Assembly: GCA_902806075.1 (NCBI GenBank)
Contig: CADCVG010000035.1
Location: 1-40,629 of the forward strand
Source of the DNA: an uncultured Rubrobacteraceae bacterium
Lineage (GTDB): Bacteria; Actinomycetota; Rubrobacteria; Rubrobacterales; Rubrobacteraceae
Length of the DNA stretch: 40,629 nucleotides
Direction of reading: 5' to 3'
The notes under the pieces are model-generated. The model saw only the letters and a program-made list of their open reading frames with translations, was not told the DNA's origin and made no database searches. Both the position numbers and the translations under genes were made by a program. Shown here piece by piece: positions 1 through 40,629 of the stretch (positions are counted from its first letter, which is position 1; each line of letters begins with the position of its first letter).

Positions 1-150
1 GAGCCCCAGGAGCGCGCTCCCGCCGCCCGCCGCGACACCTACGCCCGCGAGGGTACCGACGAGCACCCCCGCCGGTACGGGGAGCCGGTGACCCAGAGAA
101 GCTCCCGCGGCCCCGAAGACCAGAACGACCACAGCGGCGACGAGGCTAAT
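1..150 (-). CDS. Partial membrane protein, possibly AbrB-like (N-terminal part only)
   Basis: A minus-strand frame continues from the stop of the LysE gene to the window edge and encodes a hydrophobic segment followed by GHRLPVPAGVLVGTLAGVG, which resembles the small-residue-rich helices of the AbrB/putative ammonia monooxygenase membrane family. Only about 50 residues are visible, so the family is a guess. No ATG lies in this frame. An AAGGAG Shine-Dalgarno sequence ends 8 nt before an ATT codon at 150, and the next standard start is GTG at 132-130, without a visible ribosome site. The coordinates use the ATT. The gene lies about 60 bp downstream of the LysE gene on the same strand and may be cotranscribed with it. 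Confidence 0.35.
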   Translation of the reverse strand, partial: MSLVAAVVVLVFGAAGASLGHRLPVPAGVLVGTLAGVGVAAGGGSALLGL

Positions 151-213
151 ACGCGCATCTCCTTCCGCTCGGAGAGACCAGGCGTAGCGGCACGGCTCCC
201 CAACTCGTCCGGG

Positions 214-840
214 TTACCGACGTTCTGGAAGGGCGAGCCGGATACCGAGACCGATCAGGACGCTGCCCGTCAGCCAGCGCAGGTAGTCCGCGAAGCTGGG
301 CCTGCTCCTCAACCAGTCTCCGAGGCTCCCGGAGAAGTAGCCGAGGACGCTGAAGATTATCCAGGTGAGCAGCGCGAAGGTCAGGCCGAGGACCAGGAGC
401 TGCGTGGTCGCGTCACCCGCCGGGTTTGCGAACTGCGGCAAGAAGGCCAGGAAGAAGAGTGCGACCTTGGGGTTGAGCACGTTCGAGGCGACGCCCTGAA
501 AGAAGACGCTCCTCAGTCTTGCTGGGACCGCCTCTCCGGAGACGACGAAGCTCTCCCTACTCAAGAGCGTCTTTATTCCGAGGTAGATCAGGTACGCAGC
601 ACCCACGTACTTTACGACCAGAAAGGCTGTGGCGGACTGCTGGAGCAACGCCGAGAGCCCGACCGCCGCGAAGACCGAGTGGACGACGAGCCCGAGACTT
701 GCGCCCGCCGCCGAGACCAGAGCAGCCCCGCGACCCTGCGCGATGCCGCGGGTGAGCACGAGGATGTTGTCCGGCCCCGGTGCGACTATAAGCGCCAGCG
801 AAGCCGTAAGGAACAGGATCAGGTTCATCTCTCGCAGCAC
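214..840 (-). CDS. LysE/RhtB family amino-acid or metabolite exporter
   Basis: A 208-residue integral membrane protein of the usual length for the LysE/RhtB (threonine/homoserine efflux) family. The family signature is visible near the N-terminus as APGPDNILVLTRG (about residues 20-32), followed by a small-residue-rich helix, YLIYLGI and SNVLNPKVALFFLAFLPQF, and about six hydrophobic segments. The family exports amino acids such as lysine, threonine or homoserine across the cytoplasmic membrane; the substrate cannot be read here. The GTG start at 840 is preferred because AAAGGGGG lies 5 nt upstream; an ATG four codons in lacks a comparable site. The partial membrane gene follows on the same strand. 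Confidence 0.9.
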   Translation of the reverse strand: MLREMNLILFLTASLALIVAPGPDNILVLTRGIAQGRGAALVSAAGASLGLVVHSVFAAVGLSALLQQSATAFLVVKYVGAAYLIYLGIKTLLSRESFVVSGEAVPARLRSVFFQGVASNVLNPKVALFFLAFLPQFANPAGDATTQLLVLGLTFALLTWIIFSVLGYFSGSLGDWLRSRPSFADYLRWLTGSVLIGLGIRLALPERR

Positions 841-980
841 GGCAACCCCCTTTACGCGAATCTTCGAACACCTTCACATCCTCTCACGACCACCCCCCGT
901 ACTGGATCAGCCGCGAACGCCCCTCCGGGACACCAGAGGGTCATAGAGAGGCATTCTGACAGATCGCCGGTTGTCGAAAG

Positions 981-2831
981 CTACTCTACCGTAACGCTCT
1001 TGGCGAGGTTGCGGGGCTTGTCTACGTCGAGGCCACGGGCCTTGGCGACGTGGTAGGCGAGTAGCTGCAACGGGACAGTCGAGACGAGCGGGCTGAGTAT
1101 CTCTGGCATCTCCGGCACCGGTAGCACGACGCGCGCCACGCGCCCGGCCTTGTCGCCCTCGCGGGCTATGGCTATTACGCGCGCTCCACGGGCGACGGTC
1201 TCCTCGACGTTTGAGAGGGTCTTCTCGCGTAAGGTACCCTCGCCGAGGACGGCGACGACCGGGCACTGCTCGTCGACGAGGGCTATGGGACCGTGCTTCA
1301 TCTCGCCGGCCGGGTAGCCCTCGGCAGGGAGGTAGGAGATCTCCTTTAGCTTCAACGCCCCCTCTAGCGCCGCCGGGTACAGGTGCCCCCGCCCCAAGAA
1401 CAGCGCGCACCGCGCCCCCGCAAAGACCTCGACGGCCTCCCCGACCCGCCCCTCCAGCAGCCCCAGAGCCTCCTCGACCTTCTCAGGCGAACGCCTCAAG
1501 CCCAGCCCGATCTCCGCAAGCTCCTCCGCGGGTCGGGAGCCCCGCGTCCCCGCTAGCTCCAGCGCCAGCAGGTACAGACCCGCGACCTGCGTAAGGAAGG
1601 TCTTCGTCGCGGCGACCCCGACCTCGGGACCGGCCTTCGTAAGGAGTACGGCGTCGGCCTCGCGCGTGATGAGCGAGCCTTGCGTATTCGTCACCGCGAG
1701 TACGCGGGCGCCGAACCCGCGCGCCGCCTCGACGGCGGCCAGGGTGTCGGTCGTCTCCCCGCTCTGGCTTATGGCGACGACGAGGGTACGCTCGTCGCCG
1801 ACGGGGTCGGCGTAGCGGTACTCGCTCGCCACCGCGACCTCGACGGGCAAGCGGGCGAGCCGCTCGATAGCGTACTTGCCGAGTAGCCCCGCGTGGTACG
1901 CCGTGCCACACGCGACTACGACTATGCGCTCTATCCCCGAAAGGTCGAAGTTTAGTTCGGAGAGGTCCACGGCGCCGCCGGCGTCGAGACGGCCGGCGAG
2001 GGTAGCCTGAAGGGCGGCGGGTTGTTCGTGGATCTCCTTTAGCATGAAGTCCTCGTAGCCTCCGAGCTCTATAGCCTCGGCACTCCAGTCGACCTCGAAG
2101 GTCTCCCGCTCGACGGGCTGGCCGTAGAGGGTCTGTATCTCGACCGAGGAGTCGGTGAGTGTCACGATCTCCCCGTTCTCCACGAAGAGGAACCGTCTCG
2201 TATTGCCGAGCAGGGCCTGCACCGCGCTCGCCAGGAAGTTCTCCCCCTCCCCGAGCCCCACGACCAGCGGGCTCTGGTGCCGCGCCGCGACGATGGTCTC
2301 CGGCTCCGTAGCGCTCATCGCCGCGACCGCGAACGATCCCTCCAGCCGCTTCAACGTCCCCGCTAACGCCTCTTTCAACGCCTCCCCGGCCGCCACCCTC
2401 TCGGCCAGGAGGTGCGCGATGACCTCCGTGTCCGTCTCCGAACGGAACTCGCGGCCGCGCCCCTTTAGCTCCTCCCGCAGCTCCACGTGGTTCTCGATGA
2501 TGCCGTTGTGTACCACCGCGACCTCGGGCCCAAGCGGGTCGCCGCCGCCCGTATGGGGATGTGCGTTAGCCTCGCTCGGCCGCCCGTGCGTCGCCCAACG
2601 AGTATGCCCTACCCCTGCCCGCACCTTGAAGAAGTCTCCGTCCCTCCGGCCCATGACGCTGGTGAGGTTGGCTAGCGGGCCTACCTCTTTAGCCGTCTCG
2701 ATGCGGCCCGTCTCCGGCAGCGCCAGGGCGAGGCCCGCCGAGTCGTAGCCCCGGTACTCCAGGTTCTTCAGACCGTCGAGCAAGACCTCGACGCACCGCT
2801 CCTTGCCAACGTAACCGACGATCCCGCACAT
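981..2831 (-). CDS. glmS: Glutamine--fructose-6-phosphate aminotransferase (isomerizing)
   Basis: A 616-residue cytosolic enzyme that makes glucosamine-6-phosphate from fructose-6-phosphate and glutamine, the entry step to UDP-GlcNAc and peptidoglycan. The start MCGIVGYVG places the glutaminase nucleophile Cys2 directly after the initiator Met. The class II glutaminase domain spans about residues 2-225, with HTRWATHG and the GIIEN motif. Two SIS sugar-isomerase domains follow (about 290-420 and 455-590), with SQSGETTDT and ending DKPRNLAKSVTVE, the usual C-terminal signature. A longer open frame exists upstream, but ATG 2831 has GAGGAGG about 5 nt before it and fits the family. A glmS ribozyme lies in the leader, so product feedback on the mRNA is expected. 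Confidence 0.98.
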   Translation of the reverse strand: MCGIVGYVGKERCVEVLLDGLKNLEYRGYDSAGLALALPETGRIETAKEVGPLANLTSVMGRRDGDFFKVRAGVGHTRWATHGRPSEANAHPHTGGGDPLGPEVAVVHNGIIENHVELREELKGRGREFRSETDTEVIAHLLAERVAAGEALKEALAGTLKRLEGSFAVAAMSATEPETIVAARHQSPLVVGLGEGENFLASAVQALLGNTRRFLFVENGEIVTLTDSSVEIQTLYGQPVERETFEVDWSAEAIELGGYEDFMLKEIHEQPAALQATLAGRLDAGGAVDLSELNFDLSGIERIVVVACGTAYHAGLLGKYAIERLARLPVEVAVASEYRYADPVGDERTLVVAISQSGETTDTLAAVEAARGFGARVLAVTNTQGSLITREADAVLLTKAGPEVGVAATKTFLTQVAGLYLLALELAGTRGSRPAEELAEIGLGLRRSPEKVEEALGLLEGRVGEAVEVFAGARCALFLGRGHLYPAALEGALKLKEISYLPAEGYPAGEMKHGPIALVDEQCPVVAVLGEGTLREKTLSNVEETVARGARVIAIAREGDKAGRVARVVLPVPEMPEILSPLVSTVPLQLLAYHVAKARGLDVDKPRNLAKSVTVE

Positions 2832-2933
2832 ATACGCCTCCTCTACGCGCCCCGGTACACAGCCCGAAGCAACAATGTTTCCGGGGAACCCGAAGGAGGC
2901 AAAGAGAAGCAATGGTATTACCCGGGCGTGGGA

Positions 2934-3080
2934 GGCGCTTTGTCCCCGGCGTCGCCGCCGGAATTTGTCGCCGCCCTATCGACCGCCCGTCTGCCGAGAC
3001 GCACCCGCCGAATAACTCGATGAACGTCTGCCTCGTCAACTCCCTCCGCCCGGTGGGCTCGGGGAGTCCTGGCGCTTTGT
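2934..3080 (-). promoter_or_regulatory. glmS ribozyme (glucosamine-6-phosphate-activated self-cleaving riboswitch)
   Basis: About 100 nt upstream of glmS the minus strand carries the conserved glmS ribozyme core in order. The cleavage-site motif AGCGCCAGGAC has G+1 at 3075, so cleavage would fall between 3076 and 3075. A P1 stem ACTCCC/GGGAGT pairs 3062-3067 with 3039-3044. Then come TTGACGAGG (3039-3031), a P2a-like pairing AGACG/CGTCT (3029-3025 with 3001-2997) enclosing CATCGAG and TTCGGCGG, and a distal stem with a GCGA tetraloop. In this class glucosamine-6-phosphate acts as cofactor for self-cleavage, which destabilises glmS mRNA. The 3' boundary is approximate. No other gene is supported in the leader region 2832-3255. 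Confidence 0.93.
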
Positions 3081-3255
3081 GTTTCGCTCCTTCTTGCCGA
3101 CCTCTTGCAGGTCCCACTTGTCTACAAGCCCTTTATCGACCGTACCGTGTCTTTACTCTAGCGATCCTCCGATCTCCGCAAACTACACGGCTTTAATGTA
3201 ATCCGTCGGGGGCGGAAAGGAAAGGGCGAAATCCGAAAGCCACAACGGGTTGTGG

Positions 3256-3705
3256 TCAGGAGCGTAGCACGATAATAGCACCTGTGACGACGAGGACGGC
3301 GCCGCCGAGCCTCGGGAGAGTAATGGGGTGGACAGGCAGGTTGAGCAGACCGAACTGATCGAGGATGATGGAGGCGAGCACCTGTCCCGAGATGATGAAT
3401 CCTATGGTGGTCACCGCCCCGAGGCGCGGGGTCAGAATGATGGAGGCGGCCACGTAGAACGCCCCGAGAAAGCCCCCGGCCCACGCCCACCACGGCGCCC
3501 CGGAGAGGCCGGCGAGGGTCGGCGTCCCCTCGCGCGCCACGAGGACGGCCACGAGGAGCGCTATAGTCCCGACGAAGAACGAGAGGGCCGCCGCCGTTAT
3601 AGGCCCGCCGACCGCCCCGCGCAACTGGGCGTTGACCGCGAACTGCACCGGCACCGCCGTCCCCGCCACCAGAGCCACCAACACCAGGATCCACTCCGCC
3701 CTCAT
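3256..3705 (-). CDS. DMT superfamily transporter, YdcZ/DUF606 type
   Basis: A 149-residue protein with five predicted hydrophobic helices. It shows the pattern of the small YdcZ (DUF606) branch of the drug/metabolite transporters: PVQFAVNAQLRGAVGGPI near the N-terminus, PWWAWAGGFLGAFYVAASI in the middle, and GFIISGQVLASIILDQFGLL towards the C-terminus. The family's substrates are mostly unknown. Three in-frame ATGs are available (3729, 3720, 3705); 3705 is chosen because AGAGGAG lies just before it and the extra residues of the longer forms are charged and atypical. It stands alone, upstream of the glmS leader on the same strand. Confidence 0.85.
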   Translation of the reverse strand: MRAEWILVLVALVAGTAVPVQFAVNAQLRGAVGGPITAAALSFFVGTIALLVAVLVAREGTPTLAGLSGAPWWAWAGGFLGAFYVAASIILTPRLGAVTTIGFIISGQVLASIILDQFGLLNLPVHPITLPRLGGAVLVVTGAIIVLRS

Positions 3706-3868
3706 CGTTCTCCTCTTCATTGTCGCCATCGTGTGTACGACATACTCTACTTGCTCTCCCGGCCCTCCGGCGTCCGGTCGCCGGTAGGGACGACGACCGA
3801 TCCCCGTGTTGGTCGGGTCTTCCGGCCGTCTCCACCACGAGCAGCGGCATATCCGCTACGATTCGGGC

Positions 3869-4375
3869 ATGGAGAGACGAACCGAAAAGGGCGCCCCGGG
3901 CGGTACCGGCTTCACCGTCCGTCCCGGCAGGCGCAACGACGCCACCGAGGCGGCTCGGCTATGGGTACGGAGCGCCGAGGAGCACACCCTCTACGACCCC
4001 GTATACACCACCGCTCCCAACGCCGAGAAGGTCATGCGCCGCTTCCTCGCCGACCTCTCCGGCAGCTCCCACTCCTGCCTCTTCGTCGCCGAGATCGACG
4101 GCGAGGTCATTGGCTTCCTCTCCGGCGAGCTGCGCGAGGGCTCTCCCGCTTTCAAACCCAAGACCTGGGCCGCCGTCGAAGACATCTACGTCGTTCCCGC
4201 CCACCGCAGCCTCGGCATAGGCCGCGCCCTCGTCGAAGAGTGCAACAAGTGGGCCCACGAGAAAGGCGCCAACGGCGTCTCCTTACAAGTCGCCGCCGGC
4301 AACCTCCGCGCCCGCAAGTTCTACGAGCGGCTGGGCTTCCACGAAGTTTCGGTATACGAAGTGAAGGAATTTTAG
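3869..4375 (+). CDS. GNAT family N-acetyltransferase
   Basis: A 168-residue GNAT-fold enzyme. Acetyl-CoA binding motif A is visible as VEDIYVVPAHRSLGIGRALV, with the Gly-rich pyrophosphate loop, followed by motif B NLRARKFYERLGF. These are diagnostic of acetyl-CoA-dependent transferases; the acceptor is unknown. ATG 3869 is used: the open frame reaches back to 3806, but the extra 21 residues have no domain character. No strong Shine-Dalgarno sequence is seen. The gene is on the plus strand between the YdcZ gene (divergent) and the VOC pseudogene. Confidence 0.85.
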   Translation: MERRTEKGAPGGTGFTVRPGRRNDATEAARLWVRSAEEHTLYDPVYTTAPNAEKVMRRFLADLSGSSHSCLFVAEIDGEVIGFLSGELREGSPAFKPKTWAAVEDIYVVPAHRSLGIGRALVEECNKWAHEKGANGVSLQVAAGNLRARKFYERLGFHEVSVYEVKEF

Positions 4376-4555
4376 GGCAGCCAGTTACACAGGTGTTCGG
4401 CAAGAGGCGTGGTCAAAGCGTGCTCGCCTCGCCGTTCAATCCCTGACCCTCAACGAGTATGCGGCGCTTCTCGGCCACGGTCTTTCTACTCGAGAACCAG
4501 GAATATCCTCGTAGACTTGCGGCATGGTCTCTTGGCCGGTCGGAAGGAGGAACGG

Positions 4556-4938
4556 ATGAGCAAGAGAGAACGTTACGCGCCGGGGACCTTCTGTCGACGT
4601 GGCAACGACCGATCCAGCGGGTGCCAGGATCTTCTACAGCGAGTTGTTCGGCTGGGAGGCGGAGCTTATAGAGGCGGACGGCAAGCTGGTCTACGTAAAC
4701 ACCAAGAACGCCGGTTCTCAAAACGAGGGCAACATGCCGACGGCGGAGCAGCGCGACGGCGCGCCGCCTTACTGGCTCGCCTACTTCACGGTCTCTTCGT
4801 GCGACGGCGTCGCCGCGAAGGTACGGGGGCTGGACGGCGAGGTGCTGACCGTTTGAAGTTCCGGCAGGCCGGGTCGCGGTCTTACGAGATCCCCAGGGCG
4901 CGTCGTTCGCGCTCTTCGAGGATGAGACAGACGACTGA
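4556..4938 (+). pseudogene. Frameshifted VOC (glyoxalase/bleomycin-resistance fold) protein
   Basis: A good ribosome site (GGAAGGAGG, 5 nt before ATG 4556) introduces MSKRERYAPGTFC. The frame then shifts: the continuation VDVATTDPAGARIFYSELFG is read in another frame from about 4595. A second shift near 4850, just after GEVLT, moves to a frame reading FEVPAGRVAVLRDPQGASFA and stopping at 4938. Joined, the three pieces give about 128 residues, the normal length of a single VOC domain. Two independent frame breaks make this a decayed gene unless there are sequencing errors. The intact relatives include glyoxalase- and hydroxylase-like proteins; the substrate is unknown. Confidence 0.8.
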
Positions 4939-5004
4939 GGGCGCTATGTCCCGCTCCGTCCTGACGGGCTGCGCCGCTTCCCCTTTACAACACAATCGGG
5001 CTGT

Positions 5005-5451
5005 TCACAGCTCGTATGAGGCAGAGAGCACTCGCACGCCCTCCTCGGGCTCGAAGCCCGCAGCCTCGTAGAACGCCGCCGCCACGTTATCGGTCTGGAC
5101 CTCGACGTAAGAGACGCCGCGTGCTCTGCACCGCTCCCCTACCGCCTCGATCAGCGCCCTCCCAACACCCTGTCGCCTCGCCTCCGGCCTCACGTAGAGG
5201 TCTTCGATGCTGGCAAAGAGGCCGCTGGCGGAGATGTTGATCCGGAAGGCGAGCACGGCCACCCCGACGACGCGCCCCTCCGATCGAGCCACGAGCACCT
5301 CCATGTCCCCCCTCTCGACGGCCCGCGCGAGAAGCCCGGCGAACGAAGAGGGCACGAACTCGCCTTCCCTCAAAAACTCTTCGATAAATGCGAGGGGTTC
5401 GACGAGCTCGTCAGGGGCGGCGGGGCCCTCTATCCGGTACTCCGGCGTCAA
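5005..5451 (-). CDS. GNAT family N-acetyltransferase
   Basis: A 148-residue acetyltransferase. Motif A is seen as [20 protein letters not shown] and motif B as [12 protein letters not shown]; the N-terminal half ([14 protein letters not shown]) matches the helical start of the fold. The substrate is unknown. The proposed start is TTG at 5451, whose last two bases overlap the stop of the threonine aldolase gene (TTGA). Longer readings run through that gene and have no domain content. Expression probably depends on translational coupling. It is the last gene of the acyP-rnhC-ltaE run. Confidence 0.8.
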
Positions 5452-6467
5452 CGTTCGAGAGCGGCGGAGTTGAGCCTGGAGGCTGCCTCCACCACGGCGT
5501 CTATCTCTCCATCGCCGACGTCGAGGTGGGTGACGAGACGGATGGTGCTCTCGCTCCGGGGGGTGGCGAGCACGCCTTCGCGGGCGAGCGCTCGCAGGAA
5601 CTCCTCCGCCTCTCTTACCTCGACGAGGACGATGTTCGTCTCGGGCTCCTCTACCCGATAACCGGCTCGATCGAGGCCGGCGGCGAGCTTCTTTGCGCGC
5701 TCGTGGTCCTCGGCGAGCCTCTCGATGTGATGCTCGAAGGCGTAGAGGGAGGCGGCGGCTATTACCCCCGCCTGGCGCATTCCGCCGCCGAACGCCTTGC
5801 GGGCGCGTCTGGCCTCCCGGATCGTCTCTTCGTCCCCGGCGAGCAGGGAGCCCACGGGCGCGCCGAGGCCCTTGGAGGAGCAGACGGAGACCGTGTCGGC
5901 GTGCTCGCACCACTCGCGTGCAGGGGTGCTGGTCGCAACCGCGGCGTTAAAGAGCCGCGCCCCGTCGAGATGCACCTTGAGGCCGAGGGTCCGCGCCTCG
6001 GCGGCGACGGCGGCGAAGCCCTCCAGCGGGAGGATCCTACCCCCCGCGACGTTGTGAGTGTTCTCCAGGCACAGGAGCTTTGGACGGGGGAAGTGAACGT
6101 TCTCGGGACGGACGGCGGCTCTGAGGGCCTCCGGGCTCACGACGCCTCTCTCGCCGGAGAGGGGCCTCACCTGAACGCCGGAGAGGAGGGCGGGGGCGCC
6201 GGCTTCGTAGTTGAAGATGTGGGCGGCCTCGTGCAGGATCACCTCGTCCCCCCGGTTCGTGCCAAGGTACAGCCCGATCTGATTTGTCATCGTCCCCGAC
6301 GGACAGTAGATCGCCGCCTCCTTGCCCAGGAGCTCCGCTACGTACTCCTCCAGCCGATTTACCGTCGGGTCCTCCCCAAATACGTCGTCCCCAACAGGCG
6401 CCCCGGCCATCGCCCGGCGCATCGCCTCCGTCGGCCGGGTCACCGTGTCGCTACGAAGATCAATCAC
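5448..6467 (-). CDS. ltaE: Low-specificity L-threonine aldolase
   Basis: A 339-residue PLP-dependent fold-type I enzyme that cleaves L-threonine or L-allo-threonine to glycine and acetaldehyde. Family hallmarks are the start [34 protein letters not shown], the PSGTMTNQ segment, the PLP Asp region [12 protein letters not shown], and the lysine that forms the Schiff base in [14 protein letters not shown] (about residue 200). The start is GTG 6467 with AGGGAG about 5 nt upstream. It lies 9 nt after rnhC and overlaps the following GNAT gene by a TTGA start/stop, so it is part of a four-gene run. Confidence 0.95.
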
Positions 6468-6476
6468 GCAAGCTCC

Positions 6477-7391
6477 CTACCCCACTATCCGTTTCGTCGT
6501 AGCAAAGCTTACCTTCGCCACATCCTTCAGCCCCTCCATCCCCCGCTCCGCATGGACTCGCCGTCCCGCCCCGATTACGTGTGTCGCCCCCCGGGGCAAC
6601 TCGAACCCAACCAACCCGGAGAGCCGGTCCATCTCCTCCAACTGCCGCCCCCGCGCCAGGATGGAGGCCGCCGCCACCGCGGCATCGTCCTCTGCCCGCG
6701 TCCTCACCTCCAGCCGCACCCCCTCCGGCACGAAAGGCTCCAGATAAGACCTGGCGGCACCGGCATACTCGTCGACAACCACAACCTCAACCTCACCTTT
6801 AAGTTCGCTTATGATTCCCGCGTCTACCTCCCCGAGCAGCTTGTTGACGTTGCCGGCCGCGCTTCGCCGCTTCTCGTACTCGCGTGGCGGGAGCGAGAAG
6901 ACGCGTACGTTTCCTGACCCTAGCTCTCTCTCGATGCTCTCCGCCATCAGCTTCGCCTGGCTAGTGCTGAGGTCCTTCGAGTCTCGTACCCCGATCTCTT
7001 GCAGCTTCCGCGCGGCTTCTCGATCCAGGACTCGCACCCCGGCGACGACCAGCGGACCGAAGTAGTCCCCCTTGCCCGACTCGTCGATCCCGAGCCTGGG
7101 CGTGCCGTCGAGGGCTGGGCGATCTCCGGTACGCACACCTCCCGCCCGTCCGCGAGCCGCCCCTCCCCGCGCCAGCCGCCAGTCCTCGATCAGCGTCTTC
7201 AAGACTGAAGATTTACCTCCGGTCGACACTTTCCCCGTGCGGTAGACGTTCAACGGTACGGTGTCGGAGCCGCGGGTCACGCGGTACTGGGTCCCATAGT
7301 CTATGGGACGGACGAAGGAGACCTCGGCCCCCGAGTCATCGAGGAGGCTTTCGAGGTCGCCCGGTACCCCGTTCTTTGGGGCCTCGTTCAA
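6477..7391 (-). CDS. rnhC: Ribonuclease HIII
   Basis: A 304-residue enzyme that cleaves RNA in RNA:DNA hybrids. The N-terminal domain of about 100 residues ([15 protein letters not shown], then [15 protein letters not shown]) corresponds to the substrate-binding domain that separates RNase HIII from HII. The catalytic core begins at [20 protein letters not shown], with the Asp-Glu pair and the GKG motif of RNase HIII; further acidic residues appear in VVVDEYAG and [16 protein letters not shown]. The proposed start is TTG 7391, overlapping the acyP stop as TTGA; the longer frame runs through acyP. Most actinobacteria are better known for RNase HI and HII. Confidence 0.92.
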
Positions 7392-7666
7392 CGGACCTCG
7401 AAGCCCGAGAGGTCGCCCGAGGGGGCCTCCTTCTCGGTGGAGACGTCCTCGACGTCGGCGCTCGACGGGCCGCTCTTGCACCACTCGACCATCTGGTTCA
7501 CCGTGTCGGGGTCGCCCTCGAAGACCGCCTCCACGTTGCCGTCTCCGGTGTTGCGGACCCAGCCCGCGAGGCCGAGCTTTTCGGCCTCCTGACGCGTCGC
7601 ATCGCGGAAGGATACGCCCTGCACGCGGCCAGAGATCGTTGCGTGTACCCGTTCTTTGTCTGCCAT
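7388..7666 (-). CDS. acyP: Acylphosphatase
   Basis: A 92-residue protein with the complete acylphosphatase pattern: GRVQGVSFR (the phosphate-cradle Arg), then GLAGWVRNTGDGNVEAVFEG containing the catalytic Asn. It hydrolyses carboxyl-phosphate bonds such as acetyl phosphate or 1,3-bisphosphoglycerate in the cytosol. GAGGAG lies about 9 nt before the ATG at 7666. It is the first gene of a leftward run followed with TTGA overlap by rnhC, and is divergent from the glycosyltransferase gene about 100 bp away. Confidence 0.95.
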   Translation of the reverse strand: MADKERVHATISGRVQGVSFRDATRQEAEKLGLAGWVRNTGDGNVEAVFEGDPDTVNQMVEWCKSGPSSADVEDVSTEKEAPSGDLSGFEVR

Positions 7667-7769
7667 GCGGCTGTACTCCTCTTCGAGAGCCTTCGTTCTA
7701 TCCCGGCAAGTTTACCCGTCGTTACTCAAGTTTTGGGCCTTCTCACCGGTTATGCTAGCCTAGCGCATT

Positions 7770-9323
7770 ATGAGACCGGAGCAGAGAATCCCGGTGGGCG
7801 CCCGGACCAGGACGCTCCTTACCCTGATCATCCCGACGCGTAACGAGGCCGGCAACGTCCCCCGCCTGGTGGATGAGCTAAGAGAAGCCCTCTACGGGGT
7901 GGACTACCGTGTGGTCTTCGTGGACGACTCCGACGACGAGACGCCGGAGGTGATCCGTTCGTTGGGCGAAGAGGACGGGCGTATCGTCCTGATCCACCGC
8001 GAGGGGGCCGAGCAGGAGGGCGGTCTCTCGACGGCCGTGACGGCGGGCCTGGACACCATCGTCGACGAGAGCGAGTACACCTGCGTGATGGACGCCGACC
8101 TCCAGCACCCTCCCGGCAAGGTGCGCGAGATGCTGGAGGAGGCAAAATCCTCGGGGGCGGACGTGGTGGTGGCGAGCCGCTACGCGAAGGGCGGCAGCTA
8201 CGCTGGCCTCTCTGGACCGATGCGGCGCGCCGTCTCCGTCGGCACCAAGAACCTCGCCCGCATCCTCTTCAAGGAGGCGAGGAAGACGAGCGACCCTTTA
8301 GCCGGCTTCTTCCTGGTAAGGAACAAGGCCATCTCCGGCATCCAGTTCCGCCCGACCGGGTTCAAGATACTGCTGGAGATCCTGGTCTGCGCCCCCGAGC
8401 TCTCGGTCGTCGAGGTGCCGCTGAGCTTCCGGGCTCGCCACGCGGGCGTCTCGAAGGCGAACGTAGACCAGGGACTCGGGTACCTGGCCCACATAGCAAG
8501 CCTCTTCTGGTACGTCCCCTCGGCGGGTCGCTTCTGGAAGTTCGCCCTCGTCGGCGCATCGGGGGTGCTGGTCAACATGTTCGCCCTCATAACCCTCGTC
8601 GAGTACTTCGAGGCGAACCCGACGGTGGCGTGGATGGTAGCGGTTGGGTTGAGCGTCTTGAGTAATTTCCTGCTCAACAACGCCTTCACTTGGCGCGACG
8701 TAAGGCACTCCAGCAGGATCCACTTCCTCCTGCGCGGGGCGCTCGCGTATCCGGTGGCGATCCTCGCGCTCGGCACCAACTTCGCGGTTTACTACCCCCT
8801 GATCAAATACGTCAGCCCCGACTTCCCCTACTACGTGATCGCCGCCTTCCTGGGGGTAGTCGCCGGGACGAGCGCGAACTTTATCCTGAGCTCCCGCTTC
8901 GTCTTCCGCCCCTCCACCCCGAAGGGCCTGGACCCCAAATCCCCGCCCCACGAGATCGCTGAGAAGGCGCGCAAGGAGCTGAAGGCGGACTGGATCGGCC
9001 TCATCCGCGCCGGGGACCTCTCCCTCGTAACCCGGTCCTCCTCGGGGACGGCGCCGCCGCGTCCGTTCGCCACCACCGATAAAAGTGCCGTCGAGTTCGT
9101 GCTCAACACCTTCCAACCCACCCTCGTGGTGACCGGCCCCAGACGCCTCCCGCAGTCCCGCACCAACGCCCGCTGGACCAGCTCCCTGGCAGTCCCCGTC
9201 CTCGAAGGCGACCACCCGGTCGGCGTCGTCTACGCCACCCGCGACTCAACCGAACAATTCACCCAGGAAGACCTCCACTGGCTCACCGCCTACGCCAGCA
9301 CCTCCGCCCCGATCTTTCTCTAG
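7770..9323 (+). CDS. GT2 polyprenyl-phosphate glycosyltransferase fused to GtrA and a GAF-like domain
   Basis: A 517-residue three-part protein. Residues 15-235 form a dolichyl-phosphate-mannose-synthase-like GT2 domain: LIIPTRNEAGNVPRLVDEL, VVFVDDSDDETP, and the metal-binding MDADLQHPP. Residues 255-378 form a GtrA domain with about four membrane helices (FWKFALVGASGVLVNM, SNFLLNNAFTWR, GTSANFILSSRFVF). Residues 380-517 look GAF-like (SSLAVPVLEGDHPVGVVYA, then a C-terminal helix). The first two parts probably transfer a sugar to a lipid phosphate and help flip or present it; the GAF part suggests regulation by a small ligand. A TATGCT -10-like hexamer at 7751 only 13 nt before ATG, and no Shine-Dalgarno sequence, hint at a very short or absent leader. 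Confidence 0.88.
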   Translation: MRPEQRIPVGARTRTLLTLIIPTRNEAGNVPRLVDELREALYGVDYRVVFVDDSDDETPEVIRSLGEEDGRIVLIHREGAEQEGGLSTAVTAGLDTIVDESEYTCVMDADLQHPPGKVREMLEEAKSSGADVVVASRYAKGGSYAGLSGPMRRAVSVGTKNLARILFKEARKTSDPLAGFFLVRNKAISGIQFRPTGFKILLEILVCAPELSVVEVPLSFRARHAGVSKANVDQGLGYLAHIASLFWYVPSAGRFWKFALVGASGVLVNMFALITLVEYFEANPTVAWMVAVGLSVLSNFLLNNAFTWRDVRHSSRIHFLLRGALAYPVAILALGTNFAVYYPLIKYVSPDFPYYVIAAFLGVVAGTSANFILSSRFVFRPSTPKGLDPKSPPHEIAEKARKELKADWIGLIRAGDLSLVTRSSSGTAPPRPFATTDKSAVEFVLNTFQPTLVVTGPRRLPQSRTNARWTSSLAVPVLEGDHPVGVVYATRDSTEQFTQEDLHWLTAYASTSAPIFL

Positions 9324-9424
9324 AAGCAGCCCAGTTCCCCGCGATACTCGCGCCGCCGCGCTACAGAGCGCACCAGAAGAGCCCAAACGTCCGGCCGTGC
9401 CCCCGCACCCTTTGGTAGCTAGAA

Positions 9425-9592
9425 GGGGGCGCTCACCAACCGGTGGAAACGCCCCCAACGGATAGCGGTCCCTCCCTCCCCTGAAGGTCCGCTCTCGGGG
9501 GCCTCACCACCCCCCTCCCGAGAGGTGAGGCCCTAGCAGATCTCGTGCTTGAACCCAGACTTCAAACCGAGCCCCGGGTCTCCACGAGATCT
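9425..9592. ncRNA. Candidate structured RNA: four consecutive hairpins (orientation unresolved)
   Basis: Four adjacent inverted repeats fill this gene-free stretch. (0) 9425-9431 pairs with 9450-9456, with an inner CACC/GGTG. (1) 9464-9471 pairs with 9486-9493 with one T-T mismatch. (2) A perfect 10-bp stem pairs 9499-9508 with 9524-9533. (3) A perfect 10-bp stem AGATCTCGTG/CACGAGATCT (9538-9547 with 9583-9592) encloses two small hairpins, making a three-way junction. Read on the plus strand, the loops of hairpins 1 and 2 are C-rich (CTCCCTCCCC and a run of six C), as in SD-binding actinobacterial RNAs such as 6C. On the minus strand a weak promoter (TTGCAC, 17 bp, TAATTT; 9632-9604) would start just before hairpin 3. 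No protein frame explains it. Confidence 0.5.
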
Positions 9593-9902
9593 ACCCAACC
9601 TCGAAATTAGCACCAGTTCCCGACCCGTGCAACCCCTCACAATCCGTATACCTAAGCCAAAAACCCGTTTTCTAAAGAAGCGCATACGATATGCCGCCTC
9701 TCCCCACTACCCCTGCACCATATCTTGAGTTTGAACCAGAACGAAAATGTGCAACGCAGATTACATAACCTATGAGTTGAGGGTTAGGTAAGTTTAAGGT
9801 GAAGATTCACAAATGAGGAGGTTGGGTGCGCTGGAGAAGGCTAAAGAACAACCGTCTTTGGTCGATAAACGCTAGTAGGGTAAGCGATTCGAGCGTACGA
9901 AG
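9593..9902. other. AT-richer intergenic stretch, no gene supported
   Basis: About 310 bases between the hairpin cluster and the pilT remnant, visibly richer in A and T than the surroundings. It holds the weak minus-strand promoter-like pair at 9632-9604 (TTGCAC and TAATTT, 17 bp apart) described with the hairpin cluster. No open frame, tRNA or known RNA motif was recognised. Confidence 0.4.
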
Positions 9903-10669
9903 GTGATTTCGGTGCTACGGCAGACCAAGATCGACGAGTTGGTGAGTAGCTGGTCCAGATTGGGAGTAGCGATCTGCATTAAAGGTGGGTGCATCGCCGG
10001 CGATCCGGGTGCATGGCCTTCTGAAGGTTACGAGATTCTGCGCCCGGTGAGGCGCCGAGGACATGCTCGAGGGTATCATTCTGGAGGAGCTCGTTGAGGA
10101 GTGGGGGGAGGCGGACTTCCCCTACACCGTACAGGACGTGGGCCGTTTCAGGGTCAACGCGCTCTGGCAGCGGGGGTCGGTCTCCATCGTGGTTGCTTCA
10201 TCCCATTCGGGGTGCCGAAGCTCGAGTACCTCAACCTACCGGAGGTCATAGACAGGCAGGCGCGTGAGAAGCTCGGCATCATCCTCGCCACGGAGACTAT
10301 AAACCGTATGATCGACCTCTTCCCACCACACGAGCGGGGGCAGGTTCGGACCATGCTCACCGGTACGCTCAAGGGCATCGTCGGGCAACGCCTTGTACAG
10401 ACCAATGACGGCGAGGGAAGAGCCACGGCCTGGAGACCATGATTACTACCGACCGCATAAAGGACTTCATCCTGGTCCCCGAACAGGCCGGCCGGATCCG
10501 CACGGCCATCACCGAGGGTGAGTACTATGGGATGCAGACCTTTGACCAGGCCCTCTTGAAGCTGATAGAAGAAGATCGCATCAACTACCAGGAGGCCCTC
10601 AAGGTCGCCAGCCGTCCGCAGGACTTCCGCCTGATGGTCCAATCGCTGTGCTTCGGCGCGGCCCGGTAG
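9903..10669 (+). pseudogene. pilT: Decayed type IV pilus twitching ATPase (pilT)
   Basis: Pieces of PilT appear in order but in different frames. An N-terminal remnant reads SDLH, then KVGASPAIRVHG in another frame (about 9968-10020). Next is FPYTVQDVGRFRVNALWQRG (10116-10175), then after a frame change FGVPKLEYLNLPEVI (about 10208-10252). After GIILAT the Walker A box and the ATPase centre are missing, and the text resumes at INRMIDLFPPHERGQVRTML. A further shift near 10430 leads to TTDRIKDFIL, GEYYGMQTFDQALL and ASRPQDFRLM, ending at 10669. With several frameshifts and no P-loop, the product cannot be an active retraction motor. No other pil genes are nearby. Confidence 0.85.
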
Positions 10670-10845
10670 AAACCAGAGATCTTCCGTGGCAGCGCGCCCG
10701 GCGAGCCTCTTCAGGCGCTCTAGGTCCACCGTTCTTACCAGAGCACGCCTCCTGTAGACCGCGCCAGCGCACTCTCAATCTCTCCGACACCACGACGAGG
10801 ATTTCCTGGCATGTCCCAGAGGCCACCGAGCTCTATACTGGAGGT

Positions 10846-11676
10846 ATGAGACCCATCTGCTTTCTCTCGGACTTCGGGCTCGGCGACGATTTCGTCGGGC
10901 TGTGCAAAGGTGTAATGCTTCGCATCGCGCCGGAAGCGACGGTTGTAGACCTTACGCACGAGGTGCCCGGCTTCGGGGTGGAGGCGGGGGCGGAGATCCT
11001 GGAACACGCCACGCGCTACATGCCCGAGAAGATAATCTATCTGGCCGTCGTAGACCCTGGCGTCGGTACCGAGCGGCGAGCTTTAGCTCTGAAGACTGCG
11101 AGCGGAGCCCTCCTCGTCGGTCCTGACAACGGGCTCCTGACGCCCGCCGCCGAGGCTTTGGGCGGTATCTCGGATGCGGTAGGGTTGACGAATGCCGACT
11201 ACCATCTCCGGCCCGTCTCGCACACCTTCCACGGCCGCGACATCTTCTCTCCGGCGGCGGCACACCTCGCGTCGGGGCTGGACCTAAGACAGCTCGGGGA
11301 GGCGGTAGACCCGACCTCGCTCGTGCATATGGAGCCGCCCGGCGCGCGTAAGGAGGGGCCGGGCACTATCGTGGCGACCATAATAGGGGTGGATCGCTAC
11401 GGCAACGCCCGGCTCTCGGCGGCGGTGGAAGAGGCCGGCTTCAAGTTCGACGCGCAGCTTCTGGTGGAGGCCGGCGAGGGCGAGATGCCGGTCCGCTACG
11501 TCTCGACCTTCGGTCACTCGAAGGTTGGGGACCTCGTCCTCGTCCCGGACTCTCATCAGCGCCTCAGCCTCTCCGTGAACAACGGCAACGCAACCCAAGC
11601 CCTCCTCCTAAAGGTAGGTGGCCGGGTACGCCTGACCCTCCTCGAAAACGGCACGGGAAGCGATGCCGGGCCCTGA
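10846..11676 (+). CDS. SAM hydrolase / SAM hydroxide adenosyltransferase family (DUF62)
   Basis: A 276-residue protein of the DUF62 family, which splits S-adenosylmethionine to adenosine and methionine using water or hydroxide; relatives are the fluorinases and chlorinases. Hallmarks are the start ICFLSDFGLGDDFVGLCKG, DLTHEVPGFGVEAGA, YLAVVDPGVGTERR, the VGPDNGLL segment, HTFHGRDIFSPAAAHLASG, and the C-terminal domain with IGVDRYGNA and NNGNATQALLL. ATG 10846 fits the family N-terminus. A TATACT hexamer at 10834-10839 ends 6 nt before ATG, so the transcript may be leaderless. The next gene overlaps its end by 14 bp. Confidence 0.92.
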   Translation: MRPICFLSDFGLGDDFVGLCKGVMLRIAPEATVVDLTHEVPGFGVEAGAEILEHATRYMPEKIIYLAVVDPGVGTERRALALKTASGALLVGPDNGLLTPAAEALGGISDAVGLTNADYHLRPVSHTFHGRDIFSPAAAHLASGLDLRQLGEAVDPTSLVHMEPPGARKEGPGTIVATIIGVDRYGNARLSAAVEEAGFKFDAQLLVEAGEGEMPVRYVSTFGHSKVGDLVLVPDSHQRLSLSVNNGNATQALLLKVGGRVRLTLLENGTGSDAGP

Positions 11677-12421
11677 TCCGCCCGTTCAGGAGCAACTCTC
11701 GCCCGAGGAGCAGCGGCGGGTGACACGGGCCGCTCTCCTCCGTCCGATGCACCTGCTCGTGGCGGCGGTCGGGATCGCCTTCTTCGCAATGTCCTTGATA
11801 TGGTGGGTCCTCCCCCTCACCCTCGTCACCTACCTCGCCCTCGTCTACCTGGCCGCCAGCTCCCCGCTCTTCAAGAGACGCATCCGCGGAGGCCGCGACA
11901 GCCTCTCGGTAACGGCGCCCGTCCTCTCCGGAAGGGAGAAAGCCTCCCCCGAACAACGCGCCCGCAGGCTGCCAATTGGGGAGACCCGTCACAAGGTAGA
12001 GGCCGCTCTCACAGCCCGAGATCGGGCACTGGTCGCCATCGAGAACTCGGGCGAAGCCACAAGAGGGCTGCTCCAGGACGTGCCGCCTAAGCTGGATCTC
12101 CTCCTCGAACGCATCGTAGACGTCTCCGAAAAGCGGGAGCAAGTATCCGCTACCGTCCGCACCCCAGAGACCAACCCGGGCGATCCGCGCCGCGAGGCAA
12201 ACAACATCCCCCCAGAGCAGGAAGAGGAGAGAGAGCTACGTACCATGGACGCGCAGCTCTCCGACGCCTTCGAGAAGGTTTCAGCCCTCCGGCCACGAGT
12301 AGTACGCATCTCCATAGAGAGCGGCGACGATGCCAGGGAGGCCGCCGGCAGGCTCATCACCGACCTCGACGAGACGCTCCGACACCTCGACGCCCTGCTC
12401 TCCAGAACGTCCCCCCGGTAG
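11663..12421 (+). CDS. Membrane-anchored coiled-coil protein, function unknown
   Basis: Not recognised as a named family. The 252 residues begin with a short charged segment, then two closely spaced hydrophobic helices (about residues 28-65, around VGIAFFAMSLIWWVLPLTLV). After a basic stretch (KRRIRGG) comes a long acidic/basic region with helical heptad character (residues 105-250, rich in Glu, Arg and Leu), likely a cytoplasmic coiled coil. The frame overlaps the end of the SAM hydrolase gene by 14 bp with GGGAAG just before ATG, so the two are probably cotranscribed and translationally coupled. A scaffold or 5-TM-like accessory role is possible, but nothing in the sequence decides it. Confidence 0.75.
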   Translation: MPGPDPPVQEQLSPEEQRRVTRAALLRPMHLLVAAVGIAFFAMSLIWWVLPLTLVTYLALVYLAASSPLFKRRIRGGRDSLSVTAPVLSGREKASPEQRARRLPIGETRHKVEAALTARDRALVAIENSGEATRGLLQDVPPKLDLLLERIVDVSEKREQVSATVRTPETNPGDPRREANNIPPEQEEERELRTMDAQLSDAFEKVSALRPRVVRISIESGDDAREAAGRLITDLDETLRHLDALLSRTSPR

Positions 12422-13095
12422 CCCCCGGTTGTTAGCAGAGCCTCAGCCGCTATTAGAACGGTTGTTAGCGTTCTCCTTGAGGTGATCGACCAAGCATCGG
12501 CATCGAGATGTCTTGGCCCGCTAGCGCTAACTCTTCTTCCGCCAGTCCCTTGAGAGATGCACATATTGCACCGGAGCGATCGGGCTGGCTGAACCTCGGC
12601 CTCATCCGGGTCGCAGTACCAGTGTGGGCGCCTACGCAGCATCCAACAGGGCGTACGAAGCCTCCAACTGCCGCGAGAAGAAATGCGCGGAAGTCTTCGC
12701 GCTCCGTCTTCTGCACGCTCACGTTGGACGGTGCCGCACAAAGAAGCCTCAGCCGTTGCCCATTACTCTTCCGCAATGTACTTCACAAACACAGACCGGA
12801 CAGGCACATCCACGAAAAAGATAGCGCCGAAAATTTTTCACGAACCGCGATGCGCTCCTTCCGGTAAGCGCGTCGTGATGACAAGACAAGCTACGGCGAA
12901 CCTGATCTCAGCCTCCCACGTGGACGAAAGCGGTGTTAGGGACAAGCCACCCTGACCATCGCCGCTGACGTCCAGAGCTGCCACGGGTTCGGAAGAAGCT
13001 TGCTGGTATCCAACCACTGACAGCTAGGAACGGAAGGGTCGAGAGAGGGAGCCGCAGAATGCGCGCGTAGAGAAGCATAGCCGCGAAGATCTCTA
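12422..13095. other. Gene-poor stretch, no intact gene; possible decayed coding sequence
   Basis: About 670 bases without a convincing gene. An 11-bp sequence CGGTTGTTAGC occurs twice, at 12426-12436 and 12459-12469, exactly 33 bp apart, just after the coiled-coil gene. On the minus strand short open pieces look protein-like in alternating frames, for example IFGAIFFVDVPVRSVFVKYI near 12850-12770 and RQLEASYALLDAA near 12680, which would fit an old, frameshifted gene. None matches a family I can name. No tRNA or known RNA motif was seen. Confidence 0.35.
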
Positions 13096-13632
13096 TTAGG
13101 CCGAGCTGGCCCTCCAACCCTGGCCGTTCTCCTCGGCCTCCGGCGGTGGTGGTTCGGTAGCAGTAGACGGGGACCGGCGCACCGGCGAACTTCCCAACTC
13201 CTGCCTTGACTCTCCGACCGAGATCAGCGAGTCCTGGAACCAGCTCTCGAGCTGTCCCAACACCCGGTTCTGGTATACCTCAGAGCCTCCTCTTATCTCC
13301 CGGGCGTACCGCTCCGCACGCTCCACGCCCTCGGCCGCGCGCCGCTGTGAGCGCCTGTAAAGTTCCGTATCCAACACCTTGGCCTCGGCCCGCTCGTGCG
13401 CGTTTTCGACGATCCTGCGCGCCTCCTCCTCGGCAGCAGCCACAACGGCCGCACACTCTCGTCGGATCGCCTCCGCCTCTGATAGCTCCCGCGGTAGAGC
13501 ACCGCGAAGCTCATCCAACATCGTGAGCAGGTCGGCCCGGTCGACCATGGCCCGCCCCTTACGCATCGGTACCCCAGAGGCGTCCTCGACTATCGCCTCC
13601 ATATCGTCCAATACTCCGCTGATGTACTCCAT
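13096..13632 (-). CDS. DivIVA-family septal protein, resembling mycobacterial Rv2927c/SepIVA
   Basis: A 178-residue, mostly alpha-helical coiled-coil protein. The N-terminus MEYISGVLDDMEAIVEDASG, the following DLLTMLDELRGALPRELSEA, the Ala/Glu-rich coiled coil (AAAEEEARRIVENAHERAEA) and the terminal VLGQLESWFQDSLISVGESR parallel the layout of the actinobacterial protein known as SepIVA in mycobacteria, which acts at the division septum and pole. The mycobacterial protein is longer in the middle. ATG 13632 aligns with that family's start and has AGAGAGG just upstream; ATGs at 13644 and 13662 are alternatives. The C-terminal 35 residues are Pro/Ser/Glu-rich and likely disordered. Confidence 0.7.
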   Translation of the reverse strand: MEYISGVLDDMEAIVEDASGVPMRKGRAMVDRADLLTMLDELRGALPRELSEAEAIRRECAAVVAAAEEEARRIVENAHERAEAKVLDTELYRRSQRRAAEGVERAERYAREIRGGSEVYQNRVLGQLESWFQDSLISVGESRQELGSSPVRRSPSTATEPPPPEAEENGQGWRASSA

Positions 13633-13730
13633 GTCCTCTCTCATGTTTGTCAACCCTAGCATGGCTCTTGAGGCTACGCTAGGCTTTCTGAAAGTATTTT
13701 TTAGAGCTTAACCTCATCCTCAGGTATAAT

Positions 13731-13746
13731 TTGACCTTCGGGTCAA
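13731..13746. repeat. Perfect inverted repeat TTGACC-TTCG-GGTCAA
   Basis: A 6-bp perfect palindrome around TTCG (or CGAA on the other strand, a stable tetraloop) in the 257-bp gap between clpC and the SepIVA-like gene, both leftward. A TATAAT hexamer on the plus strand abuts it (13725-13730), and on the minus strand it is followed by ATTATACC. It could be a weak transcription terminator for the chaperone operon or an operator for the next gene. Confidence 0.4.
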
Positions 13747-13889
13747 GTTCGCATTTATCTACGGGTTAAGTTAGGTGTTTGGAGCCCCACGCTCGTGCCT
13801 TGCGAGGCTTATGTAAGGGGAATCGGTGATGAAAGAGGCACCAAGTATTCTCGAATATCCGAGATTCAACCGGGAATCGAGGTACAATC

Positions 13890-16352
13890 TCAGGGGTGTG
13901 GGAACGCGGCCGGGGGCGGAGGCAGGGCAGGTTCCACGGGCAGTTCGGCGGGCTCGAAGAGGATGCGTCCTTCGGAGTTTACGTCTGTGCGGACGGAGTC
14001 GCCGCGCTCTATGTGGCCGGCGATGATCTCCTTGCTCAGAGGTGACTCTATTAGCTTACCCACGGCGCGGCGCAGGGGGCGGGCACCGAAGGGCGAGTCG
14101 CGGCCTTCGAGGGCTATGCGCCTCGCGACGGCGTTGGAGAAGGACAGGTGTATCTCCTGCCTTGCGGCGATTTCGCGGAGGTCTTCGAGGAGGAGGGTGG
14201 CTATCTCGGCAAGCTCTTTGTCGCCGAGAGGATGGAAGACCAGGATCTCATCTACCCGGTTGAGGAACTCGGGGCGGAAGTAGACACCGAGCTCCAGGAG
14301 GAGCCGCTCCTGCACCTCCTCCTGGCTATGGCCCGGCTCGCGCTTCTCTTCAGGTGTGGGGATGAGGTGGGCGCCGGCGTTCGAGGTCATGATAACGACG
14401 GCGTTGTCGAAGGAGACCGTGCGGCCCTTGTTATCTGTGAGGCGGCCGTCCTCAAGGAGCTGGAGGAGCATGTTGAAGACGTCCGGGTGGGCTTTCTCGA
14501 TCTCGTCGAGGAGCACGACTGAGTAGGGGCGGCGGCGGACCGCCTCGGTGAGTTGGCCGCCCTCCTCGTAGCCGACGTAGCCGGGCGGCGCGCCCACGAG
14601 CCGGCTCGCGGCGTGGCGCTCCATGTACTCGGACATGTCCAGACGGATCATGGCGTCCTCGTCGTCGAAGAGGTACCCGGCCAGGGCACGCGCCAGCTCG
14701 GTCTTCCCCACCCCAGTGGGTCCCAGGAAGATGAAGCTACCAATGGGACGATTCGGGTTCGCGAGGCCAGCCCGCGCCTTGCGAACGGCCTCCGAGACGG
14801 CGACGACGGCGGCGTCCTGGCCGATCACGCGCCTGTGCAGCGCGGCCTCCATCGAGAGCAGACGCTCGGCCTCGTCCTTGAGCATCCGGCCGACCGGGAT
14901 GCCGGTGCGGGCGCTCACGACCCGCGCTATCTCCTCCCGGCCGACCACGGCGCTCTTCACCCCGCTCTCCTCCAGCCAGCGGTCGCGGGCCTCCCCGTAC
15001 TCTGCCTGCAAGACGTCGGCCTCGTCGCGCAAGGTAGCGGCGCGCTCGTAGTCGCGTTCCTCCACGGCCGCGGCGCCCTCGCGGGTAAGCTCCTGCAAGC
15101 GGAGTTCCTTCTCGCGGAGGTTGTCGGGCATCATCGTCGTCTCTATGCGCAACTGGCTCGCTGCCTCGTCTAGCAGGTCCACGGCCTTGTCCGGCAGGAA
15201 GCGGTCGGCGACGTAGCGGTGGGAGAGTTGGGCGGCGGCGGTGAGGGCCTCGTCGGAGACCTCCACGCCGTGGTGCGCCTCGTACTTGTCCCTGAGTCCC
15301 CTCAAGATCTCGACCGTCTCCTCTTCGGTAGGCTCGTCGACGAGGATGGGCTGGAAGCGTCGTTCGAGGGCGGCGTCGGGCTCGATGTAACGCCGGTACT
15401 CCTCGATGGTGGTCGCGCCGATCACCTGCACCTCTCCGCGGGCGAGAGCGGGCTTGAGGATCTCACCGGCGTCCATCGCCCCCTCGGCGGCCCCGGCTCC
15501 TGCTATGTTGTGCAACTCGTCCACGAAGAGGATGACCTTGCCGAAGGAGCCCTTAACCTCGTCTATGACCTTCTTGAGGCGCTCCTCGAACTCGCCTCGG
15601 AACTTGGTGCCGGCGACGAGCGAGCCGAGATCGAGCGCGACTATGCTCTTGTCCTTGAGGGCCTCGGGGACGTAGCCGTGGGCGACCTTCTCAGCCAGCC
15701 CCTCGACGATTGCCGTCTTGCCGACGCCGGGCTCGCCGATGAGGGCGGGGTTGTTCTTGGTGCGCCTGCTGAGGATCTGAAGCATTCGCTTCGTCTCGTC
15801 CTCCCGGCCCACCACCGGGTCGAGCTCTCCTTCGCGAGCGAGCCGGGTGATGTCGCGGCCGTGTTTCACGAGCATGCTCTCGGGGTCGGTATCAAAGGAG
15901 CCCTCGCCCCGCATCCTGCTCAGGGCCGCCCGGGCATCCGTCTCCGAGAGGCCGACCTCGCGCAGCAGGATCGCCGCCGCGCCCTCGTCCACGCGCAGGA
16001 GGCCCAGGAGTAGATGCTCGGTGCCCACGTACGGGCTGGTGGCCCGCGCGGCCTCTTCGCCAGCTAGCTCCAGGGCGCGTTTGGCGCGGGGCGTCGGGTA
16101 GACGGGGGCGTCGCTCCCGGAGACGCGCGAGCGGGCCTCGCCACGCCTAATCGCATCGTTCGTCTTCGCCTGCGCGAGCCCGAGGTCGAGCGCCAGCTCC
16201 GCGAAGACCTTGTGGACCACGCCCCCCTGCTGGGCGAGCAGCCCCAGGAGCAGGTGTTCCGTGCCCAGGGTATTCGACCGTCCCCGCCGCACCACCGCCT
16301 GTGCCACGTCCACAGCCTCACGAGCGTCCTGCGAGAGCTTGCTCAGATCCAC
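13890..16352 (-). CDS. clpC: ClpC-type AAA+ unfoldase/disaggregase (UVR-type middle), no ClpP loop seen
   Basis: An 820-residue Hsp100 protein. Two Clp N repeats occupy residues 1-145. The first AAA+ module has GEPGVGKT (about 204) and VDELHN. A short middle segment (about 425-460) contains the UVR-like [16 protein letters not shown], typical of ClpC rather than of the long ClpB coiled coil. The second AAA+ module has GPTGVGKT (about 542), [14 protein letters not shown] and [18 protein letters not shown]. The loop after MTSNAGA, where ClpC and ClpA carry the [LIV]G[FL] tripeptide that docks ClpP, here reads [15 protein letters not shown], without that motif. It is the last gene of the dnaK operon, a place often held by clpB, so it may act as a ClpP-independent disaggregase. 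Confidence 0.93.
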
Positions 16353-16361
16353 GGACGTACC

Positions 16362-16847
16362 TTAGTTCTGGCGGTTCGCCAGTCCGGCGGCTACGGCGGC
16401 GAACAGCATCGGGATGATGCTAAACGCACCAACGGTACCCGCGAGAATGCTCGGCGCGAGCCACACGAGGAATGGAACTGCCGCGGCGAGGACGGAGACA
16501 GCTATCGCCAGAGGTCCGCCGTTACGTCCTCCGGCACGGTTGATCAAGGTTCCCGCCCCATAGCCGGCGGCGGCGGAGATCAGCCACTGAAACGGCAGGT
16601 TGAAGATTACGTACACGATTGGTATTCCCACGAGGGCGACCCCGAGCCCGGCGAGGAGGGTCAGAGCGACCTGCCTCGGCTTCATCACACCCGCCCGGGC
16701 GCCGCGGGGCAGACGGGCATCGTCTGGGCACTTGATACCAACGTCTGTCTGTACCATGCACTCCGTGCAGATGGGCCGTTCGCACGTGGCACACGAGACG
16801 CGCGTCTCTCGCCTGGGATGCCGGTAGCAGTGCTTGACCTCGGCCAC
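16362..16847 (-). CDS. B-box-type zinc-finger membrane protein, function unknown
   Basis: A 161-residue protein. The first 45 residues form a B-box-like zinc-binding domain: CYRHPRRETRVSCATCERPI followed by CTECMVQTDVG and KCPDD, giving Cys/His ligands in the usual order. Four to five hydrophobic helices follow (about residues 55-158). Similar domains sit at the N-terminus of some bacterial rhomboid proteases, but no Ser-His rhomboid motif is seen here. Its GTG start directly follows the hspR stop and clpC begins 9 nt after its own stop, so it is embedded in the heat-shock operon. A role in membrane stress or in recruiting chaperones to the membrane is only an inference. Confidence 0.82.
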   Translation of the reverse strand: MAEVKHCYRHPRRETRVSCATCERPICTECMVQTDVGIKCPDDARLPRGARAGVMKPRQVALTLLAGLGVALVGIPIVYVIFNLPFQWLISAAAGYGAGTLINRAGGRNGGPLAIAVSVLAAAVPFLVWLAPSILAGTVGAFSIIPMLFAAVAAGLANRQN

Positions 16848-17246
16848 TTAGATTCCTCTCCGTCTCATGCTCCGCACGATCTCTCCGCGCGGTAACAGCA
16901 TTATCTCTCGCTTGTAACTGCGGTGTACCTCTTCGACGGCCTTGCCGTGCTCCACGCTCTGCCTCTCTAGCTCCTCGCGCAGGCTCCGGTTCTCGTCCTC
17001 TACCCTCTCGATCCTTCTCTCCAGGTCTAAAACTTTTCTGACCCCGGCGAGGTTCATCCCCATCTCCTGGGTGAGCTTCTGGATATACCTCCCGAGCTCT
17101 ACGTCCTCCTGGGAGTAGAGCCGCGTGTTCTTGATGCTCTTGCGCGGACGCAAGAGCCCCTTCTGCTCGTACATCCGCAATGTCTGCGGATGTACACCGA
17201 TCAACTCCGCCGCGATCCCTATCATGAAGAGCGGTCTCTTTCGCAT
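16848..17246 (-). CDS. hspR: HspR, MerR-family heat-shock repressor
   Basis: A 132-residue MerR-type regulator. The N-terminal winged helix reads MIGIAAELIGVHPQTLRMYE then KGLLRP, followed by TRLYSQEDVELGRYIQKLTQ and MNLAGVRKVLDLE, which is the actinobacterial HspR pattern. A coiled coil of about 50 residues follows. HspR represses the dnaK operon, with DnaK as corepressor, by binding HAIR elements. The gene is the fourth of its operon, 9 nt after dnaJ, with AAGGGG before ATG. A clear HAIR consensus was not found upstream of dnaK. Confidence 0.95.
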   Translation of the reverse strand: MRKRPLFMIGIAAELIGVHPQTLRMYEQKGLLRPRKSIKNTRLYSQEDVELGRYIQKLTQEMGMNLAGVRKVLDLERRIERVEDENRSLREELERQSVEHGKAVEEVHRSYKREIMLLPRGEIVRSMRRRGI

Positions 17247-17255
17247 ATCGGCCCC

Positions 17256-18371
17256 TTACCGCTGCTCGGCCTCACGTGATGCCCGCAACAACCCCTCGCG
17301 CACGTCCTCGTCACGCTCGTCGGCGAGAGCCTCCAGGATCTCCTTCTCCCGCCGGCTGAGCTTCGCGGGCACGACGAGACGCACCCGCACCACGAGGTCT
17401 CCAGGCTCGCCGCCCCCACGCGCCCGAGGCGCCCCCGCCCCACGTACCTTGAACCGCCTGCCGTCCTGCGTCCCAGCCGGCAGCTTGAGCTTCACGGTGC
17501 CCCCATCGGGACGGGGGACCTCGATCTCCGCCCCCAACGCCGCCTCGACGAAGCTGACCGGCACGTCAACCAGAAAATCGTCCCCGCGCCGCTCGAAGAC
17601 CGGGTGCTTCTCCACCCGTGTCACCACGAACAGATCCCCCGGTGGCCCCCCCTTCCTCCCGTCGCTCCCCCTGCCGGGCACCCGGATCTTCATCCCGTCC
17701 TTCGCCCCGGCAGGTATCTTGACGGTCACCTGCCGGTTCTTGCGCAGACGCCCACTCCCCGCGCACCCCGGACAGGGTTTCTCTACGACCGTCCCCTCGC
17801 CACCGCACCTCCCACACGGCCCCGAAAGGGCGAAGAACCCCTGATCCCGGGCCCTCACCCCACGCCCCGAACACTCAGGACATACCCTCGGCGCCGTCCC
17901 TGGAGCCGCCCCCGTACCCCGACAGGGACCACACACCTCCTCGACCGGCGCCGAAACCCGCGTCGTGACCCCCTCCAGAGCATCTTTAAACTTCAGATTT
18001 ACGTTTACACTAACATCCTCGCCCCGGACGGTCTGGGGCTGTCCCCCCTGCCCGGTAAAGACGTCTCCGAAGCTACCGAACAGGTCCGAGAGGTCGGAGA
18101 AGTTGCCTGTGCGCCCGCCCGCGCCGCCCGGCGTCCCGGAGCCGCCGCCGAAGTAGGCGCGGGGGCCTTCGTCATACTCACGCCTCTTCTGGGGGTTGGA
18201 GAGGACCTCGTAGGCGTGCTGGACCTCCTTGAAGCGCTCCTCGGCTTCCCCATCCTCCCTGTTGGCGTCCGGGTGATACTTACGGGCCAGTTTCCTGTAG
18301 GCGCGACGGATCTCCTCCTGAGACGCCCCCTTGCTCACCCCGAGTACCTTGTAAAAGTCCCTGGTCTTCAT
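17256..18371 (-). CDS. dnaJ: Chaperone protein DnaJ
   Basis: A 371-residue type I J-protein. The J domain (residues 1-70: [20 protein letters not shown], with the essential HPD in KYHPDAN) stimulates DnaK ATPase. A Gly-rich linker follows (about 75-120). The zinc-binding region contains the four CxxCxGxG repeats [27 protein letters not shown] and [10 protein letters not shown]-terminal substrate-binding domains include [20 protein letters not shown]. The start is 2 nt after the grpE stop, so the two are translationally coupled. Confidence 0.97.
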
Positions 18372-18373
18372 CT

Positions 18374-19087
18374 CTAAACCTGTTTGGAAACTATAACCTT
18401 GGCTGGACGTATGGTTCTGTCGTTCAGCATGTAGCCGGGTTCGAGGGTCTGGACTACGGTGTCCTCCTCGTGTTCGTCGGAGGGCATGCTCATGACGGCC
18501 TCGTGGACCGCCGGATCGAAGCTCTCGCCGTCTGAGTGGATCTGGGCGAGTCCCTCCCGAGCGAGCACGGCGACGAGCTGGTCGCGTGTGGCTCTTACAC
18601 CCTCCCGGACGTCTCCTTGAGCCTCAAGAGCCCGCTCCAGGTTGTCCAGCACGGGCAGAAGCTCGCCCACCAGTCTCTCGGAGGCGACCTGCACATAGCG
18701 GGTCCGCTCTCTCTCCAGACGCTTGCGCGAGTTCTCCATCTCGGCCTTCATGCGCCGCATGTCGTCCAGGTACTCGTCCCGCTCCCGGCGAGCCGCCTCC
18801 AACTCGTCCGCGAGCATCGAGACCTCCTCCGGCGTGATCTCCAAAGGCTCCTCGGAGAGTACCTCTTCGGGGGGTGCCTCCTCTGCCAGCTTCTCTTCCG
18901 GCGCCTCTTCGAGGTCCTCCTCCCTGGGAGGTTCCGGGACCACGCCCGGATCCCTGGACTCTCCTACCTCCACCGGCTCGGAGACGTCATCAGTCTCCCG
19001 CTGCTCCTCTATGGGTTCCTCACGCGGGGATTCCCCCTCCCGACCGTGCCGCTCTTCGCTGCTCAAAGCCTCCCTAACCTCCTGCAT
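18374..19087 (-). CDS. grpE: GrpE, nucleotide exchange factor for DnaK
   Basis: A 237-residue GrpE. The first 90 residues are strongly acidic and probably disordered (longer than in many GrpE proteins). A long dimerising helix follows ([26 protein letters not shown] region), and then the compact beta domain with the family end [18 protein letters not shown]. It releases ADP from DnaK. It lies 58 nt downstream of dnaK; no strong Shine-Dalgarno sequence is visible before ATG 19087. Confidence 0.96.
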
Positions 19088-19145
19088 ATATCCGACGACC
19101 GGCGGGGCGTCTTCGAGGCCCCAGCCGGTCGCTCTTACGGGGGTA

Positions 19146-21041
19146 TTACCTCTTGTCGTCGTTCTCCTCGTCGATGATCTCGGCGTCCTCGACCACGTCG
19201 TCAGGGTTGTCGCTCCCGGCGGCGCCCTCCTGCTGCTGCTGAGCCTGCCGATAGAGCGCCTCGGAGAGGACGTGGGACGCCGCGAGGAGCGCCTCGCGCT
19301 GGCGCTTTATCTCCTCGACGTCATCACCGGCGAGCGCCTCCTTGGCGTTCTTGAGAGCATCCTCGACGCTGGCCCGGTTCTCGGCATCCACCTTGCCATC
19401 CACGTCCTTCAGAGAACGCTCGACAGAGTAGACCAGGGTGTCGGTGTTGTTCCGCTCGTCGGCCTCCTCACGGCGGCGCTGATCCTCATCGGCGTGCGCC
19501 TCCGCATCCCGGACCATCTGGTCAATGTCCGTGTCGGAGAGGCCGCTGGAGGCGGTGATCGTGATCCGCTGCTCCTTGCCCGTCCCGAGGTCCTTTGCCC
19601 CGACGTTCACGATGCCATTCGCATCTATATCAAACGTAACCTCGATCTGAGGTACACCCCTCGGCGCGGGCGGCATCCCCACGAGCTGGAAGTTGCCGAT
19701 GAGCTTGTTGTACATCGCCATCTCCCGCTCGCCCTGGTACACCTTGATCTCCACCGAGGACTGATTATCGTCAGCGGTGGTAAACACCTCACTCTTACGT
19801 GTAGGTATAGTCGTATTCCTCTCGATGAGCTTCGTCATGACGCCGCCCTTGGTCTCGATACCGAGGCTAAGCGGCGTCACATCGAGGAGCAGCACGTCCT
19901 TGACCTCGCCCGCGAGCACGCCGGCCTGGATCGCGGCGCCGATGGCTACCACTTCGTCCGGGTTTATGGAGCGGTTCGGGTCCTTGCCGGTGATCTCCTT
20001 AACCTTCTCCTGGATCGCCGGGATTCGGATGGACCCGCCCACGAGGATGACCTGATCTATGTCGCCCTGACCGAGCCCCGCGTCCTTCATCGCCTGCCGG
20101 ACCGGGCCGGCAGTCGCCTCCACGAGGTCCGCGGTTAGCTGGTTGAACTGCGCCCGCGAGAGGGTCAGGTCAAGGTGCTTCGGGCCGTTGGCGTCGGCGG
20201 TAATGAAGGGCAAGTTTATGGCCGTGCTCGTCGTGGACGATAGCTCCCTCTTGGCCTTCTCGGCGGCCTCAATGAGGCGCTGGGTCGCCATCTTGTCCTT
20301 CGAGAGGTCTATCCCCTCGGCCTTCCTGAACTCCGCGACGAGCCACTCGACTATCTTGGTGTCGAAGTCGTCGCCGCCGAGGTGGTTGTTGCCGCTCGTC
20401 GCCTTGACCTCGAAGACACCCTCCCCAAGCTCGAGGATGGAGACGTCGAACGTGCCGCCGCCGAGGTCGAAGACCAGGACGGTCTGCTCATGCTCCTTGT
20501 CGAGACCGTAGGCGAGGGCCGCGGCCGTCGGCTCGTTGATAATACGCTTGACGTTGAGACCGGCGATCTTGCCGGCGTCCTTCGTCGCCTGGCGCTGGGC
20601 GTCCTCGAAGTACGCCGGCACCGTGATGACGGCCTCCGTGACCTCCTCGCCGAGGTACTCCTCTGCGTCCCTCTTGAGCTTCTGAAGAGTCATCGCGGAG
20701 ATCTCCGGCGGCGAGTAATCCTTGTCGCCGACCCGCACCTGCACCTCGCCACCCGGACCACTGACTACTCCGTAGCCCACGCGCCCGGCCTCGCTCTCGA
20801 TGTCCTTGAAGCGGCGGCCCATAAAGCGCTTTACCGAGTAGACCGTACCCTCGGGGTTCGTCACAGCCTGCCTGCGAGCGAGCTGCCCGACGAGCCGCTC
20901 CCCGCTCCTCCTGTCGAACGCGACTACCGAAGGTGTCGTCCTCTCCCCCTCGGAGTTGTTAATTACTGTCGGATCGCCACCCTCAAGTACCGCCACGCAA
21001 CTATTCGTGGTACCAAGGTCTATACCGATGCTCTTGCCCAT
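19146..21041 (-). CDS. dnaK: Chaperone protein DnaK (Hsp70)
   Basis: A 631-residue Hsp70. The nucleotide-binding domain has [14 protein letters not shown] (phosphate 1 loop), [19 protein letters not shown] (phosphate 2) and [14 protein letters not shown] (adenosine). The substrate domain starts after the linker [16 protein letters not shown]. The C-terminal tail is short and Glu/Asp-rich and ends DDKR. ATG 21041 has AGGAGG 7 nt upstream; a longer frame to 21068 adds nine non-family residues. It is the first gene of the operon with grpE, dnaJ, hspR, the B-box gene and clpC, and is divergent from the response regulator gene. Confidence 0.98.
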
Positions 21042-21085
21042 TCCGTTTCCTCCTGTTGGGGGTAACACTAATCTAAATCATCGTG

Positions 21086-21114
21086 ATTATAAAATCTAAG
21101 CGTATTAGCTTCAA
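21086..21114 (-). promoter_or_regulatory. dnaK operon promoter (sigma-A-like)
   Basis: On the minus strand TTGAAG (21114-21109) and TATAAT (21091-21086) are separated by exactly 17 bp, a near-consensus housekeeping promoter 45 nt before dnaK ATG. The sequence between includes AAGC-taatac-GCTT, a small inverted repeat over the -35 spacer. The nearby CTTGAAG resembles one half of the HspR HAIR site (CTTGAGT), but its partner half is poor, so an HspR operator here is only tentative. Confidence 0.7.
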
Positions 21115-21136
21115 GATCATCCGGACACGAGGAGAG

Positions 21137-21142
21137 TATAAT
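21137..21142 (+). promoter_or_regulatory. -10 element for the response regulator operon
   Basis: A perfect TATAAT lies about 62 nt before the proposed TTG start of the response regulator gene, divergent from the dnaK promoter about 45 bp away. No good -35 hexamer is seen at 16-18 bp, which may mean activator dependence. Confidence 0.45.
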
Positions 21143-21203
21143 GTAAGTATGCGGGGCGGGGGCACCGGTGGGTTGGTGCGTTCCAACGGAGGTTACGAGT
21201 ATT

Positions 21204-21917
21204 TTGGAAGAGACGATTTTATTAGTAGACGACGACGCGGCGCTCTTAGAGGTCATGTCTATTGTGCTGTCGTCGGAGGGGTACAGAGTCATCACGGCTG
21301 CCGACGGGTCTGAGGCGTTGCGGGAGGTCGAGCGGGAGGCTCTAGACCTCGTGATCCTGGACGTCATGTTGCCCAGGGTCAGCGGCTTCGAGGTCTTGAA
21401 GAAGATCCGGGAGAAGAGCGACGTCCCGGTGGTGATGCTCACGGCGAAGGGCCAGTCGGTGGATAAGGTCGTCGGCCTGGAGCTCGGGGCGGACGACTAT
21501 ATCACCAAGCCCTTCGATACCAAGGAGCTTTTGGCGCGCATCCGGGCGATCTTGCGGAGGTTCGGGCGTCAGGAGGGCAGGAGCCTCGACGGCGCCCTCA
21601 GGATCGGCTCGCTGGAGTTGGATCCCGATGGTTATACGGTGACCAGGGACGGCGAGCCGTTGGAGCTCACACCGACCGAGTTCAAGATACTGGCGCTCCT
21701 GATGAAGCGTCCGGGCCGGGCGTTCTCGCGGACCCAGATCTCCGAGGCCGTCTCTACAGGTTCGCATTACCTTGCGAGCCGTTACATAGACGTACACATC
21801 TCGCGCCTGCGCGGCAAAGTAGAGCACGACCCCAGGGAGCCGCGCCTCATCCAGACCGTGCCGAGCATCGGCTACCGGGTGGCCCGACCGTCCGCGACCG
21901 CGACCCGGAGCGCCTAA
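21204..21917 (+). CDS. OmpR/PhoB-family response regulator
   Basis: A 237-residue two-domain regulator. The receiver domain shows LLVDDDAALLEVM with the acidic pocket, phospho-acceptor Asp53 in VILDVMLPRVSG, the conserved Thr in VVMLTAKGQ, and the Lys in DDYITKPFD. The C-terminal winged helix (about 135-230) has LELTPTEFKILALLMKRPG and the recognition helix SRYIDVHISRLRGKVE. TTG 21204 is chosen because GGAGG lies 11 nt upstream; a GTG at 21168 would add 12 atypical residues. It precedes its kinase gene by a few nt. The layout resembles actinobacterial mtrA-mtrB-lpqB. Confidence 0.93.
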   Translation: MEETILLVDDDAALLEVMSIVLSSEGYRVITAADGSEALREVEREALDLVILDVMLPRVSGFEVLKKIREKSDVPVVMLTAKGQSVDKVVGLELGADDYITKPFDTKELLARIRAILRRFGRQEGRSLDGALRIGSLELDPDGYTVTRDGEPLELTPTEFKILALLMKRPGRAFSRTQISEAVSTGSHYLASRYIDVHISRLRGKVEHDPREPRLIQTVPSIGYRVARPSATATRSA

Positions 21918-21923
21918 GAGTAG

Positions 21924-23867
21924 TTGGGTAAGGGTCAAGGGAAGTATCCCCTTCCGTCGCCCTCCTTCAGGGCGCGCGTCTTCGCGGCGCTCGTGGGGAT
22001 CTCGGCAACGACGAGCCTGGTGGTCGGGCTCGTCCTCTACTACTTCGCCGAAGACAGGCTGGTCAATGAAGAGCGCAACTCCCTGATCCAGCGCTCCCGG
22101 ACGGCGAACGCGAGCGCCGGGGTCTTTCTGGAGGGCCTGCGCGACCCCGAGAACGGCGCCCTCCCCGCCTCCGATGCCTACGCCGAGGAGTTGGTCCGTT
22201 CGGTCGCGGACTCCACTGGGCTCGAGGTGCTTCACGCGGGACCGGACGGGAAGCCTCTGGCCGCCAGGAACGGCCTGTCGGGGACGCCTGTCTCTCCCGG
22301 CGAAGCCTACGAGCGTTTCGGTCTCGACGAAGAGGTTCTGGAGGAGGCAAGGACGAGCTCTTCAGGTGGAGAGGGCCGGCTCGTCTCGACGGGCGGCGGC
22401 ACCTCCAACTCCCCGCGTTTCGTGGCAGTCTGGCCACTCTCGGGGGCGGAGGGGAGCGTGCAAGGTAGCCTCGTCTACAACTCGCCGGGGGACGGGTTGG
22501 AGAAGGCACTCGCCTTCTTGCGCTACGGTATCCTCGGGGCCATCGGGACGAGCGTGCTCCTGGCCGGGCTGGGGAGCATGGTGCTGGCGCGCCAGATCTC
22601 ACGCCCCCTCACCGAGACCCGAGACGCCGCCATCCGGGTGGCGTCCGGCGACTACAGGTCCGTGCCCGTCAAGAGCAACGACGAGCTTGGCGAAGTAGCC
22701 CGGGCCTTTAACTATATGGCCGAGGAGATCCGTCATTACGTAGACGAGATACAGCACCAGAAGTCGCGCCTGGAGGCGGTCCTCGAGGCCTCCCCCGAAG
22801 CGGTCGTCGCCATAGACCCCGAGGAACGCGTGACGATGGCGAACCCGGCCGCCTCCCGGATGCTCGGTATAGGGCCGTCCTCCTTCGGGCGCAAGATCTC
22901 AGAGCTAGACGTGCCCGCCGACGTCCTCACCTGCCTGCGTGAGGCCTCCGCGGCTGGCGCCGCTGTCCGGGAGATCGAGGTAGGAGGCGAGACGACCTAC
23001 TGGGCCTACGCCGCCCGCATGAACGACCAAAGAGAAGACCGGCGGGTCCACGGCTCTACCAACGGTTCAGGCGGCGGGACCATACTCGCTGTGCGGGACA
23101 TAACCGAGCACCGATCGTTGGAGAGGGCCAAGACGGCCTTCGTCTCGGACGTCTCACACGAGCTGCGCACGCCGCTCACGACCATCCAGAGCGCGGTGGG
23201 CCTTTTGGAGCGGGCCGGGGAGAGGTTGGACCCTTTGGAGCACCGGGCCCTGGAGCTCGCCGATCAGGAGCTCAAGCGCATAAGAGCTATGGTCGAGGAG
23301 TTGCTCACCCTCGCCCAGATGGACTCCTGGCAATACTCCCTGGAGCTGACGCCGACGGACCTCGACGAGGTCATAAGGAGTGCCCTGGGTAGTATAGAGG
23401 CGAAGGCCAAGAGGTTTAGCATCGAGATCTACTACGTTGGAGGCGATCTCCAGGAGGGCCAGGACTCCATCGAGCAGCACCTGTGCCTCTGCGACGCGCG
23501 GAAGATCTACCAGGTCCTCATTAACCTCTTAGACAACGCGGTCAAGTACTCCGACCCGGGCGCGAGGGTAGAGGTCCGGGTGCTTGAAGACCCGAGCTCC
23601 GTAACGGTGCGGGTAACGGACACGGGGGTCGGCATCCCCGAAGAGGACCTCCCTAACCTCTTCGACAGGTTCTACCGCGTGAACAAGGACCGCTCGCGGG
23701 CGACGGGTGGCAGCGGACTTGGACTCGCCATTAGCAAGCAGATCGTCGAACTGCACGGCGGCAGCCTCTCCGTGGAGAGCGAGGTGGGCGTGGGCTCTAC
23801 CTTCGAGATCCGCCTACCCAAATCCCCCCTCCCCCGCTCTACTCCCTCCTCGTCATATGCGCTATAG
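21924..23867 (+). CDS. Membrane sensor histidine kinase (HAMP-PAS-HisKA-HATPase)
   Basis: A 647-residue kinase. TM1 lies at about 16-38 ([20 protein letters not shown]), followed by an extracytoplasmic sensor to about 185 and TM2 at about 190-215. HAMP ([20 protein letters not shown]) is followed by a PAS domain ([20 protein letters not shown]). The dimerisation helix has phospho-acceptor His412 in [13 protein letters not shown]. The ATPase domain has N box [13 protein letters not shown]1 DTGVGIP and G2 GGSGLGLAI. The start is TTG 21924, 4 nt after the regulator's stop; no better start is seen. The signal is unknown; cell-wall or phosphate sensing would fit the HAMP-PAS type. Confidence 0.93.
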
Positions 23868-25089
23868 AAGAACAAGGCTCGTGGCGACGCTGGCCTCCCT
23901 CGCGGTGCTCTCCGGCTGCGGGCTCCTCCCGGGGGAGACGCGAGAAGTCATCTCCATACCGCCCGCCTCGGCTGGCTCGTCCTCGGACTCCGGCTTTGGC
24001 CCGGGGGTGCGCACCTTGAGCTTCGGCCCCGGGGGCAAGGGCTCGCCACGCATGAGCCCCTCTGGCGAGAGGATATCGTTCGTCCTCGACGGCCGCGTAG
24101 CCGAGAAAGCTCTCTACTCCCAAGACCCGAGCCTCAGCACCGGGGAGGACCTCCGCGCCGAGCACGCCGAATGGCTCCCTGATGGCACTCTGGCGACTCT
24201 GGGCGTGAAGGAGGAGGACCAGAGGGCAGAGTCGGCCGTCTCGAGATCCCTCTTCGCCGTGAGCGGGGAAGACACTTCGACGGACGACCGGGAGCTCGTC
24301 GAAAGGGTCGGGGCGGCGGGGGCGCTCCCGGACGGCGGGCTCGTGGTCGCGGCGGAGGTACCGTCCGCAAGAGGGGCCGTGGAGGAGCAGACCGAGAGCC
24401 GACTGATGCTTCTCGAGGGTTCGGAGACGCCGATGAAGTTCTACCTGAGGGGTATAGAGGGTCGTGTCACCGGTCTCTCGGTCTCGCCGGATGGGAGCCA
24501 GGCGATGCTTGCGGTGCTGCGCGACCACGGAGGAGGTAGCGCCGGACAGTTCGAGATACAGGTCTATCGCTTCTCGGATGGCCGGACGAGCCTCGCGGCG
24601 CGCCTCCCGGAGGGGATGGAGGTCCTCGGCGCGCCCCAGTGGACGCCACACGGGGCCTACTTCGTGGCCGGCGACGCGGCTAGCGGCGCGGAGCCGGGCC
24701 CTTACGCCCTGTACCGGACGGTGCCTGGCTCGGAGAAGCCTGAGCCAGTGAGCGCGGTCGGTGAGGGCTTCGTGGCCGCGAGCGCGAGCGTCTCCCCGGA
24801 TAGGGACCGCCTGGCGGTGATCGGACGCAGAAACCCCAGCTCCCCGACCAACCTGTACGTACTAAATCTCGACTCCGGCACCCTGGATGTCGCCACGACC
24901 AACGAGGACATGGAGATAAAGACCGACCCCCGTGACCTCGCCTGGTCCCCGGACGGAGGGACGGTGATCCTGGTCGCCCGCGAGGCACTCTCCGGTCCAG
25001 CAGTCTACGACGTCCCGGCGGAGGAGCTCTCGTCGGCCTTCTACAACCTCTACCAGGTACCGATCAGAGCTTCCGGGGACACGGAATGA
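23857..25089 (+). CDS. Secreted lipoprotein with beta-propeller repeats (LpqB-like position)
   Basis: A 410-residue lipoprotein. A signal peptide ([20 protein letters not shown]) ends in the lipobox LSGC. The mature part carries propeller-type repeats of the WD40/TolB kind, seen as [31 protein letters not shown] and [19 protein letters not shown] 23857 overlaps the end of the kinase gene by 11 bp, so the products are coupled. By position it matches LpqB, the lipoprotein that modulates the MtrB kinase in other actinobacteria; a clear GerMN domain was not recognised. It probably sits on the outer face of the membrane and tunes the sensor. Confidence 0.85.
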
Positions 25090-25598
25090 GGGGCGTCTTT
25101 CTGTGGGCGTTGGGTGGAGTAGCGGCCTTTCTGGCGACAGCCGGCGCGTTCCTGCTGCTCGCCAGCCTCGGCAGCTCTTCGGAGACGAGCTCCCCTATCC
25201 CCCCGGCCGAGCGAGCTGGCGCCGGATCTTCTTCGTCACCTGCGCTGGTGCTCGACCTCCCGGAGGAGCGGCTGGTGGGGCTCGAGAGAGCTCCCGGACA
25301 GAGGCTCACCGTGGATGTCGTCAACAGGGGAGACGAGGACCTCGCCGGTGTGGAGCTCGAGCTGGAAGTCTTCCCGGCGGATACTACCCGGTCCCGCCAG
25401 CATAACTACCGGGAGGTGTCGGAGACGCTCACGCCCGGGGAGGCGACCACCGTGGAGTTCGAGCTAGACCTCTCCCCATCGCTCCCCACGAAGACCAGGC
25501 CCCCGGGTGCCGCCCCGCGAGCCCGGGAAGTTCTACAGTTCAGCGCGGCTGCCCCGGGAGTCGCCCCGGCCGTCAAGACCGCCGTTCTTGCGCCCTGA
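25086..25598 (+). CDS. Secreted or membrane-anchored protein with an Ig-like/CARDB-type domain
   Basis: A 170-residue protein. It has one N-terminal hydrophobic helix (VFLWALGGVAAFLATAGAFL), a Ser/Pro-rich linker, and a beta-sandwich-like region (about 65-140: LTVDVVNRGDEDLAGVELEL, then TLTPGEATTVEFEL), the pattern of CARDB/NEW3 adhesion or spacer domains. Its ATG overlaps the stop of the lipoprotein gene (ATGA), making it the fourth gene of this signalling cassette. It lacks a lipobox Cys, so the helix probably anchors it. The last 26 bp overlap the convergent GNAT-like gene. Confidence 0.75.
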   Translation: MRGVFLWALGGVAAFLATAGAFLLLASLGSSSETSSPIPPAERAGAGSSSSPALVLDLPEERLVGLERAPGQRLTVDVVNRGDEDLAGVELELEVFPADTTRSRQHNYREVSETLTPGEATTVEFELDLSPSLPTKTRPPGAAPRAREVLQFSAAAPGVAPAVKTAVLAP

Positions 25599-26187
25599 CG
25601 CGCACGAGCGCCGGTGCGCCCGGCGCCTTTAGGACCGGCAGCTTTACCCTGCCCATCAGGCCGCGGGCAAGCTCCCCGACCTCCACGACGCTCCCGAAGT
25701 CCGCCCGCATCAGCGTGTAGGGGTAGCCCGCGCTCCGCCTCACCGGCTTCCAGCCGCTCTCCGAGAGGAACCGCGTCGGGACGTGCCGTGGCAGCCCGAG
25801 GTCGCTGGCTATCGCCTCGACCCCGCCGAAGCCGCGGAGCCTGAGGTCCCGCATGGAGCGCACCAGGAGGCGACGGCGGGTGCGCGCGTCGCCCTCCACG
25901 TAGGCCAGGAGCGCGGCATCCTCCCCCAAGGGTCCCACAGGGTACCGCCCGGCGCGGGGAAGGTACGCCTGCGGCCCGTAGACCACGAACCCTGAGATCT
26001 CCTCTCCCTGGCGCACCATGAATCCCGCTGTCCCCCAGGACTCCTCGATCTCGCCGAACCACTCCCCGGCCCCGTAGGTGCCCCCGGTCCAGTAGGAGAT
26101 TACCTTCTCCAACTCCGCTATCTCGCCGACCTCGTCTGTACGAATCTCCTCGACGGAAGGGACGAAGGGCATGGGACGCATCCTCAT
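25573..26187 (-). CDS. GNAT-like acetyltransferase, substrate unknown
   Basis: A 204-residue protein with features of the GNAT fold: an N-terminal helix, GFMVRQGEEISGFVVYGPQA as the central beta pair, a segment where acetyl-CoA would bind (DAALLAYVEGDARTRRRLLV, then RSMRDLRLRGFGGVEAIAS), and RFLSESGWKPVRRSAGYPYT as the C-terminal part. The glycine-rich pyrophosphate loop is weak, so the call is moderate. The start may be ATG 26187 or the in-frame ATG two codons later. It is convergent with the Ig-like gene, overlapping by 26 bp. Confidence 0.6.
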   Translation of the reverse strand: MRMRPMPFVPSVEEIRTDEVGEIAELEKVISYWTGGTYGAGEWFGEIEESWGTAGFMVRQGEEISGFVVYGPQAYLPRAGRYPVGPLGEDAALLAYVEGDARTRRRLLVRSMRDLRLRGFGGVEAIASDLGLPRHVPTRFLSESGWKPVRRSAGYPYTLMRADFGSVVEVGELARGLMGRVKLPVLKAPGAPALVRVRAQERRS

Positions 26188-26199
26188 ACCACCAGCCTA

Positions 26200-26700
26200 C
26201 TACTCATCCGAATCCCTCCTGGAGCCTTCCAACCGGGCTCGCAGGCGTGAGCGGGTCTCCTGGATCCTACGCCGCATCTCCTCCGTGTTCTCCGCCGGCG
26301 AGGAGACCGGCTGCGTTGCGCCGTGCGAGACGTCGCGCAAGGGCGGCGGCTCCTCCGGCGCTCCAGCGAGCGGTGGCTCGACGAGCGCCGGGTCAACAAG
26401 CGGCTCGAATCCGGGCTCCGGCGCGGCCGGTCCAAGCTTCGGGAGGGAATCGACGGCCTCCTCCTTCCCGAGATCGGTCCCGGCGGGCCAGGGGGGCCGT
26501 TCGCGGGCCTCCGCGACGCGCTCCTGCATACGCTCCTGAGCATCCAAGTAAGTCTCGAGACCCCGCTCCCGGGCCTCGCCCGCCCGGGAACTGATGGACC
26601 CCCTGAGCTCTTTACCGGACTTGGGAGCGAACAAGATGCCCGCCAGGACACCAGTCAGTCCGCCTAGCACGAAAGTCCTGAGCTTCTGCTTATCCAGCAT
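26200..26700 (-). CDS. YtxH-domain protein, small membrane-anchored stress protein
   Basis: A 166-residue protein. The N-terminus has the YtxH pattern: one membrane helix followed by the Gly/Lys turn (FVLGGLTGVLAGILFAPKSG, then KELRGSISSRAGEARERG). The rest is charged, Pro/Glu-rich and ends in a coiled coil (about 135-165). ATG 26700 is preferred, with AGGTGG 8 nt upstream; a longer frame to 26871 overlaps the preceding kinase gene and is not family-like. YtxH proteins are common general-stress proteins of unknown activity. Confidence 0.75.
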   Translation of the reverse strand: MLDKQKLRTFVLGGLTGVLAGILFAPKSGKELRGSISSRAGEARERGLETYLDAQERMQERVAEARERPPWPAGTDLGKEEAVDSLPKLGPAAPEPGFEPLVDPALVEPPLAGAPEEPPPLRDVSHGATQPVSSPAENTEEMRRRIQETRSRLRARLEGSRRDSDE

Positions 26701-26782
26701 ACCGCGTACCACCTGCCTCCTGAGCCTGTCCACGTATTCTACCCGTTCCAGGCCGGGAGCACTGATTTCTGGCCCCGACGCC

Positions 26783-27730
26783 CTAGCCCCGGCTCGCGTC
26801 CAGGAGGAGCGAGGACGGGCGGCGTCCGGCCTTCTCGGCGATGCCATAGACCCGGTTAGCGACGAAAGCAACGGCGGCGTCGGAGGTTGACTCTATAGAG
26901 AGGTTCTCGATCGCATAGATACCAGAGCGCCTCGCGCTCTCGAGGATGTAGTCGTGGATCTGGCGTATCTTGCCGAAGTGGGCGATGTACTCTTCGGCCG
27001 GCCTTCGCATCGACGTGCCAAGGGCGCGTATGTGAAACCGAGAGCGATGTGTCTCCTCGTCGGAGAGGTGAACGATCAGGGAGCAGACGTTCGGATGGTC
27101 CTTATAGCGGTTCAGGATGATCTCCGGTGCCAGGTGAACTCCCTCCACAACCAGGTTCGTCCCCTCCTTTAGGCCCCGCTCGACGATCGCCTCGACCCCG
27201 ACGGAGACCTGCGCGGCCTGCGACCGGTAACCAAAAAGCACCGTCTCCTCGTCGTCCACCGGCATACGGATGTCCTCCGGCTCTATCTCGTAGGAGCTCT
27301 TGTGGAGCACGGGGAGGAGGTCCGGGCTTATGGCGCGCCGCAGAACCTCGCGTATGGAGTCCGTCCCGATCACGCTCTGTATATTCAACCGCCGGGCTAT
27401 GTCCGCGGCGAGCGTGCTCGTCCCTACCCCCGTCGCCCCCCCGACGAGGACCACTATAGGCTCTGTCGACTCGCGCAAGACACGCCACTTGTCGAGCCGC
27501 GAGACGTCTATGGCATTCGTGATCTGGAGCTTCGCCCTCGCGCGCGCGAGGACCTCTTCCTCCTCGACGACGAGACGCTGCTCGGCCAGAAGCTCGGCCC
27601 GGACCTCACTCGCTATGCGGTGGGCAAGCTCGATCTTGGCGCCCGCCTGGGCAAGCATCTGGGCCAGCACGCCACGAGAGAACGGGGTCTCCCTATTTCC
27701 TTTGACGATAAAGATTTCTCGCTCGTCCAT
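26783..27730 (-). CDS. 2-phosphoglycerate kinase-like P-loop kinase with ATP-cone-like N-terminus
   Basis: A 315-residue protein. Residues 1-90 resemble an ATP-cone (FIVKGNRETPFSRGVLAQML, ELAHRIASEVRAEL). The kinase domain has GGATGVGTSTLAADIARRL, a Walker A variant with Thr where Lys is usual, then VIGTDSIREVLRRAISPDLL, VVEGVHLAPEII and RRPAEEYIAHFGKIRQIHDY. This layout matches archaeal 2-phosphoglycerate kinases, which make 2,3-bisphosphoglycerate towards cyclic 2,3-diphosphoglycerate, a thermoprotective solute. The bacterial substrate is not proved. It lies 35 nt after the DUF4126 gene on the same strand. Confidence 0.75.
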   Translation of the reverse strand: MDEREIFIVKGNRETPFSRGVLAQMLAQAGAKIELAHRIASEVRAELLAEQRLVVEEEEVLARARAKLQITNAIDVSRLDKWRVLRESTEPIVVLVGGATGVGTSTLAADIARRLNIQSVIGTDSIREVLRRAISPDLLPVLHKSSYEIEPEDIRMPVDDEETVLFGYRSQAAQVSVGVEAIVERGLKEGTNLVVEGVHLAPEIILNRYKDHPNVCSLIVHLSDEETHRSRFHIRALGTSMRRPAEEYIAHFGKIRQIHDYILESARRSGIYAIENLSIESTSDAAVAFVANRVYGIAEKAGRRPSSLLLDASRG

Positions 27731-27765
27731 AGCACCCTCCCCACGGAGCGCATTCGAGACGCTTG

Positions 27766-28356
27766 CTAGTCGCCGAGGATGCGGAGGCCCCCGAACTTTC
27801 TCCCCCGCCGCTTCCTTACCCTATAGAAGAAGAATAGCAGAAATACTACAAAAAGCAGCGGCACGAGCGGCACGAGCACCGCCAGCACCCCGCCCACGAC
27901 CGCCACCACGTCCTCGAAGGTGCTCAAAAACGACGCCGAAACACCGGCCGAGGTCGCATTCGCCGACGGCCTCAAGATGACCTTCAGCACGGCCACCACC
28001 GCCGCGATGGCCCCACCCACGACCGCCTCTGGAACGAGCTCCGCGAAGCCGTCGGGAGGTATCCCCGCCTGAACGACCGCCGCGAAGAGCACGGCGCCCG
28101 CGACGATGCGTAGGGGCGTCTGCACGACGTCCAAAGCCGTATCGAGGGCCGGCACCTTGTCGAGGACCATCTCGACGAGCGCGAGCACGAGGAGCGCCCC
28201 GATCACGAACCAGCCGCTCAACAGGTCGAAGGGCGCGGGCAAGTCAAAGAGACCAAACCTGGCGAAGAGCCCGACCAGAGCGAGCGGCAGGTATGCCCTC
28301 ACCCCCGCAACGGAGGAGAGCCCTACACCAACTCCGGCAGCGAGTAGAGTTTCCAT
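27766..28356 (-). CDS. DUF4126 family membrane protein
   Basis: A 196-residue protein with about five hydrophobic helices. Family features are the start LAAGVGVGLSSVAGVRAYLP, the LVEMVLDKVPALDTALDVVQ segment after the second helix, and a C-terminal helix ending in a basic tail (RVRKRRGRKFGG). The function of DUF4126 is unknown. It heads a leftward run with the 2-phosphoglycerate kinase-like gene. Confidence 0.82.
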   Translation of the reverse strand: METLLAAGVGVGLSSVAGVRAYLPLALVGLFARFGLFDLPAPFDLLSGWFVIGALLVLALVEMVLDKVPALDTALDVVQTPLRIVAGAVLFAAVVQAGIPPDGFAELVPEAVVGGAIAAVVAVLKVILRPSANATSAGVSASFLSTFEDVVAVVGGVLAVLVPLVPLLFVVFLLFFFYRVRKRRGRKFGGLRILGD

Positions 28357-28416
28357 GCGCGAGATTATAACCTACGGGTCCCGGCCTTTAGCCGTGGGCC
28401 ACGCCCCCTGATCCCC

Positions 28417-28617
28417 TTATTTCGCCCCGGGCTCCCAGTCTTCGAGTGCCTTACCGGCCTTTACGTGGTGCGAGCCGGGGGTCTCCCGGATCAGGACGTA
28501 GATGTACTCGACGGGGGCCCCGATGGTCTCGTGTACGACGCGCGTTATCTCTTGCGCGAGCGCCTGCTTCTGCTCCTCCGTACGGCCTTCCCGGATGTCG
28601 CATTGGATGACGGGCAC
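28417..28617 (-). CDS. 4-oxalocrotonate tautomerase family protein
   Basis: A 66-residue protein with the typical length and start of the family, PVIQCDIREGRTEEQKQALA, which places Pro2 as the catalytic base after removal of the initiator Met; ETPGSHHVKAGKALEDW forms the C-terminal half. The start is GTG 28617 with GAGAGGAG 7 nt upstream; longer frames add a region without family similarity. The natural substrate is unknown. It is divergent from glyS. Confidence 0.88.
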   Translation of the reverse strand: MPVIQCDIREGRTEEQKQALAQEITRVVHETIGAPVEYIYVLIRETPGSHHVKAGKALEDWEPGAK

Positions 28618-28647
28618 GGCAATTCTCCTCTCCCTGATCAGCCTTTG

Positions 28648-28668
28648 TTCGGTGGACCGAAGTTTATA
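28648..28668 (-). promoter_or_regulatory. Candidate operator and -10 for the tautomerase gene
   Basis: A perfect inverted repeat TTCGGT-GG-ACCGAA (28648-28661) lies directly downstream, on the minus strand, of a TATAAA hexamer (28668-28663). The palindrome would overlap the transcription start of the tautomerase gene, the usual place for a repressor site. No convincing -35 was seen. Confidence 0.4.
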
Positions 28669-28756
28669 CGAGCACGGCGATCGGGACGGCGCGCTACTCC
28701 GAGACAACTTTGTTAGTATTTTGCGGTTAGGAGCGTTCGAGTAGTTCGGAGGATTC

Positions 28757-30139
28757 GTGTCGCAGACCGTTACGATGGACAAGATAGTGGCCTTCTGCAA
28801 GCGTCGGGGGTTCGTGTATCAAAGTTCGGAGATTTACGGCGGCATCCGCTCCTCCTACGACTATGGACCTCTGGGCGTCGAGATGAAGAGGAATATCAAA
28901 GAGGAATGGTGGCGCCGCACCGTACACATGCGCGATGACGTCGTGGGGCTGGATGCGGCGATCATCATGCATCCCAAAGTCTGGGAGGCCTCCGGGCACG
29001 TTGGGGGCTTTAACGACATGCTCGTCGAGAGCCGAACCAGCGGGCGCCGCTACCGGGCGGACCACCTGATAGAGGACGCTACGGAGCTCGACGCCGAGGG
29101 GATGAGCGCCGAGGAGATGACCCGGATCATCCAGGAGGACGAGCGCATCAAGGACCCGGCGGACGGCGGGCGGAGCTTCGCCCCGGTCCGGCCCTTCAAC
29201 CTGATGTTCGAGACGTACACCGGGCCGGTGAAGGCGCCGGAGAACGTCGTCTACTTGAGGCCCGAGACGGCGCAGGGCATCTTCGTGAACTTCAAAAACG
29301 TCATGCAGACGAGCCGGGTGAAGGTGCCATTCGGGATCGCCCAACAGGGGAAAAGTTTCCGAAATGAGATCACACCAGGCAACTTCATCTTCCGCACCCG
29401 CGAGTTCGAGCAGATGGAGATGGAGTTCTTTGTAGAGCCGGGCACGGACGAGGAGTGGCACGAGTACTGGCTGAAGGAACGCTGGAACTGGTATATGGAC
29501 CTCGGCCTGAAAGGGGAGAACCTCCGCTACTACGAGCACCCAAAGGAGAAGCTCTCCCACTACTCCAAGCGCACCGTGGACCTCGAGTACAACTTCCCGT
29601 TCCGCGGCTGGTCGGAGCTGGAAGGCATCGCCAACCGCACGGACTACGACCTCAAGCAGCATGCGGCTCATTCGGGCGAGAACCTGGAGTACTTCGATCA
29701 GGCAACCAACAGCCGTTACGTTCCCTACGTTATCGAACCGGCGGCCGGTCCCGACCGGATCATGCTCGCCTTCCTCGTCGATGCATATACGGAGGAGGTG
29801 GTGAACGGCGAGGAGCGCACCGTCCTCAAGCTCCACCCCCGCCTCGCCCCCACGAAGGCCGCCGTCTTCCCGCTCTCCAAGAAAGAGCCCGTCTCCACGG
29901 TCGCCAGGCAACTCTACGATGACCTCAAGGGCGACTACCGGGTCTTCTACGACGACTCGGGCTCAATCGGCCGCCGTTACCGCCGCCAGGACGAGGCCGG
30001 CACGCCGTTCTGCGTCACGATAGACTTCGACACCCTGGAGGACAAGCAGGTCACGATCCGCGACCGGGACACGATGGAGCAGGAACGCATCCCGATACAG
30101 GCCGTCCGGGAGCGGCTGCAGGATCTCATCTCCGGTTGA
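28757..30139 (+). CDS. glyS: Glycine--tRNA ligase (homodimeric type)
   Basis: A 460-residue class II aminoacyl-tRNA synthetase charging tRNA-Gly. The N-terminus [20 protein letters not shown] and [18 protein letters not shown] are typical of the alpha2 enzyme. Motif 2 is seen around [20 protein letters not shown], preceded by [11 protein letters not shown]; motif 3 lies near [18 protein letters not shown]. The C-terminal anticodon-binding domain ends with the [14 protein letters not shown] segment. The start is GTG 28757 with GGAGG 4 nt upstream. It is followed 16 nt later by the first sulfotransferase-like gene. Confidence 0.97.
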
Positions 30140-30155
30140 AGAGAAGGAGTTTCTT

Positions 30156-30890
30156 ATGACTAACGGTAAACCTATCGCCCTGTGGGCGGTGCCACGCTCG
30201 ATCTCGACCGCCTTCGAGCGAGTCTTCGTCGAGCGGGGGGACTTCAAGGTCTTCCATGAGCCCTTCTCCGCCTCCTACTACTACAGCGAGAAGCGCCAGA
30301 GCGACCGCTACGCGGACCAGGAGCCGAAGGCCGAGTACAACCCCGAGAACGTGCTCGCGACGATGCTCGATCCCTCGTGGGAGAGGCGCGTGTACTTCAA
30401 GGACATGGCGCTGCACACGAAGGGCATGATGACGCCGGAGTTCGTCTCGACGTTCACGAACACGTTCATCATCCGCGACCCCATCCCGGTCATCGCCTCG
30501 ATGAACAGGTTCTGGCCGGACTTCACGCTTGAGGAGATCGGCTACGGGATGCAGCACAGGCTGTTTGAGATGGCCGTTGAGAACGGTGAGGAGCCGGCTA
30601 TCGTGGACGCGGCCGACCTTACGGCGAACCCGGAGGGGATAGTGGCCGCCTACTGCGAGCGGATAGGCGTACCCTTCATCCCCGAGGCTCTTACCTGGGA
30701 GGCACGCAGGATCCCGGACTGGGAGATGTGGGCCGAGTGGCACACCGAGGCTGAGGACAGCACCGGCATCAAGAGGGAGCCGCTCGAGGACGATAAGCAG
30801 CTTCCCGAGGGCCAGGAAGACGTCTACGAGCACTGCCTGCCCTTCTACCAGGAGCTCTATGAGAACAGGCTAAGGCCCGCGACGGTCTAA
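30156..30890 (+). CDS. Sulfotransferase-like P-loop protein, copy 1
   Basis: A 244-residue protein of the PAPS-dependent sulfotransferase superfamily. The 5'-phosphosulfate-binding loop is WAVPRSISTAFERVF near the N-terminus, and the 3'-phosphate-binding segment is FIIRDPIPVIASMNRFWPDF (about residues 107-126). The rest is helical and Trp/Glu-rich. The acceptor is not known; a small alcohol or solute is possible. AAGGAG lies about 7 nt before ATG. It is paired with a close paralogue downstream and lies next to a betaine uptake locus, which hints at a solute role without proving it. Confidence 0.78.
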   Translation: MTNGKPIALWAVPRSISTAFERVFVERGDFKVFHEPFSASYYYSEKRQSDRYADQEPKAEYNPENVLATMLDPSWERRVYFKDMALHTKGMMTPEFVSTFTNTFIIRDPIPVIASMNRFWPDFTLEEIGYGMQHRLFEMAVENGEEPAIVDAADLTANPEGIVAAYCERIGVPFIPEALTWEARRIPDWEMWAEWHTEAEDSTGIKREPLEDDKQLPEGQEDVYEHCLPFYQELYENRLRPATV

Positions 30891-30969
30891 CCTGGAGAGC
30901 CGGGTGAGGCTAGACCGGTGCCGGAACTCGGTGAAGCACCCTATCCGTAACCAGAAGACGCGAGGAGAA

Positions 30970-31689
30970 ATGGTGAGTCAAAAACCCGTCGCCCTGTGGG
31001 CGGTGCCACGCTCGATCTCTACGGCCTTCGAGAGGGTCTTCGTCGAGCGGGGGGACTTCAAGGTCTTCCACGAGCCCTTCTCCGCCTCCTATTACTACTC
31101 GACCGAGCGCCGCAGCGACCGCTTCGCCGAGGTGACGCCGAAGGAGGAGTATCGCTTCGCGGAGGTCCAGGAACGTCTCCTCGCACCCGCCGCAGAGCCG
31201 GTCTTCTTCAAGGACATGGCCTACCACGTCTCGGGCTTCATGACGCCGGAGTTCGTGGACAGATTCCGCAACACGTTCATTATCCGCGAGCCGCGGGCCG
31301 TCCTCGCCTCGTTCAGCAAGTTCTGGCCGGACTTCACCTTCGAGGAGGCCGGCTACGAGGAGTTGCATCGCCTCTTCGGCTACGCGGTAGAGCTCGGCCA
31401 GGAGCCCGTCGTGGTCGACGCCGCCGACCTCTCAGAGGACCCAGAGAGGATAGTAGCCGCCTACTGCGAGAAGATAGGCGTGCCCTTTATCCCCGAAGCC
31501 CTCACCTGGGAGCCGCGCGAGGTGCCGGAGTGGGAGATGTGGGACGAGTGGCACGAGGATGCCCAGAAGAGCACTGGCATCGGCAAGGTCAGCCGCGAAG
31601 AGGTAGAGCTCTCCGACGAGCTAGAGGAGGTCTCCCGCCGCTGCCTGCCCTACTATGAAGCGCTCAGTGTCGAGCGCCTCCGCGTTTAG
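30970..31689 (+). CDS. Sulfotransferase-like P-loop protein, copy 2
   Basis: A 239-residue paralogue of the preceding gene with the same loop WAVPRSISTAFERVF and 3'-phosphate segment FIIREPRAVLASFSKFWPDF, where the Asp of copy 1 (RDP) is Glu (REP). The first part of the two genes is almost identical at the DNA level, so the duplication is recent or the 5' ends are under gene conversion. The start is ATG 30970 behind GAGGAG (GTG at 30973 is equally possible); the longer frame to 30904 is not family-like. It ends convergent with the betaine-binding array. Confidence 0.76.
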   Translation: MVSQKPVALWAVPRSISTAFERVFVERGDFKVFHEPFSASYYYSTERRSDRFAEVTPKEEYRFAEVQERLLAPAAEPVFFKDMAYHVSGFMTPEFVDRFRNTFIIREPRAVLASFSKFWPDFTFEEAGYEELHRLFGYAVELGQEPVVVDAADLSEDPERIVAAYCEKIGVPFIPEALTWEPREVPEWEMWDEWHEDAQKSTGIGKVSREEVELSDELEEVSRRCLPYYEALSVERLRV

Positions 31690-31715
31690 CACCGTAACGA
31701 TCTCACACCAGGTTC

Positions 31716-31732
31716 GTCCGTCTTCTCCGGAC
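31716..31732. terminator. Possible weak bidirectional hairpin terminator
   Basis: A short inverted repeat GTCCG-tcttctc-CGGAC lies in the 51-bp gap between the convergent sulfotransferase copy 2 and the last binding-protein gene. There is no T-tract, so termination here is uncertain. Confidence 0.3.
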
Positions 31733-31740
31733 CTTCCGCC

Positions 31741-32640
31741 CTAAGATTCTCGCGCGGCGTCCGCGGCCTCGACCCAGGGCTGCGCCACGTCGCGGTTGTC
31801 CTCCAGCCAGTCTCTGACGCCCGCCTCCGCGTCGTCATCGGCCTCCCTGATCAGGACCTCTATCTCGTTGACCTGCTCCTCGGTGAGCTCTAAAGCGTCC
31901 ATGAACGCGTAGGCTACGGGGTGCTCGTCCGGCACGTCCTCGTTCACGATAGACGAGATCTCCGACGAGTCGTTCAGCCTGCCCAAAGTATCCTCCGGAT
32001 CATCGAGGTACTTGAACTCGTACACCAGGTTCATCCAGTGCGGCCGCCAGGCAACAAAGGCGAACGGCTCCTGGTTACTGTAACGGCTCTCTACCTCGGA
32101 GAGCATGGCCTGCGTGCTCGACTCCACGAGGCTCTGGTTGAGGTCGTAGGTCGGTATAGTCTCTTCGGGGATCCTCTCCATAATCACCGCGCCGGGCTCT
32201 ATGCCGAGGATCTGGTCGATGTTGGTCTGGTTGAGCTCGGGGATGGACGCGATATCTGCTACGTAGGTCGGGACCGCTATGCCGAACTCGGTCTGGCCCA
32301 GGTACCAGTTATCTAGCTTGACGACGTCGTCCTCGACCTCGCTAAGGTTCTCTTCGTGGTTCGGCAGCCACACGTCCTGGAACGCGTCCAACTCGCCGTT
32401 ACCCACACCCTCGAACACGAGGTTTAGGTCGAGGGTCTGGATCTCGACGCTATCGTACCCGAGCTCGTCCTCGAGAAGGACCTTTGTCAGGTTCGCGATC
32501 ACTATGTTCTCATCCCAGCCGCCCGCGACGCCGAGCTTGAGGCTTTTGCTCCCCACGTCGCCGCCACCACCGCAGCCAACCGCCAGGACGCCCACCATGA
32601 GCGCCAGGATCAACGCCGAGAGTTTCCCACTAACCTTCAT
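31741..32640 (-). CDS. proX: Glycine betaine/choline-type ABC substrate-binding lipoprotein 1
   Basis: A 299-residue OpuAC/ProX-family receptor. The signal peptide ends in a lipobox (VGVLAVGC), then GGGG. The binding fold has LKLGVAGGWDENIVIANLTK, GELDAFQDVWLPNH, WYLGQTEFGIAVPTYV and VAWRPHWMN; the Trp and Tyr residues are candidates for the aromatic cage around the quaternary ammonium. It captures betaine-like solutes outside the membrane and delivers them to ProW. ATG 32640 has AGGAAGG upstream. It is the last of four receptors in the proVW array and is very similar to receptor 4. Confidence 0.93.
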   Translation of the reverse strand: MKVSGKLSALILALMVGVLAVGCGGGGDVGSKSLKLGVAGGWDENIVIANLTKVLLEDELGYDSVEIQTLDLNLVFEGVGNGELDAFQDVWLPNHEENLSEVEDDVVKLDNWYLGQTEFGIAVPTYVADIASIPELNQTNIDQILGIEPGAVIMERIPEETIPTYDLNQSLVESSTQAMLSEVESRYSNQEPFAFVAWRPHWMNLVYEFKYLDDPEDTLGRLNDSSEISSIVNEDVPDEHPVAYAFMDALELTEEQVNEIEVLIREADDDAEAGVRDWLEDNRDVAQPWVEAADAARES

Positions 32641-32811
32641 CAACCTTCCTCGCTTTGACCAACAGGTCCCGCGGTACGTCCGGGACCGGATCTACCCTGC
32701 ACTCCAACCGGGCATTTAGCGACGGAGAGCGGAAGCAGCCCCACTGCCATACAGGATCGCCTCCGTTCCGCCTGGCTTTCGGCTCTCCTTTTTCTATCAG
32801 ACCGGCTCTCT

Positions 32812-33789
32812 CTAGGCGCTCTTCTCTTCAAGGTAGCTCTTGAGGGCTTCGGGGCCGTCGGTACCGTCGGCGGCCTGAACGCCTTCGAGCCACTGTTCCG
32901 TCATCTCGGTGTTCTCGTTGAGCCACTCGAGGGCGATCTCTTCGGGCTCCTTACCGGAGTTGTCGATCCGGTCTATGAGGTCCGCCTGGATGTCCTTATT
33001 GACGATCATCTGACTGAAGAACTGGTTCAACTCCGGGTTGTCCTGGACGAAGTTGGCGTTGAGGAGCGTCTCGACGTGCGACTTGCCGCCCCAGGCCTCC
33101 TCCGGGTCGTCGAGGAGACACATGTCGTACTTGTTGTTCATCCAGTGCGGCTCCCAACCTGTCCAGGCGACCCACTCACCCTCATCTACGCGACTCTCCA
33201 CCTCGGAGAGCATACCGTTGGTGCTCGACTCCAGTATCTCCCAGTCCCCGAGACCGTAGGTGTCGTTCGCGATCATGTCTATGACCACCTGGTTACCGTC
33301 GTTGCCGGGCTCTATACCGTAGATGGTCGAGTCGAACCTGTCCTTGTACTGATCCAGGTCTTCGTGGGAGGTGACGCCCGCGTCGCAGGCCTCCCTGTTG
33401 ACCGCCACGCTGAAGGTCGCCTCGGGGAGGTTCGTCGCCGCCGAGGTAACGCTCTCCTGGTCGATCTCGTCCATATTGGTCTGCATGGTCGGGAACCAGG
33501 CCTCCACGAACACGTCGAGGTCGCCCGTCTCCAGCCCCTGGAAGACGAGCGGCACGCTCACCTGACTGATGTCGGTCTCGTGCCCTAGAGCCTCCACTAC
33601 CGTCGAGGCGACGTTGGTCTTGGCTATCGCCTCTGGCCAATCGACCGTGCCGAAGTTGACGGTCTCGCCGGCGCTCGTCGCCGAGCCGGAACCCTCGCTG
33701 CCACCCCCGCATGCGCCCAGAGCGAACGCTCCTATCACGAGCGAGATCCCTAAGAGTGCCGTCTTCACAAACTTACCGGTCCTCTTCAC
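32812..33789 (-). CDS. proX: Glycine betaine/choline-type ABC substrate-binding lipoprotein 2 (divergent)
   Basis: A 325-residue receptor with lipobox FALGAC. Domain features are FGTVDWPEAIAKTNVASTVV, GLETGDLDVFVEAWFPTMQT, STIYGIEPGNDGNQVVIDMI and AWTGWEPHWMNNKYDM. It is the most divergent of the four, with EAWFPTM where the others have D[VI]WLPNH, and it is nearer to classical ProX/choline receptors. Two Cys (in NREACDAG and DMCLLDD) may form a disulfide. The start is GTG 33789. The 89-bp gap before it and the 171-bp gap after it are larger than operon spacing usually is. Confidence 0.92.
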   Translation of the reverse strand: MKRTGKFVKTALLGISLVIGAFALGACGGGSEGSGSATSAGETVNFGTVDWPEAIAKTNVASTVVEALGHETDISQVSVPLVFQGLETGDLDVFVEAWFPTMQTNMDEIDQESVTSAATNLPEATFSVAVNREACDAGVTSHEDLDQYKDRFDSTIYGIEPGNDGNQVVIDMIANDTYGLGDWEILESSTNGMLSEVESRVDEGEWVAWTGWEPHWMNNKYDMCLLDDPEEAWGGKSHVETLLNANFVQDNPELNQFFSQMIVNKDIQADLIDRIDNSGKEPEEIALEWLNENTEMTEQWLEGVQAADGTDGPEALKSYLEEKSA

Positions 33790-33878
33790 CTATCCAGTCC
33801 TTTCATTAACTTCTATCGCCGATACGGGAGAGGGCCGCCGCCCCTCGGAGGACACGCCGTAGCGAGGTATCCGTGGTG

Positions 33879-34811
33879 TCAGGTCTCGTTCTCCGTGGTC
33901 TCTTCCAGAGCTTCGGCATCCCGCGCAGCCTCGAGCCAGGGCTCCACGGCTTCACGGTTGTCCTCCAGCCAGCTCTTCACGCCCGTCTCAGGGTCTCCCG
34001 CCTGCTCGATCTCGTCCTCCAACTCGTTGAGCTGTGTCTCGTTGAGCCTCATCGCATCCAGGAAAGCGTAGGCGACGGGATCGTCCTCCTGAAGGTCTTC
34101 GTTGACGGCCGTGGAGAGCCGCGCCGGATCGTTCAACTCGCCCTGGGCGTCCAGTGGGTCGGCGAGGTACCTGAAGTCGTACCTGTGGTTCATCCAATGA
34201 GGCGACCACGCGATAAAGGCGAACTCCTCCCCGTCTTCGTACCGGCTCTCGACCTCGGCGAGCATCTCGTCCGTGCTCAACTCCACGAGCTCCTGGTCTA
34301 AGCTATAGGCTGGCATTACTTCGTCCCGGAGCTTCGGCATGATCTCCGCGCCCGGCGCAACGCCGAGGATCTCCTTCACGCCGCTCTCGTTCAGGTCCTC
34401 GAAGCTCGTCGCCTCCACGTAGTCCGGGACCGCGACACCGAAGCTGGTCTCGTCCTCGTACCAGTCGTCCAGTAGCTCCATTCCATCCTCGTTCTCGTCC
34501 AGGTACCGCTGGTGGTTCGGCAGCCACACGTCCTGGAACGCGTCCAACTCGCCGCTCGCCACCCCCTCGAACAGGAGGCGGACATCCATCGGTTGCAGGC
34601 TGACGCCATCGTACTCTAGTTCCTCTTCGAGGAGGAGCTTCGTGAGGGTCGAGACAGCTGCTCCCTCTTCCCACCCTATATCGCCAAGGGCGAGGTACTT
34701 GCCCTCCTCCGCCGAAGCATCTTCACCGCCGCAGCCCGTCAGGAGGGTCCCCGCCGCGAGCAAGAGACCCAAGAGCATTACGACGCCCCTAAACCCGCTG
34801 CTTCCACCCAT
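33879..34811 (-). CDS. proX: Glycine betaine/choline-type ABC substrate-binding lipoprotein 3
   Basis: A 310-residue receptor with lipobox LLTGC. The binding fold shows LALGDIGWEEGAAVSTLTKL, ASGELDAFQDVWLPNH, WYEDETSFGVAVPDYVEA and AWSPHWMNHRYDF. It groups with receptors 1 and 4 but is more acidic and more diverged, with an Ala/Glu-rich C-terminal tail. The ATG at 34811 is used. An 8-bp GC-rich hairpin lies 58-79 bp upstream of its start, between it and receptor 4. Confidence 0.92.
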   Translation of the reverse strand: MGGSSGFRGVVMLLGLLLAAGTLLTGCGGEDASAEEGKYLALGDIGWEEGAAVSTLTKLLLEEELEYDGVSLQPMDVRLLFEGVASGELDAFQDVWLPNHQRYLDENEDGMELLDDWYEDETSFGVAVPDYVEATSFEDLNESGVKEILGVAPGAEIMPKLRDEVMPAYSLDQELVELSTDEMLAEVESRYEDGEEFAFIAWSPHWMNHRYDFRYLADPLDAQGELNDPARLSTAVNEDLQEDDPVAYAFLDAMRLNETQLNELEDEIEQAGDPETGVKSWLEDNREAVEPWLEAARDAEALEETTENET

Positions 34812-34868
34812 TCACCGGAACCCTCCCGCCAACCAACACTACAAATCGAGGAACCTGACCTAGCGAGA

Positions 34869-34890
34869 GGCGCCCTCCTGGAAGGGCGCC
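34869..34890. terminator. Intercistronic hairpin between binding proteins 4 and 3
   Basis: A perfect 8-bp stem GGCGCCCT/AGGGCGCC with a 6-nt loop, about 80 nt after the stop of receptor 4 and 58 nt before the next start. It has no T-run on the minus strand, so it more likely acts as a partial terminator, RNA-processing or 3'-end stabilising element that would set unequal levels of the transporter parts. Confidence 0.45.
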
Positions 34891-34969
34891 ACCCAAGCAC
34901 TTCACACTGCGGAGTTCCAACCTCGTTCTTCGGTCTCCGCCCGGTGGTTCTCGATCGACCGCTCTCAGC

Positions 34970-35857
34970 CTAGGACTCCTGCGCCTGCTCCCCGCAGTCG
35001 ACCCAAGGCTGCACGACATCGCGGTTGTCCTCCAACCAAGTCGCAGCGGATTCTGCGTAATCCTCGGGGTTGATCGCCTCTATCTCATTGACTTGCTCCT
35101 CGGTGAGCGTCACACAATCCAGGAGTGCGAAGGCCACGGGGTCTTCGTCCGGGAGATCCTCGTTGACGATCGAGGAGATCGTCGCCCCGTCGTTCAGATC
35201 GGTTAGACCATCCTGTGGGTCCTCAAGGTACTTGAAGTCGTACTTCGCGTTCATCCAGTGCGGCTTCCAGGCAACGAAGGCAAACTCCTCCTGATTGCTA
35301 GACAGATCTTCTACCTCAGAAAGCATGCTCGGCGTGCTCGAGGTCAGGTACTCCTGATTGAGGCCGTACGTCGGTATGACCGATTCTGGGATCCTCTCAG
35401 AGATTATCGCGCCCGGCTCGATGCCGAGGATCTGGGTAACGCTAGTCTGGTTGAGATCAGGGATGGCGTTGACGTCCTGCATGTAGGTCGGCACTGCTAT
35501 ACCAAACTCGGTCTCACCGTCGTACCAGGGGTCGAGCTGCACGATATCGTTCTCGACCTCGTCGATCTGGGCCTGGTGGTTCGGCAACCATATGTCCTGA
35601 TAGGCGTCCAGGTCGCCGCTTCCCACGCCCTGGATCACGGGTCCGAGCTCGAGCTCCTGGAGTTGAACCTCGTAACCGAAATCTTCTTCCATAACTATCC
35701 TGGTCAGGTTCGCGACCACCGCTGCCTCGTCCCAACCCGTCGCAACGCCGAGGTTGAGCGATTTGCTCTCTGCGGACCCACCACCACCGCAACCCGCCAC
35801 CAAGACGCCCGCGACGAGCGCAACGATTACCGCCAAAAATTTCCTATTCGCCTTCAT
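34970..35857 (-). CDS. proX: Glycine betaine/choline-type ABC substrate-binding lipoprotein 4
   Basis: A 295-residue receptor with lipobox GVLVAGC. Features are LNLGVATGWDEAAVVANLTR, SGDLDAYQDIWLPNHQAQI, WYDGETEFGIAVPTYMQD and VAWKPHWMNAKYDFKYL. It closely resembles receptor 1, so one probably arose by duplication of the other. Two Cys near the end (LLDCVTL and WVDCGEQ), absent from receptor 1, could form a disulfide. ATG 35857 has AAGGAAGG 3 nt before it; the longer frame upstream overlaps proW and is not family-like. It is the first receptor after proW. Confidence 0.93.
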   Translation of the reverse strand: MKANRKFLAVIVALVAGVLVAGCGGGGSAESKSLNLGVATGWDEAAVVANLTRIVMEEDFGYEVQLQELELGPVIQGVGSGDLDAYQDIWLPNHQAQIDEVENDIVQLDPWYDGETEFGIAVPTYMQDVNAIPDLNQTSVTQILGIEPGAIISERIPESVIPTYGLNQEYLTSSTPSMLSEVEDLSSNQEEFAFVAWKPHWMNAKYDFKYLEDPQDGLTDLNDGATISSIVNEDLPDEDPVAFALLDCVTLTEEQVNEIEAINPEDYAESAATWLEDNRDVVQPWVDCGEQAQES

Positions 35858-36041
35858 TAACCTTCCTTCTCTAGACAACCAGCCACAAGGTCCCAAGATC
35901 CCTTCCAAAGAAGTTTGTACGCTGATGCGCCCTCTCCGGATCAGTTTTGCTCTTCTCCACCTCCGCGTTCTAGGCGCCCAAGCAGTGGGCACCCACGCTC
36001 TCCGCCGTAAGCAGGCGGGTGCGCGATCTCGTTGGTCAGGC

Positions 36042-37013
36042 TTACGCGGATACCTTCTCCGCGCCGGCCCCCGTGGTACCGGCCGTGTCGGGATCGACAT
36101 CAGCCTTCTTCCTGCCCGGGAGGACCTTCGACAGCGTTCCACCCTTGCTCGGTTTACGCTGCGCGAGGCGGCCCAAGGGCCTCGTAACACGGTCGAGATA
36201 GATAGCGATGATTACGATTCCCACCCCGCCAGTGAACGCCAAGCCGACGTTGAGCTGACCAAGACCGCGGACCACGGGCCCGCCCAAGCCCTCGGCCCCA
36301 ACCAGCGCCGCGATGACCACCATCGAGAGGGCGAGCATTATCACCTGGTTGACGCCGGCCATGATGGTCGGCAACGCCTGCGGCAACTCGACCTTGCGTA
36401 GCGTCTGCCAGGGCGTCGCCCCGAAGGCATGGGCCGCCTCTACGGTATTCTGAGGCACTTGCTGGATGCCGAGCATCGTCAGCCTCACCGCGGGCGGCGC
36501 TGCGAAGATGACCGTCGCCACGAGCGCCGGCCCGGCTCCGAGGCCAAGGAACACGACCATCGGGACCAGGTACACGAAAGCGGGCATCGTCTGCATTACA
36601 TCGAGTGTAGGCCTCGCGGCAGCTTGGACCGTGCGCGACTTGGCCGCCACTATCCCGAGCGGCACTCCTATAAGGAGCGAGACTACGGTCGCGGCCAGGA
36701 CGAGCGCCAGCGAGAGCATGGTGTCCTCCCAGAGTCCAAGACTGATAATTAGCAGGAAGCCCAACACCGAGAAGAGGGCGACCCGCCAACTGGACAAAAA
36801 GAAGGCTATCGCCGCAAAAACGGCAACCATCAATAGCTCCGGCGGCGCGGTCAGGACGGCCTCAAGTACGCCCACGAAGCCCCTGATTCCGTCCGTCACC
36901 AGATCGAAGAACTCGTCGATGATCCCAATGTCTTTTACGTAGTCGACGAACCTGTCAGTCCAGTCGTCTAGCGGAATCTTGGGAACGAGATCCTGTTGTA
37001 AAAAGGCCAGCAT
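36042..37013 (-). CDS. proW: Betaine ABC transporter permease ProW
   Basis: A 323-residue permease of the OpuAB/ProW family. The first 65 residues are a soluble/amphipathic segment (DWTDRFVDYVKDIGIIDEFF). About six to seven membrane helices follow. The cytoplasmic EAA-type coupling loop is seen in TVEAAHAFGATPWQTLRKVE, where ProV docks. A substrate-path motif MQTMPAFVYLVPMVVFLGLG is typical of the family. The C-terminal tail is Lys/Gly/Ala-rich. It starts 2 nt after the proV stop and is followed after about 185 bp by receptor 4. Confidence 0.95.
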   Translation of the reverse strand: MLAFLQQDLVPKIPLDDWTDRFVDYVKDIGIIDEFFDLVTDGIRGFVGVLEAVLTAPPELLMVAVFAAIAFFLSSWRVALFSVLGFLLIISLGLWEDTMLSLALVLAATVVSLLIGVPLGIVAAKSRTVQAAARPTLDVMQTMPAFVYLVPMVVFLGLGAGPALVATVIFAAPPAVRLTMLGIQQVPQNTVEAAHAFGATPWQTLRKVELPQALPTIMAGVNQVIMLALSMVVIAALVGAEGLGGPVVRGLGQLNVGLAFTGGVGIVIIAIYLDRVTRPLGRLAQRKPSKGGTLSKVLPGRKKADVDPDTAGTTGAGAEKVSA

Positions 37014-37015
37014 CC

Positions 37016-38317
37016 CTAGCGCCTCCCGTCCTTCTCCTGGCTGACAGCGGTGTCCCGCTGGGCAGGTTCGCGCCTCACACCGTTAAGGTCGGTGGACTCC
37101 TCGTCGGCGTGCTCGGTGGTCGTAGTGAGGCCCGCTATGAGGGAGCCGCGGACGATAACGCCTTCGAGGCGGCCGTTCTCGCTGACGACGGCCACAGGCC
37201 CATCCTGCCCCACGAAGAGCGGCAGGATCTCACGCAGCCACGTGCCTGGCTTGATCTTGGGCGTGTCAGTGTCGACCGCCGCCTTGAGCTCGCGCTCATT
37301 CCGTTCGGCGAGCCGGGCGACCTCCTCGACCTCGACCCTGCCTATCAGGTGCCGCTCGTCGTCTATTACGAACATGTGAGACATGCCGACCTGCCTCATC
37401 CGCCTCAGCACGACCGTCGGGCCCTCGTTGACATACGCCACTTCCTTGGCGCGCACCATGATGCTCTCCGCGGTGCGGACCTTAGCGTAGTCCACGTCCT
37501 CGACGAAGCGCTCGACGTACTCGTTAGCAGGATCGCGCAGGATCTGCTCGGGCGTGCCGAGCTGCACGATCTCGCCATCCTTCATGATCGCTACCCTATG
37601 ACCGAGCCTCAATGCCTCGTCGAGGTCGTGCGTCACGAAGACTACCGTCCGTTGGATCTCGCCCTGGATCTCCAGGAACAGGTTTTGCATGTCCCGCTTG
37701 ATGAGGGGGTCAAGAGCACTGAACGGCTCGTCCATAAGCAGTATCTCCTGCTTGGTGGCCAAGGCGCGCGCCAGGCCCACCCTCTGCTGCATACCACCAG
37801 AGAGCTCCGAGGTTAGCTTATTCCCCTGGCCATGGAGGCCCACAAGCTCCAACGCCTCCTCTCCAGCCTTCTTACGCTCCGAGGCAGACGAGCCCTGGAC
37901 CTCCAAACCGAACGTCACGTTGTCCATGACGGTGCGGTTAGGCAAGAGCCCGAAGTGCTGGAAAACCATGCCGATCTTGCGTCTGCGGACCTCTCTGAGC
38001 TGCTTAACCGACATCCCCGAGATGTGCTCGCCGTCCAGGTATATCTCGCCCTCGGTCGGCTCGTTCAACCGGTTGATCGTCCGCAAGACAGTCGACTTGC
38101 CACTCCCCGAGAGCCCAATGATCACGAAGATCTCACCGCGATATACTTCGAAGTTAGCGTTATAGGCCCCGATGGTCGCCCCGGTCGCCCTCTCGACCTC
38201 GGCCTTGCTCCTACCCGAACGACGCATCTCCAACGCCTGCTGGGCGCGCCTCCCAAAGACTACCGAACAGTCCTCTACACGAATGACCTGCTCGCCGCTT
38301 CTACCGTTAGCTTCCGT
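37016..38317 (-). CDS. proV: Betaine ABC transporter ATPase ProV (tandem CBS), apparent ACG start
   Basis: A 433-residue ATPase if started at ACG 38317. Walker A is GLSGSGKST (about 68), then IGMVFQHFGLLPNRT (Q loop), SELSGGMQQR (signature), EILLMDEPFSALDP (Walker B) and VFVTHDLDEA. Two CBS domains close the protein (about 290-410), as in OpuAA/ProV, where they sense ionic strength or nucleotides. The frame from the in-frame stop at 38335-38333 contains no ATG or GTG before TTG 38233, yet residues encoded upstream of it (VIRVEDCSVVFG) are the conserved first strand of the ATPase. AGGAGG lies exactly 6 nt before ACG 38317. A start mutation, rare ACG use or a base error is possible. Confidence 0.9.
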   Translation of the reverse strand, partial: TEANGRSGEQVIRVEDCSVVFGRRAQQALEMRRSGRSKAEVERATGATIGAYNANFEVYRGEIFVIIGLSGSGKSTVLRTINRLNEPTEGEIYLDGEHISGMSVKQLREVRRRKIGMVFQHFGLLPNRTVMDNVTFGLEVQGSSASERKKAGEEALELVGLHGQGNKLTSELSGGMQQRVGLARALATKQEILLMDEPFSALDPLIKRDMQNLFLEIQGEIQRTVVFVTHDLDEALRLGHRVAIMKDGEIVQLGTPEQILRDPANEYVERFVEDVDYAKVRTAESIMVRAKEVAYVNEGPTVVLRRMRQVGMSHMFVIDDERHLIGRVEVEEVARLAERNERELKAAVDTDTPKIKPGTWLREILPLFVGQDGPVAVVSENGRLEGVIVRGSLIAGLTTTTEHADEESTDLNGVRREPAQRDTAVSQEKDGRR

Positions 38318-38887
38318 GGCGTCCCTCCTACACTATCACTACAACGTCTACTTACAGGGCCCGTTGTCTAGGTACATTCAACCCCACACTGCCCGTAACA
38401 TAGAAATGCTTGCGACCTCTTCTACTTGGTCGATAGCCGCATGATACGTGCTCCCTTCCTCCTATTCAACTCTACTTAATGGACATAGACTCCTATAGGG
38501 TTAGGGTATATGTACGTTTTATTAAGTTTGTACAGTTGTGGACGCGTGAGAAGGATGTACCGCGTCGCGTGATTTTTCTCACAAGACGATCTAGTGTTGC
38601 ATAAGCGGACTATTTCGCATCGGAGCAGGTGGTGGATGTAACTTATACAAGGTACGCGCTAAATCAGGGGCGAAGCCGTCGGGCGCGCTTCCGGGTTAGA
38701 CGCAGAGATAAATGCAAGGTCTCTTCTCGCCGGTGAGCGTCCGGGGGTGCTCGCACGGAGGAGGCAACGGTCGTTGCCCGGTGGTGCTGGGACTTCCGCG
38801 CGTATGTACCGAGGCCCGGTCAGTTTGGGATGGTTTACGGGAGCATGGTAAGTGGGGAAAACTTTTCGATTAGCCCTCTAGCCAGGG
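38318..38887. promoter_or_regulatory. Intergenic region with candidate proV promoter and hairpins
   Basis: About 570 bases with no gene between proV (leftward) and the PRC-barrel gene (rightward). An AT-rich core near 38500-38535 contains TGTAC-N14-GTACA (38511-38534). On the minus strand a promoter-like TGTACA with ATATAC 17 bp downstream (38534-38506) would give a roughly 185-nt proV leader. Nearer the PRC-barrel gene are GGCAAC-GGTC-GTTGCC (38763-38778) and other short hairpins, which may form a structured leader; no known riboswitch class could be assigned. Confidence 0.4.
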
Positions 38888-39799
38888 GTGATGCGACTTG
38901 TGGCAGTCAAGCCCCGAAGTATGGAGGATACAGTGGAACGTGAGGATCGCACAGACAGGTTCACGAACATAGAAGACCTGTACAAAGGCTATACGGTCTA
39001 CGACATGAACTACGAGAAGATCGGCAAGGTAGACGATCTCTTTGTAGACGAGGCTGACCGGCCCGAGTACATCGGGGTAAAGATGGGGTTTTTGGGGCTG
39101 AGGAGCACCCTGATCCCCGTGGACATCGTGCGCGTGAACGAGCGGCGGCAGCTCATCGAGGTTGCGGAGCCGAAAGACAGGATCAAGGACGCCCCGACCT
39201 TCGATGACAGCGAGGAGATCACACCGGACCTCGAACGACGGGTCCACAGCCACTTCGGCCTTACCGGGCGTGAGGGCGAGCGCGAAGGCTACGGTGCCTA
39301 CTACTACGACGAAGAGCGGGAGCGAACCGGTGGGTCCGCTGGCGAGGTGGGACCAGACATAACGACGGGCGACCGCGAGGGCGGCGGGTTCCGGCCACCA
39401 TACTCCGGCGAGAAGGACGTCAGCGGACGCGAGGACGAGCTTCGGCTCCAGAGGAGCGAGGAGGAGCTTCGGGCCGGTGTCAGGGAGCGCGAGGCCGGCA
39501 GGGTCAACGTGCGCAAGCGGGTTCGCACCGAGCGAGAGCGTATGGCGGTTCCCAGGAGGCGCGAGCAGGTCAACGTCGAGCGGGTGCCGGTCAACGAGCC
39601 TGCCTCGGGGGCGGAGATCGGTGAGGACGAGGTGGTAATCCCGGTTGTCGAGGAGGAGATCGTGGTCCAGAAGCGGGCCGTGGTCAGGGAGGAGATCCGG
39701 GTCCGCAAGGACGTCGTCGAGGAAGAGGAGATCGTCGAGGCGGACCTGCGCAAGGAAGAGGTGGAGGTAGAGGACACCACCGAACGCCGCGACGTCTAG
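38888..39799 (+). CDS. PRC-barrel and DUF2382 domain stress protein
   Basis: A protein of up to 303 residues. The N-terminal PRC barrel (about 25-105) is seen as YKGYTVYDMNYEKIGKVDDL, then DRPEYIGVKMGFLGLRSTLI. A charged Gly/Arg/Glu-rich linker follows (about 110-205). The C-terminal DUF2382 repeats are RVNVRKRVRTERERMAVPRR, ERVPVNE and EVVIPVVEEEIVVQKRAVVR. Such proteins are common in radiation- and desiccation-resistant actinobacteria, and their biochemical activity is unknown. GTG 38888 is used; ATG 38921 (MEDTVERED) is a credible shorter start. It is followed by a membrane-protein gene 41 bp on. Confidence 0.85.
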   Translation: MMRLVAVKPRSMEDTVEREDRTDRFTNIEDLYKGYTVYDMNYEKIGKVDDLFVDEADRPEYIGVKMGFLGLRSTLIPVDIVRVNERRQLIEVAEPKDRIKDAPTFDDSEEITPDLERRVHSHFGLTGREGEREGYGAYYYDEERERTGGSAGEVGPDITTGDREGGGFRPPYSGEKDVSGREDELRLQRSEEELRAGVREREAGRVNVRKRVRTERERMAVPRRREQVNVERVPVNEPASGAEIGEDEVVIPVVEEEIVVQKRAVVREEIRVRKDVVEEEEIVEADLRKEEVEVEDTTERRDV

Positions 39800-39840
39800 G
39801 GAAGTCCGAATCGGCGCGCCCTTTTCACAGAGGAGGTTGC

Positions 39841-40344
39841 ATGAGCGAGAGGTACGACAGGGCAGATGATCAGAGCACGAGTTGGGCCAGCGTGCTAATA
39901 GGCTGGCTCGCGGCTCTGGGGGCCAGCCTGATCTTCAGCGCCATCGTCGGCGCGGTGGTCGGGGCGATCTTCGGCGCCGCCGGCTCGGCCCAGAACATGG
40001 GCGTGGCGGGTTTCGTGGGGCTACTCATAACCCTGTTCCTGGCGTTCCTCATAGGCGGCTACACCGCCGGACGGATGTCGAGCCGCTCGGGGACCAAGCA
40101 CGGCCTCTTGGTAGCCCTCCTCGCCCTGCTCGTCACGCTGCTCCTGGCCGCTCTGGGCGGTGCGTTGGGGCTCGCCTTCCTGGACAACCTGCAAGGCGTG
40201 ACGCTACCCAACGTCCCGGACGTCACTCAGCAGGGCCTGAACACCGTCCTGACGCTCGGAAGCATCCTCGCCCTGCTAGTCCCCTTCATCTCCGGTGCCA
40301 TCGGAGGCTCCTGGGGCGCAAAAACTGGCCGGCGACGCCCGTAA
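39841..40344 (+). CDS. Small integral membrane protein, YrzE/TIGR04086-like
   Basis: A 167-residue protein with four hydrophobic helices (ASVLIGWLAALGASLIFSAI, VAGFVGLLITLFLAFLIGGY, LLVALLALLVTLLLAALGGA, LGSILALLVPFISGAIGGSW) and Gly-rich turns such as GGYTAGRMSSRSGTKHG. This resembles small multi-TM proteins often placed beside PRC-barrel genes. No catalytic motif is seen. GAGGAGG lies 4 nt before ATG, and the gene probably shares a transcript with the PRC-barrel gene. Confidence 0.8.
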   Translation: MSERYDRADDQSTSWASVLIGWLAALGASLIFSAIVGAVVGAIFGAAGSAQNMGVAGFVGLLITLFLAFLIGGYTAGRMSSRSGTKHGLLVALLALLVTLLLAALGGALGLAFLDNLQGVTLPNVPDVTQQGLNTVLTLGSILALLVPFISGAIGGSWGAKTGRRRP

Positions 40345-40346
40345 GT

Positions 40347-40540
40347 AACGAGCTTGGCCGCGGCGGCCTCATCGTGGGTCCTATTACCGGCGGATCGCTG
40401 AACCCGGCGCGCCCTGGACCCGATGCCTAATAGCCGGAGAGTTCAGTGCCGTGTGGGTCTGCACCGCCGGTCCCATAATCGATGGTATCCTTGCCACCCT
40501 GGTCTACGAGCACTTCACCTCCCAGGCCAACGCCTCGTAA
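40347..40540 (+). pseudogene. Aquaporin (MIP family) C-terminal remnant
   Basis: A short stretch reads GGLIVGPITGGSLNPAR, containing the second NPA motif of aquaporins, then shifts into stop codons (40428-40433). Further on, in another frame, VWVCTAGPIIDGILATLVYE follows and stops at 40540, matching the last MIP helix. The first two thirds of the gene are missing, so it is a remnant rather than a channel. It lies between the small membrane protein and the tRNA. Confidence 0.7.
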
Positions 40541-40600
40541 CAGAACCCTCGCGAGGCCCCTGGTATACGCCGGAGCCCCGCGATAAACTGTCTATATCGT

Positions 40601-40629
40601 GCGCCTGTAGCTCAGGGGATAGAGCAGCG
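40601..40629 (+). tRNA. 5' part of a tRNA, probably tRNA-Arg, cut by the window end
   Basis: The last 29 bases begin GCGCCTGTAGCTCAGGGGAT and continue as AGAGCAGCG, giving a standard acceptor 5' strand, T8-A9, a D stem GCTC/GAGC and the start of the anticodon stem. The anticodon is outside the window; Arg is inferred from similarity of the 5' half to actinobacterial tRNA-Arg. A CTATAT hexamer lies just upstream (40592-40597) as a possible -10. Confidence 0.85.

What the first reader, a model, noticed from the sequence alone, without database searches (positions are those of the whole stretch)
2934..3080. A complete glmS ribozyme in the leader of glmS
The minus strand upstream of glmS contains the ordered conserved core of the glmS ribozyme: AGCGCC with the cleavage site before G3075, a six-pair P1, TTGACGAGG, CATCGAG and TTCGGCGG enclosed by a covarying stem. 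This class is best known from Firmicutes. Here it appears in a high-GC actinobacterial background, with GC-rich replacements in the helices that keep pairing (AGACG/CGTCT, ACTCCC/GGGAGT). It implies direct control of cell-wall precursor synthesis by glucosamine-6-phosphate.
Basis: partly seen in the sequence, partly recalled or inferred. Interest (0 to 1): 0.7.

Follow-up and report, generated by a model that had tools for sequence, protein, structure and literature searches.

The report
glmS ribozyme in a Rubrobacter relative
The start of the glmS message in this Rubrobacter relative carries a complete self-cutting RNA switch of a well-known kind, which senses the product of the enzyme it controls; its mechanism is ordinary, and nearly all sampled members of its bacterial class carry it.

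Summary
Rfam's glmS ribozyme model RF00234 matches window 3087-2920 (minus) over its full length, 93.7 bits, E 1.1e-20, the only Rfam hit in the window and the only RF00234 hit in the genome. It lies 245 nt upstream of a bona fide glmS (TIGR01135, 773.9 bits). Core residues and both core pseudoknots known from published work are present and invariant in 37 of 37 ribozymes of the class; P1, P2, P4 and P4.1 covary. The organism is a Rubrobacter relative; 37 of 39 genomes of its class carry the ribozyme, and the two misses lack a detectable glmS. In 396 sampled genomes of the phylum, 75 have it. An RNase J gene is present, so the Bacillus route (cleavage, then 5'-to-3' decay) is feasible. Cleavage was not tested. 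New member of a known kind; low surprise. An SD-hiding second switch was tested and not supported. A pyrimidine-rich motif between ribozyme and start codon recurs, unexplained.

The parts
2920..3087 (-). glmS ribozyme, full RF00234 match (model 1-167)
   Evidence: 93.7 bits, E 1.1e-20, gathering score 37
3075..3076 (-). predicted self-cleavage site, between A3076 (A-1) and G3075 (G1)
   Evidence: A and G in 37 of 37 class members; position by homology to published ribozymes (PMC7125110, passages)
3069..3074 (-). 5' strand of pseudoknot helix P2.2 (CGCC, bulged A, G), pairing with 3006-3010
   Evidence: pairs standard in 37 of 37, never varying
3038..3068 (-). P1 stem-loop (7 pairs; loop variable in length among relatives)
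   Evidence: 99.2% of cells paired, two pairs with changes on both sides; G3040 is the equivalent of the L4 tetraloop receptor G33 of B. subtilis
3031..3037 (-). GACGAGG: first strand of P2.1 (C3035 G3034 A3033) and G3031, equivalent of catalytic G40 (T. tengcongensis) / G42 (B. subtilis)
   Evidence: 37 of 37 identical; numbering from passages of PMC11602151 and PMC7125110
2997..3029 (-). P2 (AGACG/CGTCT) enclosing the P2.1 second strand (3018-3020) and the P2.2 second strand (3006-3010)
   Evidence: P2 100% of cells paired, two of five pairs change on both sides
2980..2996 (-). P3 region (Rfam's nested pairing)
   Evidence: four pairs invariant, so conservation but no covariation
2930..2976 (-). 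P4/P4.1 peripheral domain with GCGA (GNRA) tetraloop 2955-2952 and IL4 purines AAA 2966-2964 and ACAAAG 2943-2938
   Evidence: four P4 and three P4.1 pairs with changes on both sides; A2952 37 of 37
2832..2919 (-). spacer with Shine-Dalgarno-like AGAGGAGGC (2844-2836) and a pyrimidine-rich TTCTCTTTGCCTCC motif (2908-2895)
981..2831 (-). glmS, glutamine-fructose-6-phosphate transaminase (isomerizing), start ATG, MCGIVGYV
   Evidence: TIGR01135 773.9 bits (cut-off 418.05)

Best explanation
A genuine glmS ribozyme-riboswitch in the 5' leader of glmS. When glucosamine-6-phosphate is plentiful it binds the preformed pocket, its amine takes part in the cleavage chemistry, and the leader cuts itself between A3076 and G3075; the downstream glmS message then carries a 5' hydroxyl and is degraded from that end by RNase J, lowering synthesis of the enzyme. 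Shown here: sequence, conservation of structure, position, presence of an RNase J gene. Inferred from the family: ligand binding, cleavage, decay.
For: RF00234 match over the whole model, E 1.1e-20, single copy in the genome. Upstream of glmS in 37 of 37 class ribozymes, AGCGCC 210-401 nt before the start codon. A-1, G1, P2.1, P2.2, the G40 equivalent, the GNRA loop's last A and its P1 receptor G identical in 37 of 37. 98.1% of cells paired over 39 pairs, 11 pairs with changes on both sides, 0 of 500 shuffles as high for either; slid versions 34.6-53.4% paired. RNase J family TIGR00649 match 604.6 bits, cut-off 400. Role of RNase J1 after glmS cleavage in B. subtilis: passages of PMC3997798 and PMC7125110.
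Against: No activity data. One P4 pair in the window is a C-U mismatch (C2973 with U2933), and the score, 93.7 bits, is the lowest of the 37 in the class, though P4 mismatches were reported not deleterious in B. subtilis (PMC11602151, passages). Thermodynamic folding of the leader without pseudoknots is no more stable than shuffles (z -0.98) and its minimum-energy structure lacks the native core. The position equivalent to B. subtilis A68 is G (29 of 37 have G, 8 have A), but G is also seen there in two Clostridium saudiense leaders. No sigma-70-like promoter was found upstream.
Confidence: 0.96

Rival explanations
1. A decayed glmS ribozyme that kept the sequence but lost activity.
For: Lowest score of the 37 class members; one P4 mismatch in the window.
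Against: All active-site and core-pseudoknot positions examined are intact and identical to 36 relatives; only peripheral P4 deviates.
Confidence: 0.03
2. The ribozyme is joined to a second, translational switch: a hairpin between ribozyme and start codon that hides the Shine-Dalgarno sequence (GCCTCCT pairing with AGGAGGC).
For: In the window the SD is paired almost fully in the predicted ensemble (unpaired 0.00, shuffled mean 0.18, rank p 0.01).
Against: Across 37 class leaders mean SD unpaired probability is 0.226 against 0.232 for shuffled leaders, 21 of 37 below their shuffled mean, 4 of 37 with p under 0.1; the close relatives L097 and L134 show 0.28 and 0.23. By eye, no consistent compensatory change between the motif and the SD.
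Confidence: 0.05
3. A chance or compositional match of a GC-rich leader to the model.
For: GC-rich background only.
Against: E 1.1e-20; conserved and covarying in 37 genomes; four Streptomyces and Phycicoccus loci caught by a loose motif pattern give no Rfam match.
Confidence: 0.005

Closest known systems
glmS ribozyme, Rfam RF00234 (B. subtilis, T. tengcongensis, B. anthracis type)
   Same: Cleavage site, P1, P2, P2.1, P2.2, P3, P4, P4.1, GNRA L4 with its P1 receptor, IL4 purines, position before glmS.
   Different: GC-rich helices; G at the B. subtilis A68 position; one extra nucleotide in the loop between P2.1 and P2.2 relative to the Rfam consensus. None of these lies outside the family.
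Rubrobacter sp. isolate MGR_bin143 glmS leader (L002, same contig as G003 contig 162)
   Same: RF00234 match of 109.7 bits upstream of glmS; GlmS 70% identical.
   Different: Shorter P1 loop and A-rich 5' flank; the pyrimidine-rich pattern does not match its spacer.

Membership tests
glmS ribozyme (RF00234) | Covariance-model score above the curated gathering score | tested here: met
   93.7 bits against 37, full length
glmS ribozyme (RF00234) | Cleavage dinucleotide A-1/G1 followed by the P2.2 strand | tested here: met
   A3076 G3075, 37 of 37
glmS ribozyme (RF00234) | Core double pseudoknot P2-P2.1-P2.2 | tested here: met
   All 14 pairs standard in 37 of 37; P2 covaries; P2.1 and P2.2 invariant and so silent on covariation
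glmS ribozyme (RF00234) | Catalytic guanine (G40 T. tengcongensis, G42 B. subtilis) | tested here: met
   G3031, 37 of 37; equivalence through numbering in PMC11602151 passages
glmS ribozyme (RF00234) | P3/P4 domain with GNRA L4 docking on P1 and IL4 adenines | tested here: met
   GCGA loop, A2952 and receptor G3040 37 of 37; IL4 AAA 37 of 37; docking itself not tested
glmS ribozyme (RF00234) | P3.1 pseudoknot | not tested
   Only Rfam's nested P3 pairs were counted
glmS ribozyme (RF00234) | Located in the 5' leader of glmS | tested here: met
   245 nt before the glmS start
glmS ribozyme (RF00234) | Glucosamine-6-phosphate-dependent self-cleavage | not testable with these tools
   Needs in vitro transcription
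glmS ribozyme regulation by RNase J decay | RNase J encoded in the genome | tested here: met
   TIGR00649 604.6 bits, cut-off 400; decay itself not testable

The most novel reading that the evidence does not exclude
In Rubrobacteria the glmS leader is a two-part device: the ribozyme plus a conserved pyrimidine-rich element ([CT]TCTC[CT], 0-4 bases, [GA]CC) about 50-80 nt before the start codon, which adds a second layer of control, for example by binding a protein or by pairing with the SD or with the purine-rich ribozyme core.
Probability: 0.07. Interest if true: 0.5.

Novelty: new member of a known kind. Interest (0 to 1): 0.2.

Why it matters
It places a textbook metabolite-sensing ribozyme in an entire high-GC actinobacterial class, where it is found wherever glmS is assembled, so this product feedback on amino-sugar and cell-wall precursor synthesis is not a Firmicutes peculiarity. 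In a quick GlmS tree these proteins also sit apart from those of common Actinomycetes, among lineages several of which carry the ribozyme, which makes the history of the ribozyme-gene pair testable. It does not change the mechanism.

Tried and rejected
SD-hiding hairpin downstream of the ribozyme: striking in the window alone, rejected as a class feature because 37 leaders average the same as shuffled leaders.

Second substrate-like copy: AGCGCC recurs at the 3' end of the ribozyme in 10 of 37 class leaders (those with two distances), in the window at 2939-2934 within ACAAAGCGCC. It is made of the conserved IL4 strand ACAAAG plus the P4 strand, is absent in 27 of 37, and is taken as coincidence.

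Gene history: a quick tree of 101 GlmS sequences (98 different; first 480 residues; only 10 of the 37 class members given) puts the 10 Rubrobacteria rows in one group, on the side holding Firmicutes, Chloroflexota and others, away from the bulk of the Actinomycetes rows. The tree is quick, midpoint-rooted and warns of long branches; I do not claim transfer. The fork that joins Rubrobacteria with Chloroflexota and Conexibacter has support 88 and is drawn open.

The promoter scan found nothing; the sigma-70 pattern may not hold in this organism.

Papers: McCown and colleagues 2011 and 2012 on the distribution of glmS ribozymes are not held, so what they list for Actinobacteria is unknown to me; I recall (from no call) that variants in Deinococcus-Thermus were described there. 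'glmS ribozyme' with 'Rubrobacter' gave 0 papers; 'Rubrobacter' with 'riboswitch' gave 6, of which I saw passages of one (PMC9331176: Rubrobacter only as an enriched genus, no glmS) and only the listing of the other five. 'glmS ribozyme' with 'Actinobacteria' gave 11, of which I saw passages of PMC2258182, PMC3766115 and PMC3997798. Passages only were seen also of PMC11602151, PMC7125110, PMC6154101, PMC2211319 and PMC9495176. This does not prove that the case is not in print.

Full report
Observation. The minus strand of 3087-2920 matches Rfam RF00234, the glmS ribozyme, over all 167 model positions with 93.7 bits (gathering score 37) and E 1.1e-20; it is the only match to any Rfam family above its gathering score in the 40,629-base window and the only RF00234 match in the genome that holds the window, which is 75.16% complete. 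The predicted cut is between A3076 and G3075.

Context. The next gene downstream is glmS, from ATG 2831 to a stop at 981, NCBIfam TIGR01135 with 773.9 bits. The cleavage site lies 245 nt before the start codon, and AGAGGAGGC stands as a Shine-Dalgarno-like sequence. The gene upstream on the same strand, ending at 3256, is a YdcZ-family membrane protein, Pfam PF04657 with 142.5 bits. The second hit of GlmS in the own genome covers only residues 2-231 at 32% identity; from its range I take it for a PurF-type amidotransferase (inference), so glmS is single in the assembly.

Organism. The closest named GlmS is from Rubrobacter sp. MGR_bin143, 70% identical. That contig has the length of G003 contig 162, and the ribozyme hit has the same coordinates in both, so a record named Rubrobacter lies in the window's class and family; Rubrobacteria is a class of Actinomycetota.

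Distribution. In the class, 37 of 39 genomes have RF00234 above the cut-off, 22 of 22 among genomes at least 90% complete and at most 5% contaminated. The two without it, G034 and G018, 83% and 82% complete, show no full GlmS either: only stretches of 31-35% identity that cover part of the protein. So where glmS is found in the assembly the ribozyme is there, 37 of 37. In a sample of 396 genomes of the phylum 75 have it, 37 in the class and 38 of the 357 others (scored with stricter filters). Of 26 genomes behind named loci, 7 have it: the Rubrobacter MAG, Clostridium saudiense (two copies), a Mitsuokella MAG, Paenibacillus hemerocallicola, Actinobacteria bacterium ATB1, a Ktedonobacterales MAG and a Chloroflexi MAG. 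Of 14 control genomes, B. subtilis and Deinobacterium chartae ring.

Anatomy. I aligned the 37 class sequences and mapped published helices onto the window by the numbering in passages of PMC7125110 (T. tengcongensis core) and PMC11602151 (B. subtilis). P2.2 (C2-G56, G3-C55, C4-G54, C5-G53, bulged A6, G7-C52), P2.1 (C28-G45, G29-C44, A30-U43) and the A46-U51 pair are intact in the window and in 37 of 37; so are A-1, G1, the catalytic guanine (G40/G42 equivalent, G3031), the IL4 AAA, the last A of the GNRA loop and its receptor G in P1. The position of B. subtilis A68 is G in the window and in 29 of 37, A in 8. G also occurs there in both Clostridium saudiense leaders, so it is not peculiar.

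Covariation. For the 39 named pairs, 98.1% of cells form standard pairs, 11 pairs show changes on both sides, in 38 cells; none of 500 shuffles is as high on these three measures, and 1 of 500 on further pair types. Slid registers give 34.6 to 53.4% paired. The two-sided changes lie in P1 (2 pairs), P2 (2), P4 (4) and P4.1 (3). P2.1, P2.2 and the Rfam P3 pairs never vary and so neither support nor oppose. The structure was taken from the family and fitted to the window's row, which favours the unslid register. The fold without pseudoknots does not show the native core and is not more stable than shuffles (z -0.98); that speaks against simple folding as evidence more than against the ribozyme, whose core is pseudoknotted.

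Mechanism. By family: glucosamine-6-phosphate enters the pocket and drives cleavage, which leaves a 5' hydroxyl on the glmS message; in B. subtilis RNase J1 then degrades it (PMC3997798 and PMC7125110, passages). The own genome encodes an RNase J (604.6 bits). Ligand, cleavage and decay remain inferred here.

The leader after the ribozyme. In the window the SD is predicted to be buried in a long hairpin. Over all 37 class leaders this is not above chance: mean unpaired probability 0.226 against 0.232 shuffled; 21 of 37 below their own shuffled mean; duplex energies -13.0 against -12.4 kcal/mol, 6 of 37 with p under 0.1. A pyrimidine-rich motif does recur: a pattern I wrote after looking at the leaders matches 17 of 37, against a shuffled mean of 2.0 and maximum of 7, and 1 of 87 crude control leaders from the window. 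The pattern is post hoc and the sequences are related, so this is a lead only.

Verdict. A confirmed, ordinary glmS ribozyme in a less familiar host class: new member of a known kind. Whether Rubrobacter cases are already listed by McCown and colleagues or in the Rfam full alignment could not be seen (not held).

Noticed in passing
window 2895-2908 (minus), and the same region in relatives: Pyrimidine-rich motif TTCTCTTTGCCTCC between ribozyme and SD; a post hoc pattern matches 17 of 37 class leaders against a shuffled mean of 2.0. Unexplained.
   Followed up: partly
window 2934-2943 (minus): ACAAAGCGCC, a repeat of the ribozyme's own substrate strand, at the 3' end of the ribozyme; AGCGCC recurs there in 10 of 37 class leaders.
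   Followed up: partly
L118 and L124 (Clostridium saudiense genome): Two RF00234 matches in one genome, each before a GlmS-like start.
   Followed up: no
window 6477-7484 (minus): RNase HIII-like protein (TIGR00716, 123.6 bits, below its cut-off of 161.2, with RNase HII matches too).
   Followed up: no
GlmS tree (L001, L083, L085, L086, L088, L089, L093, L109, L130, L135): Rubrobacteria GlmS fall on the side of Firmicutes and Chloroflexota rather than with common Actinomycetes; quick tree, unsure root.
   Followed up: partly

Follow-up and report, generated by a model that had tools for sequence, protein, structure and literature searches.

The window, which is the whole stretch of 40,629 nucleotides analyzed here, encodes a previously unreported structured RNA, designated RNA-G. 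It is practically certain that RNA-G represents a real RNA family and that the family lies on the minus strand. A second small RNA, RNA-C, is predicted outside the window in the same genome, and the two RNAs probably pair with each other, judging from the complementarity of their sequences. We propose, with evenly balanced confidence, that they constitute a family-wide circuit in the Rubrobacteraceae, in which a C-rich-loop sRNA and its dedicated sponge, both under heavily regulated promoters, would be connected by tail and kissing-loop contacts and would co-evolve.

A sequence-only reading of the window had described two perfect 10-bp stems, a 7-bp stem, and a stem with one mismatch at 9425–9592, with no protein frame. 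All four stems are found in the sequence as described (Table 1), and the folding of the region beats 200 dinucleotide shuffles (z = −4.9 for the plus strand and −3.9 for the minus strand). No conserved reading frame was found in the RNA-G homologues, in agreement with the description.

Table 1 Positions of the features of RNA-G, its upstream DNA, and RNA-C (window coordinates except for RNA-C)
Feature	Position	Strand	Basis
Perfect 10-bp stem	9538-9547/9583-9592		sequence
Perfect 10-bp stem	9499-9508/9524-9533		sequence
7-bp stem	9425-9431/9450-9456		sequence
Mismatch-containing stem	9464-9493		sequence
RNA-G, sRNA gene, ~177 nt	~9421..9597	minus	31-locus alignment, covariation, promoter, terminator
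P1 helix around the conserved hairpin with GGGGCUCGGUUUGAAG	9536..9594	minus	covariation
GGGCUCGGUU, complement of the RNA-C tail, within the P1-enclosed hairpin	9565-9574	minus	trans pairing
H hairpin: 10-bp stem, G-rich loop at 9509-9523	9499..9533	minus	stem covariation
GGAGGGGGG in the H loop, complement of the RNA-C loop CCCCCCUCC	9510-9518	minus	loop complementarity
I hairpin, GGGGAGG in loop	9464..9493	minus	fold; found in most homologues
Intrinsic terminator, GGGGGCG...CGCCCCC then TTCT	9421..9456	minus	sequence
Extended −10, TGC TAATTT	9604..9612	minus	TGNTA kept in 31/31 loci
−35, TTGCAC, exactly 17 bp from −10	9627..9632	minus	spacing identical in 31/31 loci
Conserved upstream regulatory DNA	9633..9801	minus	alignments
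Upstream block CACCTTAAACTTACCTAACC	9782-9801	minus	alignments
Upstream block ACTCAAGATATGGTGC	9715-9730	minus	alignments
Upstream block CATATCGTATG	9682-9692	minus	alignments
Upstream block GGCTTAGGTATACGGATT	9641-9658	minus	alignments
RNA-C, ~75 nt, in the window's genome, outside the window	G000:C84:15207-15358 (L146)		complement search

Among the 31 aligned RNA-G loci, changes on both sides are observed at 24 of the 28 stem pairs, which are the compensating changes in related Rubrobacter genomes that the sequence-only reading had suggested looking for. None of 500 shuffles equals this covariation, and slid partners are far worse. In the H stem, two-sided changes are found at 10/10 pairs, with 98.7% paired. 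The counted structure of 28 pairs leaves out the pair between the −35 and −10 elements. RNAalifold draws a hairpin from this pair, but the fixed 17-bp spacing and TGNTA rule the hairpin out in favor of a promoter. When G-U pairs are counted, 93.3% of the cells are paired if the RNA is the minus strand, versus 76.1% if it is the plus strand. Since the promoter, the terminators, and the G-U pairs all point to the minus strand, RNA-G is assigned to this strand and not to the plus strand assumed before, and the C-rich loops formerly ascribed to this RNA are the antisense view of its G-rich loops.

The hairpin enclosed by P1 carries the near-invariant GGGGCUCGGUUUAA, the most conserved hairpin loop of RNA-G. 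The GGAGGGG loop of the H hairpin, GGAGGGG(GG) in its full form, is retained even by the most distant members. Terminator-like hairpins are found at the RNA-G 3′ end in most homologues. The three-way junction previously supposed is not supported, as the minus-strand helix, supported by compensating changes, encloses one conserved hairpin. The segments TCTCGGG and CCCGAGA, supposed to act as a two-state switch, are both present in the window's genome, but CCCGAGA is missing from the other 31 homologues. The switch was dropped, because both segments occur only in the window's own genome. The start of RNA-G (~9597) is placed by the promoter and its end (~9421) by the terminator. Although the hairpins at 9425–9592 are borne out, the gene needs about 5 more bases on the 5′ side and a tail to 9421, and the earlier span leaves out the promoter and the conserved upstream DNA.

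The promoter consensus, TTGC.. -17 bp- TGNTAN..T, is found in all 31 aligned loci, where the spacing was scored by script for 28 loci and by eye from the sequence for L063, L081, and L083. About 170 bp upstream of RNA-G is conserved, and the spacing of the blocks is mostly fixed. The first block is confined to the RNA-G locus in 11 of 12 genomes, while G013 has one 3-mismatch site besides. No regulon with the shared upstream motif was found: apart from the G013 site and a second contig in G006, the motif occurs at the RNA-G locus only, and the G006 contig is one with another RNA-G copy. The possibility that the blocks are part of an RNA was dropped, as the fixed distances between them, their uniqueness, and the absence of covarying structure indicate regulatory DNA. 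Judging from this conservation, RNA-G is most likely under the control of an unusually long upstream region.

RNA-G homologues were searched for by BLAST, covariance models, and a pattern scan. BLAST against 61 related genomes is positive in 10, the window's own included, and an open scan across 84,980 species gives 14 matching stretches, R. marinus among them, all with titles of Rubrobacter, Rubrobacteraceae, or broadly Actinobacteria. The first covariance model detects RNA-G in 30/40 Rubrobacteraceae genomes, as a single copy in nearly every positive genome, and the second in 32/40, with none in about 358 other Actinomycetota. A divergent RNA-G in G024, added by synteny, brings the number to 33/40. 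A second copy in one MAG, L011 (G006:C656), is on a low-coverage contig that resembles genus g12 and is probably contamination. Wherever the contig permits the check, except at L011, the 3′ neighbor of RNA-G is a convergent GT2-GtrA-GAF gene, whereas the 5′ neighbor differs between loci, suggesting that RNA-G is its own transcription unit.

At the gathering score of Rfam 15, no family matches RNA-G on either strand, nor is the RNA portion of its homologues matched by any family. The former claim of an unreported structured RNA is upheld. The sole match in the window is a glmS ribozyme at 2920–3087 (minus; 93.7 bits, over the cut-off). A T-box leader match in L170 (1076–1351, plus) scores 66.9 bits, with a cut-off of 93.

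RNA-C came to light when eight genomes were searched for sequence complementary to the conserved hairpin loop of RNA-G, a search that also gave RNA-G itself and scattered matches. The element sits between a molybdopterin oxidoreductase gene and an endonuclease V gene, names taken from the protein sequences by reading. Its parts are a −10 element, the 5′ tail UUAAACCGAGCCCC, and a terminator, whose hairpin has the loop sequence UUCCCCCCUCCAGA and a run of U after it. The hairpin covaries, and its loop sequence CCCCCCUCC is invariant and C-rich, with six C. An RNA-C model matches 33/40 Rubrobacteraceae genomes, with each of the 13 genera represented, and has no match among about 358 others; G034 and G063 have two copies each. 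RNA-G was not detected in G003, G011, G012, and G023, which bear RNA-C. No Rfam family, 6C included, matches RNA-C, which from its sequence is a second unreported sRNA candidate, equally new. CGTAAC repeats about 11 bp apart are found upstream of it; MtrA and other regulators of the OmpR family bind repeats of this type.

The tail and the loop, the two unpaired parts of RNA-C, each complement one of the two conserved loops of RNA-G. In the tail contact, the RNA-C 5′ tail AACCGAGCCC complements GGGCUCGGUU of RNA-G, and the match between the tail and the RNA-G hairpin loop is 10–13 bp in most of 21 genomes. Between the C-rich loop and the H loop, a complement of 6–11 nt is found in all 27 genomes compared. 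RNA-C was fished out by one RNA-G loop and yet complements the other conserved loop too, which is counted in favor of pairing. After the cost of opening the sites, the C-loop contact is favorable in 13/13 genomes tested (−8.9 to −20.3 kcal/mol) and the tail contact in 10 of 13 (−0.4 to −9.6 kcal/mol). By this accessibility-corrected energy, the C-loop contact alone holds in G016, G027, and G010. Among the genomes with both RNAs, the tail anchor is unmatched in G010, G016, G017, G022, G027, and G030, where mainly the C-loop contact is kept.

Compensating changes in trans are observed in G008 and G026 (A-U for G-C in each), and in G018 and G024 (two in each). The cells with double changes in trans number 7 versus 2.2 expected, as high in 21 of 5000 shuffles, and the number of trans pairs is weakly above shuffling (182/5000), both uncorrected for kinship. 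The signal is absent in an 18-nt trans register that includes one wrongly anchored genome. Nested co-folding of the two RNAs predicts no gain. This is expected because kissing loops cannot be represented by the method, yet it gives no support. The invariant loops and the naturally compensated variants in G018 and G024 make the pairing directly testable.

RNA-G carries conserved complements to the single-stranded stretches of an sRNA encoded by the same genome. In this respect it resembles RNA sponges or anti-sRNAs, such as SroC and the ChiX decoy, whose sequences complement the single-stranded stretches through which a regulatory RNA acts. We favor, with some reserve, the reading that RNA-G is an antagonist capturing RNA-C by two contacts. 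RNA-G would be transcribed from its own promoter and stopped at its own terminator; its GGGCUCGGUU loop would bind the RNA-C 5′ tail AACCGAGCCC, and GGAGGGGGG in the H loop would kiss the C-rich terminator loop. Free RNA-C, like 6C, may act through this loop on the G-rich ribosome-binding sites of mRNAs, from which capture by RNA-G would keep it. We infer the transcription of both RNAs, their meeting, the role of RNA-G as antagonist and not target, and the targets of RNA-C. The pair differs from known sponges in that each RNA has a dedicated gene with regulation of its own and the two genes are conserved jointly family-wide, and in its two contacts, a 5′ tail and a loop–loop contact. No comparable sponge pair was found in a narrow literature search.

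The same complementarity may be read in other ways. RNA-C could be a terminated leader at the 5′ end of the endonuclease V mRNA, where RNA-G, acting in trans, would change termination by binding the tail and the terminator loop; a DNA-repair gene would then be controlled by riboregulated attenuation. RNA-C lies directly before this gene on the same strand in 31/33 loci, and the tail contact extends to the base of the RNA-C terminator stem. However, a strong terminator precedes the gene, the anti-Shine-Dalgarno-like C-rich loop would be superfluous in a leader, and RNA-G too retains synteny, so we regard a leader as unlikely. It is improbable to a similar degree that the direction is reversed, with RNA-G as an effector, or another decoy, whose loops act on mRNAs, and with RNA-C as the regulator of RNA-G. 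Complementarity is symmetric, and the longer conserved upstream control region belongs to RNA-G, but its G-rich loop would need C-rich sites in mRNAs, whereas CCCCCCUCC of RNA-C suits ribosome-binding sites generally.

Two further readings concern RNA-G alone and are far less probable than these. A protein-binding RNA, either a GGA-loop decoy of the CsrB/RsmZ type or an RNA polymerase ligand of the 6S/Ms1 type, would leave the complementarity to RNA-C unexplained, and we give it little weight. RNA-G has multiple hairpins, two with GGA loops, like CsrB, CsrC, and RsmZ, but its loops are long G runs and CsrA (PF02599) is found in 0/40 Rubrobacteraceae genomes, while positive controls were detected. 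A CsrA decoy is accordingly rejected. RNA-G is also, like Ms1 and 6S, a stand-alone, regulated structured RNA of actinobacteria, but it is without the long central-bubble hairpin, its synteny is other than that of Ms1, whose flanking genes are unlike those of RNA-G (PMC9130861), and the 6S model (RF00013) does not match its locus. The only genome of 40 with detectable 6S RNA, G018, has it elsewhere (G018:C6:98165-98333, 65.1 bits) and RNA-G as well; identity with 6S or Ms1 is rejected. That the locus is a plus-strand 6C RNA or a relative of it has almost nothing in its favor beyond an alignment of 6C (RF01066) at 25.4 bits to the antisense of RNA-G. The cut-off of 47 bits is not reached here, nor in any Rubrobacteraceae genome examined, and the promoter, terminator, and G-U pairs lie on the minus strand, where the transcript has G-rich loops and not the two C-rich-loop hairpins of 6C. 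The former idea that C-rich loops pair with Shine-Dalgarno sequences accordingly fails for RNA-G but fits its partner RNA-C. Mycobacterial B11, a form of 6C, represses through two C-rich loops (PMC10470900). The six-C loop of RNA-C is likewise fit for G-rich ribosome-binding sites, but RNA-C has one C-rich hairpin, which doubles as the terminator, and a pairing 5′ tail.

No relevant report on Rubrobacter small RNAs was found in the literature searched. RNA-G and RNA-C represent two new RNA families, the latter as predicted, from a radiation- and heat-tolerant bacterial lineage. If the pairing is true, it would provide a compact actinobacterial circuit of RNA-on-RNA control and a reason for the retention of such G-rich loops.

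A pilT-like twitching-motility gene at ~9903–10669 of the window (plus) is split into several frames, while it is intact at the same place in several relatives. The broken gene is either a pseudogene or a sequencing error.
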